Source of the DNA: Prochlorococcus marinus str. MIT 0919
Lineage (GTDB): Bacteria; Cyanobacteriota; Cyanobacteriia; PCC-6307; Cyanobiaceae
DNA length: 64,000 nt
Reading direction: 5' to 3'
Assembly: GCF_027359375.1 (NCBI RefSeq)
Contig: NZ_CP114779.1
Coordinates: forward strand, 186,001 to 250,000
Below the pieces are notes generated by a model that was given only the letters and a program-made list of their open reading frames with translations, did no database searches and was not told the DNA's origin. Every line of letters starts with the position of its first letter. The stretch's first letter is position 1. Positions 1-64,000 of this stretch are shown in pieces. A program made the position numbers and the translations under genes.

Positions 1-2
1 TA

Positions 3-587
3 CCTCCAATGCTCATTGAATTTTTAGATCAATTAACATTAGAGATTGGATTTAGTATTCCTCCTGAGGGTGCAGAGGAGGGCTGGTCCACTGAGCTTCA
101 TACAGGCTATGAAAATTGGTTTAGCAATTTGGCTAGTATCTTTAATCATGGAATAATCTTAGTTATTGATTATGCACTTGAGTCAAGCCGCTATTATAAT
201 CCAATAAGGAATTCAGGCACTATTATTTCATATAAGAATCAAATAGCCTCTTCAAATATACTCAATGACCCAGGAGAATGTGATATCACTTCTCATTTAT
301 GTATTGAATCTATGCAATTACAAGCATCAAGAAATAATTGGAAATCTTGTGGATTTTTAAAACAAGGGGAAGCACTTCTCGCATTAGGTTTGGCAGAGAA
401 AATAAGTGAACTTAGCTTTTTAGAATCTAACCAACTGGGGAATGCTTTAATAAAAAGAGAAGCACTTTTAAGACTTGTAGACCCTAGATGCTTAGGCAAT
501 TTTAAATGGCATGTATTTGAGTTCAATAAAGCAAACGTAGAAGAAGAGTCTTCTCTCAAAACCAAATTTTTAAACGACCCAAAATGA
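3..587 (+). CDS. MidA/NDUFAF7-type SAM-dependent methyltransferase, 3' part only
   Basis: The reading frame is already open at the left edge, so this is the C-terminal part (about 194 residues) of a longer protein; the first ATG at 9 is probably internal. The residues ILVIDYALESSRYY, a DPGECDITSH segment and a late LALGLAEK segment match the C-terminal half of the DUF185/MidA methyltransferase family, whose mitochondrial member NDUFAF7 methylates a complex I subunit. The SAM-binding N-terminal motifs lie outside the window. The gene converges on aroB with one base between the two stop codons. The family call is by motif memory; the substrate in cyanobacteria is unknown to me. Confidence 0.75.
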   Translation, partial: PPMLIEFLDQLTLEIGFSIPPEGAEEGWSTELHTGYENWFSNLASIFNHGIILVIDYALESSRYYNPIRNSGTIISYKNQIASSNILNDPGECDITSHLCIESMQLQASRNNWKSCGFLKQGEALLALGLAEKISELSFLESNQLGNALIKREALLRLVDPRCLGNFKWHVFEFNKANVEEESSLKTKFLNDPK

Positions 588-588
588 T

Positions 589-1701
589 TTAAGCTTGTTT
601 TAGTTTTGATAAACATTCTTTTATTTCATCTTCACTGAAGTCACTATAAATATTTACTTGACCAATTTTAGTAGGAAGAATAAAACGAACTCCACCATCT
701 TTTACTTTTTTATCGCTTTTTAATGATCTAATGACATTTGCTAAATTCATCTCTGGCCAAACTGTTGGGAGACCTGCTCTCTTCAGCACGTGCTCTTGTC
801 GTTGATAATCTTTCTTGCTCCATAGACCTCTTTCAAGAGCAAGTGCACCGGCTGTTACCATTCCTATCGATACAGCCTCTCCATGAAGCCATACTCCATA
901 ACCACATAACGCTTCTATTACATGACCAAAAGTATGTCCATAATTTAATATTGCTCTAATTCCACTTTCAAATTCATCTTTAACAATGATATCTATTTTG
1001 GATCGCACTGATCTATTTAGTACTTCTAATAAATTAGCGTCACTAATATTTGATAATTTAGTCAAGTCAGGAATCTTCTCTAAGTTGTTAAATAATACTT
1101 CATCCCCAATAATTGCATATTTAATAACTTCTGCCATGCCTGCTCTAAACTCACGTTCAGGCAGAGTCTTTAATACATTTGGATCTATTAAAACTAGCTT
1201 TGGTTGGTGGAAAGAACCTATTAGATTCTTACCTTTTGTATGATTTACACCTGTTTTACCTCCGATTGATGCGTCAACCATAGCTAGCAATGTGGTAGGG
1301 ACTTGAATAAAATCAATACCACGCAGCCATGTGGCAGCAGCAAAGCCTGTCATGTCACCTATGACTCCTCCTCCAAAGGCAATCATTAGAGAACTTCTTT
1401 CTAGCCTTTTCTCAAATGCGACGTCATGAATTTGTTCTATTGCTCTAAGGTTTTTTTTGTCTTCCCCTGCTTCAATTACAAGCAAATGAGCTTCATAGCC
1501 ACTGTCTCTTAGGTTTTTAATAAACAATTCTCCATAAGGATTCGCCACATCTGGATTGCTTACTACAAGAACTTTTGTTTTCTCCTTGATTTTTAACTTT
1601 ATAAGTTCAGCACCTATCTTCTTTAGGCTTTCTCTTCCAATCACAACCTCGTATGGATTGCGTTCTAATTTGACGTTAATACGAATAGTATTTTGATTCA
1701 C
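589..1701 (-). CDS. aroB: 3-dehydroquinate synthase
   Basis: Converts DAHP to 3-dehydroquinate, the second step of the shikimate pathway, using NAD and a divalent metal in the cytoplasm. At 370 residues it has the usual length. The NAD-binding core [19 protein letters not shown] lies near residues 110-130 and is followed by [22 protein letters not shown]. The later GHTFGHVIE and [11 protein letters not shown] segments carry the histidine metal ligands. It is divergent from purK with a 67-base gap that should hold both promoters, and convergent with the methyltransferase gene. No anomaly is visible. Confidence 0.97.
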
Positions 1702-1768
1702 AATATTAGAGATGATTTTTAAGGTTGATCGCCTAACTTCTTTAGGCTGAGTTGTTTAATTTGGATGT

Positions 1769-2971
1769 ATGAAAAATGATTCATTGACTAGTAATAGCAA
1801 TTCATGCCAGAAGATTGGTGTTGTAGGAGGTGGTCAGCTAGCACAAATGCTTGCAAAAGCTGCTGCACAAAGGAACATCAAGTTAATTGTACAAACAGGT
1901 TCAAGAACTGACCCTGCAGTTTCTTATGCTAATGGATTAGTTCTTGCTGATATTAGTGATATTAATGGAACTCGAGATTTGGCAAGCAAATGTAGATGTA
2001 TAACTTTTGAAAATGAATGGATAGATGTAAAAACACTAAGTCTTTTAGAAGAGGAGCAAGGAGTTCTCTTCCAGCCTGAATTGAAGTCCATGAGTCCACT
2101 TGTGGATAAAATTTCCCAACGCAAACTTTTGAATAAATTAAATATTCCTAGTCCTGAATGGTTTTCACTTTCTTGTTTAAAAATAACGAGTTTAAAACTT
2201 CCTGATGGATGGAGTTTCCCACTAATGGCTAAATCAGGGCGTGGAGGCTATGACGGTAAGGGCACTAGGAAAATTAACGATTATAAGGAGCTAAAGGAAC
2301 TTCTAATTACTGTGGATCCAGAGACATGGTTATTGGAAAAATGGATTTCCTATGAAAAAGAGTTAGCTTTTGTTGCTAGTCGAGATTCGTCTGGCTGTAT
2401 TAATTCATTCCCTTTAATCGAGACCTTCCAGCATAAACAAGTTTGTGATTGGGTTTTAGCTCCAGCAAATGTTTGTCATGCTACTCAAGCTATGGCTTAT
2501 AACGTAGGTGCCTCCTTGTTGAGAGAACTAGATTATGTAGGTGTACTTGCAATAGAATTCTTTTACGGTGATGAAGGATTGCTTGTAAATGAGATAGCTC
2601 CACGGACACACAATTCAGCACACTTTACTATTGATGCCTGTAGCAGTAGTCAGTTTGATCAACAAATTTGCATAGCTGCTGGTCTTCCCACTCCCTCAAT
2701 TAGTCTAGAAGTACCAGGCTCTTTAATGGTTAATTTATTGGGCTTACCTATAGAAGGTAATTCGCTGAAAGAACGTTTAACTAAGTTAAGGAAAATTAAA
2801 GGAGCTAAGCTTCACTGGTACTCAAAGGAGAAAGAAACACCTGGTCGCAAATTAGGACATATGACCATTCCTTTGATGGAGAAAGATCCTTCTAAACGAA
2901 TAAAAACTGCTAGAGAACTCATCCAAAAAATACGGTCCATATGGCCTATAAATGTTCCCAATATCAATTAG
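1769..2971 (+). CDS. purK: N5-carboxyaminoimidazole ribonucleotide synthase (PurK)
   Basis: ATP-grasp enzyme that carboxylates aminoimidazole ribonucleotide with bicarbonate in purine synthesis, feeding PurE. The start of the domain shows IGVVGGGQLAQMLAKAA at residues 17-33. An ATP-grasp glycine loop, SGRGGYDGKGT, lies near residue 155, and the metal/ATP-binding segment NEIAPRTHNSAHFTIDAC near residue 275. The length of 400 residues is normal. The gene sits directly upstream of the 6S RNA, an arrangement reported for cyanobacteria (6S gene downstream of purK). purE is not in the window. Confidence 0.96.
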   Translation: MKNDSLTSNSNSCQKIGVVGGGQLAQMLAKAAAQRNIKLIVQTGSRTDPAVSYANGLVLADISDINGTRDLASKCRCITFENEWIDVKTLSLLEEEQGVLFQPELKSMSPLVDKISQRKLLNKLNIPSPEWFSLSCLKITSLKLPDGWSFPLMAKSGRGGYDGKGTRKINDYKELKELLITVDPETWLLEKWISYEKELAFVASRDSSGCINSFPLIETFQHKQVCDWVLAPANVCHATQAMAYNVGASLLRELDYVGVLAIEFFYGDEGLLVNEIAPRTHNSAHFTIDACSSSQFDQQICIAAGLPTPSISLEVPGSLMVNLLGLPIEGNSLKERLTKLRKIKGAKLHWYSKEKETPGRKLGHMTIPLMEKDPSKRIKTARELIQKIRSIWPINVPNIN

Positions 2972-2974
2972 ATT

Positions 2975-3162
2975 TGCCTAGAACTGCTTTGTTGGTGAAG
3001 GCCTTCCTTAAGTGCTCTGATCTGACTCTCTTTCGATTTGAGGAGTCTGTCGTGACAGTGAAGTAAACCAGTCATGTAATTGGAAACGGATCTCCACTTT
3101 GACTCCTCTTCTGGTTTTCCCAGGTCGATGCTCTGAGGCCTCACGGCAGGGTGGTTCTTAAT
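2975..3162 (+). ncRNA. ssrS: 6S RNA (ssrS/ssaA type)
   Basis: This 254-base gap after purK has no ORF and is clearly more GC-rich than other gaps. The ends can fold into a long interrupted rod. GAAC at 2981-2984 pairs with GTTC at 3154-3157; the next CTGC pairs with GCAG; GTGAAGGCC pairs with GGCCTCAC with one bulge. Deeper in, GAGGAGTC near 3040 pairs with GACTCCTC near 3098, leaving an internal region typical of a 6S open bubble. Cyanobacterial 6S RNA is known downstream of purK. 6S RNA binds RNA polymerase holoenzyme. The exact ends are estimates; the orientation follows purK. Confidence 0.8.
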
Positions 3163-3225
3163 TAAAGAAGCAATTAAATAGAACCTATAGTTATTTTTTG
3201 TTCGTGTACCTTTTCATCATAAAAG

Positions 3226-3723
3226 TTGATTACTGTGCCTTCATCAAATCAATTCTCGATTCGACCTATAAATAAAAAGGATCATAATTTACTAAAGATT
3301 GTTTATTCTCAAGCTATAGAAGACCAAAAATCTAGTGTCTATACTCCTGAACAGATTCAAGTATGGTCTGACAAGGTATGGCTACCAAATTTATTTGATA
3401 GGGTTTTTGATTTAGGACATGGTTGGATAATTCTTGATAGTGAAAAGATTGTTTCCTTTGTGGTTCGCCATCCATTAAACCGTGTAGCTCTGCTTTATAC
3501 GCTAGGTTCTTATTCAAGAAAAGGTCATGCGACCAGACTTTTAAAGCAAATAGAGACAGACGCAACGATTGAAGGTCACAAGAGATTGTTTACCGAGGCA
3601 AGTTTGATAAGTTACCCATTATTTCTAAGGCTAGGATGGGAAGTTGTGAGTCCAGAATCGATTAAGATCGCAGGTGTATGTTTTAAGCGTTATCGCATGC
3701 AAAAGCTTTTAATCAAATCATAA
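3226..3723 (+). CDS. GNAT-family N-acetyltransferase
   Basis: About 165 residues with the layout of a GNAT domain. SIRPINKKDHNLLKIVYSQAI forms the first strand and helix. The central strand GWIILDSEKIVSFVVRH leads to an acetyl-CoA loop, LGSYSRKGHATRLLKQIE, in which R/GxGxA-like spacing is visible. FTEASLISYPLFLRLGWEVV is the usual GNAT C-terminal helix and strand. The substrate is not predictable. The listed start is a TTG; an in-frame GTG at 3235 is an equally likely start and neither has a strong ribosome site. It follows the 6S RNA and is probably monocistronic. A weak 7-bp hairpin (3720-3745) overlaps its stop codon. Confidence 0.8.
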   Translation: MITVPSSNQFSIRPINKKDHNLLKIVYSQAIEDQKSSVYTPEQIQVWSDKVWLPNLFDRVFDLGHGWIILDSEKIVSFVVRHPLNRVALLYTLGSYSRKGHATRLLKQIETDATIEGHKRLFTEASLISYPLFLRLGWEVVSPESIKIAGVCFKRYRMQKLLIKS

Positions 3724-3810
3724 CTTTCTAAATAACAGAAGTTATGAAGCTTGCCTACTTTGAAGATATACCAATTTGTGCTAGATGTTAGAAATAGATA
3801 ACTACTTTAA

Positions 3811-4302
3811 ATGTCTCAACTAACGATTAAAGTGAGTGCTAAGGCTGATGCCATGATTGCTTCACTACAGAAAGAAATTTTTAATCGGCGACGTAAGAAA
3901 GTTACTGCTCAAGGTGTAGTCGAGACTTTAGTGGAAAGCGCAGCAAAATCTCAATCTGATAAGCGCTATGCTGCTTCTTGGAAAAATTTAATAAAAGATA
4001 TTGAGAAAGCGGCAAAACAAACTGAGGTACATGGCAACAAGCCCGCTAATATCAGCTCTGAAGAATGGGCTCTAATTCTTTCACATCGTACTCGTAAGGT
4101 AGCAAGTGCTAAGAAGCCAACACCTAAAACAGTTTCTAATAAATCAAAGACAAAAAAAACTTCCGAATCTAAAAAAGTTGTCAAAAATACCGATAAAACA
4201 AAAGCCGTTGGGCAAAAACTAGGACCTATTACTACAGAAAAGAAACCTCGAAAAGCCAGACGGGCAAGAAGAGCTTCTAGTACTGCTTCACAAGCAAAAT
4301 AA
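3811..4302 (+). CDS. Small basic protein with lysine-rich tail, unknown function
   Basis: A 163-residue protein I do not recognise by name. The first ~100 residues look folded and mostly helical; the start, SQLTIKVSAKADAMIASLQKE, resembles a ribbon-helix-helix-like strand and helix but this is weak. From about residue 100 the chain is repetitive and very basic, with many KK/SK/TK pairs and an ending rich in RKARRARRA. Such tails often bind nucleic acid, so a DNA- or RNA-associated role is possible but only inferred. It stands alone and is followed by nested inverted repeats that could end transcription. Confidence 0.75.
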   Translation: MSQLTIKVSAKADAMIASLQKEIFNRRRKKVTAQGVVETLVESAAKSQSDKRYAASWKNLIKDIEKAAKQTEVHGNKPANISSEEWALILSHRTRKVASAKKPTPKTVSNKSKTKKTSESKKVVKNTDKTKAVGQKLGPITTEKKPRKARRARRASSTASQAK

Positions 4303-4384
4303 AATATGTTGATCAGCCCTTTACAGAATTTAAAAATGTAATATTCCCACTAATAACGTAATTTTATAATCTATAGATTAAGAC

Positions 4385-4518
4385 TTCGATTAATATCGAA
4401 TTTTATGCATATGGTTAACTTTGTTATAAAATAAGAGATATATTTTGCGCATAATATTTAGCAATCTAAAGAGCATGCTAAATATTTTGAAAACACTAAT
4501 TAATCTTTTATCTCTTAT
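4385..4518. repeat. Nested inverted repeats in a convergent gap
   Basis: Three dyads lie between two convergent genes. TTCGAT/ATCGAA forms a small hairpin starting at about 4385. AATATTTAGCA (4453-4463) is perfectly complementary to TGCTAAATATT (4476-4486) with a 12-base loop. Enclosing that, ATAAGAGATA (4431-4440) pairs perfectly with TATCTCTTAT (4509-4518). They may form a bidirectional terminator, although the stems are AT-rich and no clean U-run follows. Confidence 0.55.
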
Positions 4519-4531
4519 AAGAAGATTTATT

Positions 4532-4732
4532 TTACTTGAGCAAGTATAGGATTTCTAGATCTTGTTGAGAATCAGCAACTTTTCGCTTGAGGAAAGTAAG
4601 TGATTTTGCACTCATTAGAGATTCATCAATCATTTTCTGAGATTGTTCGATAGCATACGCAAGACTTTTTATTTTAGCTCTAAGGACTTTTGGGTCTCTT
4701 TTACATTCTTCGAGGGTAAACTTATCAATCAT
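4532..4732 (-). CDS. Small helical protein, unknown function
   Basis: A 66-residue ORF starting with ATG. The sequence is charged and almost wholly helical (KVLRAKIKSLAYAIEQSQKMI, then LTFLKRKVADSQQDLEILYLLK), consistent with a short coiled coil. There is no signal peptide or membrane segment. I do not recognise a family. It is alone on the minus strand, with its promoter presumably in the 248-base AT-rich gap 4733-4980, where I see no other gene. Confidence 0.6.
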   Translation of the reverse strand: MIDKFTLEECKRDPKVLRAKIKSLAYAIEQSQKMIDESLMSAKSLTFLKRKVADSQQDLEILYLLK

Positions 4733-4980
4733 ATACCTTGATTGTTTTTTAATTGAGTAAAACTAATTTATCCAGATTGGAATAATCATATCAACTTAGA
4801 CATCACTCTTTAATCATTTGTAATTTAAATAATCTATAATTACACCTATAACAAAGAAACTTATTTTTTAGATTGTATTAAATATTAGATTAAAAAATTC
4901 CAAATAATTTTTATTATAGACAGATTACTTCTATTACTCTCTTCCTAAATGCAAAAGAAGATAGCTAAATAGCTGCTCGT

Positions 4981-5193
4981 TTAACGCCAGCGAACCCTTT
5001 CTGGATTTTCTTTCTCAATTTGTTTAAGGATATAGATTATTATTGCAATTGATACAGGGCCTAGGAAGGCTACTACCCATATAAATTTAATTATTAATGG
5101 GGTTAGGCTGGCAATGGAAATGTTATTTGATTCAATAAATAGTAAATTTATTTTAATAAAAAAATCTTTCTGTATAATCAATAAGAAGGTCAT
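4981..5193 (-). CDS. Small single-pass membrane protein, unknown
   Basis: A 70-residue ORF with one clear membrane segment (about residues 34-56, LIIKFIWVVAFLGPVSIAIIIYIL) followed by a charged tail KQIEKENPERVRWR. Residues 1-30 are also hydrophobic in places, so a downstream start is possible. No family is recognised. It lies 18 bases below the start-proximal neighbour at 5212 on the same strand, so the two could be co-transcribed. Confidence 0.5.
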   Translation of the reverse strand: MTFLLIIQKDFFIKINLLFIESNNISIASLTPLIIKFIWVVAFLGPVSIAIIIYILKQIEKENPERVRWR

Positions 5194-5211
5194 TTTATTT
5201 TAGAATAAAAT

Positions 5212-5451
5212 TTAATACCCTAACCAAGCAAGTAATTCATGGGCATTTCTTTCTCGAAGTTTAATTTGGTCACTGTCATAAGGATCCTCTAGTACCTCTT
5301 CAAAATCATGACCATGATCAGCAAGCATTTTATTTGCGTCTTCTATAGTTAATACTCCATTCTCATCACAAGTTGCTAATAGGGATTCTTTGTATGGTTT
5401 ATAGCTCAAGCTATTTTCCACTTCTCTCAGAAAATCTGCCTGGTGAAGCAT
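5212..5451 (-). CDS. Small acidic protein, paralogue of the 5544-5750 gene
   Basis: A 79-residue soluble protein with no signal or membrane segment. The pattern is G-x-L-x-x-x-D/E-A-x-x-x-L-x-x-HG-x-x-x-EE-V, seen here as GVLTIEDANKMLADHGHDFEEV, and it ends in LLAWLGY. The neighbouring 68-residue protein shares this pattern and an ILEWLGY ending, so the two look like a tandem duplicate that has diverged. The fold is probably a small helical bundle. I do not know the function. The start is an ATG; the gap to the next gene upstream is about 90 bases. Confidence 0.65.
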   Translation of the reverse strand: MLHQADFLREVENSLSYKPYKESLLATCDENGVLTIEDANKMLADHGHDFEEVLEDPYDSDQIKLRERNAHELLAWLGY

Positions 5452-5543
5452 TGCTCTTAGAATAACTAAAATTAATTTATAGGCAGTTGTTAGTTAATTG
5501 CTTAAATTTTATAATGTTTTTTTTTTGCGCGAGGTTTAGGAAC

Positions 5544-5750
5544 TTAATACCCCAGCCATTCAAGGATAGACTTTGCATCTAATACCTCACCATACCTCTT
5601 GACGAACTCCTCATAGGCTGAACCATGCTTTCTAAATAAAAGATAAGCATCATTTTTTGACAAGCAACCATCCACTACATTGCATGCCATTACATCAGCT
5701 ATATATATGGTTTCACAGGGTGCTGCTGAAATTTTAGACATTTTTATCAT
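5544..5750 (-). CDS. Small protein, paralogue of the 5212-5451 gene
   Basis: A 68-residue protein. GCLSKNDAYLLFRKHGSAYEEF aligns with the middle of its neighbour and the last residues ILEWLGY match the neighbour's LLAWLGY. The N-terminal part differs and includes two cysteines (APCETIYIADVMACNVV). An internal ATG at residue 4 is an alternative start. The function is unknown. The conserved WLGY end suggests a binding or packing surface; that is inference. Confidence 0.65.
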   Translation of the reverse strand: MIKMSKISAAPCETIYIADVMACNVVDGCLSKNDAYLLFRKHGSAYEEFVKRYGEVLDAKSILEWLGY

Positions 5751-5910
5751 TCATCACACTAGAAGATAATAGATAAATCGAGAAATGCAAGTATTTTGTT
5801 GTTTTTTATTGGAAATGAGTTAGGTAGAATATTTGAAGCACCATTCTCGTGAGGACCATCTTGTATAAAGAGTGCTGATGATAGCCTTTCGCCAATAAAA
5901 AAGGATTGAT

Positions 5911-6078
5911 TTATCTTGCGATATAAGTACCTTTTGGATAGAGACGCTCTATTGCTTTTAAGCGCTTTTCTTCATTCTCTGCCATCTGCTTCTTTCCGTG
6001 GTGATATATTCTGTAATTCAACATTGCCAAGTTATGCACAATCCAAAGAAAAAAAAGTGTCACAAAACCCCAATGCAT
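5911..6078 (-). CDS. 55-residue single-pass membrane protein ending near an RLYP motif
   Basis: Found by reading the 565-base gap. ATG at 6078, TAA at 5911-5913, 55 codons. The protein starts with a membrane segment (HWGFVTLFFLWIVHNLAML) then a basic amphipathic helix (KKQMAENEEKRLKAIERLYP) and ends KGTYIAR. The separate 58-residue ORF at 9057-9233 has the same plan and a matching ARLYPRE end, which argues that both are real genes. The function is unknown; small thylakoid or plasma membrane proteins of this shape are common in cyanobacteria. Confidence 0.6.
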   Translation of the reverse strand: MHWGFVTLFFLWIVHNLAMLNYRIYHHGKKQMAENEEKRLKAIERLYPKGTYIAR

Positions 6079-6115
6079 TGATTTAAGAAATGAACGATAG
6101 TTTATTTCTTACAGC

Positions 6116-6259
6116 ATGCCAAGATACGACGACCTTCATATAGGTATTTTGACTCTAGTGTCATATTATCCTGATTTTATTTTAAGTAGTGACTTATCAT
6201 ATTCGGCATTGACACGTGAACATCTACTAGGGATAGCCATTACCTTGAATGAAAAATAA
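6116..6259 (+). CDS. Possible 47-residue protein, unknown
   Basis: An ORF from ATG 6116 to TAA 6259, divergent from the 55-residue gene. The translation is compositionally normal (MPRYDDLHIGILTLVSYYPD at the start, ending IAITLNEK) rather than Lys/Ile/Asn noise. No clear ribosome site precedes it and no family is recognised. It may be a real small protein or a chance ORF in this AT-rich gap. Confidence 0.3.
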   Translation: MPRYDDLHIGILTLVSYYPDFILSSDLSYSALTREHLLGIAITLNEK

Positions 6260-6315
6260 ATAATGATTTAGAAAGCCGCTCATTGCGAGTAATTGCTAGG
6301 CAGAGTGTTGTCAAT

Positions 6316-6522
6316 TCAAGCTGCACAGGTTTTTGTTTCTTTTGCTTTCTCCAATCTGACTACTTTTGAATCCTTTATTGAATCCAAACCATTGCAGGCG
6401 TTCCAATGATTAATCAATAATTGTAGTTCATTGATTCTCTGCTCTGCAGTTTGAATTTTTTCGTTAATTGTCATGAGATTATGCATTTGTCTCAGTAAAA
6501 CGAGAATTCTCTGCCTAAGCAA
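6316..6522 (-). CDS. Small coiled-coil-like protein, unknown
   Basis: A 68-residue ORF. The first dozen residues (MLRQRILVLLRQ) may be upstream of the true start: ATGs at residues 13 (6486) and 17 (6474) give a protein of 52-56 residues. The rest is one helix (TAEQRINELQLLINHW) and a basic tail ending KAKETKTCAA. There is no signal or membrane span. No family is recognised. It stands alone on the minus strand. Confidence 0.5.
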   Translation of the reverse strand: MLRQRILVLLRQMHNLMTINEKIQTAEQRINELQLLINHWNACNGLDSIKDSKVVRLEKAKETKTCAA

Positions 6523-6772
6523 GTACTTTTAGCTCAAACTTTCAATAAGAGTATTAGTCCAAATATCCTTTTCTTTTATTTGCAATAAACCTTTGATTGA
6601 CAACGATTTCGTTTGAATGAAAGTATTTAATATGCCTTTATCTTATGAGAACAATCACTTTCTAAGATTAAAAGTCTTAAATGCCTGCTAAAACTCTATA
6701 ATCACTTATTCACCGCAGCATTTATAAATAAAGCTGTGAAAGCTTTTAATTTGAGAATTTTTTGAGAAGAGA

Positions 6773-6877
6773 CTACTTTTTTGATTTACTAAAGCTTCTA
6801 ATGGCAAGGTTGCCAATCAGAATGATCAGAAGTATGACCAGGATAGGCGTACTTTGACTAAAGATCTCAATCAACAT
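6773..6877 (-). CDS. Possible 34-residue single-pass membrane protein
   Basis: Read from the 6523-6929 gap (407 bases). ATG at 6877, TAG at 6773-6775. The peptide is a single hydrophobic span (TPILVILLIILIGNLAI) flanked by a short N-terminus and a basic tail RSFSKSKK, the layout of small photosystem or cytochrome-complex subunits. It does not match any such subunit I can recall. The remaining part of the gap (6523-6772) shows only a doubtful 24-codon ORF. Confidence 0.4.
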   Translation of the reverse strand: MLIEIFSQSTPILVILLIILIGNLAIRSFSKSKK

Positions 6878-6929
6878 GATGTCCTGCTGTTTTAATTATA
6901 ATAAGAGTGTTTATACTAGGAAATTTTAA

Positions 6930-7286
6930 ATGGATAATCCAGTTGTTCAAATTTTACTACTAATCGTTGGTTTGACTGGCACGATTTTATTTTTTTGGTT
7001 TTTGTTTTCTTCTAGTAGTAAATCTAGTAAATCATTTACTGCAATAGATGGTACTAAATTCAGTAGTGAATCTAAATGTGATGCATACAATTTACTTTTA
7101 AATAGGCTCGACTTTTTGTATAACGATGAAATTCTGGGTAAAGTTAAAGGTAAGAAAGAAATTAATTCAATAAAACTTAGCTTTATTAATTTATTAACAA
7201 AGGATGGTTTCTCGGATGTCCAACTTTTGATTAAATATAAGGAAGAATTCTTTAAGCTAGTAGAATTATTCCAGGCCAAAGAATAG
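6930..7286 (+). CDS. Membrane-anchored small protein, unknown
   Basis: 118 residues. An N-terminal membrane segment (VQILLLIVGLTGTILFFWFLF, residues 5-26) is followed by a serine-rich linker and a soluble helical part (residues 40-118). The soluble part opens with a patch FTAIDGTKFSSESKCDAYNL that could be a small beta element. The topology suggests a signal-anchor with the soluble part on one face. I do not recognise the family. It stands alone, and the following 281-base gap shows no further gene. Confidence 0.65.
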   Translation: MDNPVVQILLLIVGLTGTILFFWFLFSSSSKSSKSFTAIDGTKFSSESKCDAYNLLLNRLDFLYNDEILGKVKGKKEINSIKLSFINLLTKDGFSDVQLLIKYKEEFFKLVELFQAKE

Positions 7287-7567
7287 TATCTTAACCTTAT
7301 AAAATATGATTACAATTTGGAAAGATAACTCATTATAATTGAGAAACATTTTAGTAGTATTTCCATACTCTAAAAACCTTTATTTTTCCTTTATGCTAAT
7401 AATCTATTAATATTGATAAAAATAATTGTCTGATTTCGTAGCTTCGAAATCCTTCACCTTCTCAGCCTTTACTTGCTCAAACCTGCATCCTATTAACTCT
7501 AGGTATCTTTTCTATTGCTACTTTTGAAGATTCTTTGTTATTATAGTATCGATAGTTTCTTAGCTTA

Positions 7568-7819
7568 ATGAAAAAAGTAAAGTATCCTGAAATAGCACCT
7601 TGGGATGGAGGCCCTAACCAGATACACGAAAGTAATGATGAATGGATAATGCAAAAAGGGATCTTAGAAGTAACTTTTAGTAGAAATAAGTTAGATAGCA
7701 ATTATTTCCACATAAGGAGGGGTGATATAGAAGAGCAAGTATTTACTTTTCAAGCTCGGTATCTTTACCAAGAGCTAGTGGACAAAGGGTTTATATTGAA
7801 AGGAAAAATCGAGAACTAA
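7568..7819 (+). CDS. Conserved-looking small soluble protein, unknown
   Basis: 83 residues from an ATG. The sequence has good complexity (YPEIAPWDGGPNQIHESNDE, then a beta-rich middle and QARYLYQELVDKGFILKGKI). It looks like a small alpha/beta protein and reads as real coding sequence rather than a shadow; the opposite-strand ORF at 7477-7701 has no comparable character. No signal or membrane span. The function is unknown. Confidence 0.65.
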   Translation: MKKVKYPEIAPWDGGPNQIHESNDEWIMQKGILEVTFSRNKLDSNYFHIRRGDIEEQVFTFQARYLYQELVDKGFILKGKIEN

Positions 7820-7936
7820 TTACAACATATTAAATTAAAGAGTGCATTATAATATTTTTTATTACCTTAGAAATTGAATTTCTAGGTTCAATAAAGTACG
7901 CTATATTTAATTTCTATCGATAAACAATACTTGTGC

Positions 7937-8035
7937 TCAGAACTTATAGGCTCCAAAAAATATCGAGACAATAGCTAGTGTCATTAAATAAAATTGAAGG
8001 ACCCCAAGCTGCTTTTTTTTTAACGTACGTCCCAT
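7937..8035 (-). CDS. Possible 32-residue membrane protein, perhaps a frameshifted longer gene
   Basis: The 400-base gap 7820-8219 holds this candidate. ATG at 8035, TGA at 7937-7939. The peptide starts with a basic part (MGRTLKKKQ) then a membrane span (FYLMTLAIVSIFFGAYKF). A second start in another frame at 8081 encodes MVIIFAIFKEVLIFF and runs into an eight-T tract (as read on this strand). Losing one T would join the two into one 47-residue, two-span protein. It may be a recent frameshift, slippage, or a chance ORF. The remaining gap shows nothing I can support. Confidence 0.3.
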   Translation of the reverse strand: MGRTLKKKQLGVLQFYLMTLAIVSIFFGAYKF

Positions 8036-8219
8036 TAAAAAAATAAGAACCTCTTTAAAAATGGCAAAAATAATGACCATTGCGTATGAGTAAAATTACT
8101 TATTACCTCTTGGCCATAATTTTTTTATAGATTTCTGCCCCTTAAATCGTTTGCTTTTATTAGATTTTTATAGCCTTCCTTCTTTAATAATGAAATTTCA
8201 GCTTAATTATTTATTCTGT

Positions 8220-8555
8220 TTAGCAGAAATCACGTAACTCTTTCCATTTATCCAAACCAGATTGAATATTTGATAAATCACTCGTACTTTCACTTATTTC
8301 AAAGGCTTTTATTAGCGATTCAGTACCTTTAATTCCATACTTAGCAGCTTGTCTTTGTTTTACGCAGCCTTGCAATTCATCACCTCTCTTGAATTCAGCT
8401 TCAGCTTCTTTAAGATATCTACTTGCTTTTTCTATATTTTCGTTCCAGCTATTCATATATGTTTTGAATTCTATTTCCTCACTGGCAAGTACAGGATACT
8501 GCCACCAGAGCATTATTGCGAATAACCCAGAAATAACTAGATGTACTATTTTCAT
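8220..8555 (-). CDS. Secreted small helical protein, unknown
   Basis: 111 residues. A classic signal peptide (residues 1-24, hydrophobic core with cleavage near VLASEE) exports it to the periplasm or thylakoid lumen. The mature part is charged and helical and has two cysteines, one mid-protein (ELQGCVKQ) and one at the very C-terminus (LRDFC), which could form a disulphide. It is not recognised. It stands alone; the upstream gap 8556-8801 shows no gene. Confidence 0.65.
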   Translation of the reverse strand: MKIVHLVISGLFAIMLWWQYPVLASEEIEFKTYMNSWNENIEKASRYLKEAEAEFKRGDELQGCVKQRQAAKYGIKGTESLIKAFEISESTSDLSNIQSGLDKWKELRDFC

Positions 8556-8801
8556 AACAGGCTTAAGATTTTACAAAATTCCTTTATTGAATATATCCAT
8601 CTTATTATCCCTACGTTCATATGAATCGCCAAACATGCTTATTCTCTAAATATAAAATTATTCTGTTCATCAATTTATAGAGGCTTATTGAGATGTTTGA
8701 CATCAAACTTTAAACCATCAAGCAATTCTATGACACCCAGGACCTAGTGTTATTTTTCTAACTGGCCTTTTCAACCCCATTCAATAGAAAAATCCTTTAG
8801 T

Positions 8802-8987
8802 GTGCTTAAAATTTTTAAGAACGTGAACAACGACCTACTTGTACTTCTACTATCTGGATCATTTGCTTTTCTAGGGATAAAGATACTTTTTTCTGGTTTT
8901 GATGATGATGATAATAATGATAATGGTGGAGATGGGGGGTTAATGCAGCAGGTATATGACCCAGCATTTCTAGCCTCTCCTAATTAA
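8802..8987 (+). CDS. Small membrane protein with Asp/Asn/Gly-rich tail
   Basis: 61 residues beginning at GTG. A membrane span (LLVLLLSGSFAFLGIKILF, residues 12-30) is followed by FDDDDNNDNGGDGG and the ending QQVYDPAFLASPN. The acidic low-complexity tail could bind cations, which is inference. The function is unknown. The start lacks a clear ribosome site, so an alternative start is possible. Confidence 0.5.
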   Translation: MLKIFKNVNNDLLVLLLSGSFAFLGIKILFSGFDDDDNNDNGGDGGLMQQVYDPAFLASPN

Positions 8988-9056
8988 AGTTAAAAATCCA
9001 ATAGATATATCATTTTCTTCCTGACTTCAAGTCAATGCCTACCAAACTTAGGTTTT

Positions 9057-9233
9057 CTATTCTCTAGGATATAGACGAGCTATCTTTTCGGACTGAACTC
9101 TCTCTTTATTTGCCTTAGCTTTCTTCTCGGCCATTCTTCTTATGACTATTCCTGGTAAATACCAAATAGCACCAAAAAAAACCAACATAAATATTGGGTT
9201 CCTCCATGTTGCATCTGCCAGATGTTCCAACAT
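9057..9233 (-). CDS. 58-residue single-pass membrane protein ending ARLYPRE
   Basis: Found by reading the gap between 8987 and 9357. ATG at 9233, TAG at 9057-9059, 58 codons. A membrane span (NPIFMLVFFGAIWYLPGIVI) is followed by a strongly basic helix (RRMAEKKAKANKERVQSEKI) and the end ARLYPRE. This plan and the RLYP end are shared with the 55-residue ORF at 5911-6078, so the two probably belong to one small-membrane-protein family. The function is unknown. Confidence 0.65.
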   Translation of the reverse strand: MLEHLADATWRNPIFMLVFFGAIWYLPGIVIRRMAEKKAKANKERVQSEKIARLYPRE

Positions 9234-9356
9234 ATAATTCTACTTTTCTTTTAATTTAACATACTAATCATTTTGCAAAGCCTGATTGGTTAAGTTTTAC
9301 ATTTTAGCCTAATCATCAATGTGCTTAGCATTTGAAATGTTAATTCCTCTCAATTA

Positions 9357-11480
9357 CTAATTACTTTCTTTGGATATCTTGTTTATATATTCAATTGCCT
9401 TTGGGATTGAGATATATGCACTTTTTATACTCCATACTTTCCCAGATAGTATTTCACTAGCATCTTTAAGCCCAATCAAAACATAATTATTATGCTTAAG
9501 TGAAGCCTTGTTTGCAATATAGCTCGCTTTCAATGGGTTCCAACCTGCAATATTGACTATTGTTCGATATGCGCTTGGCCAAGGATTATTTATCAGCTCT
9601 TGCTCGAGTGCAGCAAAATGAATGTCAGCTTCCTTAGGTTTATTTTCTAAGATAGCGATTAATCCTAATGTCCATCTTGAGTTGATAGTTTTAGGATTTT
9701 CTTTTAAATTCTTTAATGCTTCTAGCTTGGCAACTTTTTGATACTTTCTATGACCATCAATCATGTGTTCAACTGCAATAACATCAAATACATTCTTTAC
9801 CCCAGCGGGACCATTCTCCATGCCTTTAGCTAAAGTAGCGAACTCGTTAGCAAAGTTGCTTTTGTTTTTGTAATTAGATTTTCTCATCCATAATGAATAA
9901 GTCCCACCTCTGACCCTTTCGAATTCTTTCGCCTTGTAAAATATTTTACTATCTCTTATTGCTTTGTCTAACTTGTAAGCCGACTCCCTTACAGAATTAT
10001 CATCGCCTAAATCACCTTCAGCTAGTAATACTAAATTACATCTATTTAGACAAGGCTCTATGTCTGTTATGTGCCTCCCTAGTTGCCTTGCTAAAATATT
10101 ACCTCCATTTCTTCTGCCATAGTAACTAAGATTGTGTTGGTTTAATTCTGCGAAGCTCGGAACTACAACTAAGGTCTCTTTTTCTGTAGAAGATATTAGT
10201 AAACTCACCTCTTTAATTATATTGCTAATTTGCCATTCCCTATCACTATTTGTAACTGAAACTCTCATTGCCTGGAATAAAGGATTTGTTACAAGATAGA
10301 TCGCTGGAATTAAAAGAATATTAGCTAGAAATTTATATTTATTATTTTTGACTAGAACAAATTCTAGGATAAAAAACCAACCAAGAGATAGAAAAATGAT
10401 GATGTATGGAAGTAATGGTGTTATATACCTAGGATCCTTATTTGGTACTAGTGTAGTAAGAAGCCAGCAAGCTATAGAGTTTAAAATTAACCAATTCCAG
10501 AAGAAATAGTCAGATTTAAATATATATATACTTATTAGATTAGACTTACCATATTTTTTCATTGATTGCAAATATGCGTATATTAGACCAGTTAAACCAA
10601 TTAAGAGGAAGAATAATCCTATTTGTTGAGGAATTACTTTTGCATAGTACAACCAGTTGTCTATAGAAGAAATCAAAGGATCGCCTTCAATTGCAGCAGA
10701 AGCTATAACAGCTCTATTTGTACCACTAATAACTGTTATCCAATTATGTTTAAGCCAAGGCAATACACTGCCTATAATAATAACAAAAAATATAAAAAAA
10801 TCTTTGAGTTTAATTTTGCTAGGCTTAATTACCATAAAAGTTAACCACATAATAGGAGGTACAATTACTAGTAATGAACTTTGTTTTATCAATAAAGCTA
10901 TTGAACAGCTTATTCCAGCAATAATTGCTTGATTTCTATTCCCACCCTTTATTGGATCTGCCCAGTTTCCAAGTAGCCATAAAGCTAATGTGCTGCTAGC
11001 ACAAACTGGCATTTCTAATACATAGTTTAATCTTAACGATGCGAGAGCTGGAGCTATAGCAACAAATAAAACTGATAATAAAGCAAAGTATCTTCCCTTT
11101 AGTTTTATTCCTATACCAGCAACACTATATATTAATAGAGCATGCCAAAGGCTAAGACTCCATGCAGCCTTATAGGGAGCATCCCCAGCCAAAGCTATTA
11201 TTGTTCCATTTACAAAAGATGCTAGAGGTGGGATTTTTGATGAGTGATTGATTAAACCTCTAAAACCTTCCCATTCTCCACCCGGTAACACTGTTAAAGC
11301 TCTACCGTTTGACATCGCACTGTTTAAGTAATCAGCTGGATCCCAAGAAGGTATTTGATTACTATTTAGCCACCAGTTTCTATCTAAAAAGGTAGAGACT
11401 AGCCAAATTAAAATAATTAAACCCCAAAAAACTACTTTTGACTTCTGCTCATTACGACTAGAACTAATTATTCTTTCCAT
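9357..11480 (-). CDS. GT-C fold glycosyltransferase, ArnT/PMT (GT39/GT83)-like
   Basis: 707 residues with about ten membrane spans in the first ~430. The first outside loop carries an acidic motif, PSWDPADYLNSAM, typical of the catalytic loop of polyprenyl-phosphate-sugar-dependent glycosyltransferases such as ArnT and PMT. The C-terminal ~280 residues are soluble; the last ~170 look like alpha-helical repeats (TPR-like). It probably moves a sugar from a lipid carrier to a lipid, polysaccharide or protein at the outer face of the inner membrane. The acceptor is unknown, and no other glycan genes are adjacent. Confidence 0.75.
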   Translation of the reverse strand: MERIISSSRNEQKSKVVFWGLIILIWLVSTFLDRNWWLNSNQIPSWDPADYLNSAMSNGRALTVLPGGEWEGFRGLINHSSKIPPLASFVNGTIIALAGDAPYKAAWSLSLWHALLIYSVAGIGIKLKGRYFALLSVLFVAIAPALASLRLNYVLEMPVCASSTLALWLLGNWADPIKGGNRNQAIIAGISCSIALLIKQSSLLVIVPPIMWLTFMVIKPSKIKLKDFFIFFVIIIGSVLPWLKHNWITVISGTNRAVIASAAIEGDPLISSIDNWLYYAKVIPQQIGLFFLLIGLTGLIYAYLQSMKKYGKSNLISIYIFKSDYFFWNWLILNSIACWLLTTLVPNKDPRYITPLLPYIIIFLSLGWFFILEFVLVKNNKYKFLANILLIPAIYLVTNPLFQAMRVSVTNSDREWQISNIIKEVSLLISSTEKETLVVVPSFAELNQHNLSYYGRRNGGNILARQLGRHITDIEPCLNRCNLVLLAEGDLGDDNSVRESAYKLDKAIRDSKIFYKAKEFERVRGGTYSLWMRKSNYKNKSNFANEFATLAKGMENGPAGVKNVFDVIAVEHMIDGHRKYQKVAKLEALKNLKENPKTINSRWTLGLIAILENKPKEADIHFAALEQELINNPWPSAYRTIVNIAGWNPLKASYIANKASLKHNNYVLIGLKDASEILSGKVWSIKSAYISIPKAIEYINKISKESN

Positions 11481-11665
11481 TTACTAAGCTAATAAGTGAA
11501 CTTTTTAGATGCGTAAAAGAATATCTTACGCAACATTTAGGACTACAAACAGATATTCATCATATCCGTGAAAGCCTCTTCATTTTGCTAATGTTTTAAT
11601 TTGCTTTAATGGCTGCGCCAGTATTCCATAGCTGATACAAAAGAATTATCATTAGTACATTAGTA

Positions 11666-11941
11666 TTGCCAAAGACTGTTGTGACTCATGGATTCGATTT
11701 TCGTGATGTTGCTTGTGGAGACTACGTTTTGATTGAAGATGACGCTACTTTGGATCCCTATATTGGCGTAGTCCTTTATTGTGTAGGAAGTGCAAGGTCC
11801 TTTAGTGCTTGCACGCTTTTCCAAGTGAGTAATATTGATACAGGCGAGATCAAAACGATTAATGCTGACTGTGTTAAGGCAACTGTTAAACCCTCAGCTT
11901 TTGAAGATAAGACTGTAATGAGTAATGATGATTCAATTTGA
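11666..11941 (+). CDS. DUF3104 family protein
   Basis: 91 residues from a TTG start. The segments FDFRDVACGDYVLIEDD, VLYCVGSARSFSACTLFQV and DTGEIKTINADCV match my memory of DUF3104, a small family of marine picocyanobacteria. It looks like a small beta barrel. There is no signal or membrane span. The function of the family is unknown to me. It is divergent from the glycosyltransferase gene and converges on the small membrane gene at 11955 with 13 bases between. Confidence 0.75.
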   Translation: MPKTVVTHGFDFRDVACGDYVLIEDDATLDPYIGVVLYCVGSARSFSACTLFQVSNIDTGEIKTINADCVKATVKPSAFEDKTVMSNDDSI

Positions 11942-11954
11942 ATGATTTAAGGCT

Positions 11955-12158
11955 TTAGCTTAGAAATATATAAAATATTTTAAGACCTCTAAAAACGATT
12001 GCAGCTATTACAAAGGAAATCAGCCAATGCTGAATAATTTTCAAAATGCTGATTTGCTTGAGATCGACGCCTGCAAGATAGCGGATGCTGAAATTAGCCC
12101 ATAGTCTTAAAAAGATAGATAGAATGAAAATTACTAGTAGGCTCAACGAGATGGGCAT
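11955..12158 (-). CDS. Small two-span membrane protein, unknown
   Basis: 67 residues with two hydrophobic spans, SLSLLVIFILSIFLRLWA at the start and LISFVIAAIVFRGLKIFYIF at the end. They are joined by a loop containing YLAGVDLKQISILKIIQHW. It is a plausible inner- or thylakoid-membrane hairpin. No family is recognised. It is divergent from the pilus operon, with about 110 bases between that should hold both promoters. Confidence 0.55.
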   Translation of the reverse strand: MPISLSLLVIFILSIFLRLWANFSIRYLAGVDLKQISILKIIQHWLISFVIAAIVFRGLKIFYIFLS

Positions 12159-12268
12159 AAATTTATATACCTGCGAAAGTGATTATTAAGATTATATGGC
12201 TTGAGATAAATTTTTATAGTTAATATTTTATTAGCAACTATAATCTCGAGGTCAAAGCAATTGCCTTA

Positions 12269-12676
12269 ATGAGGAGAAAACAAAAGAAAAGTAATTATTG
12301 GAATTTATTAGGGTTTTACCTTTTACTTCTTAGCGCCTTTACCTCTCTTGCTAACACAACTTTGGCAGGTGATTTAATTAGCCATAATTTTTCAGAAGCT
12401 ACAGCTGTAGATCTACCAGAACGATTTGACAATGAGGCTTACGGGCATACAAAACCAACAGTCTCTTCTCAAAAAGCTAATTATCAGTTAAAAGAGTTGT
12501 TTGGGATTGGTACAGGACGTCAGTTCTCAGGATTCGCCTTCCCTGACACAACATCCAATTGGGATGCTGAATCTATGCACATGCTTTATGAAGAGGCTAT
12601 GAAAAACCAATTATTAGATGAGCCAATAATAACTGAGGATTTACCTTCACCATTTAATTCATTTATCGGTAATTAA
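12269..12676 (+). CDS. Secreted protein opening the pilus operon, unknown
   Basis: 135 residues. A basic start (MRRKQKKS), a hydrophobic stretch (residues 11-30) and a signal-peptidase-like site near TTLAGD indicate export. The mature ~100 residues are polar, with FGIGTGRQFSGFAFPDTTSN in the middle and an acidic, proline-containing end. It ends 4 bases before the secretin start, so it is very likely co-transcribed with pilQ. It could be a secretin-associated periplasmic factor or pilotin-like protein, but there is no lipobox and I recognise no family. Confidence 0.65.
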   Translation: MRRKQKKSNYWNLLGFYLLLLSAFTSLANTTLAGDLISHNFSEATAVDLPERFDNEAYGHTKPTVSSQKANYQLKELFGIGTGRQFSGFAFPDTTSNWDAESMHMLYEEAMKNQLLDEPIITEDLPSPFNSFIGN

Positions 12677-12680
12677 TAAT

Positions 12681-14405
12681 ATGAGTAAAAAATACTTTGC
12701 TGAATTATCCACATTAAGGAAACTTAGTAAGAGATTTTTAAAATTAGGTATATTAATTTTATACTTAGCTTCTTCTTCTCCTGTTATAGCCAACTCTATC
12801 GACTCCGAAGACAGTGAAGATATAGATAAAGTATCTAGAAATATTAGTAATAGTAATAATGCAACTAAGAAGAAAGTTAAAATTAGGAGACCTAAGGCAC
12901 CTCCTTTAGGCGATATGGCCGTTGGTGAAATTTTTATTAATAGTAGAGGTTTTGTAGATATAAATGGTCCCGAAACTAGTATCACATTAATAAATGCCGA
13001 TCCTATAGATTCATTGCTTACATTATCCAAATTAGGCAATTATGGCTTTTTATATGTTCCAGATAACTCTCAAAACTCTGAAAATTCTGAAAATCCCAAT
13101 ATCACCTTATCTTTCGAGAAGGAAAAATATGAGAAAATCTTAAATAGCATACTTTTGGCATCAGGACTTCAAGGTAAACAAGAGGGTAATATCCTTATGG
13201 TTGGTAAAAATATTCTAAGTAAAAGCTTTGGACCTCAGGTCTCAAAAGTATATAGATTAAACCAGACTTCTGCTTCTTCCGCGGCAGATTATTTAGGAAG
13301 TCTTGGAGCTGAGATGAAAAAAGTTTGGACAAAGACAAATATGTTTAATGGCTCTGAATCGACAAATGGAATAACGGAATCAACATCTTCTTCAACAGGA
13401 GCTGAAATAGTTAGTTATACATCTAATTCAGGGCCACTTAAGGGGTTGATTGGAACTACTGACAGTCGACTACAGACAGTTACTCTGATAGGGGACCCTT
13501 ATTTGATTTCTATAGCAGAAAAGTATTTAAAACAGTTAGATTTACGCCAGAGACAAGTAGCTTTATCTGTAAAAGTAATTGATGTACTTTTAAATAACAC
13601 TACTGATATGAAGAATGCTTTTGAATATGGAATAGGAGATAATTATATTATTAATTCCGAGTCAAAGGGATTAATGTATATGTTCGGGAACAAGTCTTTT
13701 AGCCCTGCTGATTTTGCTGTTACAGATTCGTTCAGTTTAGCTAGTAGAAAGTTTATGGGCTGGTTCAGGTCAAAGGTATTGACTAATAATGCCAAAATAC
13801 TTGCGAATCCAACATTAATCTTAGGCGAGACACAAGAATCAGTTTTGGGTGGAGCAGAAGTGTCTGCATCTGATGGTATATCTGAATCATCAATTGGCAG
13901 GCCATATGCCAATGAAGCTTTTGTAAAAGTAGGTACTTCTGTAGTTACAAATTATTCTGTTACTCCTCAAGAAGATGGATCAAACCTTTGTGAACCCACT
14001 AGTTCTATAGCTGGAATCACCTTTGGTGCAAAAGTGCACAAGATTGATGATAACGGCTTTGTTTCCTTTAGCCTTAGCCCGAGTATATCAGCAGTTTCTG
14101 AAACTCAATCAATAGGTGATTGTGGAAATATCTCAACTTTGAGTATTAGAAGATTAGACACTGGGACTATAAGAGTTAGGGATGGAGATACTTTGGTACT
14201 TACTGGCGTTATAAAGGAGGATGATACAAAAGCTATTACTAAGACACCAATTCTAGGAGACATACCTTTGCTTGGAAGATTATTTAGAACAAATTCAACT
14301 GTCAGAAAGAAAAGTGAGTTGATAATACTTGTAACTCCAAAAGTTATTAAAGATACTGTCAGTGCAAATTTTATTAATGGAAATTTGGAGATTGAGAATA
14401 ACTAA
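12681..14405 (+). CDS. pilQ: Type IV pilus secretin (PilQ-like)
   Basis: Outer-membrane pore through which the pilus passes. 574 residues. A signal peptide lies near residues 20-38 (FLKLGILILYLASSSPVIA). The periplasmic region includes a secretin/TonB short N-terminal-type segment (ITLINADPIDSLLTLSKLG) and an N-domain (YRLNQTSASSAADYLGSLG). The C-terminal secretin domain ends in TPILGDIPLLGRLFR and SELIILVTPKVI, the family's signature. A Ser/Asn-rich stretch interrupts the middle (about residues 222-240). pilN follows two bases later. Confidence 0.9.
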   Translation: MSKKYFAELSTLRKLSKRFLKLGILILYLASSSPVIANSIDSEDSEDIDKVSRNISNSNNATKKKVKIRRPKAPPLGDMAVGEIFINSRGFVDINGPETSITLINADPIDSLLTLSKLGNYGFLYVPDNSQNSENSENPNITLSFEKEKYEKILNSILLASGLQGKQEGNILMVGKNILSKSFGPQVSKVYRLNQTSASSAADYLGSLGAEMKKVWTKTNMFNGSESTNGITESTSSSTGAEIVSYTSNSGPLKGLIGTTDSRLQTVTLIGDPYLISIAEKYLKQLDLRQRQVALSVKVIDVLLNNTTDMKNAFEYGIGDNYIINSESKGLMYMFGNKSFSPADFAVTDSFSLASRKFMGWFRSKVLTNNAKILANPTLILGETQESVLGGAEVSASDGISESSIGRPYANEAFVKVGTSVVTNYSVTPQEDGSNLCEPTSSIAGITFGAKVHKIDDNGFVSFSLSPSISAVSETQSIGDCGNISTLSIRRLDTGTIRVRDGDTLVLTGVIKEDDTKAITKTPILGDIPLLGRLFRTNSTVRKKSELIILVTPKVIKDTVSANFINGNLEIENN

Positions 14406-14407
14406 CT

Positions 14408-15106
14408 ATGCAAAATAAAAATAATAATTTCAACAGAATAGATCTATTAAAGAATAGACGAGAACAAGGAGGAATTGAAACAAACTTCTTTGCTAGGAAA
14501 AGAGAACTAATTGCTAAGGGAAGCTATATAGGAGGGATAATTATGTCTATTGTTTTATTGATCACTGGAGCCCTTTATTCAAGAAAAATTGGGTATGAAA
14601 ATCAAAAGAAAGAGATCTCAGCATTTGTTGTTGAATATAACAACTTACAAAATGAATTGAATGATAAATCCTCACAAATGAAAAAGATTGCAAGTTTTAA
14701 TAAAAAGCTTGCTAGTAATATACGTAAAATAATTTCAAGTTCAGCTTTTTTAACAGAAATCAGCAATATTATTCCTACTAATATAGAGTTATCTCTTTTA
14801 ACTATACAATCAAACTTTGTAGAATTCAAAGGCTCTGTCAAAGAGCAGAACGGATTGGAATTAGTAAATCTCTTTGCATTAAATATATCAGATTCTATAT
14901 TTTTTGATAATGAAGTATTTATTCAAAATATAGAAAGAAATAATACATCTATAAGCTCAGAAGAATCAGCCGAGTTGAAATTTACAATCAGAGCATCAGT
15001 AAATTCAGAATTACAAACCTTAGACTCCGAGACTTTGATTAGACTTGGTTCTCTTGGGAATGCTAATAGGGTTGAATATTTAGATAAGTTAGGACTTACT
15101 ATATGA
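14408..15106 (+). CDS. pilN: Type IV pilus alignment protein PilN-like
   Basis: 232 residues. A short cytoplasmic N-terminus (NRIDLLKNRREQGGIE) contains the kind of N(x)IDLLP-like peptide that binds PilM. Then come one membrane span (residues ~37-58, GGIIMSIVLLITGALY), a coiled coil (~65-115) and a ferredoxin-like periplasmic domain (FLTEISNIIPTNIELSLLTI and onwards). This is the PilN fold. It overlaps pilO by 4 bases. It joins PilM, PilO and PilP in the inner-membrane complex. Sequence identity to characterised PilN is probably low; the call rests on topology, motif and position. Confidence 0.8.
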   Translation: MQNKNNNFNRIDLLKNRREQGGIETNFFARKRELIAKGSYIGGIIMSIVLLITGALYSRKIGYENQKKEISAFVVEYNNLQNELNDKSSQMKKIASFNKKLASNIRKIISSSAFLTEISNIIPTNIELSLLTIQSNFVEFKGSVKEQNGLELVNLFALNISDSIFFDNEVFIQNIERNNTSISSEESAELKFTIRASVNSELQTLDSETLIRLGSLGNANRVEYLDKLGLTI

Positions 15107-15762
15107 GCTACTCTTCAATTAAAATTAATTCACGCAATAGATTATTAACACCCGAGAGGGCAGCTTTTTATATACCGGTATTCTCAGGTATCTTATTAGC
15201 TTTTTTTCTATTAGTGGGTCTTTTACTTCCAACAGCTTTATCAATGAATGAAACATATTTTGAATTAAGAGAGTATCAACGTAAAAAATCTGATTTGAAT
15301 AAGTTAAAGTCTCAATTTCAAATTATAAACTCTAAATATACAAAACTTAAGACCCAAAATAATAATTTAATTACTCTTTTGGCTGGTAACAATAACCTAG
15401 AGACATTGCTTGCAGAAATTAATTACCTTTGTAGTATTAATTTAATTGATATTGTCAAATTAAAACCATCAAGTATAGAAAGATTTAAACCATCAGAAGA
15501 GTTGAGTGATGCTGATAACGTCAACGGTGACCCTTTGCTTTCCAAAGGCTTGGAAAAATACACTGCCGAAATTATTTTATCTGCTCCTTATACTAACCTT
15601 TTAGAATTTATAAGGGATTTAGAGCTCATTGAAAATATAATAATTACTAAGAACTTTATTTTTGAATCAGATCAAAATGATATTAACTCAACATCAAATT
15701 CATTACAATTAAAATTTCTAATTTATGCATATGGTAGACAAAATATTATGCCCTCCAAATGA
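15103..15762 (+). CDS. pilO: Type IV pilus alignment protein PilO-like
   Basis: 219 residues. One membrane span (PVFSGILLAFFLLVGLLLPT), a coiled coil (LREYQRKKSDLNKLKSQFQI to about residue 90) and a C-terminal ferredoxin-like domain containing YTAEIILSAPYTNLLEFIRD, the segment most typical of PilO. Its start overlaps the pilN stop by 4 bases (ATGA), implying translational coupling. It should pair with PilN and dock PilP and the secretin. Confidence 0.8.
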   Translation: MSYSSIKINSRNRLLTPERAAFYIPVFSGILLAFFLLVGLLLPTALSMNETYFELREYQRKKSDLNKLKSQFQIINSKYTKLKTQNNNLITLLAGNNNLETLLAEINYLCSINLIDIVKLKPSSIERFKPSEELSDADNVNGDPLLSKGLEKYTAEIILSAPYTNLLEFIRDLELIENIIITKNFIFESDQNDINSTSNSLQLKFLIYAYGRQNIMPSK

Positions 15763-15798
15763 ATTTTTATTTTATATCTTTATTGTATAAATTATAAT

Positions 15799-16236
15799 AT
15801 GACTTATCTTTACGCTGGTTTAGGGATTGCAATGATGAGCGGCATTATGGTTATGCTCAAGGTAGCAAGTAATATTAATAATATTTATACATATAATTAC
15901 AGCAAGACAAATAACTACCAGTTAAATTCTATTGCTAAGGACTTTGATAAAGATGCTATTAAAATTCTGATAGATACTGAAAATGGCTCTACTAAGCCAA
16001 GCAACATATGTGAAAGTGTATTAACTCAAAATTCAAAGACTGACTATAAGCTAGGTCAGCTAAATCCATCAACAGGAAAATATATAGATTCTAATCATAG
16101 TAGATTTTTAAATGCATGTCTAATAGAAAATTTAACTACCAATCATCGAATAATTATCACAGATATTAATCAGAAGTATAAATATTACTCTTGTATAAAA
16201 AATAAAAATTATAATACATGTACTTTTGAACAATAG
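15799..16236 (+). CDS. Pilus-operon protein with hydrophobic N-terminus, unknown
   Basis: 145 residues. It starts directly with a hydrophobic helix (LYAGLGIAMMSGIMVMLKVA), like a mature pilin, but has no G/A-x-x-x-x-E prepilin-peptidase site. The rest is polar and Asn/Tyr/Lys-rich with cysteines at NICESV, NACLIE, YSCIKN and NTCTFE, which could give two disulphides. It lies between pilO and the next small gene, 3 bases apart. It could be a non-processed pseudopilin or a membrane-anchored accessory; neither is proven. Confidence 0.6.
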   Translation: MTYLYAGLGIAMMSGIMVMLKVASNINNIYTYNYSKTNNYQLNSIAKDFDKDAIKILIDTENGSTKPSNICESVLTQNSKTDYKLGQLNPSTGKYIDSNHSRFLNACLIENLTTNHRIIITDINQKYKYYSCIKNKNYNTCTFEQ

Positions 16237-16238
16237 AA

Positions 16239-16472
16239 ATGATTCAATCTATATTAGGAGCTGTAATTATGTCTTTAGCAACATCATCTCTTTTGATAGC
16301 TATTCGTTTAGGACAAAATGCTTTGGATAACACCAAAAGGTATCCTTTGACTAATTATGAAAAAAATATTTTAAAATATGCTGGATATAATAAAGCAACT
16401 GATAGTGATATCTTAAGCCAGGAAATTTATGTAAAAATTGACCAGCTCCTTTTAGATAATAAAGCTCAGTAA
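16239..16472 (+). CDS. Small pilus-operon membrane protein, unknown
   Basis: 77 residues. The N-terminal hydrophobic helix (ILGAVIMSLATSSLLIAIRL) is followed by a soluble helical part (YPLTNYEKNILKYAGYN). The pattern of a hydrophobic helix starting at residue 4 and running on into an amphipathic helix resembles a pseudopilin stem, but there is no canonical peptidase site with Glu+5. It starts 3 bases after the previous gene and is followed 18 bases later by a true prepilin gene, so it is clearly within the operon. Confidence 0.6.
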   Translation: MIQSILGAVIMSLATSSLLIAIRLGQNALDNTKRYPLTNYEKNILKYAGYNKATDSDILSQEIYVKIDQLLLDNKAQ

Positions 16473-16490
16473 ACACCAACTTAAGTACTT

Positions 16491-17003
16491 ATGACTAATA
16501 CTATTAATCAATCTGAGAATAACGGGATGACAATTCCTGAAGTTACACTGGCAATTGCTATGTTAACTACTTTTACAGCTGTTTTTGTCCTCGTTTCTCA
16601 ATTTACAGCAGGCTTTTTTCAACCTATGGCAAAATCTGTTAACTCTAAACCTTACGATTATCTAAATGATTTCAATGATTTGCAAGTTATAATGGATAAT
16701 CTTACCGATATACTTGCTCAACCAGGTTATTCAAGGGAGGAATTAGACAAATTTCAATGTACAAATAATCCTTACGAAGTGTGGGAGCTACCTGGGAAAA
16801 ATAGACCTCTAGTTCCAGCTGGATATAATATATGTATTACTAGCAGTACCAATATGATTGAAAGTCCATTAGCATCACTTTCATCAACTTCAGATAAATC
16901 TAAGCCTGGTATTTATATACTCTTTGCAGTCCCTATACATGGTGTTTCAGGAGAATCATTACCAGTGAGACGGATTTTCTGCAGACCTAGTCCTTATTGT
17001 TAG
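16491..17003 (+). CDS. Type IV prepilin-like minor pilin
   Basis: 170 residues. A short leader ends at G12 (SENNG), followed by MTIPEVTLAIAMLTTFTAVF. This is a prepilin-peptidase site with Glu at +5 and a hydrophobic assembly helix. The mature domain is about 158 residues with cysteines at KFQCTN, YNICIT, RIFC and SPYC; the last two are seven residues apart at the C-terminus and may form a pilin-type loop. It is likely a minor pilin that primes or tips the fibre. PilD encoded at 25582 should process it. Confidence 0.75.
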   Translation: MTNTINQSENNGMTIPEVTLAIAMLTTFTAVFVLVSQFTAGFFQPMAKSVNSKPYDYLNDFNDLQVIMDNLTDILAQPGYSREELDKFQCTNNPYEVWELPGKNRPLVPAGYNICITSSTNMIESPLASLSSTSDKSKPGIYILFAVPIHGVSGESLPVRRIFCRPSPYC

Positions 17004-17015
17004 AAGAAAAATCGC

Positions 17016-19013
17016 ATGACAAACACACCAGCAAAAGTTAACTTATCTAATATAACTATTAAGGATATTATTAGTAGTCTACTTGTTTACCGTAAACAAA
17101 TATCTCATAGAGTTATCCTTATGGATTTCCGATATGATTCTATTAATTTAGCTGTAGCAAGTTCTGGTAAAAATAACGAAATAAATTTTGACAAGTTTAT
17201 TAGGTTAGTTCTTCCTCAAGAAGCCTTAGATAAATCTATTCCTACTTCACCAGATTTAATGGCCGACTTAATTAAAGAAACTATTACTGATTTAAATATA
17301 TTATCTCTTAGAGCATCTATTGTTTTATCAGCAGACATTTCTTATAATAGGCTTATTGATATTCCATCTAAATTGTCTATAGATGAAGCATTTGATTATG
17401 TATTAAACCCTTCCTCAGGTCTTCAAATACCGATCCCTATTTCCCAGATTGATTTTGATATTAATTCTACAGATCTACTTCCATTAATTAAGAATAAAAT
17501 TGAATATAAACGTTATTTATTAACTTCTATACCAAAAAAATCTACCGAAGCAGTACTAGAAACAGTAAATAAATCACAATTAGATGTACTCAATTTAGAT
17601 GTTAGCTTTACCGCTCAGCTTAGATTACTTAATCCTCACCTATCCTCTTTAAATACTAATGAGTATATTATCTTACTTGACTTAGTTAGTGAATGTACCC
17701 ATGTCGTTGTTTCAGACAGCCAAGGCCCTATTTATATTTCAAGATTGGCAGCAATAAGAAATTTTATTACACCAAGTTTAAAGCAAGAACAAGATAGTTT
17801 ACAGCAAGAGAAAGTAGATACTGCTAAGCAAGGAAGTTTTACTTCTCGCTTTGATGAAGAATCCTTGAGAATATCTAAACTTGATATAAGAGTCTTAGTA
17901 CGTGAAATTATTCAATTGTTAGGTGAATTAGCTACCACTCTTTCTTTAGAGGGTCAAGCTTCCCTCTTTCTAACAGGTCCAAATAGCCAACATCTTGGTT
18001 TGGTTAGGGTTTTAGGTGAATCACTTAATCTGCCAGTAAGTTTAATTTCACCTATAAATTCGCCAGGCATTGGTAATGTCAATTATGACCCTGAGAAATT
18101 CAATGAGCAAGAGTTATCTAGGTTGCTAGGATTAGGCCTTTCACTTTCTGCTTTTACTCCAACTCTTAAAACTAGTTTGTCAATTAATAGCAATATAATA
18201 GAGGACTATTCACCTGAAAATCCCAGTAAAATATCATCTTTCTTAAAAAATAATCAATTTAAGTCTATCCGAAATAGAAAAACCTCTAGTAAACAAAATA
18301 ATCAATTACGAAGTGTTGTAACTCCCAGGAATGAAAGTATTACCCCTTCAGAATTAACTAACAATAATAATAAAAATTTAGATGTCTCTAATAAAGTACC
18401 AGCACAAAATACTTCCCATGATGCTCAATTAAATAAGAGTTTTACAGGAAAGACTGATCAAGACAACAAACAATTTAATGGCTCAGAAAAGTTAATCACC
18501 AAAGATGATTCTTCAATGAAGAAGAAGCCATCAAGTAAGCCTCTCCCAAACTCCATAGCAAACACCCTTAGTACTTCATCATCATCTCAGGAACAGAATA
18601 ATGACTTGTCTAAACTTCCGCATTATCAAGAGGAAAAAAGTTCTAAAAAAAATCTTGATATGACTCTACCTGGAGAAATTGATTATAAGGAAGATGCAAA
18701 TACGTCCAGCAACATAAACTCAAAAACTAATCTTTCTTTAAATGTATCATCAAATATAGGTATAAAAACTAATGTAGACAAATTATCACCAATTCCAAAG
18801 TCCAAATCTAAATCAGAGATAAAAGAATCAACTTTAGATTCAAATTTCCAAATGGATCCCTCGTTTCTTGGAGTAGATAGATTAGAAGCTAATGCTCAGG
18901 AAATAAATCAAGATAATTCTAAACAAAGCAAAAAAAATTCTAATAAAGATGAAGATCTTTCTAAGGAATTTAAATTAGATCCCTCTTTTCTTGATTTGGA
19001 TGATAAAGATTAG
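17016..19013 (+). CDS. pilM: PilM-like actin-fold pilus protein with long disordered tail
   Basis: 665 residues, far longer than the ~350 usual for PilM. The N-terminal ~390 residues fit the actin-like ATPase fold of PilM (HRVILMDFRYDSINLAVASS at the start, IILLDLVSECTHVVVSDSQ and LFLTGPNSQHLGLVRVL later). The C-terminal ~270 residues are low-complexity, rich in Ser, Asn and Lys. The tail ends with two copies of a motif, FQMDPSFLGVD (about 611-621) and FKLDPSFLDLD (652-662). PilM binds the PilN N-terminus at the cytoplasmic face. It is last in the plus-strand operon, converging on pilC. Confidence 0.75.
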   Translation: MTNTPAKVNLSNITIKDIISSLLVYRKQISHRVILMDFRYDSINLAVASSGKNNEINFDKFIRLVLPQEALDKSIPTSPDLMADLIKETITDLNILSLRASIVLSADISYNRLIDIPSKLSIDEAFDYVLNPSSGLQIPIPISQIDFDINSTDLLPLIKNKIEYKRYLLTSIPKKSTEAVLETVNKSQLDVLNLDVSFTAQLRLLNPHLSSLNTNEYIILLDLVSECTHVVVSDSQGPIYISRLAAIRNFITPSLKQEQDSLQQEKVDTAKQGSFTSRFDEESLRISKLDIRVLVREIIQLLGELATTLSLEGQASLFLTGPNSQHLGLVRVLGESLNLPVSLISPINSPGIGNVNYDPEKFNEQELSRLLGLGLSLSAFTPTLKTSLSINSNIIEDYSPENPSKISSFLKNNQFKSIRNRKTSSKQNNQLRSVVTPRNESITPSELTNNNNKNLDVSNKVPAQNTSHDAQLNKSFTGKTDQDNKQFNGSEKLITKDDSSMKKKPSSKPLPNSIANTLSTSSSSQEQNNDLSKLPHYQEEKSSKKNLDMTLPGEIDYKEDANTSSNINSKTNLSLNVSSNIGIKTNVDKLSPIPKSKSKSEIKESTLDSNFQMDPSFLGVDRLEANAQEINQDNSKQSKKNSNKDEDLSKEFKLDPSFLDLDDKD

Positions 19014-19040
19014 ATCGAATCTAAATTAAATTATTTTCAC

Positions 19041-20207
19041 TCATCCCATTTTATTTATCAAATCGAACATTGGAAGATATAAAGCGATTACTATTGTTCC
19101 TACAATTAACGCAACTACAGTTATAACTAATGGCTCCATCGCTTTTGTCAATGCAGAAACTGTTTCTTCAACTTCACGTTTATAGAAATTAGACAGGTTC
19201 TCTAGCATATAAGATAATTCACCTGTCTCTTCACCAATTTTAATCATTGAAAATAATAGTTTGGGCATTACTTTAGATAAGGACAGTGCATAACTTAGAG
19301 ACTGACCTTGTTGAATCAATGTTATAGATTTAGTTAATGCTTGCTTAATTATTTCATTCCCTGATGCTGATAGGCATCTCTCCAATGCTTCTACTAAAGG
19401 TATACCGGAATTAACTAATGTGCTTAATGTATCGCTAAATGATGCTATCTCTGATCTGAGGATTAAGTCGCCAAATAAGGGTATTTTTAAGGTTATACTG
19501 TCAACTAAAATTCTCCCTTTCTTTGTACTGTAAATATTTTTAAAGAGATAAATGAGCGTAAAAATTATTATTGGCGCACCTAAATAGAAACCTGTAGAGG
19601 TTACTATACTTGATAGCAATAACATAAAGCTTGTCAAAGCTGGTAGTTCTGCACCAAGACCATCAAAAAGTTCTTTAAATGTCGGTACAATAAATATTAA
19701 TAGAGCAAGGCTAATAGTAAGTGCTAGTGCAAATACAACTACTGGATATACTAAAGCCCCAGTTATCTCACCCTTTAATTTAGCCTTTGCTTCTAGCAAT
19801 ATTGCCACTCTTTCGAGAACTTTAGATAGTATTCCACCAGCTTCTCCAGCCTCAATTAATCCAACTGTTATAGGTGCAAATATTCTTGGATAAACTCTTA
19901 GGCAACTAGAAAGTTCTTGACCACCACTTAATCTTCTGGAAATATCATATATACATACGGCGAACTTCTTATTTATCATATTTTCAGATAATAATTCTAA
20001 ACCCTGTGCAAGTGGAACCCCACTTTGGAGCATCACTGATAATTGCCTGAAGAAAACTAGAAGTTCCTTTTGAGGTACTTTTAACTTAGGGTTAGGCTTC
20101 GCTTCTTCATTAAACAATGTAATGCTTAGGAATGCATTATCAGTTTTATTGATATTAGCTTGAGTATTAGCTTGAGTTAATGTCTTTTTACTACCATATT
20201 CAGCCAT
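19041..20207 (-). CDS. pilC: Type IV pilus platform protein PilC (GspF family)
   Basis: 388 residues, near the family norm. Two GspF domains are visible: FFRQLSVMLQSGVPLAQGLEL near residue 50 and FSDTLSTLVNSGIPLVEALE near residue 255. Membrane spans lie at ~150-175, ~200-225 and the C-terminus (VVALIVGTIVIALYLPMFDL). The E-T-G-E-L motif (IKIGEETGELSYML) is present. It anchors the PilB and PilT motors in the inner membrane. It is the last gene of the operon, 14 bases after pilT. Confidence 0.92.
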   Translation of the reverse strand: MAEYGSKKTLTQANTQANINKTDNAFLSITLFNEEAKPNPKLKVPQKELLVFFRQLSVMLQSGVPLAQGLELLSENMINKKFAVCIYDISRRLSGGQELSSCLRVYPRIFAPITVGLIEAGEAGGILSKVLERVAILLEAKAKLKGEITGALVYPVVVFALALTISLALLIFIVPTFKELFDGLGAELPALTSFMLLLSSIVTSTGFYLGAPIIIFTLIYLFKNIYSTKKGRILVDSITLKIPLFGDLILRSEIASFSDTLSTLVNSGIPLVEALERCLSASGNEIIKQALTKSITLIQQGQSLSYALSLSKVMPKLLFSMIKIGEETGELSYMLENLSNFYKREVEETVSALTKAMEPLVITVVALIVGTIVIALYLPMFDLINKMG

Positions 20208-20221
20208 AATTTTATATCTTC

Positions 20222-21262
20222 TTAGTCTATAGCTTTTGTTACAGAGGCTTTGTTTAGAGCTTGCTCTTTTGTAATTAGGCCTTTAATAACGAGGTCATTA
20301 AGGCACTGCTCTAATGTATTCATACCATCATTGCTACCAGTTTGAATTTGTGAGTATATTTGACTAACTTTTTTCTCTCTTATCAAATTTCCTATAGCAG
20401 GAGTATTTATTAGTAGTTCATATGCAAGTGATCTTTTCCCTAAAGTATTTTTACACAAGGTTTGCGACATTATCCCTGCTAACGATGTTGAGACTTGTAG
20501 CCGTGCCTGCTCTTGTTGATCTCCTGGAAAAACATCAACTATTCTTTCTACTGTTTTCGCAGCAGAGGATGTATGGAGAGTACCTAATACTAAATGCCCT
20601 GTTTCCGCAGCTGTAATAGCCAGTTGGATTGTTTCTAAATCTCTCATCTCTCCAATATAAATTACATCAGGGTCTTCTCTTAAGGCCGCCTTTAATGCCC
20701 TTGCAAATGAATCGGTATCTCTTTTAACTTCTCGTTGATGAATAATTGAATTTTCAGTATGTTCAAAGATAAATTCAATTGGATCTTCGATAGTTAGTAT
20801 ATGTCTTTTCTGAGTTTCTAATATGCAATTAATAAAAGCAGCTAAGGTTGTAGATTTACCTGAACCTGTAGGACCAGTACATAAGACCATTCCGCGTTCA
20901 AGCGTAGAAAGTTTAACAAATGGTTCTGGTAAACCAAGATCTTGCCATTTGGGTAAATTATCTGGCAGAAGTCTGAGAGTTAAGCATCTTTTTTCATTTG
21001 CTATATATGCATTTATTCTTAATCTTGATAAACCTTCTATACTTGTAGAACTATCTACATCACCAGTTTCATTAAATTCGCTAATCTTCTCTTTATCTAA
21101 CAACTCTAAAAGAAGTTCATCCATATCTTTACTTCTTAACTTCTGAGGGCTTATCTTTATATCAGAATTAACTCTTACAGCTATAGGTGAACCTTCTTCT
21201 AAATGAATATCTGAAGAACCAGCTTGTATTGCATAGGCAACGATCTCTTTTGATATTGACAT
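20222..21262 (-). CDS. pilT: Pilus retraction ATPase PilT
   Basis: 346 residues. Walker A GPTGSGKSTT (near 130), Asp box and Walker B LREDPDVIYIGEMRD, and a His box in TAAETGHLVLGTLHTSSA. The N-terminal PAS-like part opens with GSSDIHLEEGSP, typical of PilT. It depolymerises pili and powers twitching or DNA uptake in known systems. It lies 19 bases after pilB. Its presence implies the fibre is retractable. Confidence 0.93.
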   Translation of the reverse strand: MSISKEIVAYAIQAGSSDIHLEEGSPIAVRVNSDIKISPQKLRSKDMDELLLELLDKEKISEFNETGDVDSSTSIEGLSRLRINAYIANEKRCLTLRLLPDNLPKWQDLGLPEPFVKLSTLERGMVLCTGPTGSGKSTTLAAFINCILETQKRHILTIEDPIEFIFEHTENSIIHQREVKRDTDSFARALKAALREDPDVIYIGEMRDLETIQLAITAAETGHLVLGTLHTSSAAKTVERIVDVFPGDQQEQARLQVSTSLAGIMSQTLCKNTLGKRSLAYELLINTPAIGNLIREKKVSQIYSQIQTGSNDGMNTLEQCLNDLVIKGLITKEQALNKASVTKAID

Positions 21263-21281
21263 ACTTAATTAGGCAATGGAA

Positions 21282-22934
21282 CTAGTCATCACTTTTGCAA
21301 ACTCTTTCAAGTTCTGAAAGTGTCGTTAATTGTTTCTTTACTAATTCTACTCCATATTGCTTCAAAGTAAGCATATTATTGCTATCGACAGCCAACTCTT
21401 CAATCTCTTTCTCTGTTTTATTTGCTGAAATAGCATTTTGTATTCGTCTATTTATTACTAATAATTCATAAGCTCCAAGTCTACCTTTATATCCTGTTCC
21501 AGAACATTGCCTGCAAAGGGTATTCTCTCTTTTCCTTTTTTCTTTTTCTTCTGAAGATAATACAGACGCGTACCTTATTGATGTGTTTCCTTTTATGCCA
21601 GTAAGTCTAGCTTCGTGATCCTGAATGGGTCTTTCTACACTGCATTCAGTGCATACTCTTCTTACTAATCTTTGGGCTAAAACCCCCCTTACAGAAGCAT
21701 TTAATTTGTATTTAGGCACGTCCATATCTAATAACCTTGTTAAGGAACTTGATGAAGTATTTGCGTGCAAAGTAGTAAATACTAAATGGCCTGTTTCCGC
21801 AGCATCCATAGAGGACTCTGCAGTTTCAGGGTCTCTAGTTTCCCCAATAAGTATTACATCTGGGTCTTGCCGCAAAAAGGTCCTAAGTAAGTTTGCAAAA
21901 GTTTGATTTTTTGCTCTATTTACTTGATGCTGCATTATGTCTCCAGCAAGGTCATATTCTATTGGGTCTTCTGCCGTTACAATTTTCAACTCTCCATTAT
22001 CCTTCTCTCGAAGAGCAGCTGCTAGTGTTGTCGATTTACCTGATCCTGTTGGCCCAGATACAATTACAATGCCATTACTATTGTTTATAATCTTTCTAAA
22101 ATCTTCTCTTACAGTTTCAATATTTATTAGTACATCTAAATCAAGCTGATCTGCTTCACTATTTAATATTCTGAGAACCATCCCCTCACCATGTTTGCCA
22201 GGGGCAGTTGAGCATCTGAATTCTAATCGATTACCTTCATATTTTCGTAATATCTTTCCATCTTGGCTTGCTCTTCTTTCGGCGATATCCATATGTGCCA
22301 TGTTCTTTAAACAAGCTACTAATTGTATACCAGCTCTTTTTGGCATAGCAAGATACTTCTGCATAACTCCATCTCTTCTTACTCTTATTTTGTAATTTTC
22401 ATCTTTTGGCTCTATATGTATATCAGAGACATTAGATTTACGAGCATTTATAAGTATCATGCCTGCCGCTCGTTGAGTTTTACTTTCCAGCATTTCATTG
22501 CCCAGATCTAATGCATCATCTACCATCTCTTCTTCTTCTATTTCGTCAAATTCAAGAGAAAATTCATTTTCACTATCTTCTATTGCAGAGTCTTGTAGTG
22601 CCGCAATTACAGCTTCTTCTGTAAACTCAGATATTTCTATACTTTCTCCACTTATAAATCTTTCTTCAGCTGCTAAATCAAGAAGTTCTTGTATCTTATC
22701 TGGAGATTTCTCTACGAATTTGCATTCAAGTCCTGATTGCTTTACACGATCTTTAATCGTATTGCCAATTGTACCTAAAAATACTATGTTTCCTACTGCT
22801 ATTGTAATGATAGATGGATTAGGTGGTAATGAAGGTTCAATTCCAATTGGTACAACTAAATTATCTCTACACCATTGAAGTGAAAAGTACTTATCAACTA
22901 AATCTCTTATTGTAGTTATAGAATTTTGAGCCAT
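21282..22934 (-). CDS. pilB: Pilus extension ATPase PilB
   Basis: 550 residues. The N-terminal ~120 residues form a divergent GspE N domain. The motor core has RKSNVSDIHIEPKDENYKI, Walker A SGPTGSGKSTT, Walker B RQDPDVILIGETRD and AAETGHLVFTTLHANTSSS. A four-cysteine zinc site (CTECSVE and CRQCSGTGYKGR) separates it from PilT, which lacks one. It drives pilin polymerisation. An acidic linker (about 118-145, EFDEIEEEEMVDD) precedes the core. It starts 3 bases after the large prepilin gene stops, so it should be translationally linked. Confidence 0.93.
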   Translation of the reverse strand: MAQNSITTIRDLVDKYFSLQWCRDNLVVPIGIEPSLPPNPSIITIAVGNIVFLGTIGNTIKDRVKQSGLECKFVEKSPDKIQELLDLAAEERFISGESIEISEFTEEAVIAALQDSAIEDSENEFSLEFDEIEEEEMVDDALDLGNEMLESKTQRAAGMILINARKSNVSDIHIEPKDENYKIRVRRDGVMQKYLAMPKRAGIQLVACLKNMAHMDIAERRASQDGKILRKYEGNRLEFRCSTAPGKHGEGMVLRILNSEADQLDLDVLINIETVREDFRKIINNSNGIVIVSGPTGSGKSTTLAAALREKDNGELKIVTAEDPIEYDLAGDIMQHQVNRAKNQTFANLLRTFLRQDPDVILIGETRDPETAESSMDAAETGHLVFTTLHANTSSSSLTRLLDMDVPKYKLNASVRGVLAQRLVRRVCTECSVERPIQDHEARLTGIKGNTSIRYASVLSSEEKEKRKRENTLCRQCSGTGYKGRLGAYELLVINRRIQNAISANKTEKEIEELAVDSNNMLTLKQYGVELVKKQLTTLSELERVCKSDD

Positions 22935-22937
22935 ATA

Positions 22938-24260
22938 TTAATACCAACACTTACACATGTTAGTTCTCGACCTATAACTTCTTGATTTTATGCAATTTCT
23001 ATTTATCCTACCTGGACAACATTTTATACCTTGATTATCTCTATACGATTTGTTTGGACATACATTACCACGATCATCTTCTTTCTGATCATTATCACCA
23101 TCACCACCACCACCACCACCACCAGATGATTTATTGCAAGATGAACTTTGATATTCAACAGATGTCAATGCCTCTCCTTTACAAAAATGATATGTAGTTC
23201 CACAAGGCTCTTTTATTCCATCGGCGGGTTGTATTTTATAAATACCCGTAAATTGTGTATTCTTTTTATTTGATTTATCTATATCACACTGCGTTTTTTT
23301 GACTGATTCTTTTTTCTCTTCGAAGTCTTCTTTAGTGTCAAATTGTTGGCCTGTATGGAACCAAAATAATTGCCCAGCACATTCTGGACTTTTAGTCTCA
23401 CCATTTGCGTTTGAAGTTATATATGCTTTGTTGACTACTTTGGATCTTTGCCATTCTTCGCATAAAGCTCCATACTTTCTTTTTCTAGCTGCTTCTACTT
23501 CTTCGCAATTTCTATATTCATTCCCTTCAAACATGCATTTAGGTGGATCTAAAAATTTACAGGAGCCAAGATCCTTGGCATTTCCTTTTTCAGGAGGTAC
23601 CCAAGTTTTTATTGGACCTGTCCATTTATCCATTCCTTTCTTTGTTATTTCAGATCCACAATTTGCTTTGTTTATCGCTATTTGTTTTAAGCGTGCAATA
23701 GCTGCCAATGCTTCAGGACTCAGTCCGCAATTATCTCCAGCCCAACCTCTACAAGAAGGAAGAGATCTAGGATTTGGATTGTCAGATGGGATTGCTTCTT
23801 TAAACACTTTTACTGAGCCAATTTCATTATCTTCATAAATTTGGAATCCCATTTGATATAAAAGGTCTTTATCCCTTTCATTAAGAGGCTTGATAGACAG
23901 TGCGCTGCATTTTGATTTCTCTGGATTAACGGAATATCCAAGTGTTTTCAATTTTTCTTTGCTTAGATTTTCAGGTGCTTTTTTATTGAATTCTTTTATA
24001 TCAGTTGAAATCCTATATTGTCCAAGGCAATCAGCGGCATAAGAATTCATTAAAGCCTTAGCCTCTTCTATCCGAGAAAGCTTTATTGTGTTAAGAACAT
24101 TTGGTATTGCAAAGCTGCCTAGAATACTAATTACACCCATTACTACTGCAACTTCAACTATGGTGAATCCTTCGGGCTCTGAAGCACGTATATCAAATAA
24201 TGATTTTAATTTCTTCTTCATAAGAACCTTCAACATTAAATATGCTTGAAGAAGAGACAT
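22938..24260 (-). CDS. Very large cysteine-rich type IV prepilin
   Basis: 440 residues, two to three times normal pilin size. A long leader of ~31 residues ends in EPEG, followed by FTIVEVAVVMGVISILGSFA: the peptidase site, Glu+5 and assembly helix. A regular pilin-like stem runs to ~residue 170. Then comes a ~210-residue region and, after a seven-glycine linker (about 380-386) and an acidic stretch, a basic Cys-rich end with a CCPG motif. I count about 20 cysteines. The protein is first in the operon with pilB, pilT and pilC. It is likely a tip adhesin-type pilin or a decorated major pilin; which one is not visible. AAGGA precedes the ATG. Confidence 0.85.
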   Translation of the reverse strand: MSLLQAYLMLKVLMKKKLKSLFDIRASEPEGFTIVEVAVVMGVISILGSFAIPNVLNTIKLSRIEEAKALMNSYAADCLGQYRISTDIKEFNKKAPENLSKEKLKTLGYSVNPEKSKCSALSIKPLNERDKDLLYQMGFQIYEDNEIGSVKVFKEAIPSDNPNPRSLPSCRGWAGDNCGLSPEALAAIARLKQIAINKANCGSEITKKGMDKWTGPIKTWVPPEKGNAKDLGSCKFLDPPKCMFEGNEYRNCEEVEAARKRKYGALCEEWQRSKVVNKAYITSNANGETKSPECAGQLFWFHTGQQFDTKEDFEEKKESVKKTQCDIDKSNKKNTQFTGIYKIQPADGIKEPCGTTYHFCKGEALTSVEYQSSSCNKSSGGGGGGGDGDNDQKEDDRGNVCPNKSYRDNQGIKCCPGRINRNCIKSRSYRSRTNMCKCWY

Positions 24261-24369
24261 ATATATATGTTCCTTTTATACACCTAGCAACAACTCATGA
24301 AAAAGTCAAGAGTTTTAACTTGTCAATGAGAACCAAGTTCTAAAAGGTAAAATTATTGCTTTTGTATCT

Positions 24370-24394
24370 ATTTAAATAAGGTTGTTATTTAAAT
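24370..24394 (-). terminator. AT-only hairpin after the PilP-like gene
   Basis: ATTTAAATAA (24370-24379) and TTATTTAAAT (24385-24394) form a perfect 10-bp stem with a five-base loop, starting four bases after the stop of the PilP-like gene. The stem has no GC pair and no strong U-run follows, so termination may be weak. It separates that gene from the pilin-pilBTC operon. Confidence 0.4.
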
Positions 24395-24398
24395 ATGC

Positions 24399-24911
24399 TT
24401 AATATGAAAGTTGATAATTTTTACCTTTTAAGGTTAAAACAACAACTTGATTTTTAACATCAATTTCTTTCACCTTAACTCCCATAGGTAATAACTTAGT
24501 TGTTTGACCACCAATTTCACCTTGCTTTATTTGACCACTCATTGTTTTATATTTTATAAGAGCATATTTAACTTTATCTGTATATATTATTCCTTTTAAC
24601 TTTAGACTATTGGAAAGTATATTGCTAGATGAGTCCGAATAAGCAGAGAATGGGTCTGTTTTCCCAAAATTGGTGTCTGACTTTAATTTCTTGGCTGATT
24701 TTAATGGAATAAAACTGGTATCTATTTCTCTGGAGGGTTTTGTATCATTAATAGTTTGGATGGTTTTCTTATTAGCTGCTATAAGGGATTCAAGGCTTTT
24801 GGTATTGTCAAGAGTATTGTCTGTATTGTTTTTTACACAGCTAATTAGTAGTACTGGGGAGATAAATAACAATAAAAATTTAACCATAGTTTTTAATTGT
24901 AGAGTTCTCAT
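24399..24911 (-). CDS. pilP: PilP-like pilus lipoprotein
   Basis: 170 residues. A lipoprotein signal peptide ends at a lipobox (LLISC, Cys about 25). A flexible Asn/Thr/Lys-rich stretch follows, then TDPFSAYS and a small beta domain (LKGIIYTDKVKYALIKYKTM, then VKEIDVKNQVVVLTLKGKNY). This is the layout of PilP: lipid anchor, linker, a DPF-type segment that contacts PilN/PilO, and a beta sandwich that contacts the secretin. It is away from pilN/pilO but within the locus. The call rests on architecture more than identity. Confidence 0.7.
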   Translation of the reverse strand: MRTLQLKTMVKFLLLFISPVLLISCVKNNTDNTLDNTKSLESLIAANKKTIQTINDTKPSREIDTSFIPLKSAKKLKSDTNFGKTDPFSAYSDSSSNILSNSLKLKGIIYTDKVKYALIKYKTMSGQIKQGEIGGQTTKLLPMGVKVKEIDVKNQVVVLTLKGKNYQLSY

Positions 24912-24937
24912 TCAGTTTTATAGGATTAATTAAAAAG

Positions 24938-24972
24938 AAAAAAGGCATCTAGAATAACTAGACGCCTTTTTG
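24938..24972 (-). terminator. Rho-independent terminator of pilA
   Basis: On the minus strand, downstream of pilA, the sequence folds as AAAAGGCGTCTAG, loop TTATT, CTAGATGCCTTTT with one mismatch, followed by more T. This is a GC-containing stem with a U-tract, a good intrinsic terminator. Confidence 0.8.
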
Positions 24973-24996
24973 AAAATGAAATAGGAATAAACTTAA

Positions 24997-25524
24997 TTAT
25001 TTCCAAGTCTTAGAAGAAGTACAGCCTGGTGCTTCCTTTTCACACCATTTGTATATCTCTCCTGTAGCCTTTTTCATGGAAATTACGAAATCTGCATCTG
25101 TTGTACTAGCAGCATCAGCCTGACCCTTGGCTGCAAAACATGTATCAGCAGAGGACCAACCATTTCCCTTAGCACCACTGACATCAGCTGCTACTGTCGC
25201 AATAATTTTGTAGCCAGAATAACTACCATTCGCAGATTGAGCATCTGACAGCGTTGTTGTGTCCATACTCGCTTCCCTCACAACACACTCTTTTAATGTA
25301 TTTACGAGACCATTTTTTATAGCTGATGCTCTTGCATTGGCTTGAACTCCAACAAAAGCTGGAATGGCAACTGCTGATAGAATTGCTAACACAGCAATTA
25401 CAACAACTAGCTCAACAAGTGAAAAGCCTTTTTGTGATGACTTTTCGCTTAGGATTTTTTGAACTCGTGGGCTTGTTAGATATGCTTGAATGAGATTCAC
25501 TTTTTTACGAGAGAAATTAAACAT
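24997..25524 (-). CDS. pilA: Type IV major prepilin PilA-like
   Basis: About 175 residues from the ATG at 25524; the longer frame to 25578 would use a TTG and crowd the pilD start. The leader of ~33 residues is unusually long and ends SSQKG. Then FSLVELVVVIAVLAILSAVA is a textbook class III prepilin site and assembly helix. The mature domain (142 residues) has four cysteines, two of them in the C-terminal segment KWCEKEAPGCTSS, a D-loop-like pair. It has its own strong terminator, as expected for an abundant fibre subunit. It is divergent from pilD, which makes the maturation enzyme. Confidence 0.9.
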   Translation of the reverse strand: MFNFSRKKVNLIQAYLTSPRVQKILSEKSSQKGFSLVELVVVIAVLAILSAVAIPAFVGVQANARASAIKNGLVNTLKECVVREASMDTTTLSDAQSANGSYSGYKIIATVAADVSGAKGNGWSSADTCFAAKGQADAASTTDADFVISMKKATGEIYKWCEKEAPGCTSSKTWK

Positions 25525-25581
25525 ACTAATAATATGATTGATTAGAAAAGGTATGTCAAGAAACTTCAGTGGATACAACTT

Positions 25582-26379
25582 ATGACAGTGATTTTTGTTG
25601 CTTCTTTTTTAATAGGACTATGCTTTGGCAGCTTTATTAATGTCCTGATTTGGCGACTACCTCGGGGTGAATCGCCAATATTACCTCGAAGTTATTGCCC
25701 CAGATGTAGATCTAGGCTTTTCTGGTTTGAGAATATTCCTATTGTAAGTTGGTTGATGCAAAAAGGTAGGTGTAATTCTTGCAATGGAGTAATTAGTCCT
25801 AGATACCCTATTGTTGAATTATTCACAGCACTATTATTTGTAATTTGTAATTTTAGTTATTTATATACTGAAGATATAAGATTAAACTTCTTTGTTTTGG
25901 TATCAGGTTGGATATTAGTATGTATTTTATTGTCGCTTACATTTATTGATATTACTCATTTAATACTTCCGCAGAGTTTAATAAGTCTTGGATATATGTT
26001 TGGAACTATTTATTTATTAGTTAGTTTAATTTACTTTAACTTTAATCTTTCTTATCTTTTTGATCATTTCTTAGCAGCATTCTTTTCTTATATAATATTT
26101 GAGTTTATTCGATTAGTAGGAAGACAAATTTATTCTAAGGAAGTTTTAGGCCAAGGTGATTCGAAACTGATTTCTATGCTTGGTTTATGGCTTGGAATTA
26201 AGTGCACTTATATAGCAATAGTATTGACTTTTATAATCTCTGCTACTTATGCAATCATAGGCCTAACTTTAAAAAAGATAGAGATAGGCAAACCATATGC
26301 CCTTGGTCCCTTTATAGCCTTCTCTGGATTCTTTGTGTGGATAGTTGGTTCTGAATTCTATTTTGCTAATTTCTTATAG
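25582..26379 (+). CDS. pilD: Prepilin peptidase / N-methyltransferase PilD
   Basis: 265 residues. The N-terminal methyltransferase part shows GLCFGSFINVLIWRLPRGES, then two CxxC pairs (CPRC and CNSC) that hold zinc. The aspartate protease part carries the catalytic Asp residues in LTFIDITHLILP and the GxGD motif in VLGQGDSKLISMLG. Six or more membrane spans are visible. It cleaves the leaders of the three prepilins in this window and methylates their new N-termini at the inner membrane. It is divergent from pilA, with starts about 57 bases apart. Confidence 0.95.
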   Translation: MTVIFVASFLIGLCFGSFINVLIWRLPRGESPILPRSYCPRCRSRLFWFENIPIVSWLMQKGRCNSCNGVISPRYPIVELFTALLFVICNFSYLYTEDIRLNFFVLVSGWILVCILLSLTFIDITHLILPQSLISLGYMFGTIYLLVSLIYFNFNLSYLFDHFLAAFFSYIIFEFIRLVGRQIYSKEVLGQGDSKLISMLGLWLGIKCTYIAIVLTFIISATYAIIGLTLKKIEIGKPYALGPFIAFSGFFVWIVGSEFYFANFL

Positions 26380-26472
26380 GGTTTTCAAGTAAGCAAACAT
26401 TGCAACCAATATAAGTACAAGATCATGTATCTAGGAATTAATAGCTTAATCCTGTTGGAATCAATTAATAAA

Positions 26473-26497
26473 AAAGCTCCCACAAAGTGGGAGCTTT
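26473..26497. terminator. Bidirectional terminator between pilD and the porin gene
   Basis: AAAGCTCCCAC (26473-26483) and GTGGGAGCTTT (26487-26497) make a perfect 11-bp stem with a three-base loop, flanked by A-tracts on one side and T-tracts on the other. It is placed to end both pilD (plus) and the porin gene (minus). Confidence 0.9.
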
Positions 26498-26534
26498 AAA
26501 TGTGAGGGGTTTTTATTGGCGAGAAAAGTGCTTC

Positions 26535-27890
26535 TTAGAACTTGAAGAAAGTTTCTACAGCAACACCAATTTCGTCATCAGCGTTAGCTACTTCGTTTGT
26601 GAAGAGGCCAGGCTGTATGGCGATACCATCAGCAATTTCCCAGTTGTAATAAACTTCGTATTTTGCTAGCTGGTTTGTCTCGTCGTCTACGCTTTGGTAG
26701 GCAGCACTAAGTGTGCCTGGACCGAATCCAGCATAATCAACTGCAATTGTCCAAGCTTCTTCATCAGCTGTACCTTCATTGTCTTTGGTGTCAAAACCAA
26801 AGCTGAATGTTGGGTAGTTGCCTTCTGGTGACCAATAAACACCATAACCCCATGAGTCATAGTCTGCATCGGAACCATTCTTGTCTCCTTCAGAGACAAG
26901 CAAACCACCACCCCAGGTGTCTCCGTCATAACCAAGTGAAGCTGTGATTACATCATCACCTTCTCTTGTACCAATACCATTATCAGCGTCGGAAGAGTCA
27001 GCACCTACGAAAGATAGAGATGCATTCCAGTCGTTAGCAAAATAATATGTAGCACCGACACCAGCTCCAGTTTCTGTACCACCTGTTGAATAAGGTTGGT
27101 TAGAAATGTAGAAAGCGTCTGAGTAAGTTGACAGTGTTGCTGAGATAACACCGTCTTGCTTCATTACAGGTCCAGCAGTAACTGTGAAGTCACCAACAGG
27201 GAATGTATATGAAAGCTCGTCAATGGTAAGAGCTTGGTTAGTTGTGCTCTCTGCACTATCTAAAGAAGCAAGAGGTTCAGTTCCTGAGTTACCAGCGATG
27301 ATTCTTGCGTCTAGTGAATCCTTACCTGTATAACTTGTAGTTAAGTTAAGACCGTAAGCATAAACAGAGTGAAGCTTTTCACCTGCAGTAGATCCGTCAA
27401 CAGCACCTAATGAGAAGACTGCGTCACCGGACATCAATGTGGTCGAAGAGAATTGACCAGCATTGTATTCGTTAAGTTTGTACTCAAGACCGTCTACACG
27501 TCCTTTAAGAATGGCCATTTCTGAACCAAACTCATTGGTAAGACGTGAAGCTTCAGAAGTTAAACCATGTCCGCTAGCCATTAGGCCACCATCAAGACAT
27601 GCATTAACTAATGCAGCAGCCTCAAAACGAGTAAGAGCTTGACCAGACTTAAGGCTCTGGCTGTAAGCATTATCTACACAACCATAGCTTTCACTAAGGT
27701 TCTGAAGAGCTGTATAAGCCCAATCTCCTGGTACAACATCAGAGAATTGAGCTGTGGTTTCAACAAGCTGTTCTTCGGGGTTGGCGTAATTTGCAACATC
27801 ATTGATGTTTACTTCAACTGCGTTAGCAGCCAAAGGTGCCACAAGACCCAAAGCAGCAGGAGCCACCAGCAATTGCTGGAATAGCTTCAT
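26535..27890 (-). CDS. Cyanobacterial SLH-domain porin
   Basis: 451 residues. A signal peptide ends near PLAANA. An SLH domain follows (FSDVVPGDWAYTALQNLSES, and LTRFEAAALVNACLDGG by ~105), then a short coiled coil (EFGSEMAILKGRVDGLEYKL). The remainder is a beta barrel with alternating strands and a terminal aromatic FKF, as in outer-membrane proteins. Family members form the main small-solute and ion pores of cyanobacterial outer membranes. The codon pattern is noticeably more GC-rich than its neighbours, consistent with high expression. It is flanked by a strong terminator and a consensus -10 box. Confidence 0.92.
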   Translation of the reverse strand: MKLFQQLLVAPAALGLVAPLAANAVEVNINDVANYANPEEQLVETTAQFSDVVPGDWAYTALQNLSESYGCVDNAYSQSLKSGQALTRFEAAALVNACLDGGLMASGHGLTSEASRLTNEFGSEMAILKGRVDGLEYKLNEYNAGQFSSTTLMSGDAVFSLGAVDGSTAGEKLHSVYAYGLNLTTSYTGKDSLDARIIAGNSGTEPLASLDSAESTTNQALTIDELSYTFPVGDFTVTAGPVMKQDGVISATLSTYSDAFYISNQPYSTGGTETGAGVGATYYFANDWNASLSFVGADSSDADNGIGTREGDDVITASLGYDGDTWGGGLLVSEGDKNGSDADYDSWGYGVYWSPEGNYPTFSFGFDTKDNEGTADEEAWTIAVDYAGFGPGTLSAAYQSVDDETNQLAKYEVYYNWEIADGIAIQPGLFTNEVANADDEIGVAVETFFKF

Positions 27891-27917
27891 TTGGATTCCT
27901 CACACTAAGGACACCCA

Positions 27918-27923
27918 ATTATA
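27918..27923 (-). promoter_or_regulatory. -10 box of the porin promoter
   Basis: A perfect TATAAT on the minus strand, 28 bases upstream of the porin ATG, leaving a short leader that contains GAGGA as ribosome site seven bases before ATG. The -35 region is not a clear consensus match, because a T-tract sits in the spacer. Confidence 0.6.
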
Positions 27924-28070
27924 GATATAAAAAAAAAGAAATCTGCTTTTGAGTATGCAGTTGCTGTAACGTCTACTGCATAAGTATGTGATAAATATTA
28001 CAATTATCAATTTGTAGAGGGTAGATTGAATCTTGAATACCCAGCCTGAAGGAACATGCTTGGAAGTTGA

Positions 28071-28101
28071 GAATATATAAAAAGCAATTTTTTATATATT
28101 C
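28071..28101. terminator. 13-bp AT-rich inverted repeat in the porin/28200 gap
   Basis: The 27891-28199 gap (309 bases) holds the porin promoter and this dyad. GAATATATAAAAA (28071-28083) pairs perfectly with TTTTTATATATTC (28089-28101). It lies downstream of the minus-strand gene at 28200 and may end it, although it has few GC pairs. No ORF is seen in the gap. Confidence 0.4.
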
Positions 28102-28199
28102 TCCTTAGGAGCCAATCTAATGATAAGACATTTTCTCGTTTAATATACTTAAGAACTCCCGATGATATTAATTAATCATTAGTTACTTGGTGGTGCAAG

Positions 28200-28394
28200 T
28201 CAAAGAGGATTTTTCTTTGATTCAAGATCTTTTCTTTTCTCATGAATAATTTCTAATTCTTCATATATAGCTTTTAGCTTCAGGTTGAGATGGTTTGAAG
28301 ACTCTAGATTCTCTAGGGAGGTCATGACTTTTAAAAGATTGTCTTTTGCCTCGACAATCATTCTGCACTCCCTACTTCCAGCTTCGTATGACAT
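28200..28394 (-). CDS. Small helical protein, unknown
   Basis: 64 residues from an ATG. The sequence is charged and helical with heptad-like spacing (LLKVMTSLENLESSNHLNLK, then EELEIIHEKRKDLESKK), so it may form a coiled coil. There is one cysteine near the start (SRECRM). No signal or membrane span is seen and no family is recognised. It stands alone upstream of a hairpin at 28071. Confidence 0.55.
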   Translation of the reverse strand: MSYEAGSRECRMIVEAKDNLLKVMTSLENLESSNHLNLKLKAIYEELEIIHEKRKDLESKKNPL

Positions 28395-28644
28395 TTTGGT
28401 TTGAATTTATTATTTTCTAAAAGATCTATTATTTTTAGATGTATCGGTTGATACTTCTATGACATAAAATTAACACTCTAAAGTGTATGGAACATGTCTT
28501 TTGCAATGAATGAATCTTATTAGCTCAAAAAGATTTGAGCTGTATGAAATAATTTACTGCTATTTCCTTTTCAGATTAGATTTTTACCCTATAGAAACAA
28601 CTACTAAGAAGGTAGTACTCATAAGGATCAGGCCAATTGCAGCC

Positions 28645-28761
28645 ATGGCAGTTAGCAAAGAGAAGTTCATGTGTAGTGAAGATCCTAAAGAAATTATAAA
28701 GCATGGATCGCACTTGGCGTATTTACGATTAAGAATTTTTAGGGATAGGGTACTATTTTAA
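28645..28761 (+). CDS. Possible 38-residue protein, unknown
   Basis: The upstream part of this frame (from 28510) reads like noise. From the ATG at 28645 the peptide is MAVSKEKFMCSEDPKEIIKH and ends LRIFRDRVLF, which looks more like a real short protein. It overlaps the 3' end of the convergent gene at 28739 by 23 bases. There is no clear ribosome site. The call is weak. Confidence 0.3.
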   Translation: MAVSKEKFMCSEDPKEIIKHGSHLAYLRLRIFRDRVLF

Positions 28762-29320
28762 TCTGTGAAAGTCTCCAATTTATAAACCTCCACCTATCCC
28801 AATAGGTTGTAATTGTTCTTCTTTGAGATTCAATATCTTTTTTTAATATAAACTTATTAATAGAAATGTAACCAAGAAAAATATCGTTCTCATTAGTCTT
28901 AGGTTTAGGTTCCTGGGAAATATTTGTATCTTCTCTATAAGATAAGTCATTAACACCTGAAATGCTTTTTGAATTAGCAAGACTTCCAGTATTTAGTAGA
29001 TAGTTTAAGCCACTAGGTGTGACAGTTGACTCTATTAATATGTTTGTAAGATTATTGATAATTGGCTCTAATAATATTAGTTCTAATGAAGAATATTTTC
29101 GTGATGAACTGTTAGAAGTAAGATTGGCAATGACAACCTTTTTTGCTTCTTTCTTTAGGCTTTCCCGTACTGTTTTGTAATTAATATATCTACTAGCAAC
29201 AACGCTATTTTTATCTTCAATTGCGTTTTTAAGTGAAATGATAGAAAAATATGGAGTGGCGTATAGATAACCACCAAAAACAATAGATATAAGAGATACT
29301 AAGTAAAATCTAATTCTCAT
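28739..29320 (-). CDS. DUF2939 family membrane-anchored protein
   Basis: 193 residues. An N-terminal hydrophobic segment (YLVSLISIVFGGYLYATPYF) is followed by ISLKNAIEDKNSVVASRYIN and TVRESLKKEAKKVV, the pattern of DUF2939. A disordered Asn/Lys-rich linker (~125-145) leads to a C-terminal beta part (YISINKFILKKDIESQRRTI and a Trp-rich end). The N-terminus is probably an uncleaved anchor, with the body in the periplasm. The function of the family is unknown to me. It lies 39 bases after the small gene at 29360 and may be co-transcribed with it. Confidence 0.7.
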   Translation of the reverse strand: MRIRFYLVSLISIVFGGYLYATPYFSIISLKNAIEDKNSVVASRYINYKTVRESLKKEAKKVVIANLTSNSSSRKYSSLELILLEPIINNLTNILIESTVTPSGLNYLLNTGSLANSKSISGVNDLSYREDTNISQEPKPKTNENDIFLGYISINKFILKKDIESQRRTITTYWDRWRFINWRLSQIKIVPYP

Positions 29321-29359
29321 AGGTTGAATTTCTATTTTGCCATTATTGATTAAATTTGA

Positions 29360-29578
29360 CTAAATTAAACCTTCTTCTTCTAATGTGCTCCTCATCCTCA
29401 TTGCTTGATTAACTTTGCCTGCAATAAATGGAATATGTGTAGCATACTTATTTAATTCTATACGCTCCTTTAGAGTTACATTTTCACCTTTCTCCAAATT
29501 TTTTATTATAATCTCTATCTTTCTTCTGGTTTCCGTAGTAAGCATTCTCATAAATGCATCAACAGTTTTTTTAATCAT
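29360..29578 (-). CDS. Small helical protein, unknown
   Basis: 72 residues, no signal or membrane span. The sequence is mostly helical and basic at the start (TTETRRKIEIIIKNLEKGEN), then VTLKERIELNKYATHIPFIA and an acidic end. It reads as a folded small protein rather than a random ORF. The family is not recognised. It precedes the DUF2939 gene on the same strand by 39 bases. Confidence 0.6.
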   Translation of the reverse strand: MIKKTVDAFMRMLTTETRRKIEIIIKNLEKGENVTLKERIELNKYATHIPFIAGKVNQAMRMRSTLEEEGLI

Positions 29579-29661
29579 AACGATAATTAATTAGAATTCA
29601 AATTTTTTTCTATTTTCTTTTGTTTTAAATTAAATTAGGCAGGTGGGAAAACAGGTTTCGT

Positions 29662-30039
29662 TTACTCAGAATCATCAGTTTTTATTCTTTCTAAGGTGTA
29701 CCTTATCTCTTCACCAATGATATCAGGGACTGTTATCTTGCAGGCTTTATCTAATTTCTCATTACAATTCTTGGTTGCTTTTTGTGTTTTCCAACTACAT
29801 GCCACCTCACTACTTGTTGAATCTTTAATTGTCCAGCCTTCATCTAAATAGCCTTGTATTGTGTCTTTGTTACACGAAATTGAAACCTCTAAAGTCTCTT
29901 TGACTTCAATTTTGTTTTTTATAGACTCTTTACCCAAGTTATTGGTTTTAAAATCTTCTATATAGTCTTTAACTGGACATCCAGCAATAAGGGTGGCTAT
30001 TGGGACTACAAATAAAAGTTTGAGATTTTTTCTATTCAT
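29662..30039 (-). CDS. Small lipoprotein, unknown
   Basis: 125 residues. The signal peptide (LKLLFVVPIATLIAGC) ends in a lipobox with Cys at about 21, so it should be lipid-anchored. The mature part has further cysteines (VSISCNKDT, VACSWKTQ, KNCNEKLDKACKI), enough for two disulphides, consistent with a periplasmic or luminal location. The segment GYLDEGWTIKDSTSSEVACS looks like one compact repeat-like domain. No family is recognised. Confidence 0.65.
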   Translation of the reverse strand: MNRKNLKLLFVVPIATLIAGCPVKDYIEDFKTNNLGKESIKNKIEVKETLEVSISCNKDTIQGYLDEGWTIKDSTSSEVACSWKTQKATKNCNEKLDKACKITVPDIIGEEIRYTLERIKTDDSE

Positions 30040-30133
30040 ATAGAATTTTAAAATTATATGTTTATATTACTACTTAAATTCCTTTTGAGCCTCTTGTAAT
30101 GCTTAGTCCTTATTATTTTTAGAGATATATTTA

Positions 30134-30331
30134 CTACTTCTTAGATTTTTTAGCAGATTTGGGGTCGACTACAGATAGTAATAACTCCATATCTGTCATT
30201 AGATTCTTTATTTCATCTGCTTCTGGTAGCTTTAGTTCATCTGTTACAGCAAGATGTATTGTCCTAAGCTCTGCCCTTAGTTTTTTAAGGTGTTTTTTTA
30301 CTTCCTCTTTTTTTTCTTTAGCTGTAGCCAT
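30134..30331 (-). CDS. Small basic helical protein, unknown
   Basis: 65 residues. It begins and ends with lysine-rich segments (ATAKEKKEEVKKHLKKL and PKSAKKSKK). Between them is a helical stretch, LHLAVTDEL-like in character (residues 24-55, with LPEADEIKNLMTDMELLLSV). It may be a coiled-coil or nucleic-acid-binding peptide, but this is inference. The start is an ATG at 30331. No family is recognised. Confidence 0.55.
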   Translation of the reverse strand: MATAKEKKEEVKKHLKKLRAELRTIHLAVTDELKLPEADEIKNLMTDMELLLSVVDPKSAKKSKK

Positions 30332-30448
30332 AGCTTTTAAAATTTTTGATAGATGTGAAAAAGTTAATTTATAATATTAACTTTATATTTTCTAACTGTA
30401 TCATAATTCTGTAGTTTAAGCTAATTTAGATTTTTTCAGAGTAGCGTT

Positions 30449-30590
30449 AAGGGAACATACTTGTTTTTGCTTTGTATAAGATTTTATCCCTTGCCTATGA
30501 AAAAATATGGGTTCCTGTGCTCGGCAGGTTTTTAAATCTATTTAGTTCCCTTATTGAAGGTGGGCAATCAAAGACTAAGCCAACCTTCAA
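30449..30590. ncRNA. Candidate structured RNA in the 30332-30626 gap
   Basis: The 295-base gap contains no convincing ORF; one 12-codon frame is present (MKKYGFLCSAGF). AAGGGAAC (30449-30456) is perfectly complementary to GTTCCCTT (30545-30552), which would close a ~90-base domain holding a CCTG/CAGG hairpin. Two bases later, TTGAAGGT-x-GGC and GCC-x-ACCTTCAA (30554-30590) form an 11-pair stem with one mismatch. The segment is locally more GC-rich than its surroundings. The strand is unknown. It may be an sRNA, a leader element or a coincidence. Confidence 0.35.
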
Positions 30591-30626
30591 GCTTCCCAGT
30601 GAATACAGAAAAAGTAATTAGTTAAT

Positions 30627-31034
30627 TTAATTGTTTAATAACTTCCCACCATTACAATAGTTTACTGCTACCGACTTAACTGAATTATTAGAGATTGAGC
30701 TCTCTTTTAATACATCCATACTTTCTCTAACGCAATCGTTCTGATTTTTTGTTAACTGTATTATTGGATAGCAATATATTAAAACTATACCTACAATCAC
30801 TATAAGCTTATTTGCTGCCAAATTTTCTTTAAAGTTATTAAACCCGTTCCTTTTTACTGCAAGTATTGAAATTAACCACTTTTCTGGTAATCCTAACTGG
30901 ACAAAAAATACCTCAACCCACAAAGGCAATCTTTTTTGATTTTTGTTTTTAGATAATATATGGTTCCTTTTCCCATTTTTTTCATTTCTATCTTCTGCCT
31001 TATCTTTTTTGGGGCTTGCCTTGGATTCACTCAT
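30627..31034 (-). CDS. Membrane protein with basic N-terminus, unknown
   Basis: 135 residues. The first ~45 residues are charged and disordered (SESKASPKKDKAEDRNEKNG). A hydrophobic patch follows (LPLWVEVFFVQLGLPEKWLI, possibly interfacial), then one clear membrane span (LIVIVGIVLIYCYPIIQL) and a polar end with two cysteines (NDCVRES and NYCNGGK). The C-terminal part could sit in an oxidising compartment with a disulphide. No family is recognised. Confidence 0.6.
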   Translation of the reverse strand: MSESKASPKKDKAEDRNEKNGKRNHILSKNKNQKRLPLWVEVFFVQLGLPEKWLISILAVKRNGFNNFKENLAANKLIVIVGIVLIYCYPIIQLTKNQNDCVRESMDVLKESSISNNSVKSVAVNYCNGGKLLNN

Positions 31035-31199
31035 TACTTTCTAGTTAATTAAATTAAATATATCTTGAATTTAGCGTTCATGAACACTAAAATTGTGATT
31101 TTTTAACTTTAACTCGATTTTCATGAAATCATAGGTACTAATTAATAAGCCTTGAATTTGGATAATATTTATTGTAATGTCAAAAAAAGCTTTATATCC

Positions 31200-31469
31200 A
31201 TGGCTAAAAAAAGAAGAAAGTTGTCTAAGGATTACGAAAAGCAGATTGCAAAGTCACTAAAGGACGTAGAGCTTATTTTGGCTAAAATCAATGACATACA
31301 GGAAGATGATATTAGGGATGAATATACTACAGCCTTTTATGCAGTCAAATCCAAACTTTCTTATATTAAATCTACATATGACTCGACTGGCTTTACCGAA
31401 GATTCAGATACTCTAATGCTTTTATATGAAGACTCATTAAAGAAATTTATAAATGAGTATGAAATTTGA
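31200..31469 (+). CDS. Small acidic helical protein, unknown
   Basis: 89 residues when started at ATG 31200 (MAKKRRKLSKDYEKQIAKSL). The frame extends to 31152, but those 16 residues look non-coding. The protein is helical with a basic start and acidic body (YTTAFYAVKSKLSYIKSTYD, then DTLMLLYEDSLKKFINEYEI). There is no signal or membrane span. Its stop overlaps the next start by 4 bases (ATGA), so the two genes are coupled. Confidence 0.6.
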   Translation: MAKKRRKLSKDYEKQIAKSLKDVELILAKINDIQEDDIRDEYTTAFYAVKSKLSYIKSTYDSTGFTEDSDTLMLLYEDSLKKFINEYEI

Positions 31470-31894
31470 TGTCACTTTTTACTAAATTAACAAGAGATAA
31501 CATTTTTATTATAGTTGTCAACATATTTCTTTATTCTGATTTTAATTTTGCTTTATCCTCATCTCTATTCTCTAATCATAATCTTGTAGCATTTAATCCA
31601 CTTTCAAATTCTATATTACTATCAAATGCTACAACTAAGAAGAAAAACTTACCTAATTTTGGGCCCTTAATCATTTATTCAAATTATATTAGATCACAAG
31701 GAAACAATACTATTTTCCCTGTTTCATCAAAAACGGGTAACCTTTTTTACATAGCAATAAACTGTCCTAAAAGACTTATAAATGTTACTTCTAGCGACCT
31801 TTCCTGGCTTGGCTGGGAAATGCCTAGGTTGGAATTTGAGAAAATCATGGTAGATTATATTTGTAATCACTCAATAAAAATAGTAGATAATTAA
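31466..31894 (+). CDS. Secreted protein, unknown
   Basis: 142 residues, or 141 from a second ATG. The N-terminal hydrophobic segment (NIFIIVVNIFLYSDFNFALS) looks like a signal peptide or anchor. The mature part has GPLIIYSNYIRSQGNNTIFP and ends with SWLGWEMPRLEFEKIMVDYI plus two cysteines (NCPKRL and YICNHS). I do not recognise the family. Translational coupling to the upstream gene suggests related roles. Confidence 0.6.
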   Translation: MMSLFTKLTRDNIFIIVVNIFLYSDFNFALSSSLFSNHNLVAFNPLSNSILLSNATTKKKNLPNFGPLIIYSNYIRSQGNNTIFPVSSKTGNLFYIAINCPKRLINVTSSDLSWLGWEMPRLEFEKIMVDYICNHSIKIVDN

Positions 31895-31912
31895 ACTCTT
31901 CAAGTTAGATTT

Positions 31913-32146
31913 TTACTTCTTATAAGGTATAACTCTTATTCTAATAGGACCACCTTTCTTATTATCACTATTCTTAATCTTTTTTAGACTCTCAAACTCT
32001 CTAACGCACATTGTGTAGTTTCTTGAGCGTTTGCAAAAACGTATTATCTCTATCTTCTCTATTGCGTAAGTTGGCATACAATAGTTGAATCCTATAAGAA
32101 TTAATAAGATAGAGCAATATGATTTTTCCATTTTTCTTATCATCAT
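31913..32146 (-). CDS. Small secreted basic protein, unknown
   Basis: 77 residues, with alternative ATGs at residues 2 and 6. The signal peptide (CSILLILIGFNYCMPTYAIE) has a cleavage site after TYA. The mature ~48 residues are basic and contain two cysteines (RFCKRSRNYTMCVREF), likely a disulphide. It is a small exported peptide of unknown function, convergent with the 31466 gene with 18 bases between. Confidence 0.55.
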   Translation of the reverse strand: MMIRKMEKSYCSILLILIGFNYCMPTYAIEKIEIIRFCKRSRNYTMCVREFESLKKIKNSDNKKGGPIRIRVIPYKK

Positions 32147-32224
32147 GAATTAATTATAATATTTTTTAATTCTAATAGCTACTAATATTATTTCTTGTTT
32201 TCATTTGCATTCTTGCGTTATAAA

Positions 32225-32503
32225 CTAATCATTAATATTATTTGCTATAAGTTCCTCTAGCTCTGGCTTGTCAAGACTTGCAATTATGTAGACAACTTGA
32301 GCCATTGACCCCTTCCTTGCAATTAGTTTATATCCACCAAGCACCTTTCTAGTTACTCTTAATTCCAGTCTAGGGCGTGCCTTCTTCCCATTTGAAATTA
32401 CCGCAGGAGTTATTGATTTTATCTTTTCATTTTTTGAAAGTTTTTTTAGGATTTTTATTAGGCCATTTATATGTGTGCTGTGATTTAGTACGACCCTTCC
32501 CAT
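32225..32503 (-). CDS. DUF2103 family protein
   Basis: 92 residues. MGRVVLNHSTHINGLIKILK, a central VTRKVLGGYKLIARKGS and QVVYIIASLDKPELEELI match my memory of DUF2103, a small family found in cyanobacteria and annotated as metal-binding in some databases. The histidine in NHSTH is conserved in that motif. No signal or membrane span. It is divergent from petN with about 80 bases between. Confidence 0.75.
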   Translation of the reverse strand: MGRVVLNHSTHINGLIKILKKLSKNEKIKSITPAVISNGKKARPRLELRVTRKVLGGYKLIARKGSMAQVVYIIASLDKPELEELIANNIND

Positions 32504-32584
32504 TTTTTTTGGTTTTTCTTAATTTGCCTCCCAATTTGAATATAGCTTTTTTGATGCGCTATAATTTTAAAAAATAGGTCTAAA

Positions 32585-32686
32585 ATGCTATTTACTTTCG
32601 CTTGGGCTTCTTTAGCTGCTATCTTTACCTTTTCTATAGCTATGGTAGTTTGGGGTAGGAATGGTGATGGAACAATTGATTTCTAA
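32585..32686 (+). CDS. petN: Cytochrome b6f complex subunit VIII (PetN)
   Basis: A 33-residue single-pass membrane protein, too short for most ORF lists. The span and its end ([20 protein letters not shown] then WGRNGDG) match PetN, whose family signature is a W-A/G-x-L-x-x-x-F-T-F-S-x-x-x-V-V-W-G-R run. PetN is a small subunit needed for the b6f complex that links the two photosystems. A second small ORF overlaps its 3' end in another frame. Confidence 0.93.
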
Positions 32687-32834
32687 CTTTTTTGATTATA
32701 TCTTTAATCTTAGTTTAAGCTCATATATATCATTCTTGGTTATATTTTTGCTTCTATTTATAACCTTTTCTATTATTTACCTTACTTTTATTGATTTCAA
32801 AGACAAACGAAGAAATAAAATTCCTAACAAATAA
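32667..32834 (+). CDS. 55-residue membrane protein overlapping petN, unknown
   Basis: Starts inside petN's last codons (ATG 32667; an in-frame ATG at 32661 is possible) and ends at TAA 32834. I checked each codon of this frame. One long hydrophobic span ([20 protein letters not shown]) is preceded by a polar start ([18 protein letters not shown]) and followed by a basic tail ([11 protein letters not shown]). The 20-base overlap suggests coupling to petN. Function unknown. It converges on psb29 with 6 bases between. Confidence 0.55.
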
Positions 32835-32840
32835 TTTTAA

Positions 32841-33509
32841 TTATTCTGTGTTAGCTTCTTGATTTTCCTTCTTTTCTTTAGATCTCCTTTTCTCGTCTTT
32901 TATATTTAGTTGTATAAGTTCCAGCGCTTTTTCAATTTTATCTATGTTGCTTTTATATATACTTACATCTTTATCAAACCTTTCTTTCTTTATACCGATA
33001 TAACTACTCAAGTCTCTTATGAGAGTATCGTCTTGACTGCTTGTTTTTAGCACATCCATGGCCTCATAAAATTTGAACAATCCAATAGCAATAATTCTTG
33101 AGTAATGATTATTCACCTTAATAATACCTTTTATTAAATTAGCTTCTTCTTTGTTTTTATTCCCCTTAGAAGCGTCTTTTATTTCTTCAATACTTATTTT
33201 ATTGGCTAGATCTTTCGCATTATTTGAAAAGTCTTGGATCTTTTGGAATGATAATCCTGTTGCTTTGCAAATTGCTGGAAGAATTTTTGACTTCTGTGTT
33301 TCAGGTTGATATCCTTTTGAGAATTCGTTGAAAATACTTGTTAAACCTAGTGAAAACATACCATCTGGTTCGAAATCTTCTTGGTGGCTTAAAAGATTTA
33401 ATTCAACGATCAATTCGTCAATAAGTCTTCTATAGACTGCAGGAACAACAAAAGGGAACTCCTTGTGGAATATGGCTTTACTTTCAGATACAGTTTGTCT
33501 TTCACCCAA
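32841..33509 (-). CDS. psb29: Thylakoid formation protein Thf1/Psb29
   Basis: 222 residues. It shows the family's N-terminus: TVSESKAIFHKEFPFVVPAV, YRRLIDELIVELNLLSHQED and a glycine-tyrosine region (SLGLTSIFNEFSKGYQPETQ). The C-terminal third is a basic coiled coil (DKDVSIYKSNIDKIEKALEL), normal for the family. Psb29 supports photosystem II biogenesis and interacts with FtsH proteases in other cyanobacteria; an ftsH gene is nearby. It is divergent from clpP with a 55-base gap. Confidence 0.93.
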   Translation of the reverse strand: MGERQTVSESKAIFHKEFPFVVPAVYRRLIDELIVELNLLSHQEDFEPDGMFSLGLTSIFNEFSKGYQPETQKSKILPAICKATGLSFQKIQDFSNNAKDLANKISIEEIKDASKGNKNKEEANLIKGIIKVNNHYSRIIAIGLFKFYEAMDVLKTSSQDDTLIRDLSSYIGIKKERFDKDVSIYKSNIDKIEKALELIQLNIKDEKRRSKEKKENQEANTE

Positions 33510-33564
33510 TTTCTTAATTTAATTCTTAAAAGACCATAGCTCTACGACTTGGCTAGCTAATATC

Positions 33565-34176
33565 GTGGAAACCGATCAATTTAAAATGATACCGATTGTA
33601 ATTGAAGAAACAGGTCGTGGGGAAAGAGCCTTTGATATTTACTCTCGCCTTTTAAGAGAAAGAATTATTTTCCTTGGAGAGCCAGTTACCAGTGATTCTG
33701 CTAATAGAATAGTTGCTCAACTCTTATTCTTGGAAGCTGAAGATCCCGAAAAAGATATTTTTTTATATATAAATTCCCCAGGCGGCTCTGTTTATGATGG
33801 CCTTGGTATCTTCGATACGATGCAACACGTTAAGCCGGACATCCAAACCGTCTGCGTCGGCCTCGCAGCAAGTATGGGAGCTTTCCTTCTGTGTGCCGGT
33901 GCCAAAGGAAAGAGGAGTAGTCTTAGGCACTCGAGAATCATGATTCATCAACCTTTAGGTGGAGCAAGAGGCCAAGCAAGCGATATACGTATACAAGCAG
34001 ATGAAATTCTTTTCCTTAAAAATCGCCTTAATAAAGAATTAGCTGAAAGAACTAATCAGCCTCTAGAAAGAATTTCACAAGATACTGATAGAGATTTTTA
34101 TATGTCTCCTGAAGAAGCACTTAAGTATGGGTTAATAGATAATGTCTTTAGCAAGAGACCTGTAAATATTGTTTAG
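33565..34176 (+). CDS. clpP: ATP-dependent Clp protease proteolytic subunit
   Basis: 203 residues. The serine protease core is intact: catalytic Ser at ~103 in GLAASMGAF and His at ~128 in MIHQPLGG, with an Asp expected near [24 protein letters not shown] is also typical. It forms the ClpP barrel that degrades unfolded proteins fed by Clp ATPases. The listed start is GTG; an ATG at 33586 (MIPIVIEE) is a strong alternative. Cyanobacteria hold several clpP paralogues, and which one this is I cannot say. Confidence 0.95.
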
Positions 34177-34215
34177 ATTTTTATAATATATCTTACTTGT
34201 CTATTTACTTTGCAA

Positions 34216-36123
34216 TTACTCATTTTCTACTTTCTTTTTATTAGGAATATTTGAATAGTTTGATAGAACCTTTCTAAATTCATCTCCGTCCATAGTTTCT
34301 TTCTCAACAAGTATATCTACAAGTTTATCCATTGCTGTTTTGTTGTTTCTGATTATTTCTAGTGTTTCTTTATAACAGCCTTTTACTATTTTTCTAACTT
34401 GGTCATCTATTTGTTTGGCTATTGCATCAGAAATATCATTTCTGGTCATTAAATCTCTTCCAATAAAAACTTCTTGCGAGCCGCTTTCTAGTGAAACTGG
34501 ACCTAAATTACTCATCCCAAACCTTGTAACCATTTGACGAGCCATTGATGCAACTTGTTGAATATCTCCCCCTGCTCCTGTAGTTACTTCTCCGTCTCCA
34601 AAAATAACATCTTCCGCTGCTCTTCCACCTAAGGCTCCCATTATTCTTGCTTTTAATTGAGCCTTGCTAACTAGCATTTGTTCATCATCGGGAGAGAACC
34701 ATGTAAGACCTTTTGCTTGACCTCTAGGAATTAGAGTTACCTTTTGTACAGGGTCATGATCTTTTACAAGTGAACCAATAATTGCATGTCCCACTTCGTG
34801 ATATGCAATTAATCGTTTACTTCTTCCATCAGTTAAAGGTTGACCTTCCATTCCTGCAATTATCCTGTCTACTGCATCATCTATCTCTAAAATACTGATT
34901 GAATCCTTTCTTCTCCTGGCTGTAAGTATAGCTGCCTCGTTTAACAAGTTTGCAAGATCTGCTCCTGTAAAACCTGGAGTTCTTCTTGCTATATTTTCAA
35001 GAGATAAAACCTTGTCAAGTTTTTTATTCCTTGAATGAACTTCTAGTATTGATAGTCGACCTTTTATATCAGGTGCATCTACAGATACTTGTCTGTCAAA
35101 TCTTCCAGGTCTCATCAATGCTGAATCTAGAACATCCGGCCTATTTGTTGCAGCAATAATAATTATCCCACTATTTCCTTCAAAACCATCCATTTCTGTA
35201 AGCAATTGGTTAAGAGTTTGCTCTCTTTCATCATTTCCTCCGCCAATTCCCGCACCTCGCTGTCTTCCAACTGCATCTATTTCATCAATAAAAATCAAAC
35301 AAGGACTATTCTCTTTTGCCCGTTTAAATAAATCTCTTACTCTGCTTGCTCCTACTCCAACAAACATTTCAACAAACTCTGAACCTGATAGAGAGAAGAA
35401 AGGTACCCCTGCTTCGCCAGCAATTGCTTTTGCTAGAAGTGTTTTACCAGTCCCAGGAGGACCTACGAGTAGAACCCCCTTTGGTATCTCAGCACCCACA
35501 GAAGTAAACCTTTCTGGTTGTTTCAAAAATGTGACCACCTCTTCTAGATCTTGCTTTGCTTCATTTACTCCTGCTACATCATCAAATTTCACTCCTGTTT
35601 CCGCCTCCATTGCAAACCTTGCTTTTGTTTTACCAAATTGCATAGCCTGCCCAGGTCCACCGGGCATTGAATTCGACCTTCTAGCTAAAAATATTAATCC
35701 TCCAATTAAAAGAATTGGAAAGAAGAGGTTACCAATTATTCCAAGGGCAGGTGGAGGTGTTTTTGTTGGATGTATATCGAAACTTATGCCTTCCTCCTTA
35801 AGCTTATTTATAAGTTCTGGGGCTAAGCCAGGAAGGTCTACTCTTATTCTTTGAACCCTATTGTCTAACTCAGGATCTATAGCTTCAACAACTGCATTTC
35901 TACCACCATCAAAAATATCTACAGAGGTAACACGACCTGAATTTATATAGTCAATGAATCTTCCATAACTCATTCTTGAGACTGCAGAGTTTCTTGAACT
36001 AAGAGAAGAATTGCTTTGACTGATTACTTGAGTCCCTCCATTCCCAAGAACTTGCCAACTTATTAGGACAATCATGCCTATAGGGAGCAACCAAAGAAGT
36101 ATTAGCCTTAATCTCTGATTCAT
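34216..36123 (-). CDS. ftsH: ATP-dependent zinc metalloprotease FtsH
   Basis: 635 residues. Two N-terminal membrane spans flank a periplasmic or luminal domain ([20 protein letters not shown], then [15 protein letters not shown]). The AAA core has Walker A GPPGTGKT, Walker [17 protein letters not shown] and the second region of homology ([18 protein letters not shown]). The zinc site HEVGH lies near residue 443. It degrades membrane proteins such as photodamaged D1. A 114-base gap with no gene separates it from the permease gene upstream. Confidence 0.97.
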
Positions 36124-36237
36124 AAATAAAGATTTTTTTTTATTCTAGGGTGATTTGCCCCTTGACTGTTGGTTTTTTTTAATGGTTGCTTGTATTTAAT
36201 AAAAGTTTTTAGGAGATGATGTAACCCTAGGTAATTT

Positions 36238-37467
36238 TTATAAACTTCTTAAGGCAACAATTGGATCAAGTTTTGCAGCTCTTTTTGCTGGTAATACTCC
36301 AAAGACTAAACCAATAGATCCAGATAATGAAACTGTGATTAGTATTATTTTTGCCCCAATCTCTGCTGGTAAAGGACTTACAAGAGCTATTGAGCCAACT
36401 GAACCTATACCTACAATTGTCCCCACAACACCACCAAGAATAGAAAGTATTAGAGATTCAATAAGGAATTGAAGCAGAATATCGGTACTTCTAGCACCTA
36501 AGGCTTTTCTTAATCCTATTTCCTCAGTTCTTTCACTTACAGATACGAGCATTATGTTCATAATTCCTATGCCACCAACTATTAAAGATATTCCACCAAT
36601 AGCAGCTAGCATAAGTGTTAAGCCTCCTGTTATTGAGGAGACAATGCTTAGTGCATCTTTCTGTGACCTAACTGCAAAATCATCATCCTTACTTATCTTA
36701 TGTCTTTGCCTAAGTAGATTAGTTATTTGAAACTTAGCAGGATTGATTGATTTTTCATTGATTGCTTCTATGCTTATAAAACTTAAACTTACACCAAATG
36801 TAGGGTCTTTGCCAGTGATCTTATTTACCATAGTTGAAAGAGGTATATATACGTTTTTATCCTGATTGCTTCCAAAAACTGCTCCCTTAGGTTCCATAAC
36901 TCCTATTATTTCAAAAGATTGATCTTTTATTCTTAGCTTTCTTCCAATAGCTTTACTATTTTTAAACAACTCCGAATTTAAATCGGAGCCAATTATAGAA
37001 ACATTTCTTGCAGAATTTATATCTTCCTTGGATATAAACCTTCCATTAGCTATCTCGAAACTTCTAACTTGTAGGAAATCTGGAGTAACTCCAAGAATTG
37101 ATGAACTAAAACTTTTGGACTTAAATTGAATAACCTCGTTAGAAGATATTTGAGGTGCAACTCTTTTGACTGTTGGGACTTGCTCTCTTATTGCTTGTGC
37201 ATCTTTTAGTACAAGATTTCTTGGAAAAGCTATTCCTCTACGCCTTGTGTCATTATTACCTGGAACTATAAAAAGTACATTTGCACCTAAATTGCTAAGT
37301 TGGTTCGCGGCCAGATTTTGCGCACCTTTCCCTACCCCTACTAGTGTTATTACAGATGCATTGCCAATTATAATACCTAACATTGTTAAGGAACTTCTCA
37401 GCTTATTTGCTCTTAATGTCCTTACTGACATTAACAAAATCTCTTTAATTGATATCTTCCTTGACAT
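36238..37467 (-). CDS. MacB/FtsX-type ABC transporter permease
   Basis: 409 residues. A first membrane span near residue 25 (LRSSLTMLGIIIGNASVITL) is followed by a large periplasmic domain and three C-terminal spans (LMLAAIGGISLIVGGIGIMN and beyond). NIMLVSVSERTEEIGLRKAL is the MacB-family signature. Such permeases use mechanotransmission with a cytoplasmic ATPase and often an adaptor. No ATPase or adaptor gene lies beside it, so its partners are elsewhere. It is 7 bases after pyk and probably co-transcribed. Confidence 0.9.
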   Translation of the reverse strand: MSRKISIKEILLMSVRTLRANKLRSSLTMLGIIIGNASVITLVGVGKGAQNLAANQLSNLGANVLFIVPGNNDTRRRGIAFPRNLVLKDAQAIREQVPTVKRVAPQISSNEVIQFKSKSFSSSILGVTPDFLQVRSFEIANGRFISKEDINSARNVSIIGSDLNSELFKNSKAIGRKLRIKDQSFEIIGVMEPKGAVFGSNQDKNVYIPLSTMVNKITGKDPTFGVSLSFISIEAINEKSINPAKFQITNLLRQRHKISKDDDFAVRSQKDALSIVSSITGGLTLMLAAIGGISLIVGGIGIMNIMLVSVSERTEEIGLRKALGARSTDILLQFLIESLILSILGGVVGTIVGIGSVGSIALVSPLPAEIGAKIILITVSLSGSIGLVFGVLPAKRAAKLDPIVALRSL

Positions 37468-37474
37468 TATTCAA

Positions 37475-39229
37475 TTACAATCTTGGCGATATACTTTGCG
37501 AGTTACCTCTATAAATAACACCATCTTTCATCTTTATTGTAACTATATCTCCATTCCTTACGATATCAGTTATTCCTTCAACTTCTTCAATATAAGGTAC
37601 ATCTAATGTGACTCCTTTGCTCTTCTCCCCTTCAAAAATTATACTAGCTGCATATTTAATTGCTTTTGGAAGATCAACCAATTTTTTATGAATAACTATT
37701 ATCTCACCCTGCTTTATTTCTGAAAGATCAACAATTTCTTTTATTAATCTTATTTTGCCACTTATTGAATTATTACTTTGAGATTTACCTCTAGCAATAA
37801 CATCGTTAACTATCCCAACCTTTATTAAATCAGTGGAACCACTTATGCCAGTGAGTGTGCCTGCCGTTTGGACAACAAGATCGCCAGGTTTGAGTAGACC
37901 ATAATTTTGTGCTATTTCCATAGCCAAACCAAAAGTCTTAGTTGTTGTTTCTTGTGTTGGAACTACTAATGGTCTTACACCCCAAACTAATTGAAGTCTT
38001 CTGGCGACAGTTGGTTCACTTGTAATAGCAAGAACTGGAGTAGGAGGTCTGAATTTACTAACATTATGAGCTGTAGATCCACTTTTGGTTAAAGGCAATA
38101 TTGCGGTTGCATTTAATTGTCTAGCAATAGAGCTCACAGCTGCACTTATAGCATTAGGAATGGTACTAGGAAGATGACTCTCTAGGGCTCTTTGGGGATA
38201 ATCTTTCTCAATCCTTCTAGCAATAGTTGCCATCGTTTTCACTGCTTCAATTGGATAGTCTCCAACAGCAGTTTCATTTGAAAGCATTACTGCATCTGTA
38301 CCATCGAGAATTGCATTTGCGACATCGCTAACTTCTGCTCTAGTTGGTCTTGGACTTGATGCCATTGAATCAAGCATTTGAGTTGCAGTGATAATGGGTA
38401 TCCCAAGACTGTTCGATTTTTTGATTAATTCTTTTTGGAGTAAAGGAACTTCTTCGGCAGGGACTTCAACCCCTAGATCTCCCCTCGCAACCATTACCCC
38501 ATCACATAAACGGAGTATTGAATCGATTTGGTCGATAGCTTCGAATTTTTCTATTTTGGCTACTACTGGAGTAGTAAAGCCATGAGATCTTATTAATTCT
38601 TTTATTTCTTTCATGTCAGCTGGGTTTCTTACAAAACTTAAGGCGACCCAATCAACTCCTTGAGAAAGACCAAATGCAAGATCTTTCTTATCTTTTTCTG
38701 TTAAAGCGTTTATAGATAATTGAACATCTGGGAAATTTACACCTTTGTTATTTGAAAGTATTCCTCCAACGACAACCTTGCAATGAAGAGTTTTTGCCTT
38801 TTTATCTATTTTTTCAACAACCATCTCTACTCTGCCATCATCTAAGAGAATCCTTTTATTTTCTGAAACTTCATCAATTAATTTTTCATAGGTAACATTT
38901 GCTACTTTTTGATTACATTCAACTTCTCTTGATGTCAAAAGGAATTCATCCCCTGCAGATAGCTTGATTGGTCCATCCTTAAACCTGCCTAACCTTATTT
39001 TGGGACCTTGTAAATCCTGGAGAATCCCTATTTTTACTTCCAAGTCCGCTTCTACTTCCCTAATAGTTTTAATGCGTTGCTGATGCTCACTATGGTCTCC
39101 GTGAGAAAAATTCAGCCTAAAGGTTGTTGCTCCTGCTCTGACAAGTTCAGAAATCTTCTCATGGCTTTCTGTTGCAGGACCAATAGTTGCAACGATCTTA
39201 GTTCTTCTTCTAAAAGGTATTTTTGTCAT
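37475..39229 (-). CDS. pyk: Pyruvate kinase with C-terminal extra domain
   Basis: 584 residues. It shows RRTKIVATIGPATESHEKIS at the start, FRLNFSHGDHSEH and VAKIEKFEAIDQIDSILRLC, then CDGVMVARGDLGVEVP with the catalytic residues. Converts PEP and ADP to pyruvate and ATP. The last ~100 residues (LSEIKQGEIIVIHKKLVDLP and beyond) match the PEP-utilising swivelling domain found as an extra C-terminal domain in many bacterial pyruvate kinases, likely modulating regulation. It is divergent from the MazG-like gene. Confidence 0.96.
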   Translation of the reverse strand: MTKIPFRRRTKIVATIGPATESHEKISELVRAGATTFRLNFSHGDHSEHQQRIKTIREVEADLEVKIGILQDLQGPKIRLGRFKDGPIKLSAGDEFLLTSREVECNQKVANVTYEKLIDEVSENKRILLDDGRVEMVVEKIDKKAKTLHCKVVVGGILSNNKGVNFPDVQLSINALTEKDKKDLAFGLSQGVDWVALSFVRNPADMKEIKELIRSHGFTTPVVAKIEKFEAIDQIDSILRLCDGVMVARGDLGVEVPAEEVPLLQKELIKKSNSLGIPIITATQMLDSMASSPRPTRAEVSDVANAILDGTDAVMLSNETAVGDYPIEAVKTMATIARRIEKDYPQRALESHLPSTIPNAISAAVSSIARQLNATAILPLTKSGSTAHNVSKFRPPTPVLAITSEPTVARRLQLVWGVRPLVVPTQETTTKTFGLAMEIAQNYGLLKPGDLVVQTAGTLTGISGSTDLIKVGIVNDVIARGKSQSNNSISGKIRLIKEIVDLSEIKQGEIIVIHKKLVDLPKAIKYAASIIFEGEKSKGVTLDVPYIEEVEGITDIVRNGDIVTIKMKDGVIYRGNSQSISPRL

Positions 39230-39306
39230 TAGCTGGACCTTTGATACTCAGAAAAATAAGATTTGGAGTACACGGAAATTCCTCTTTGCTTTTCTAATTA
39301 CTTATC

Positions 39307-39636
39307 ATGGACCTGAATCAGTACCAACACAAATCAAGAGAGACAGCTCTTTACCCAAATTCAGGGAAAAACCCTATTTATCCAACACTTGGCCTAGTAG
39401 GCGAAGCTGGAGAAGTCGCTGATAAAGTTAAGAAGGTATTGAGAGACAACCAAGGAAAATTTGATAGTGAAGTTAAAAATTCAATAAAATATGAACTTGG
39501 GGATGTTTTATGGTACTTGGCTCAATTATCTACAGAATTTGGATTCACCCTGGAAGATGTTGCACAAACAAATCTTGATAAGTTGTCTAGCAGAGCCAAA
39601 AGAGGAAGGATTAAGGGCAGTGGTGATATGAGGTGA
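39307..39636 (+). CDS. MazG-like nucleotide pyrophosphohydrolase
   Basis: 109 residues. The helical core shows PTLGLVGEAGEVADKVKKVL and YELGDVLWYLAQLSTEFG, the E-x-x-E and E-x-x-D metal sites of the all-alpha NTP pyrophosphohydrolases. It is half the length of two-domain MazG, so it is a single-domain form. It probably hydrolyses non-canonical nucleotides; the substrate is not predictable. It converges on yggT with 14 bases between. Confidence 0.85.
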   Translation: MDLNQYQHKSRETALYPNSGKNPIYPTLGLVGEAGEVADKVKKVLRDNQGKFDSEVKNSIKYELGDVLWYLAQLSTEFGFTLEDVAQTNLDKLSSRAKRGRIKGSGDMR

Positions 39637-39650
39637 TATGCAAATTAAGA

Positions 39651-39953
39651 TTAGTAATTTAATAGACTGCTATTTAAGAAAGCGAATCGGATATTATTTA
39701 TTAAGCTTGTTGATAGATTAAGAACTAAGAATGCAAGTATAGGAGATATGTCTAAGCCTCCTAAAGGAGGGATTATACCTCTAAACATATTAAGATAAGG
39801 ATCTGTAATTGCACTAATATTGCTCAAAATAGGATTTGTCCAATCTAAATTTGGGAACCAGGTAAGCAATACTCTGATAATTAATATGTAGGAATAAATC
39901 AAAAGTGTTTGATTTAGAACCCCAAAAATATTGGAAATAATAGTTGCTGCCAT
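39651..39953 (-). CDS. YggT family membrane protein
   Basis: 100 residues with two YggT-type segments. The first span (LLIYSYILIIRVLLTWFPNL) is followed by the conserved ITDPYLNMFRGIIPPLGGLD, then a second span (ISPILAFLVLNLSTSLINNI). The family is linked to membrane organisation and, in plants, to cytochrome b6 assembly (CCB3) and nucleoid distribution (YLMG). The role here is inferred from family only. It lies 22 bases after scpB on the same strand. Confidence 0.88.
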   Translation of the reverse strand: MAATIISNIFGVLNQTLLIYSYILIIRVLLTWFPNLDWTNPILSNISAITDPYLNMFRGIIPPLGGLDISPILAFLVLNLSTSLINNIRFAFLNSSLLNY

Positions 39954-39975
39954 CTTTTAAGTAATTTGGATTATT

Positions 39976-40473
39976 TTAGGCCACTTTCTGGTCATTGGTT
40001 GATTTGATATCAGGAAGTACTGAGAATGTTCTATGGAAATTTTCTGAAAGGGTTAACCAATAGGACCTGCCTTCGCGCTGGCGCTTCCTTTCAACAAAGT
40101 CTTTTTCTACAAGTTCTTTTATATGTTCATATGCACTTGAGCCTCTTAAATCAACAAGCTCTGACTGAAGTATTCTCTTCTTCAAAGCAATTGTTCCAAG
40201 AGTCCTTAAAGTTGCGCCAGTCATATCAACTGGCAGGAGATTTTTCACTAGTTCTCCTAGACCTGAGCGAAGTTGAAGACTATATTTGCCCTTTTTTTCA
40301 TTTATTTCAAGAGCTGTATCTCTTTGAGAATAGCCTGCCATTAATGCAAATAATGCCTCTTCTATCAATTTTTCTGATTGCTCTACGATCTCAGCCATTT
40401 CTGAAATACTGAGAGGTTTCCCTTTTAAATAAAGCACAGCTTCCAACTTTGCTGGTAGTGAGATGTCTTGCAT
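39976..40473 (-). CDS. scpB: Segregation and condensation protein B
   Basis: 165 residues, a common length for ScpB. LPAKLEAVLYLKGKPLSISE begins the first winged helix and LRTLGTIALKKRILQSELVD the second. RGSSAYEHIKELVEKDFVER and GRSYWLTLSENFHRTFSVLP form the C-terminal end. It joins SMC and ScpA in the condensin complex for chromosome segregation. The start is ATG. The gap to ilvA is 74 bases on the same strand. Confidence 0.9.
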   Translation of the reverse strand: MQDISLPAKLEAVLYLKGKPLSISEMAEIVEQSEKLIEEALFALMAGYSQRDTALEINEKKGKYSLQLRSGLGELVKNLLPVDMTGATLRTLGTIALKKRILQSELVDLRGSSAYEHIKELVEKDFVERKRQREGRSYWLTLSENFHRTFSVLPDIKSTNDQKVA

Positions 40474-40547
40474 GACATTGCTCTTTAATGGGGCGACATC
40501 TTTTTTGATAGGTCAAAAAGCAATTGATTATCTAAAAAATAACTTGA

Positions 40548-42092
40548 TTAGCCGTTGTGTGCACCTAGGAAGAGTTTATAAGCTGGATTTTTTGTTTCAT
40601 CCCAGCTTTTATATCCAATCTCTTTTAGAAAGGCTTTCCAATTATTCATATCATGATTGTCAACAATTACCCCTATGACAATTCTCCCAATATCAGCACC
40701 ATGGTTTCTGTAATGGAAAATACTTATGCTCCACTCAGGTCTCATGGAATCGACGAATTGCATTAAAGCCCCTGGCCTTTCTGGAAACTCAAAGCGGTAA
40801 AGCAATTCACTTGAATCCCTTTTGGACAAATTATTTAATGCTTTTGGCAGCCTTCCGCCAACCATGTGTCGCAAGTGAACTTTAGATAGTTCGTCTTCAC
40901 TAAGATCAAGACATTTAAAGTTAAAAGATCTTATTTGATGAATTAGTTCGTTTTTATCAGATTTACCCTTTACCTCTACCCCCATAAATATTTGAGCATT
41001 ATCAGCTTCTGACATTCGATAACTAAATTCTGTCAGACTTCTTTTTCCTAAAATCTTGCAGAGGTTTTTTAGGCTACCGGCTTTTTCTGGTATCTCTACA
41101 GCAAACATTGCTTCTCTTTCTTCCCCAAGCTCTGCTCTTTCTGCTACAAACCTAAGTCTTTCAAAATTCATATTTGCGCCACAGGCTATAGCAACCAAGC
41201 TCTTTCCAGTTAATTTTTTATTTAGAACATCAGATTTAAGACCAGCTATTGATAGGGCTCCAGCTGGCTCAAGAATGGATCTAGTGTCTTCAAATACATC
41301 CTTTATTGCTGCACAAATTTCATCTGTGCTCACATTTATCATCCTGTCTACATATTTTTTAGCTAACTCAAAGGTATGTACTCCAACTTTGCTAACGGCA
41401 ACTCCGTCTGCAAACAGACCTATATCCTTCAATTCTATCCTTTTACCCTCTTTTAAAGAATCTGTCATGGCAGATGCTTCATAGGGTTCTACTCCAATTA
41501 TTTCTACATTAGGCCAGAGATTTTTAACATAAGCCGCAACTCCAGCAATTAGTCCTCCCCCTCCGACTGCTATGTAGATTGCATCTGGGGGAGTTTCAAT
41601 TTGAGAAAGAATTTCTCTACCAATAGTTCCTTGCCCTGCTATTACCTCTGGATCATCAAAAGGATGTATAAATACCAATCCATCCTTTTGATTTATTCTT
41701 TTAGCCTCGTGATAAGCATCATCATAGGTATCTCCATGGAGGATTACTTCGGCATCAAGATTTCGAACCGCTGAAACCTTTGTTTCAGGGGTTGTTATAG
41801 GCATGACAATTACAGCTTTACATTTTAGGTAAGCAGCACTTAGTGCAACGCCCTGAGCATGATTTCCTGCGCTTGAGGCAACAACCCCTTTTTGTAATTC
41901 CTCCTCTGTTAGATGAGTCATTCTGTTATAAGCGCCTCTTAACTTAAATGAAAATACAGATTGAAGGTCTTCCCGTTTCAACCAAACCTGGTTTTTCAAT
42001 CTTTTGCTTAGAATTTTTGCTTTTTCTAAAGGGGTTTCTACCGCTACATCGTAGACGTGAGCTCTTAGGATTTTTTGCAAATAGTCCTCCAT
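40548..42092 (-). CDS. ilvA: Threonine ammonia-lyase (biosynthetic threonine dehydratase)
   Basis: 514 residues. The PLP-binding domain carries VFSFKLRGAYNRM with the catalytic Lys, and SSAGNHAQGVALSAAYLKCK and VGGGGLIAGVAAYVKNLWP bind the cofactor. The C-terminal third has two ACT-like regulatory domains (VEIPEKAGSLKNLCKILG and FEFPERPGALMQFVDSM), so isoleucine feedback is likely. Makes 2-oxobutanoate for isoleucine synthesis. It is divergent from dxs with 118 bases between. Confidence 0.96.
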   Translation of the reverse strand: MEDYLQKILRAHVYDVAVETPLEKAKILSKRLKNQVWLKREDLQSVFSFKLRGAYNRMTHLTEEELQKGVVASSAGNHAQGVALSAAYLKCKAVIVMPITTPETKVSAVRNLDAEVILHGDTYDDAYHEAKRINQKDGLVFIHPFDDPEVIAGQGTIGREILSQIETPPDAIYIAVGGGGLIAGVAAYVKNLWPNVEIIGVEPYEASAMTDSLKEGKRIELKDIGLFADGVAVSKVGVHTFELAKKYVDRMINVSTDEICAAIKDVFEDTRSILEPAGALSIAGLKSDVLNKKLTGKSLVAIACGANMNFERLRFVAERAELGEEREAMFAVEIPEKAGSLKNLCKILGKRSLTEFSYRMSEADNAQIFMGVEVKGKSDKNELIHQIRSFNFKCLDLSEDELSKVHLRHMVGGRLPKALNNLSKRDSSELLYRFEFPERPGALMQFVDSMRPEWSISIFHYRNHGADIGRIVIGVIVDNHDMNNWKAFLKEIGYKSWDETKNPAYKLFLGAHNG

Positions 42093-42210
42093 TACTTGAT
42101 TATGCCAATTTCAGCAGTTATTTGTTTTTTTTAAGCAATTTTCGATTAAGTAAGATTTTGGACGAAAATAGTAAAGACCTCGTAGATTGTTATAAATAAA
42201 TTAAAAGGTT

Positions 42211-44142
42211 ATGCGCCTGAGCGATGTTAGACATCCAAATCAATTGCATGGCTTGACTACTGCTCAGCTTGAAGACATCGCTTGCCAGATTAGAGAAAGG
42301 CATCTTCAAGTTGTTTCAACAAGTGGAGGGCATCTAGGCCCTGGGCTTGGAGTAGTTGAGTTGACACTTGCTTTATATCAGACACTTGATTTGGATGTGG
42401 ATAAAGTTGTTTGGGATGTAGGACATCAGGCTTATCCTCACAAATTGCTCACAGGCCGTTATGAAAATTTCAATACTCTTAGACAGAAAGATGGTGTTGC
42501 GGGCTATTTAAAAAGAACAGAAAGCGTTTTTGATCATTTTGGAGCTGGTCACGCAAGCACGTCTATATCAGCGGCATTAGGCATGGCATTTGCTCGAGAT
42601 AGGCTTGGAGAAAGTTATAAATGCGTTGCGGTAATAGGAGATGGAGCACTCACTGGTGGAATGGCATTAGAAGCTATTAATCATGCTGGGCATCTTCCTA
42701 ATACTCCATTTCTAGTTGTTTTAAATGACAACGATATGTCGATTTCGCCCCCAGTCGGAGCGTTATCAACTTATCTGAATCGTATGAGGCATAGTGCACC
42801 AGTTCAGTTTATTTCTGACAGTGTTCAAGAAAGTGTGAAAAATTTACCTTTTATAGGGAAGGACATACCACCAGAGCTTAAATCTCTAACAGGAAGTGTA
42901 AAGAGGTTGGCTGTTCCTAAAGTAGGTGCTGTTTTTGAGGAGTTAGGTTTTACTTATATGGGCCCAATAGATGGCCATGATATTGGGCAGATGGTTAGGA
43001 GTTTTCAGGCTGCTCATAGAGTAGGAGGACCAGTTCTAGTACATGTTGCTACTACTAAGGGTAAAGGTTATCCATATGCTGAAGTAGATCAGGTTGGATA
43101 CCATGCCCAATCTGCATTTGACTTAACTACTGGAAAGTCTATTCCTTCAAAATCTCCTAAACCTCCTAGTTATAGCAAGGTGTTTGGTCAAACATTGGTC
43201 AAAATATGCGAGCAGAATAATAAAGTTGTCGGAATAACAGCAGCCATGGCCACAGGTACAGGACTAGATCTCTTGCAAAAGGCCATACCTGATCAATATG
43301 TTGATGTTGGGATAGCTGAGCAACATGCTGTAACGCTTGCAGCTGGAATGGCTTGTGATGGATTGAGACCCGTAGTGGCTATATATAGTACTTTTCTTCA
43401 AAGAGCCTTTGATCAATTAATTCATGATGTAGGTATACAGAAGTTGCCAGTTACTTTTGTCCTTGATAGAGCAGGTATTGTTGGAGCTGATGGACCAACT
43501 CATCAAGGCCAATATGACCTTAGTTATTTAAGATCTGTTCCAAATTTCACCGTTATGGCTCCAAAAGATGAGAGCGAGCTCCAGAGAATGTTGATTACGT
43601 GTTTAGAGCATGATGGACCTTGTGCTTTACGAATACCAAGAGGGCCAGGTGAAGGAGTTACTTTGATGGAAGAAGGTTGGGAACCTTTGAAGATTGGTAG
43701 AGGTGAACTTCTTCTAGAAGGAGATGATCTATTGATTTTGGCTTATGGGGCAATGGTATCTCCAGCTATTAAAACAGCATCTTTACTTAAAGACTCAGGT
43801 ATTAGTACTACAGTCGTTAACGCCCGCTTCTTAAGACCTCTCGATCAAGCTCTGATTCATCCGCTCGCCAGAAGAATTGGGAAAGTTGTGACCATGGAGG
43901 AAGGAACTCTTTTAGGTGGGTTTGGATCAGCAGTAGTTGAGTCATTTTCAGATCAAGATCTTATGGTACCTACATTCAGAATTGGTATACCTGATAAATT
44001 GGTTGATCATGCAAGCCCACAACAAAGCAAGGAATCACTAGGCTTAACGCCGGATAAAATGACTCAATCAATTAAAAAAAGATTTGGATGGGATAACTCA
44101 GAGAAATTATTTTTAAGTAATAAAAGCTCTCAATCTATATAA
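42211..44142 (+). CDS. dxs: 1-deoxy-D-xylulose-5-phosphate synthase
   Basis: 643 residues. The thiamine diphosphate site is [18 protein letters not shown] with the DNDMSISP segment, followed by the transketolase central domain ([20 protein letters not shown]) and [20 protein letters not shown]. It is the first step of the MEP pathway, from pyruvate and glyceraldehyde-3-phosphate, feeding carotenoids, chlorophyll phytol and quinones. The start ATG is preceded by AAAGG. The next gene is 13 bases downstream, suggesting co-transcription. Confidence 0.97.
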
Positions 44143-44155
44143 ACTTAATTAATTA

Positions 44156-45352
44156 GTGAGTGTTTTAATTGCAGGTGCCGGACCAGCAGGGTCTACTTTG
44201 GCAAATATCCTCTCGGATTTTGGTTTAAATGTAATACTTGTAGAACGATTAGATGATCCTGCGAAAAACGCTTTCTCTAGTGCTGCTATACCTATAAGTG
44301 CAGTTAATGAGAATCTAATTCCTCATAAAGCCATATCAAGTTATTGGTCAAATTGGCATATCTATGGACCAGATGCACAGTGCTTTCAGTGGAGTTCAGT
44401 TGACAACTTGGGAGTTGTCTTGGATTTCGCAAAATATAGACAATACTTATGGGAAAAAGCTGAACAATCTGGCGTAAATCTTCTTTTAGGGTGGAAAGTT
44501 TTAAAAGTTATTTCTTTTGAAAGTCATGCTTCTGTTTTTTTAGTTTCGAAAAATGGTGTTAAGAAAACGCTTAAAGTAAATATTGTTATTGATGCAACAG
44601 GCTATAAGCGCTCTCTACTTGGAGTAAATCACGACAAAAGAGATCAGCTTCTCGCTGGGAATGGAATAGAGTGGATACTACAATGTAGTAAACAAAGTTT
44701 TAAGAAATGGGGCTCAAGTCTTAGTTTTTTCATTGGTTCGCAATGGATTAAACATGGATATGGTTGGATATTCCCGATGTCAAATAATAGAATTAAAATA
44801 GGGGTTTGTCAGTTACCACCATATAACAATATGGGATCAAATTTATCTCAATTAAGAAGCTTATTAAAAGCCAACAGTCTTAATGATATGCCAATACTTG
44901 ATAAACATGGGGGAATAATTAGAAGTACTATTATGCGTTCTGAGGTTCACTTCCAGGGCCGAGTTTTGGGAGTTGGCGATGCGATTAGCACTTCAAATCT
45001 TTTAGGTGGAGAAGGCATTCGACATGCAATTACAAGTGCAAATATTTTGTCAAGAATATTAATTGACTTTTGCAAAGGGAATGAATTTAATAGTATCAAT
45101 GAATTTTATAAATTATCCAAATATCAGCATGACCTAAATAGAAAGTTTGGATGGCGTTGGATTATTTCGAACAAGATAGCCAAGAAAACTTGGTGGGGAC
45201 TATCTGATAAAAAAGCAGACAAGAGAATAATTAAAATCCTCCACGGACTTTATAAAAAAGCAAACGCGGAGGACATTAGTAATGTCTTATTTGAATATAA
45301 ATTTGGAAGGTTTGGCCTGCGGTTGATACCCTATTTATTTGGTTTGAGATAA
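44156..45352 (+). CDS. FAD-dependent oxidoreductase, geranylgeranyl-reductase-like
   Basis: 398 residues from a GTG. The Rossmann motif VLIAGAGPAGSTLANILSDF lies at the very start with VILVERLDDP as the second strand. A GD-type FAD motif (GRVLGVGDAISTSNLLGGEG) lies near residue 270. This is the layout of the geranylgeranyl reductase/lycopene cyclase-like group of flavoproteins. Its position 13 bases after dxs fits an isoprenoid or pigment role, but the substrate is unproven. It converges on psaK. Confidence 0.75.
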   Translation: MSVLIAGAGPAGSTLANILSDFGLNVILVERLDDPAKNAFSSAAIPISAVNENLIPHKAISSYWSNWHIYGPDAQCFQWSSVDNLGVVLDFAKYRQYLWEKAEQSGVNLLLGWKVLKVISFESHASVFLVSKNGVKKTLKVNIVIDATGYKRSLLGVNHDKRDQLLAGNGIEWILQCSKQSFKKWGSSLSFFIGSQWIKHGYGWIFPMSNNRIKIGVCQLPPYNNMGSNLSQLRSLLKANSLNDMPILDKHGGIIRSTIMRSEVHFQGRVLGVGDAISTSNLLGGEGIRHAITSANILSRILIDFCKGNEFNSINEFYKLSKYQHDLNRKFGWRWIISNKIAKKTWWGLSDKKADKRIIKILHGLYKKANAEDISNVLFEYKFGRFGLRLIPYLFGLR

Positions 45353-45371
45353 AAAATAGGGGTATTTCAAC

Positions 45372-45632
45372 TTATAAGACACCCCTCGCTGCCAGCCCTA
45401 GGATTGAGCCTATCCCTAATAAATGTCCTAAGCAGTTTGCTGCAACTACAGAGGCATGACTCAATCCACCAAAGTATTTTGAGTTTGGTAGTTCAAAGCC
45501 TTCATTAGGCTTTGCGATGTTGGCCCTGGCAATTGCATATGCCAGAACATTACAGAGGATCATTACTACAGCACACTTAGGAGACCAATGAAAAGTCACG
45601 GGATCTGCTGTAGCTAATAAGGTTGTGATCAT
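45372..45632 (-). CDS. psaK: Photosystem I reaction centre subunit PsaK
   Basis: 86 residues with two membrane spans (CAVVMILCNVLAYAIARANI and the C-terminal LGHLLGIGSILGLAARGVL). FGGLSHASVVAANCLGHLLG is a hallmark of PsaK. It sits at the edge of photosystem I and helps antenna docking. A short leader precedes WSPKCAVV. A weak 6-bp dyad (45358-45386) overlaps its C-terminal codons and may help end transcription. Confidence 0.93.
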   Translation of the reverse strand: MITTLLATADPVTFHWSPKCAVVMILCNVLAYAIARANIAKPNEGFELPNSKYFGGLSHASVVAANCLGHLLGIGSILGLAARGVL

Positions 45633-45710
45633 TACACATTTAAATCACCATACATATTCTCGTCGATAAAGCGCATTTGACCACAAACTAGTCCTAGCTC
45701 TTAAGAGTTT

Positions 45711-46037
45711 TCAACTCTTTTCATTAAGTAGCTTAAAAAATCCAAGCACTACTAAGCCATCGCTTATGGCTAAGAAAAGTTCTGCGCCCCCATGCAATGG
45801 GTCTACATTTGATAAATCTTGGTTGTAAAGTGTTTTAGCAAAAACAGAGCATATTATAGAAACCAAAACGAATAACAGAGTTAGTTTAAATCCCAGCAAT
45901 GAAGTTTTTGGGATTAAAGAGCCTTGTTGTGCCCAGTACAGAAATGCCAAGTAAGGTATTAAGGAAATAACGAAGAAAGGACCTGGATCTATTGATTCAA
46001 ATGATGTGAAAATAGATAAGGAATCAAGAAAGTTCAT
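45711..46037 (-). CDS. DUF3593 family membrane protein
   Basis: 108 residues from ATG 46037; the longer frame to 46088 is unlikely because the shorter start gives a 4-base overlap with the preceding gene. FFVISLIPYLAFLYWAQQGS is the conserved start of DUF3593. Two more spans follow (LLFVLVSIICSVFAKTLY and the C-terminal LVVLGFFKLL). It pairs with the DUF2499 gene; the two are often adjacent in cyanobacteria as I recall. Function unknown. Confidence 0.8.
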   Translation of the reverse strand: MNFLDSLSIFTSFESIDPGPFFVISLIPYLAFLYWAQQGSLIPKTSLLGFKLTLLFVLVSIICSVFAKTLYNQDLSNVDPLHGGAELFLAISDGLVVLGFFKLLNEKS

Positions 46038-46336
46038 GCCTTCTTCTTCTCGGTACGCAAAAGATGTAATGCTGCAATAGCAAGGCATATATTCCCCAGT
46101 GTGGTAAGTATTGCCTGTATTACAACTAAGCCAATAAGTTTTTCAGAATTGTCATATATATGCCATGTAATTGCGGCCATGGCACTGGCTAAATTTGGGA
46201 GCATTGCTATAGCAAGCCAATTGTATGCTTTGATTTTTGTTTTTTCAGCAACTTTTGAAATCAGAAAAATTGCTAATGTCCATTCTATAAGTGTTGCCAT
46301 ATGTATTACCCAAGTTCCTAGTGATAATGAATGCAT
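46034..46336 (-). CDS. DUF2499 family membrane protein
   Basis: 100 residues with three or so membrane spans. The N-terminus (MHSLSLGTWVIHMATLIEWT) matches DUF2499, and AMAAITWHIYDNSEKL is also characteristic. The stop overlaps the DUF3593 start by 4 bases, so the two are translated together and may form one complex. Plant chloroplast homologues are known for both families. Function unknown to me. Confidence 0.82.
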   Translation of the reverse strand: MHSLSLGTWVIHMATLIEWTLAIFLISKVAEKTKIKAYNWLAIAMLPNLASAMAAITWHIYDNSEKLIGLVVIQAILTTLGNICLAIAALHLLRTEKKKA

Positions 46337-46339
46337 AGC

Positions 46340-46891
46340 TTATTTCTCTAACTCTATTAATTTTTTATATACTTCTTGAGGATGCTTAGATGGAATAACT
46401 CCCAGCCATTTATATTTTATATTTCCATCTGGATCTATAAGAAATGTATTCCTCTTGCTATAGGGAGGGTTCCAAGAACCATATTTCTCACTAACTTTTC
46501 CATCCTCATCTGTTAAAAGAACTATTGATAGACTTTCTTTTGAGCAGAATGACTCATGTTCATTTACCTGATCATTGCTTATGCCTATTACTGTTGTATT
46601 CCTATTGATAAAATTTTTATTTAACTTGTCAAAACCTTTTGCTTCAATTGTACATCCATTCGTAAAGTCTTTTGGATAAAAATATAGAACAACCCATGTA
46701 TTAGATAAATCCGAAAGTTTCCATAAATTCTTTTCTGGAAATTGGGATGAATACCCTTCCAGTATAAATTCAGGGGCTTTATTACCTATATCTGGAGTTA
46801 TATTCTCAACGGCATATATTGAATTAGAAAATATTAGAAAAACAATTAAACTAGCTATTAATCTAAAAAAAAACCTATTTAAAAAATTCAT
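46340..46891 (-). CDS. Peroxiredoxin, PrxQ/Bcp-like, with signal peptide
   Basis: 183 residues. A hydrophobic N-terminus (LIASLIVFLIFSNSIYAVEN) looks like a signal peptide, so it acts in the periplasm or lumen. The thioredoxin fold is clear: APEFILEGYSSQ, then VVLYFYPKDFTNGCTIEAKG with peroxidatic Cys ~80, and IGISNDQVNEHESFC. The resolving Cys usually a few residues after the first (CxxxxC) is absent; Cys ~116 could serve instead. Detoxifies hydroperoxides. It lies 3 bases before the DUF2499 gene. Confidence 0.85.
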   Translation of the reverse strand: MNFLNRFFFRLIASLIVFLIFSNSIYAVENITPDIGNKAPEFILEGYSSQFPEKNLWKLSDLSNTWVVLYFYPKDFTNGCTIEAKGFDKLNKNFINRNTTVIGISNDQVNEHESFCSKESLSIVLLTDEDGKVSEKYGSWNPPYSKRNTFLIDPDGNIKYKWLGVIPSKHPQEVYKKLIELEK

Positions 46892-46914
46892 TTAAGTATA
46901 ATATAACTATAGCC

Positions 46915-47151
46915 TTAAATTTTATTTAGATTAATACCCTTTGACTTGGCATATGCATCTAGGCCTTTTTTTTGAATTGATTTGAGTGTTCTAGTAGTTA
47001 TGCGCACAGTTATCCATTTTTTTCCTTCCTCCCACCAAAGCCTTCTATTTTGAAGGTTGGCTTGCTGTAATTTCTTTGTTCTGATATGGGAATGACTTAC
47101 AGCCATTCCATTATTAGCCCTGGTACCAGACAGATCACATACTCTTGACAT
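46915..47151 (-). CDS. rpmB: 50S ribosomal protein L28
   Basis: 78 residues, standard length. [20 protein letters not shown] at the start, [20 protein letters not shown] in the middle and [19 protein letters not shown] near the end are family hallmarks. It binds the large ribosomal subunit near the E site. It lies between htpG and the peroxiredoxin gene on the same strand. Confidence 0.96.
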
Positions 47152-47208
47152 TTAGTTCTTCCGAGTAGGGTATTTGTATAGAAAATATGATAACAAATAA
47201 TCAGTAGT

Positions 47209-49104
47209 TCAAGTTGCTTTGGAAATCAGCTTGCCCATTATATTTGCGTTTCTAGCTTGAAACTCAGAAATTTCTTTAGGGCTAAGCCCACCTATGCTTA
47301 AACGTGCCATGTCATAGATGTGTTGAGCTATTTCCTCTGTAAGCTCTTCATTTTGTGACTTACCACTCTTTTCTACGATAATCCCAGTTGAATTTAGTTT
47401 TAGAAGGCCTTCTACTAAGGGGTGGTTTTTATTTACTAGTAGTACATGATATTCAGGAAGCCCTGGCAGTTTTTGCTCCATAAGAGCGCCTATATCATTG
47501 AGCCTTCTCATTTGCTCTGGCAATAGAATCATTCCAGGGATAGGGTTTTTACCTTTTAAAGACTGGACTTGAATAGTCACCTTCTCATTTTTTAAAGCGT
47601 TTTTAATTAACTCCTTAATATTTTCGGACTGACTCTCTCCGTCTTGGGTTTTTATTTCGGGATTCTTCTCAGTAATACTTTCATCAAGTTCTGAGTCGAC
47701 TCTTTGAAACTTAATTTCTTCGTTTTTACTTTCAAGCCATGGTATGAATTGAGAGTCTACTACCATTTCTGTTAGAAGCACTTCATTACCTTGATCTTTC
47801 CATAGAGCCAGTGCATTGGCTTGACCAATTTCATCTGTGCAATAAAGGATTCGTTTGCTTGAACTATCTTTGAGGCGATTGATGTAACTATTTAAAGTGG
47901 TAAAATTATCTTTTTCATTGTTTATGACTTCTTCATCTTTTTCTCCATGATATGTAGTTTTAAAAATTATAAGGTCTTTTACTTGTTCTGAAAACTTTTC
48001 ATCTTCCATAGCTCCTATTTTTATAAAGGGTGCTATAGAATCCCAAATATTTGAATAAAATTTGGGAGATGTTTCTTTTATATCTTTCAATTTAGAGGCA
48101 ATTTTCTTTGCAACAAAATTTCCAATAGACCTTACTTTCCTGTCTGTTTGAAGAGCACTCCTGCTTACATTCAGGGGTATATCCGTTGAATCAATAACCC
48201 CTCTTAGTGGCAATAAATACCTAGGTACAACTTCTTTTATTGAATCACTTACATATACTTGGTTACTATAAAGCTTTATCTCACCTTGTTCCCAGTCTGC
48301 TCTGCCGGAAATTCTTGGAAAGAAAAGTATCCCTTGAAGATCATAAGGATAATCTGTGTTTAAATGAATCCATAAAAGAGGATCACCTTGAAATGGATAT
48401 AAGTATTTGTACAGTTCTATATAGTCTTCATCTTTAAGTTCACTAGGACTTTTTTTCCACGGAGGATCCATTTTGTTTATAACTTCTCCTTCTAGGCATA
48501 CTTCTACTGTCATAAAATCACAATATTTTTGAATAAGTGTTTTGATTCTTGAAGGTTCTATATATTCCAATTCGTCTTCCAACAAATAAAGGATTACATC
48601 TGTACCTGGTTTTTCCCTTTCTGCTTTTTCAAGAACAAAGGCTGGTGAACCATCACAAGCCCACTTAATAGCTTCATGGTCGGTATTTGCTGATTTAGTT
48701 ATTATCTCTACGTTTTTCGCAACCATAAAACTAGAGTAAAAGCCAAGTCCAAAGTGTCCAATAATACCTTCATCATTTTGCTTATATTTTTCCAGGAATT
48801 CCTCAGCACTTGAAAAGGCAACTTGATTAATATACTTCTTAACTTCATCTGAGCTCATTCCAATACCATTGTCTGAGAATGTTAATGTCTTCTTTTCTCT
48901 ATCAATAGTAATATTTATTTTACCTTGATCACCTTCTTCGCAGTCACCAGCTATAGAAGCCATACGTCTTTTGTTTATAGCATCAACGCTATTACTAACT
49001 AGCTCTCTTAAGAATATCTCATGATCTGAATATACAGCCTTTTTGATAATGGGGAATATATTTTCTGTATGAATTTGAATGCGACCTTCTTCAATTAAGG
49101 ACAT
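47209..49104 (-). CDS. htpG: Molecular chaperone HtpG (Hsp90)
   Basis: 631 residues. The GHKL ATP-binding domain shows FLRELVSNSVDAINKRR, TFSDNGIGMSSDEV and GHFGLGFYSSFMVA. The middle and dimerisation domains follow, with VSRSALQTDRKVRSIGNFVA near residue 320 and an acidic stretch near 480. It is an ATP-dependent chaperone of the cytoplasm. The end ARLSIGGLSPKEISEFQA is typical. It lies 57 bases upstream of rpmB. Confidence 0.96.
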   Translation of the reverse strand: MSLIEEGRIQIHTENIFPIIKKAVYSDHEIFLRELVSNSVDAINKRRMASIAGDCEEGDQGKINITIDREKKTLTFSDNGIGMSSDEVKKYINQVAFSSAEEFLEKYKQNDEGIIGHFGLGFYSSFMVAKNVEIITKSANTDHEAIKWACDGSPAFVLEKAEREKPGTDVILYLLEDELEYIEPSRIKTLIQKYCDFMTVEVCLEGEVINKMDPPWKKSPSELKDEDYIELYKYLYPFQGDPLLWIHLNTDYPYDLQGILFFPRISGRADWEQGEIKLYSNQVYVSDSIKEVVPRYLLPLRGVIDSTDIPLNVSRSALQTDRKVRSIGNFVAKKIASKLKDIKETSPKFYSNIWDSIAPFIKIGAMEDEKFSEQVKDLIIFKTTYHGEKDEEVINNEKDNFTTLNSYINRLKDSSSKRILYCTDEIGQANALALWKDQGNEVLLTEMVVDSQFIPWLESKNEEIKFQRVDSELDESITEKNPEIKTQDGESQSENIKELIKNALKNEKVTIQVQSLKGKNPIPGMILLPEQMRRLNDIGALMEQKLPGLPEYHVLLVNKNHPLVEGLLKLNSTGIIVEKSGKSQNEELTEEIAQHIYDMARLSIGGLSPKEISEFQARNANIMGKLISKAT

Positions 49105-49180
49105 AAAAAAACCTCTTATTTTCTGAATTTTAGTCGTTTTATTGACTTGTTGAATTTCACGATAGGAGTATTCACCGTAC

Positions 49181-49411
49181 CTAATTACCTTGGTTGCCTT
49201 GCAAATCTGGCCGTTCTTCTGATATTACTGCATCTTTGACTGGGCAAACTTCAAGGCATACCCCACAATCTATACAAGTACTAAATTCAATGAAATAGTA
49301 ATTTTTAGATTTAATGTTTTTACCAATTCCTTGTTTTATACAGGCTACTGGACATGCATTAACACATGTACCTTCCCCTTCGCAAATATCCTTAACTATA
49401 GTATGTGGCAT
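49181..49411 (-). CDS. Bacterial-type 2[4Fe-4S] ferredoxin
   Basis: 76 residues from ATG 49411 (MPHTIVKDICEGEGTC). The longer frame to 49429 would overlap hisZ. Eight cysteines form two cluster motifs: CEGEGTCVNACPVAC (C-x5-C-x3-C-x3-C) and CIDCGVCLEVC (C-x2-C-x2-C-x3-C). This is an electron carrier with two [4Fe-4S] clusters and a longer loop in the first motif, as in Thermus/Azotobacter-type ferredoxins. The partner is not evident. The next gene upstream is hisZ, 7 bases away. Confidence 0.85.
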   Translation of the reverse strand: MPHTIVKDICEGEGTCVNACPVACIKQGIGKNIKSKNYYFIEFSTCIDCGVCLEVCPVKDAVISEERPDLQGNQGN

Positions 49412-49418
49412 GTTTTGC

Positions 49419-50597
49419 TTAATTATCAATCCAGTAAAGTTTGTTGCAATCTCTTAGTTTTAGCAACTCTTTGGCTGTATTTTCGTTTTTACATGATTTA
49501 AGTTCAATAATGGCAATTTTACCCTCTAGATGAAACAAATGTTGAGACCGAAGCGCATCTTTTATATTCTTGGAGGGAGAATACGCTATAAGTATCTTTT
49601 CAGTCTTATTTTTAATTTGTTCACTCAATATATCTAACTCTTTTATTTTTTCAATTGAATAGCTGAAGCCAGCACCACTGTGTTCTTTATTGTTAGCATC
49701 AAATATCCTCACTAGTTCATCATACCTACCGCCTGATGCTATAACTTTTGGACAATTATTACCTTGGCATACTAATTGAAAAGTAATTCCATTATAAAGT
49801 TTATAATGTGGCATAAATGTAGGGTCTAATTGTATCTCTATGTTGCACGAATTACTCATTTGACTAATTATTTCAAAAAGGTAGCTTAACTCCTTAAAGG
49901 ATTTTTCTTCTCCATAAATATCTGTCAAATGCTTTATTACAAATTCAGGCTTTCCTCTTAGTTTTAATAGATCTTTAAGATGCTTTATATCTTTTTTATC
50001 TATGTCCAAGCTCTCAAGCTCTAATAAATTGAAACCTGTAAGTATATTTCTAATTTTATACTTAATATTTTCATTATAACGTTTAGTTATTATTTCTATT
50101 AAGGAAGTATGGCTTATCAGTAGTACAGGATTTACTGAATCTTTTAATTCTAGAACTTTTAGTGAATCCATCAATAGAGATAATAATTCGACCTCTATTT
50201 CCATACTTTGGTCGCCAAAAATTTCGACACCACTATGTAAGTTTTCATCTATCGAGACTTTCCCGTCACTCTCTTGCCTGCTTTTAAAGATTGTTCCAGA
50301 GGTCCAAAGTCTTAATGGTCTTGGCCTTTTAGCATATCTAGTTGCAGCTACTCTAGCAATGCTCGCTGTCATTTCAGGCCTTAAGCCCAATGGCTCATCA
50401 CCGACAATTTTTAGTACTTCTTTGCTTTTGATAGCTCCACCAGCAGTTAATGTTTTTAGAGTCTCAACCTTTGTTGGCGAAATTTCTTGATAACCCCATC
50501 TCTTATATACATCTGCAAGCTTTGATAACAGAAAATTGTTCTCCTCGACTTGTTGAGGATTTAGGTCCTTGCTACCAGAGACATTTTGTATTGGCAT
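49419..50597 (-). CDS. hisZ: ATP phosphoribosyltransferase regulatory subunit HisZ
   Basis: 392 residues, similar to histidyl-tRNA synthetase but without its anticodon-binding domain. LADVYKRWGYQEISPTKVET and GLRPEMTASIARVAATRYAK are class II aaRS motifs, and ASGGRYDELVRIF replaces the histidine-specific motif. HisZ partners with a short HisG in the first step of histidine synthesis. A hisS assignment is less likely given the missing C-terminal domain. Same strand as the ferredoxin. Confidence 0.85.
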   Translation of the reverse strand: MPIQNVSGSKDLNPQQVEENNFLLSKLADVYKRWGYQEISPTKVETLKTLTAGGAIKSKEVLKIVGDEPLGLRPEMTASIARVAATRYAKRPRPLRLWTSGTIFKSRQESDGKVSIDENLHSGVEIFGDQSMEIEVELLSLLMDSLKVLELKDSVNPVLLISHTSLIEIITKRYNENIKYKIRNILTGFNLLELESLDIDKKDIKHLKDLLKLRGKPEFVIKHLTDIYGEEKSFKELSYLFEIISQMSNSCNIEIQLDPTFMPHYKLYNGITFQLVCQGNNCPKVIASGGRYDELVRIFDANNKEHSGAGFSYSIEKIKELDILSEQIKNKTEKILIAYSPSKNIKDALRSQHLFHLEGKIAIIELKSCKNENTAKELLKLRDCNKLYWIDN

Positions 50598-50623
50598 AAA
50601 CTTCTTAGAAATGAATGATTAGT

Positions 50624-51499
50624 TTATTTTGGGTTGTTTTGAGTATATGACTTCTCATCAAATGGCCTTATCTTCAAAAGTTCTTGAATTAACTCTTTCT
50701 CGATTAATCGATTACTAGCTAGTACTCTTCCATTGTTAAGGTCAAACTGATTTGATTTGTAGTCACTAATTTTGCCATCAGCTAATTCAACAATTGGAAC
50801 GCCAGCAGCTATATCCCATTTTGATAAACCCCTTTCCCAGTAACCATCTAATCTTCCACTAGCCACAAACGCCATGTCTACTGCTGCTGCGCCGCCTCTT
50901 CTAACACCTCTTGTTTTATGAGTCATCCAGCAAAATTCCGCATAGTTGTTATCTACAACTGATTGTCTGTCATAAGCGAATCCAGTCACTAAAAGTGAAT
51001 CAATTAATGAAGTTGTTTCTGAAACCCTAAGTTGTTTGTTGTTGCAAAAAGAACCTAAAGTGGGGCAAGCTGAGTAAAGCTCTTTTAAAAATGGAACATT
51101 AATTGCTCCAAGTATAGGTAGATCATTGAAAACTAGACCTATTGATGTAGCAAAAAATGGATAACCATGAGCAAAGTTAGTAGTTCCATCAAGTGGGTCT
51201 ATACACCACATTAAATCTTTTTTTTTACCACTTAATCCACTCTCTTCAGCCAGAATACCTATTTCAGAAGTTGCATCACTTAGTAGTTTTATTACTTCTT
51301 CTTCTGCTTCTATATCTGCATTAGTAACAAGGTCTCCAATTCTCCCTTTGGTTTTTATGGTATTTATATCACCGTAATACCTCATTAATATTTCTCCTCC
51401 TTTTATAGCTGCTTTTTTAGCTATCTCAGTTAAAAAGAGTAAGTCAGACTCTTTGAGACCTGACTTTTCAAAAGCTTTTATGCAAATAAGTTTTTCCAT
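50624..51499 (-). CDS. Inositol monophosphatase family protein
   Basis: 291 residues. The metal-binding motifs are clear: LVTNADIEAEEEVIKLLSDA, ILAEESGLSG, WCIDPLDGTTNFAHGYPFFA (DPLDGTTN) and later YWERGLSKWDIAAGVPIVEL. It hydrolyses a phosphate monoester; inositol-1-phosphate, histidinol-phosphate or a related compound are possible. Its position next to hisZ makes a histidinol-phosphatase role conceivable, but this is only context. About 25 bases upstream of hisZ. Confidence 0.88.
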   Translation of the reverse strand: MEKLICIKAFEKSGLKESDLLFLTEIAKKAAIKGGEILMRYYGDINTIKTKGRIGDLVTNADIEAEEEVIKLLSDATSEIGILAEESGLSGKKKDLMWCIDPLDGTTNFAHGYPFFATSIGLVFNDLPILGAINVPFLKELYSACPTLGSFCNNKQLRVSETTSLIDSLLVTGFAYDRQSVVDNNYAEFCWMTHKTRGVRRGGAAAVDMAFVASGRLDGYWERGLSKWDIAAGVPIVELADGKISDYKSNQFDLNNGRVLASNRLIEKELIQELLKIRPFDEKSYTQNNPK

Positions 51500-51607
51500 T
51501 TGCTATATGAAATTTAGGTATGTTTTCATTATCCGATTATTTGGTTATTTATATTTAACTTTATTCTAACTCCCTGCTAGATTCATAAAACTCATAAGAG
51601 ATTTCTT

Positions 51608-51694
51608 GGAGAGATGGCCGAGTGGTCGAAGGCGCAGCACTGGAAATGCTGTATAGGGGCAACTCTATCGAGGGTTCGAATCCCTCTCTCTCCG
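51608..51694 (+). tRNA. tRNA-Ser (GGA anticodon)
   Basis: 87 bases. The 7-bp acceptor stem GGAGAGA pairs with TCTCTCC, with G at the discriminator. The anticodon loop CTGGAAA holds GGA, which reads UCC/UCU serine codons. A long variable arm, typical of class II tRNAs, lies before the T loop TTCGAAT. No CCA is encoded. It is divergent from the inositol-monophosphatase gene. Confidence 0.97.
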
Positions 51695-51756
51695 TTATTT
51701 TTTTCATTTCTAAAGGGATAACTATTTATTTTTAACCTTCATGTTAGTGAAGGTCT

Positions 51757-52569
51757 CTACCCAAATCTTCCAGAAACATAATCTTGAGTAAGTTTCTGTG
51801 AAGGACATTTGAATATAGTTTCAGTTTCATTGAACTCTACAAGATAGCCAACTTTTCCACCTAAAGAGTTTTCTATTTCTTCAGCATTATAAAAAGCAGT
51901 CATGTCACTTACTCTTAATGCTTGTTGCATATTGTGGGTGACAATTACTATCGTATAACTTTTTTTAAGTTCATGAATTGTTTCCTCAATTTTCAAAGTT
52001 GATATAGGGTCAAGTGCAGAACATGGTTCGTCCATAAGTATTACTTCTGGTTCAATTGCAATTGTTCTAGCTATACATAATCTTTGTTGTTGGCCACCAG
52101 ACAATGAGCACCCACTTTCACTTAGTTTATCTTTACACTCATCCCAAACAGCAGCTTTACGAAGAGAGCTCTCAACCAGTTCATCCATATTCCCTGTGTA
52201 TCCATTGATCCTTGCACCAAATGCAATATTTTCATAGATACTTTTTGGAAATGGGTTTGGTTGCTGGAAAACCATACCAATCTTTCTTCTAACTTCAACA
52301 GGGTCAATATTTTTATCATAAATATCTATACCTTCAAAAAGAACTCGACCTTTTAAGGAACATCCTTGTATTAAATCATTCATTCTATTCATGGCTCTAA
52401 GAACAGTAGACTTTCCACAGCCTGAAGGGCCAATTAGAGCAGTTACCTTTGCTTTAGGAATGTCAAAGAAAACGTTCCTTACAGCATCAAATTCTCCATA
52501 ACTTATAGTTACATTTTGAAATGAGATTGAGATCCCCTTATTCTTTTTTTTATTTACTTGGGATTTCAT
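51757..52569 (-). CDS. pstB: Phosphate ABC transporter ATP-binding protein PstB
   Basis: 270 residues. Walker [11 protein letters not shown]-loop [11 protein letters not shown], signature LSGGQQQR and Walker [13 protein letters not shown] are present. [20 protein letters not shown] opens the domain. It energises phosphate uptake through PstCA. It is last in the pstC-pstA-pstB operon, 38 bases after pstA. The gap to the tRNA is about 60 bases. Confidence 0.96.
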
Positions 52570-52607
52570 CTAGTTACATACTTCATTAGTTTTATTTTAG
52601 GAATAAG

Positions 52608-53501
52608 TTAGTTTTTTGCAGCAATACTACTTATCCATCTTGAAAGTAAGTTAATTCCTAGCAATATTATAACAAGTACAAATGAAGCAGCCCATGCTAA
52701 ATCATTTTGGGCTTTATAAGGTTCCAGCGCAAAGTTATATATAAGAACTGATAATGAGCTCATTTCATATAGAATATCTTGAATACCAGTTATATGATAG
52801 TAAGAAAATAAAGCAGTAAAGATTAATGGAGCAGTTTCTCCTGCTGCTCTAGCTATTCCAAGAACAATACCTGTGCTAATTGATCTAAATGCACTTGGCA
52901 ATGTTACCCTTATGATAGTTGTAAACATTGATGCACCCAATCCTAATGAACCTCTCCTAAGGTCATCTGGAACAAGTTTTAGGGCCTCATCTGTTGTTTT
53001 AATTACTGTAGGAAGCATAAGTATTGAAAGAGCAATTCCCCCTGCAACCCCGCTAAACATACTTCCAAATAGTATTTTGGTAACAACTATTAGTGCGTAT
53101 ATAAACACCCCTGCAATTATAGAAGGTATACCTGATAAAACGTTTGTACCAAATCTTATGAATTTTGAAAAAATACCTTCTTTCGCATATTCAGCAAGAT
53201 AAATACCACCACCTACTCCTATTGGTATTGCAATTAGAGAAGCAATCCCTGTAATTATTACTGTTCCTACTATTGCATTACCAATACCACCTGCTGTAGT
53301 TAAGTCATCGCCAGGTGGCTGTGGCTCTAGCACTAATAAATCAAGACTAATAATAGATAATCCTTTTATTGCAACATAGAATAGAACCAGAATTAATGGA
53401 AGTATTGCTATTGACGCAAACATAAATGCTAATATCGTAAACAATCTATTAGTTATATTGCGTTTAAGTCCTGGTTTGAATGTTAGGTCTTTATTCATCA
53501 T
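52608..53501 (-). CDS. pstA: Phosphate ABC transporter permease PstA
   Basis: 297 residues with six membrane spans. The permease EAA-type loop is DDLRRGSLGLGASMFTTIIR, and RVTLPSAFRSISTGIVLGIA follows. GIGNAIVGTVIITGIASLIA lies in the first third. It forms the phosphate channel with PstC. It lies 15 bases after pstC. An alternative start at the second Met is possible. Confidence 0.95.
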   Translation of the reverse strand: MMNKDLTFKPGLKRNITNRLFTILAFMFASIAILPLILVLFYVAIKGLSIISLDLLVLEPQPPGDDLTTAGGIGNAIVGTVIITGIASLIAIPIGVGGGIYLAEYAKEGIFSKFIRFGTNVLSGIPSIIAGVFIYALIVVTKILFGSMFSGVAGGIALSILMLPTVIKTTDEALKLVPDDLRRGSLGLGASMFTTIIRVTLPSAFRSISTGIVLGIARAAGETAPLIFTALFSYYHITGIQDILYEMSSLSVLIYNFALEPYKAQNDLAWAASFVLVIILLGINLLSRWISSIAAKN

Positions 53502-53516
53502 TATAGAATTAATTGA

Positions 53517-54467
53517 TTAGTATTTAAGGCTTAATTTCTTCACAATCCACTGAGCGAGTATATTTACTCCTAATGTTAATAACATCAGTACAAATGCAGC
53601 ATACATTAGTGAAGATACTTGGCTGCCATCTGCTTCGCCAAATTGATTTGCCAACATTGCAGATATAGTATAACCGGGAGATAATAATGACCAACTAAAG
53701 TTGTTTGAATTTCCTATTATCATTGTTACTGCCATTGTTTCTCCCATCGCTCTTCCAAGTGCAAGTAATATCCCACCTGTGATTCCAGATATTGCTGCTG
53801 GCAGAATCACGTTAAATATTGCGCTCCATCTTGTTGCTCCGATTCCATATGCTGCCTCTCTTAATCTACTAGGTACTTGATTTAATGAATCTCTTGCAAT
53901 TGAAGTGATAATAGGTAATAACATCACAACCAAAATCAGTATTGCAGGTGCAAGTCCTGGTCCAACTGGTTCTGAACTGAAGAATGGAATCCATCCAAAT
54001 TTTTGATATATAAAAAGTAAAAAAGGCCTTATAAAAGGTTCCATAATAAATACTGCCCAAAGCCCAAGAACTACAGAAGGTATTGCAGCCAGAAGTTCTA
54101 CCATTAACCCAATAAGCGTCCTTATTCTTTGAGGAATTATATTTTCAGTAATGAATATTGCTGTTCCAACCCCTAATGGAACAGCTATTGAAAGAGATGC
54201 TAAAGAAGTCAGCATGGTTCCATAAATTGCTGTAAATGCTCCATACTCGTCAGTAACGGGGTTCCAGTCTGAAGTAATTAAAAATTTAAATCCATATCTA
54301 CTCATTGATCCGATTGATTCTATAAAAACTACTGCGAGTATTGATATTAGAACAACTGCAACCATAGAGGCCAAAACTACAGTGAGTCTTTTAAAGCCTT
54401 TGTCAAGAAGCTTTTCAGTGATTGGTCTGGTCTTATTGGTATATTTTTTTGGTGTCGCATCAGTCAC
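53517..54467 (-). CDS. pstC: Phosphate ABC transporter permease PstC
   Basis: 316 residues from a GTG, with six membrane spans. SLASLSIAVPLGVGTAIFIT, LLAAIPSVVLGLWAVFIM and the EAA loop PSRLREAAYGIGATRWSAIF are typical. It is first in the operon; no pstS is adjacent, so the binding protein is elsewhere. The 5' gap to dnaK is about 150 bases to dnaK's likely start and may contain a phosphate-regulated promoter, but I could not identify a convincing Pho box. Confidence 0.95.
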   Translation of the reverse strand: MTDATPKKYTNKTRPITEKLLDKGFKRLTVVLASMVAVVLISILAVVFIESIGSMSRYGFKFLITSDWNPVTDEYGAFTAIYGTMLTSLASLSIAVPLGVGTAIFITENIIPQRIRTLIGLMVELLAAIPSVVLGLWAVFIMEPFIRPFLLFIYQKFGWIPFFSSEPVGPGLAPAILILVVMLLPIITSIARDSLNQVPSRLREAAYGIGATRWSAIFNVILPAAISGITGGILLALGRAMGETMAVTMIIGNSNNFSWSLLSPGYTISAMLANQFGEADGSQVSSLMYAAFVLMLLTLGVNILAQWIVKKLSLKY

Positions 54468-54620
54468 TTCTCATGATCGAACTTAAAATAAATTTATTTG
54501 ATATATTGTTTTTTTTCACTAATAAATTCTTAAGCAAACAAATATTTGTGGACATCAGTACAAAATAAAATTGGTTCTATTCTTAATCGTCGTTACCGTG
54601 GGGGTTCAATAGTTACTGCT

Positions 54621-56615
54621 ATGGGCAGGATCGTTGGAATTGATCTTGGTACTACCAACTCCGTCATAGGAGTTTTGGAGGCAGGTAGACCCTGCGTGAT
54701 AGCCAACGCGGAAGGTGCAAGAACAACTCCTTCAGTAGTTGGTTATACAAAAGAATCTGAATTGTTGGTAGGTCAGCAAGCAAGGAGACAACTAGTACTA
54801 AACCCTCGTAACACTTTTTCTAATTTAAAACGCTTTGTTGGTAGGGGCTGGGATGAACTTGATGAAAACAGCCTTTCTGTTCCTTACACCGTTAAATCCA
54901 ATGATCAAGGCAATGTTAGAGCTGTTTGCCCTGTTACTGAAAGAGAGTATGCACCGGAGGAATTAGTTGGAAGTATTATCAGAAAACTTATTGATGACGC
55001 AGAAACTTATCTAGGTGAATCTATAGATTCTGCTGTAATAACAGTACCTGCTTACTTTAATGATGCCCAAAGACAGGCCACAAGAGATGCTGCCTTATTA
55101 GCAGGTATAAATGTTGACAGAATTCTAAATGAACCTACAGCTGCTGCATTGGCTTACGGCTTTGATAAGAGCTCCTCTTCCCGTGTCCTTGTTTTTGATT
55201 TGGGTGGAGGTACTTTTGATGTCTCATTGTTGAGAATTTCCAATGGAGTTTTTGATGTAAAGGCAACCTCTGGTGATACCCAACTTGGAGGAAATGATTT
55301 TGATCAAAAGATTGTTGATTGGCTTGCTGAAGATTTTTTAAAGCAATATCAAATTGATTTAAGAAGAGACCGTCAGGCTCTTCAGAGACTTTCAGAAGCA
55401 GCCGAGAAAGCCAAGCAAGAACTTTCTGGTGTAGGTACAACACCTATCTCGTTGCCTTTTATTGCTACTGGAAAGGAAGGCCCACTTCATATTGAGACCA
55501 AACTAGATAGAAAAACTTTTGAAAAACTTTGCTCAGAATTATTAAGTAGACTTTTAAATCCAGTTGAATCTGTACTTAGAGATTCAGATTGGACAACAAA
55601 TGATATAGATGAAGTTGTTTTAGTTGGAGGCAGTACAAGGATGCCTATGGTTCAAGAATTAGTAAAATCTTTTGTTCCCATTACTCCCTGTCAATCTGTT
55701 AATCCAGATGAAGTTGTTGCTATTGGAGCTGCAGTTCAGGCAGGAATATTAACTGGTGAACTTAGGGACCTGCTCTTAAATGATGTAACTCCGCTTTCTT
55801 TAGGTTTGGAAACAGTAGGAGGTCTAATGAAAGTTTTAATTCCAAGAAATACACCAATTCCAGTTAGGCAAGCAGATGTTTTTAGTACTTCTGAATCAAA
55901 TCAATCCTCTGTAGAGATACATGTTTGGCAAGGAGAAAGGCAATTAGCTGTTGATAACAAGTCACTTGGGAAATTTCGTTTAAGTGGGATCCCACCTGCT
56001 CCAAGAGGAATCCCTCAGGTTCAAGTTGCTTTTGATATAGATGCAAATGGTCTATTAGAAGTTAGTGCAACTGATAGAACTACTGGTAGAAAGCAATCAG
56101 TAAGTATTACAGGAGGTACTAATCTTAATGAAAATGAAGTTAAAAAATTAATTATAGAAGCTAAAGAAAAGTCAAACGAAGACAGACGTAAACGGGCTTC
56201 AATAGATCAAAGGAACAATGCCTTGACTTTATTAGCTCAAGCTGAAAGGCGGCTAAGAGATGCATCAATTGAGCTAGGTCCCTATGGTGCAGAGCGCCAG
56301 CAACGCGCCGTTGAAGTCTCTATAAGGGATGTGGAAGATTCCCTCGAGCGTAATGATCTTTCCGAGTTGGATTTAGCAGTTTCTTCACTGCAAGAAGCTC
56401 TTTTTGGTTTAAATCGACGGATTTCAGCAGAAAAAAATTCCGATTCAAATCCAATTCAAGGCATTAGAAACACTTTTGGTTCATTAAAAGACGAACTATT
56501 CTCAGAGGATTATTGGGATGACGATCCTTGGGATTACACTCCCAGTCGACGAGATACAAACTCAACTTCTAGACGTAGAGATTTAGATCAATGGGATAAT
56601 GACATCTACTACTAA
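54621..56615 (+). CDS. dnaK: Molecular chaperone DnaK (Hsp70)
   Basis: 664 residues from ATG 54621 (MGRIVGIDLGTTNSVIGVLE); the frame is open to 54546 but those 25 residues look non-coding. The ATPase domain shows VITVPAYFNDAQRQATRDAA, FDLGGGTFDVSLLRI and VVLVGGSTRMPMVQELV. The C-terminal region ends in an unusual Asp/Trp/Arg-rich tail (EDYWDDDPWDYTPS and beyond) instead of the EEVD-like end. Cyanobacteria keep several dnaK paralogues; this one, followed by a dnaJ, is not the simplest housekeeping form. Confidence 0.95.
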   Translation: MGRIVGIDLGTTNSVIGVLEAGRPCVIANAEGARTTPSVVGYTKESELLVGQQARRQLVLNPRNTFSNLKRFVGRGWDELDENSLSVPYTVKSNDQGNVRAVCPVTEREYAPEELVGSIIRKLIDDAETYLGESIDSAVITVPAYFNDAQRQATRDAALLAGINVDRILNEPTAAALAYGFDKSSSSRVLVFDLGGGTFDVSLLRISNGVFDVKATSGDTQLGGNDFDQKIVDWLAEDFLKQYQIDLRRDRQALQRLSEAAEKAKQELSGVGTTPISLPFIATGKEGPLHIETKLDRKTFEKLCSELLSRLLNPVESVLRDSDWTTNDIDEVVLVGGSTRMPMVQELVKSFVPITPCQSVNPDEVVAIGAAVQAGILTGELRDLLLNDVTPLSLGLETVGGLMKVLIPRNTPIPVRQADVFSTSESNQSSVEIHVWQGERQLAVDNKSLGKFRLSGIPPAPRGIPQVQVAFDIDANGLLEVSATDRTTGRKQSVSITGGTNLNENEVKKLIIEAKEKSNEDRRKRASIDQRNNALTLLAQAERRLRDASIELGPYGAERQQRAVEVSIRDVEDSLERNDLSELDLAVSSLQEALFGLNRRISAEKNSDSNPIQGIRNTFGSLKDELFSEDYWDDDPWDYTPSRRDTNSTSRRRDLDQWDNDIYY

Positions 56616-57597
56616 ACCAGATTATTGGTCGATACTTGGTATTTCTCCAGGTAGTGATCTTATACAAATTAAGACAGCCTTTAGGAAAGAAGCTAGAAGA
56701 TGGCATCCAGATTTAAATGTAAATGATGTCAATGCAGAGGATCGTTTTAAACTAGTTAATGAAGCTTACGCAGTTCTTTCTGACCCTAAGAAAAGAGCCT
56801 CCTGGGAATCTTCAAATATTTCTTTTAAGGCTTCTGATGATATTTTTTCAAATGGTTTCCCAACTTATGATGAATATATAAAGATTGTTTTAGGTATAGA
56901 AATAGAGAATGATCCATATAATAAATATCAATCAAAAGAAACAGAACCTGATAATAATTTCGAAAATGAATTAGAGGATGAATTTGAGGATGAACTAGAG
57001 GATGAACTAGAGGATGATTTATATAACAATAGTTCTCAATATGATCAATCAAATTTTGTCCCTGCTAAGTCTCCAAAGCCATCCCCTCCTGTAAGAAAAG
57101 CAACTGAAATTGAAACACTTGTTGAATTATCACCAGAAGAGGCCCTATTAGGATCATCAATACAAATTGAGTTGGTAGATGGAACTCTTGTTGAAGTTAA
57201 TACGCCACCATTTGCAGGCGATGGTTGGAGATTGAGACTTTCTGGAGTTGTTATAGGTGGCGAAGATCATTTTTTACAACTTCGCGTCCAAACTGAAGAT
57301 AATTTAAGAATAGATGGTCTAAGAGTATTTTATAAACTTGAATTATTCCCTCAGGATGCATTGTTTGGATGTGCTATAGAGGTTCCAACTCTAAATGGAC
57401 CTGTAACTTTACAAGTCCCACCTAATTCATCTTCAGGCAGATTATTGAGATTGAGAGGGAGAGGCTTACAATATGAAGAATTATGCGGAGATCAAATTGT
57501 AGAAATTATTGTTGTCATACCAGAAGATCTTTCAGAGGCTGAATTAGCTTTATACAGAAGACTACAAGAATTGTCTTTCGACAGATTTAAGGCATGA
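56599..57597 (+). CDS. dnaJ: DnaJ/CbpA-type co-chaperone without zinc finger
   Basis: 332 residues; its start overlaps the dnaK end by 17 bases. The J domain has YWSILGISPGSDLIQIKTAF and the HPD motif in RRWHPDLNV. There are no CxxCxGxG repeats, so it is a type II (CbpA-like) form. Residues ~110-145 are an acidic low-complexity stretch made by a 12-bp tandem repeat. The C-terminal domains bind substrate (TEIETLVELSPEEALLGSSI and VPTLNGPVTLQVPPNSSSGR). It works with the adjacent DnaK. Confidence 0.93.
   Translation: MTSTTKPDYWSILGISPGSDLIQIKTAFRKEARRWHPDLNVNDVNAEDRFKLVNEAYAVLSDPKKRASWESSNISFKASDDIFSNGFPTYDEYIKIVLGIEIENDPYNKYQSKETEPDNNFENELEDEFEDELEDELEDDLYNNSSQYDQSNFVPAKSPKPSPPVRKATEIETLVELSPEEALLGSSIQIELVDGTLVEVNTPPFAGDGWRLRLSGVVIGGEDHFLQLRVQTEDNLRIDGLRVFYKLELFPQDALFGCAIEVPTLNGPVTLQVPPNSSSGRLLRLRGRGLQYEELCGDQIVEIIVVIPEDLSEAELALYRRLQELSFDRFKA
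56968..57015 (+). repeat. 12-bp tandem repeat inside dnaJ
   Basis: Four in-frame copies of GAANTNGAGGAT (56968-56979, 56980-56991, 56992-57003, 57004-57015); the last two are identical. They encode acidic EL/FED units in the linker after the J domain. Such a repeat can change length by slippage without breaking the frame. Confidence 0.85.
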
Positions 57598-57636
57598 ACA
57601 ATTTATATAATTAATTATACAATATAAATTTAAGCT

Positions 57637-58041
57637 ATGCTTGTATATATTCTTCTTTATTCGTCAGGCACAGAGAATGAAGGAATTCACTCTTTAGAAT
57701 TAAAAGGAGAAACAATAGTTTTAATGTTTGAAGATCGAGATGATGCAGATAGATATTGTGGCTTATTAGAAGCCCAAGACTTTCCTCGTCCTAATATTGA
57801 ACTAATTAATAGTGATGAAGTTGAGATTTTTTGTAAGGATTCTGGTTATTCTTCAAAACTAGTCCATAAAGGGTTCATACCTAAAACCGATGAAGAAAGA
57901 CTGCTTTTATCTCCACCACAAAGTAATTTAGATGTAAGTTTATGGCAGGATGAAACTATTTCGCAACAAGATGATTGTACAGATAAAAAAGATTCATCAG
58001 ATATAGATTCTTTTAGAAAAAAGCTAGAAGATCTTTTATAA
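57637..58041 (+). CDS. DUF3110 family protein
   Basis: 134 residues. VYILLYSSGTENEGIHSLEL, VLMFEDRDDADRYCGLLEAQ and DFPRPNIELI match the conserved core of DUF3110, a cyanobacterial family also found in plants as I recall. The C-terminal ~40 residues are acidic and variable. No signal or membrane span. The function is unknown. It lies 39 bases after dnaJ and may be part of the same transcript. Confidence 0.82.
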   Translation: MLVYILLYSSGTENEGIHSLELKGETIVLMFEDRDDADRYCGLLEAQDFPRPNIELINSDEVEIFCKDSGYSSKLVHKGFIPKTDEERLLLSPPQSNLDVSLWQDETISQQDDCTDKKDSSDIDSFRKKLEDLL

Positions 58042-58072
58042 AATAAAATCAGCATATTCAATACTTGATTTT

Positions 58073-58987
58073 ATGGAAATTTCCAATAGAGGGCATTTAT
58101 TAACAGAGGAGTCGAATCAGAATTCTTATGATTTAGATAATTTAAGTACTCTAGAACTTGTTGAATTATTTTCTAAAGAAGACTTGATGCCTCAAGTTGC
58201 AGTATCGAAGGTTATACCTACTATTGCTTCAGCTATAGATTCAATATCTTTTAGGTTAAAAAATAAAGGAAGATTATTTTACATAGGTGCAGGTACGTCA
58301 GGACGTCTTGGAGTCCTTGATGCAGCCGAATGCCCACCTACTTTTTGCACTCCCCCTGAGATGGTGCAAGGTATTATTGCTGGCGGCTACAATTCACTCC
58401 TTCGAAGCTCAGAAGACTTAGAAGATAGCCAAAGCTTGTCAATTTCTGATTTAGTCAAAAAGGGATTCTCTAGCAAAGATTGCTTAGTAGGTATAACAGC
58501 AGGTGGAACTACTCCCTATGTAACTTCTGCTATCGACCATTCAAAATCTATAGGCTCTCTAACCATCTCAATTGCTTCTGTTCCAAAAGAACAGGCTTCT
58601 TTTAATTCTGATATCGATATCAGAATAATTACTGGACCTGAAGTACTAACAGGTTCGACAAGGCTTAAGGCAGGAACAGCAACAAAAATGGTTCTAAATA
58701 TAATTTCTACCTGTGTAATGGTTCGCCTAGGAAAGGTTTATAAGAATAGAATGATTGATCTATCTGCTTCTAACAGTAAGCTATTAGACCGCTCAATTAG
58801 AATTTTATCTGATTTAGCAAATTTAGAACGTACAGAGTCTATAGCTCTATTAGAAAGATCCAAAGGCTCTGTTAAGTTAGCTCTTCTTATAGCCTTTACT
58901 GAGTTGGATTTAGATTCGGCTGAACACTTATTAGAAAATAATAATTTCAACTTAAGAGAATCAATAAGTTCTTTTAAGAAAATTTGA
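58073..58987 (+). CDS. murQ: N-acetylmuramic acid 6-phosphate etherase
   Basis: 304 residues. The SIS domain shows GRLFYIGAGTSGRLGVLDAA and ECPPTFCTPPEMVQGIIAGG, and GSTRLKAGTATKMVLNIIST is the family's conserved helix. The final ~60 residues form the helical end. It splits MurNAc-6-phosphate to GlcNAc-6-phosphate and lactate in cell-wall recycling. No anmK, nagA or murP gene is next to it. 31 bases after the DUF3110 gene. Confidence 0.93.
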   Translation: MEISNRGHLLTEESNQNSYDLDNLSTLELVELFSKEDLMPQVAVSKVIPTIASAIDSISFRLKNKGRLFYIGAGTSGRLGVLDAAECPPTFCTPPEMVQGIIAGGYNSLLRSSEDLEDSQSLSISDLVKKGFSSKDCLVGITAGGTTPYVTSAIDHSKSIGSLTISIASVPKEQASFNSDIDIRIITGPEVLTGSTRLKAGTATKMVLNIISTCVMVRLGKVYKNRMIDLSASNSKLLDRSIRILSDLANLERTESIALLERSKGSVKLALLIAFTELDLDSAEHLLENNNFNLRESISSFKKI

Positions 58988-59088
58988 AACTTAGTATTAT
59001 ATTTTAATAAGCTTTCTGATATAAGAAGATTATAGACATGTAATTAATTTTCCATTATAATAAAAAAACTTAGTCTAATTCTAAATTA

Positions 59089-59529
59089 ATGGTTAAAGCA
59101 ATTATTGAAACTGATAAAGGATTAATCAACATAGAATTGTTTAGTGATGATGCTCCCAATACCGTTGCTAACTTTGTAAAATTGTCAAACCAGGGCTTTT
59201 ACGACGGCCTAGCTTTTCATAGAGTTATAAAAGGCTTCATGGCTCAAGGAGGGTGTCCTAATACTCGCGAAGGAGCGACAGGAATGCCTGGGACTGGAGG
59301 GCCAGGGTATAAGATTGATTGTGAAATTAACACTAAGCAGCACCTTCCTGGATCGCTTTCAATGGCACATGCTGGTAAAAATACTGGTGGAAGTCAGTTT
59401 TTTATCGTCCATGAATCTCAGCCACATTTAGATGGTGTTCATACCGTTTTCGGGCATACTTCTGATATGGATGTCGTTTTGTCCTTGGTCGATGGATCTA
59501 GAATTATCAAAGTGACCATTAACGATTAA
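59089..59529 (+). CDS. Cyclophilin-type peptidyl-prolyl isomerase
   Basis: 146 residues. [20 protein letters not shown] and [14 protein letters not shown] hold catalytic Arg/Gln residues, and [20 protein letters not shown] and GVHTVFGHT complete the site. No signal peptide is visible, so it is a cytosolic form. Catalyses proline isomerisation in protein folding. It converges on ribBA with 7 bases between. Confidence 0.94.
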
Positions 59530-59536
59530 CATATTC

Positions 59537-61219
59537 TTAAGTTAGCCAATTCAATCCAACTGAGACATCTTCAATGTCGTGTTCAACAATAGATTCTTTA
59601 ATTATATCTGAATTTAGCTCCTCTATAGGGTAATAGATATTTTGTACATTGTGAGATGGATGAAATGCTTGTTCTTTATTCTTTGATATAAGTATTCCTA
59701 TCTTTGATGTTGTATCCCATGAAGATATTTCTTTTAGGATAATATAAATTTTGTCTGTATTTATATCATCATCCTGATTTTTAATATCTTGCATAAGTCT
59801 CCATAATAATAAAGGCCTTTCAAGTAATGCATTTAATCTAGGGTTGGTTTCTGAAACTAATCTTAAATTTAGACCTTTTGCATATATATTTATTTCTTTC
59901 TCTAGCTTAGATAATCTATCAAATTTACATATACCATCCCAATGTAATATTATAGATTTTCCTATCTTCTGTGTCTCTTCGATATCTTTTTCATTTATAT
60001 AATGACCTAGTTTTGTTCTTTTTACAGCCAGATAAGCAGCATTATGATCCCCAGGGCAAATTACGAGTGGTTCTCTTGTTTCTACCTTGATTCCATAACC
60101 TCCTAGGCCAGCAATTTTCCTAGGATTATTGGTTAACAACTTTAATTTGTGAACTCCTAGATCCGAAAGTATTTGAGCACCTACACCGTAATTCCTTAAA
60201 TCTGCTGGAAAACCTAATTTCTCATTAGCTTCGACTGTATCTAAACCTCCATCTTGCAAACTATATGCCTTAAGTTTATTGATTAGGCCTATACCTCTCC
60301 CTTCTTGCCTTAAATAAACCACAATACCCTCACCTTCTTTCGATATTCGAGATAAGGCAGCTTCTAGTTGAGGTCTACAATCACATCTTAAAGATCCAAA
60401 AGCATCTCCAGTAAGGCATTCTGAATGCATCCTTACAAGTACCGGTTCTTTAAATTCACCAACCTTACCTTTTACTAAAGCAACATGTTCAGTACCATCT
60501 AATTCATTTTGGTAACCAATCGCCTCGAAATCTCCAAATAAACTTGGAAGTTTTGTTATTGCTTTTCTATAGACAAACCTCTCATTTTCTAATCGATATC
60601 GAATTAGGTCAGCAATGCTAATAATTTTTAAGCCCCATATTTTTGAGTATTTTTGTAATTCTGGCAATCTAGCCATTGAACCATCAACATTTTGTATTTC
60701 GCATATCACCCCTGCAGGTGCCAAACCAGACAATAATGATAAATCTACTGCCGCTTCGGTATGGCCTGCTCTTTTTAGGACTCCTCCTTTCTTTGCTCTC
60801 AAGGGGAAAATATGGCCTGGTCGTCTTAAATTATTTGGTTTTGTATTCGGATTTATAGCTACTTGTATTGTGTTTGCTCTGTCTTCGGCTGATATACCAG
60901 TTGATACTCCATATTCTGGTCCTGCATCAATACTTATCGTAAAGGCTGTTTGATTTGAATCTGTGTTTCTATCGACCATTAGAGGTAGATCTAACTTGTC
61001 CAGCCTCTCTCCATCCATTGCGAGACATATCAGCCCTCTAGCCTCAGTGGCCATGAAATTTATTTGCTGAGGAGTAGCAAATTGAGCAGCGCAAATTAAA
61101 TCACCTTCGTTCTCTCGGCTTTCATCGTCTACTACAACAATGCATTCTCCATTACGAATAGCTGCTAATGCATCCGCGATGGGATCAAAAATAATATTTA
61201 TAGACTCTTCTGATTTCAA
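59537..61219 (-). CDS. ribBA: Bifunctional RibBA with long C-terminal extension
   Basis: 560 residues, about 150 longer than typical RibBA. The DHBP synthase domain (RibB) shows VVDDESRENEGDLICAAQFA and RRPGHIFPLRAKKGGVLKRA. The GTP cyclohydrolase II domain (RibA) shows VRMHSECLTGDAFGSLRCDC with the zinc cysteines and VYLRQEGRGIGLINKLKAYS. Residues after ~410 do not belong to either domain and look like a separate small domain. It makes two riboflavin precursors. No FMN riboswitch is seen upstream. Confidence 0.95.
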   Translation of the reverse strand: MKSEESINIIFDPIADALAAIRNGECIVVVDDESRENEGDLICAAQFATPQQINFMATEARGLICLAMDGERLDKLDLPLMVDRNTDSNQTAFTISIDAGPEYGVSTGISAEDRANTIQVAINPNTKPNNLRRPGHIFPLRAKKGGVLKRAGHTEAAVDLSLLSGLAPAGVICEIQNVDGSMARLPELQKYSKIWGLKIISIADLIRYRLENERFVYRKAITKLPSLFGDFEAIGYQNELDGTEHVALVKGKVGEFKEPVLVRMHSECLTGDAFGSLRCDCRPQLEAALSRISKEGEGIVVYLRQEGRGIGLINKLKAYSLQDGGLDTVEANEKLGFPADLRNYGVGAQILSDLGVHKLKLLTNNPRKIAGLGGYGIKVETREPLVICPGDHNAAYLAVKRTKLGHYINEKDIEETQKIGKSIILHWDGICKFDRLSKLEKEINIYAKGLNLRLVSETNPRLNALLERPLLLWRLMQDIKNQDDDINTDKIYIILKEISSWDTTSKIGILISKNKEQAFHPSHNVQNIYYPIEELNSDIIKESIVEHDIEDVSVGLNWLT

Positions 61220-61322
61220 GTTTTCTCCTTGTAAGTAAAGAATTAGCTGAATAAAGTCATAATAAGGATTTAGGCACTTATTTAAAGTCCATTAAAATTT
61301 GGACCTCCTATTTGAATTTCAT

Positions 61323-62402
61323 ATGTCTCATACAAACAATAATGCAAATCGCGTCGCGATCATAGGTGCTTCAGGATATGGAGGCATGCAGTTGATCAGG
61401 CTTTTAAGCTCACATCCTAAATTTCAAATTTCATTAATAGCAGGTCACAAGACGGCTGGTCGTCAATGGAATGATATCTCACCTTTCCTGAAACTTAATA
61501 CCGATTTAGAAGTTCAGACTCCAGATCCTGACGCTATTTCTAACAAAGCGGATTTTGCGATTTTGAGTCTTCCTAATGGTCTTTCATCACAATTAACGCC
61601 AGAACTTTTAAGTCGTAATGTACGAGTTATTGATCTGTCTGCTGATTATCGTTACCGCTCTTTGTATCAATGGAAGCATGTTTACAAGAATGAATCCAAT
61701 GAATTCGACAGAAATGACGATTCCCTTTGTAAAGAAGCAATTTATGGCATTCCAGAATGGAACCAGCAAGAAATTCAAACTGCAAGATTAGTATCAAGTC
61801 CTGGCTGTTATCCAACAGCTTCATTATTGCCTTTAATGCCATTCCTTAAGCAGGGCTTAATTGAGAATGAGAGCATTATTATTGACGCCAAAAGCGGAAC
61901 ATCTGGAGCTGGAAGATCTCCTAAAGAGAACCTATTACTATCTGAATCTTCTGAATCTATTTCCCCATATGCAGTATTAGGTCACAGACATACTTCCGAA
62001 ATAGAACAACAGGCTAGTTTGGTCTCTGGCAAATCTATAGAGCTTCAATTTACCCCTCATTTAGTGCCTATGGTTAGGGGCATTTTATCAACTATTTATT
62101 CAAGGCTTAGAGACCCAGGCTTAACGGCAGAGGATTGTCGGACAGTCCTAGATGCATTTTATCGAAATTACAATACAGTAGATATCCTTCCAGTAGGAAT
62201 GTACCCTTCTACTAAATGGGTTAGGTATACAAACAAGGCTTTAATTTCACTGCAGGTTGACAAAAGAAATGGTCGTTTGATAATCCTTTCAGCTATTGAC
62301 AACCTTATGAAAGGTCAGGCAGGACAGGCAATACAAATCCTTAATATTATGTCAGGCTATAATCATGACTTGGGGTTACCTTTAACTACTTATTATCCTT
62401 AG
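61323..62402 (+). CDS. argC: N-acetyl-gamma-glutamyl-phosphate reductase
   Basis: 359 residues from ATG 61323 (MSHTNNNANRVAIIGASGYG). The longer frame starts with a TTG at 61299 and adds 8 residues. The Rossmann motif is followed by the active-site Cys in VSSPGCYPTASLLPLMPFL and by AKSGTSGAGRSPKENLL. The histidine in GHRHTSEIEQQ is also conserved. Third step of arginine synthesis. It overlaps the convergent purN by 17 bases. Confidence 0.96.
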   Translation: MSHTNNNANRVAIIGASGYGGMQLIRLLSSHPKFQISLIAGHKTAGRQWNDISPFLKLNTDLEVQTPDPDAISNKADFAILSLPNGLSSQLTPELLSRNVRVIDLSADYRYRSLYQWKHVYKNESNEFDRNDDSLCKEAIYGIPEWNQQEIQTARLVSSPGCYPTASLLPLMPFLKQGLIENESIIIDAKSGTSGAGRSPKENLLLSESSESISPYAVLGHRHTSEIEQQASLVSGKSIELQFTPHLVPMVRGILSTIYSRLRDPGLTAEDCRTVLDAFYRNYNTVDILPVGMYPSTKWVRYTNKALISLQVDKRNGRLIILSAIDNLMKGQAGQAIQILNIMSGYNHDLGLPLTTYYP

Positions 62403-63045
62403 CAATATTTCTCCATTTAATAGCCGCTAAAGCAATACCTGTAGATAGTATTTTGTGCTCTTCTTCTTGTATTTTTTTTAGGAGAGAATTTTCATTATCT
62501 TTTTTATGTATTGGTATTGCAGATTGAATTAAGATGGGACCGGCGTCTACTTCTTCTTTGACAATATGAACAGTACAACCAGTAATAGTTACACCATGAT
62601 CTAATGCTTGCGTTAAGGCATCTTTACCTTTAAAACTCGGAAGGAGCGAAGGGTGTATATTAATTATTCTTTCTGGATACTTATTTATTAGTACAGAGGA
62701 AACGATCCTCATCCAGCCAGCCATTACTATTCCTTCAACATCATAAATCTGTAATAATCTAATGATTTCATTATCTAGATCTTCTCGATATTTGAAACTA
62801 GAGTGATCTAAATAATGAAAAGGTATTTTATAATGTTTGGCCTTTTCAATTGCACCACAATTCTTTTTATTAACTATTAGACATTGGATATTTGCATCTA
62901 GTTTTTTATCTAGTGTTGATTTTACTATGGCTTCAAAATTACTTCCTTTTCCAGAAGCTAAAACTCCTAATCTTAATTTTGGTTTAAAACTTGGGAGTTT
63001 ATCGATCTTAGGGAATATTAAGCTTTTACCTGAATCTATATTCAT
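62386..63045 (-). CDS. purN: Phosphoribosylglycinamide formyltransferase
   Basis: 219 residues. LRLGVLASGKGSNFEAIVKS opens the domain. The catalytic His lies in IINIHPSLLPSFKGKDALTQ, with Asn/Asp residues nearby, and HIVKEEVDAGPILIQSAIP carries the catalytic Asp. The N-terminal ~23 residues (SGKSLIFPKIDKLPSFKPK) are an extension before the fold and may reflect an upstream start choice. It uses 10-formyl-THF in purine synthesis. Confidence 0.95.
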   Translation of the reverse strand: MNIDSGKSLIFPKIDKLPSFKPKLRLGVLASGKGSNFEAIVKSTLDKKLDANIQCLIVNKKNCGAIEKAKHYKIPFHYLDHSSFKYREDLDNEIIRLLQIYDVEGIVMAGWMRIVSSVLINKYPERIINIHPSLLPSFKGKDALTQALDHGVTITGCTVHIVKEEVDAGPILIQSAIPIHKKDNENSLLKKIQEEEHKILSTGIALAAIKWRNIAKDNK

Positions 63046-63225
63046 TATATATTAACTTATTTCTGTGATAATCCTTGATTTTCTTATAATATAGCACATT
63101 TATATTTTAATGTATCTTGCTAATGTTTTTATTTACTGTGTTTTGTTGATGAAGCAAGTAATTTATCCTGGGATATATCATACTGTATCTGATACTGACT
63201 TGGCTTTTTAATTTATCGTTCAAAT

Positions 63226-64000
63226 ATGAACCTACCTGACTTTAACCCTACTAATAGCCAAGATCAATGGAATCGCTTTAAAGAGCTTTTATGGCATGAT
63301 GAGCAGCTTGGTTTTTGGCTAGATATAAGCAGAATGAAAATTAATAAGAACCATCTTGAAGAGCTAGAACCAAAATTTATAAAAGCCTTTGAGGCACTTT
63401 CTTCTTTAGAAAATGGATCAATAGCGAATCAAGATGAAAAAAGAATGGTTGGTCACTATTGGCTTAGATGTCCAGAACTTGCTCCAACTTTAGATATAAC
63501 TAAATTAATAAGTGAAGAAATCGATCAAATTATTGATTTTTCAAAGGGAATATTATCTTCTTTGATTAAAACAGAAGAAGGTGAATCATTTACAGATGTT
63601 CTTTGGATTGGAATAGGAGGTAGTGGTCTTGGACCACTTTTAATCACTCAATCACTCCAAGAATTAAATCAAGGACTTAATTTTCATTTCTTAGATAATG
63701 TTGACCCTATAGGTTTGGAAAAGACACTTAATTCTTTAGGTGAGAATATTTCAAAAACATTATTTGTTGTAGTTAGTAAATCTGGAGGCACACCAGAACC
63801 TCAAATTGCAATGGATCAAGCTCGAAATTATGTCAAAAATAAAAATCTACAATGGTCTTCCCGAGCAGTTGCTGTAACCATGCAAGGAAGTCGTCTTTAC
63901 AATTTAGCAACTTCTGAAGGATGGCTAAAGTCATTTGATTTGCCAGATTGGGTAGGAGGTCGAACAAGTATTACTGGAGCTGTAGGCTTGTTGCCACTAG
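63226..64000 (+). CDS. pgi: Glucose-6-phosphate isomerase, 5' part
   Basis: The frame opens at ATG 63226 and runs off the window after ~258 codons, so only the N-terminal half is seen. VLWIGIGGSGLGPLLITQSL is the phosphate-binding segment and VVSKSGGTPEPQIAMDQA is the family signature. DWVGGRTSITGAVGLLPL is near the right edge. Interconverts glucose-6- and fructose-6-phosphate. The 180-base gap before it (63046-63225) shows no gene. Confidence 0.95.
   Translation, partial: MNLPDFNPTNSQDQWNRFKELLWHDEQLGFWLDISRMKINKNHLEELEPKFIKAFEALSSLENGSIANQDEKRMVGHYWLRCPELAPTLDITKLISEEIDQIIDFSKGILSSLIKTEEGESFTDVLWIGIGGSGLGPLLITQSLQELNQGLNFHFLDNVDPIGLEKTLNSLGENISKTLFVVVSKSGGTPEPQIAMDQARNYVKNKNLQWSSRAVAVTMQGSRLYNLATSEGWLKSFDLPDWVGGRTSITGAVGLLPL

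Follow-up and report, generated by a model that had tools for sequence, protein, structure and literature searches.

Modular pilins, in which a binding module that is probably exposed at the tip has been grafted onto a pilin, are an established kind of subunit (PMC8179133). In Streptococcus sanguinis PilB and PilC, both minor subunits of type IV pili (T4P), a bulky module follows a small N-terminal pilin module (PMC8179133). CofB and TcpB of type IVb pili (T4bP) and ComZ of the Thermus type IVa pilus (T4aP) likewise carry large extra domains that are hard to name from databases and, in the part of the review that treats them, are thought to be located at the tip (PMC8179133). In marine picocyanobacteria, Synechococcus WH7803 encodes a second pilin, PilE, together with PilA (PMC7994388).

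The gene described here comes from a low-light Prochlorococcus, P. marinus str. MIT 0919 (Cyanobiaceae, host genome of 1,716,770 bp), and lies within the window, a stretch of 64,000 nucleotides that was analysed as a whole. The open reading frame (22938-24260, minus strand) encodes a prepilin of 440 residues. An earlier note on this DNA had described it as a large cysteine-rich prepilin with about 20 cysteines, and the count is exactly 20, against about 1% cysteine over the long reading frames of the window. This is the highest content among the 42 window reading frames of at least 150 residues, and the binomial probability of at least 20 cysteines in 440 residues is about 3e-8 at the overall cysteine frequency of the window. 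The leader occupies residues 1-31 (24168-24260, minus strand) with the cleavage site at G31|F32-TIVE, and it is of the class III kind found on type IV pilins, since G31 and E36 are invariant in 24 homologues. TIGR02532 recognises the prepilin with 17.7 bits (cut-off 16.3), and Pfam N_methyl gives 13.2, below its cut-off of 21.2. The close homologues align only from about residue 13, so that translation may start at M14 (24221) and not at M1.

Searched with the single sequence, 400 Cyanobiaceae genomes return about 26 long matches, and 24 full-length homologues from 24 genomes were aligned (A1). All share a common plan consisting of a type IV pilin module, a tandem cysteine-repeat arm, a variable linker and a short cysteine-rich cap. 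The prepilin signal, C78, C118, a WAG/WGG motif and a ladder of cysteines are present in every one. Modelling of the mature protein, which the earlier note had proposed as a check, gives the same layout. The AlphaFold2 model, built on 15 sequences (mean pLDDT 74.9), runs from a pilin module through alternating hairpins and long helices and ends in a disordered linker and a cap predicted with low confidence (pLDDT about 54); the placing of the domains relative to one another is uncertain (pTM 0.41). The arm, linker and cap are thus predicted to be fused behind a pilin module, as is characteristic of modular minor pilins. The type IVa pilin module itself spans residues 32-160 (23781-24167, minus strand), including the invariant C78 and C118. 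Over mature residues 23-149 it resembles solved type IV pilins in VIA-align, with a Z score of 8.7 to a PilA (rmsd 3.3, 106 residues aligned) and 8.2 to an Acinetobacter pilin, and a pilin fold is accordingly predicted for mature residues 1 to about 150.

The arm (residues about 165-377) is predicted to consist of tandem beta-hairpin-plus-helix units, and when modelled alone it reaches a pLDDT of 84 and a pTM of 0.51. Unit U1 (residues 168-232; 23565-23759, minus strand), delineated from the alignment and the models, contains C170 and C178, a long helix and C201. It is followed on the same strand by the cysteine repeats U2 (residues 234-293; 23382-23561), U3 (residues 294-352; 23205-23381) and U4, a short form (residues 353-377; 23130-23204). 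In profile comparisons with hhalign the scores are 29.1 for U2-U3, 25.8 for U2-U4 and 30.9 for U3-U4, with probabilities of 88-95% (94.6 for U4 with U3). When the columns of U3 are shuffled one hundred times, the highest scores are 13.8 with U2 and 18.2 with U4, a control that covers the two pairs with U3. By these profile alignments U2, U3 and U4 are mutually related, and U1 has no clear relation to the other units in hhalign. A repeat profile made from the three related units recovers U2 (1.9e-15), U3 (1.0e-17) and U4 (9e-4) and nothing else across the host genome. In Synechococcus-like genera, some homologues contain one more stretch of the arm type.

The earlier note knew of no named domain for the end of the protein, and the searches agree. 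In Pfam and NCBIfam the whole protein matches only through its prepilin signal, leaving arm and tail without a match, and neither a vWA nor a concanavalin-like lectin domain, the modules of S. sanguinis PilB and PilC, is recognised by Pfam in any of the 24 homologues. The arm also has no match by PDB sequence or Foldseek, and a fold search with the arm alone against the PDB and viral models gives nothing at E <= 0.001. A second look with VIA has a best Z score of 4.0 among only 120 chains, which leaves room for a distant known fold. No ligand-binding domain is recognised in any part of the protein. Antibody-like phmmer matches around the glycine run were set aside as they look like low-complexity matches. 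A possible likeness of the cysteine pattern to the chitin-binding peritrophin type was entertained on inspection by eye only.

The extra cysteines of the arm tend to come and go in twos. Six of the 24 homologues have cysteine in both of the columns for residues 302 and 316, and the remaining 18 have it in neither (p 7e-6); further optional pairs in the homologues behave in the same way. One homologue lacks both C170 and C178, and in another C360 has disappeared along with its partner. The optional pair sits at equivalent places of the repeat units. Gain and loss by pairs at equivalent repeat positions supports disulfides, and the arm cysteines are probably bonded in this manner. The predicted bonds are C201-C234, C267-C294, C325-C353 and C360-C375.

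Behind the arm lies a linker (residues 378-400; 23061-23129, minus strand) containing seven glycines and an acidic spacer, with a pLDDT of 33-38 that marks it as disordered. The glycine run was placed by the earlier note at about residues 380-386 and is found precisely there. Its richness in glycine is inessential, given that the linkers of the homologues differ widely in length and composition, being rich in glycine, in proline or in lysine and glutamate, or reduced to just 2-6 residues. The basic cap (residues 401-440; 22941-23060, minus strand) has cysteines at 401, 414, 415, 423, 436 and 438. The CCPG motif by which the note had characterised the tail does exist, at residues 414-417. It lies inside the tail and not at its end, and it is not conserved among the homologues; what is conserved is the spacing of the cysteines, ending in most homologues in CxC or C-x4-9-C. 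At least four spaced cysteines occur in 23 of the 24 caps, the exception having two (L041), while the other residues are hypervariable and the net charge lies between -3 and +9. In two close strains (L066 and L067) the pilin part is 80% and the repeats are 83% alike, against 35% for linker and tail, and in such comparisons change in the cap is far more rapid than in the rest of the protein. The earlier note's picture of a large pilin with a module displayed behind a flexible linker is supported by the predicted pilin fold and the disordered linker, but the main grafted module is the cysteine-repeat arm and not just the tail, which is a short, fast-evolving cap.

The surrounding genes encode components of a pilus machine. 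On the minus strand the order is pilA, a 170-residue lipoprotein, the modular pilin gene, pilB, pilT and pilC. The modular pilin gene had been taken to open the operon of the pilus motors, but two genes of its strand, pilA and the lipoprotein gene, precede it, which makes it third in the cluster; pilB starts just 3 bp downstream. The assembly ATPase PilB (21282-22934; PF00437, 1.8e-101), the retraction ATPase PilT (20222-21262; TIGR01420, 424.6 bits, cut-off 319.1) and the platform protein PilC (19041-20207; PF00482, 2.4e-56) follow in turn. Upstream, pilA (24997-25578, with an ATG start at 25524 that gives the frame 24997-25524; PF07963, 34.5 bits) probably encodes the major pilin. The lipoprotein (24399-24911) is syntenic in relatives and has a lipobox-like LLISC by eye; it has no Pfam or NCBIfam match, so that calling it PilP-like is a matter of appearance. 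The first residues of the modular pilin reading frame, MSLLQAYL (24237-24260, minus strand), resemble the PilA leader in relatives (MSLLQAYLRKPRTQ), and the homologues of the modular pilin do not have them.

The plus strand carries the prepilin peptidase gene pilD (25582-26379; PF06750 and PF01478) and a run of genes on the other side of the motor. These are the secretin gene pilQ (12681-14405; PF00263, 3.9e-29), a pilN-like gene (14408-15106; PF05137, weak at 0.021 and below cut-off), a pilO-like gene (15103-15762; PF04350, weak at 0.0012 and below cut-off) and a pilM-like gene (17016-19013; PF11104, 6.4e-12). Between pilO and pilM, at 15799-17003, lie two small conserved pilin-like genes that match no family and have homologues at the same place. 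One (15799-16236) encodes a membrane-anchored protein that is minor-pilin-like by position and the other (16491-17003) a minor-pilin-like protein with a GMTIPE motif. A search for PilY1 (PF05567) gives no match, but it gives none in the control genomes either.

An intrinsic terminator with a 14-bp stem and a T run follows pilA (24939-24971, minus strand). Standing between pilA and the modular pilin gene, it suggests that the latter encodes a minor pilin and fits an excess of PilA over the modular pilin. Among 14 relatives in which the two genes are equally far apart, 8 have terminator-like structures after pilA. Such structures were mostly not detected where pilA directly adjoins the modular pilin gene, so the argument from abundance is not general and minor status is best regarded as probable.

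The distribution of the arm follows that of one pilus machine. An arm-only profile (A3) matches 27 of the 400 Cyanobiaceae genomes, and among 291 genomes sampled across the phylum its matches fall exclusively in Cyanobiaceae; outside this family the full-length profile matches only through the N-terminal pilin part. A single-sequence scan of genome contigs detects no relative, a profile from alignment A2 finds 14 loci in them, and one scan of viral contigs finds no relative. The nearest relative among named records is from Prochlorococcus sp. AG-402-G22. PilC, searched for in the same 400 genomes, has a match in 246. In 28 of them it is 57-100% identical to the PilC of the window, compared with near 40% in the others (one at 48%). 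These 28 genomes of the distinct PilC clade include all 27 that have the arm; the contig of the 28th starts inside pilB, leaving the position of the pilin gene uncovered. By comparison, none of about 218 genomes with canonical PilC alone carries the arm. Several genomes have both PilC types together (e.g., G267). The PilC clade of the window was not seen in about 125 other cyanobacteria sampled at E <= 1e-85. In the relatives examined the modular pilin gene stands immediately before pilB, usually with pilA upstream and sometimes with a lipoprotein gene between or before them; in a few, pilA lies beyond pilD. Gene order and co-occurrence assign the modular pilin to a distinct T4aP machine found in marine picocyanobacteria.

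Other large pilin-like proteins are encoded in these genomes. The host genome has one of about 400 residues with a long Glu/Ala/Lys-rich stretch and a cysteine-rich end (L125:8491-9663, minus strand; C1 at about 1539630) and another of at least 532 residues, mostly long AEAKA-type repeats that likely form a long helix (L123:1483-3078, plus strand; C1:860555). A 494-residue pilin-like protein of the Cyanobiaceae genome G131 (L127:2766-4250, minus strand) has a C-terminal half that is vWA-like by eye.

A subunit that bears a repeat arm with a fast-changing end and occurs solely with one pilus machine probably makes the outward contact of that pilus. The preferred reading, with a probability of roughly 0.6, is that of a modular and probably tip-exposed minor type IVa pilin for the recognition of a surface or ligand, which rests on analogy with known modular pilins (PMC8179133) and on the variable exposed end. 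PilD would cut the prepilin at G31|F32, and the N-terminal helix would anchor the subunit as in any pilin. The PilB/PilC motor encoded directly downstream would then assemble it together with abundant PilA. The arm of disulfide-stapled hairpin-plus-helix repeats would stand on the pilin module and carry the flexible linker and the cysteine-rich cap, which at the pilus tip would meet surfaces, other cells, particles or phages before retraction by PilT pulls the cell. The bulk of the subunit would fit best at the tip, although the module might instead dangle along the shaft on its flexible linker. An adhesive function is plausible.

In marine picocyanobacteria, pili are known to retard sinking and to impede grazing (PMC7994388), which makes a purely structural role a serious rival. 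Here the arm would complete the tip complex of a drag or suspension pilus, priming or capping it without binding any ligand. The modular pilin accompanies the distinct PilC clade throughout, and with just two other small pilin-like genes in the locus it could carry much of the tip role. Yet the cap evolves at a much higher rate than the remainder of the protein while keeping its cysteine pattern, and the number of repeats varies, features more in keeping with an exposed, interacting end than with a fixed structural plug; the structural role is rated as somewhat unlikely. Rapid change of the cap could also serve chiefly for escape from phages or grazers, whatever it binds, if the modular pilin were the principal antigen exposed on the pilus. 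The C-terminus of picocyanobacterial PilA1 has been proposed to vary for phage escape (PMC7994388), and close strains differ strongly in linker and cap. Variation by itself names no selecting agent, however, and this account is considered improbable. Large minor pilins can also bind DNA, as the passage on ComZ in the review records (PMC8179133), and the net charge of +7 over the last 26 residues would suit a receptor that captures DNA for natural transformation in the manner of ComZ and other DNA-binding minor pilins. However, the charge of the cap is not constant among homologues, and a search of the host genome for ComEC (PF03772) finds none, with Synechococcus elongatus positive as a control. 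Nor was ComEC found in any carrier outside the two larger-genome genera g5 and g50. DNA uptake is therefore unlikely in these organisms, and a receptor role is very improbable.

Extending the preferred reading of a tip-exposed recognition subunit, a dedicated second type IVa machine may operate in marine picocyanobacteria, including low-light Prochlorococcus. Its hallmark would be a new class of tip adhesin, with a disulfide-stapled arm of variable length and a hypervariable cysteine-rich cap, that serves in the open ocean to select surfaces, particles or partner cells. This wider proposal is tentative and is given less than even odds.

Few phototrophs are as abundant as Prochlorococcus, whose cells are generally regarded as drifting freely. 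A conserved pilus machine bearing a variable and possibly adhesive subunit of its own would offer a concrete part for contact with particles, cells, grazers and phages. The modular pilin can also serve as a marker separating two pilus systems that earlier pilA1 surveys may have pooled, and the list of modular pilins gains an undescribed module.

The PilA/PilE pair of WH7803 is encoded by genes 1795/1796, far from the PilT gene 0020 (PMC7994388), whereas the modular pilin gene adjoins the pilBTC genes of another PilC clade; the two pilins thus differ in genomic setting. The extra domains of CofB, TcpB and ComZ, as the review describes them in its account of these pilins, are of the beta-repeat/beta-sandwich or beta-solenoid kind (PMC8179133), in contrast to the predicted hairpin-plus-helix repeats of the arm. 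Unlike PilB and PilC of S. sanguinis, the picocyanobacterial protein has no vWA or lectin module. In their place it carries the cysteine-repeat arm, the variable linker and the cysteine-rich cap, a combination found here only in picocyanobacteria. Modular minor pilins are a known kind, and what is new is the repeat arm with its variable cap; as judged from the homologues, the arm is a real and conserved module, not described before, and the pilin that bears it is part of a distinct T4aP of picocyanobacteria.
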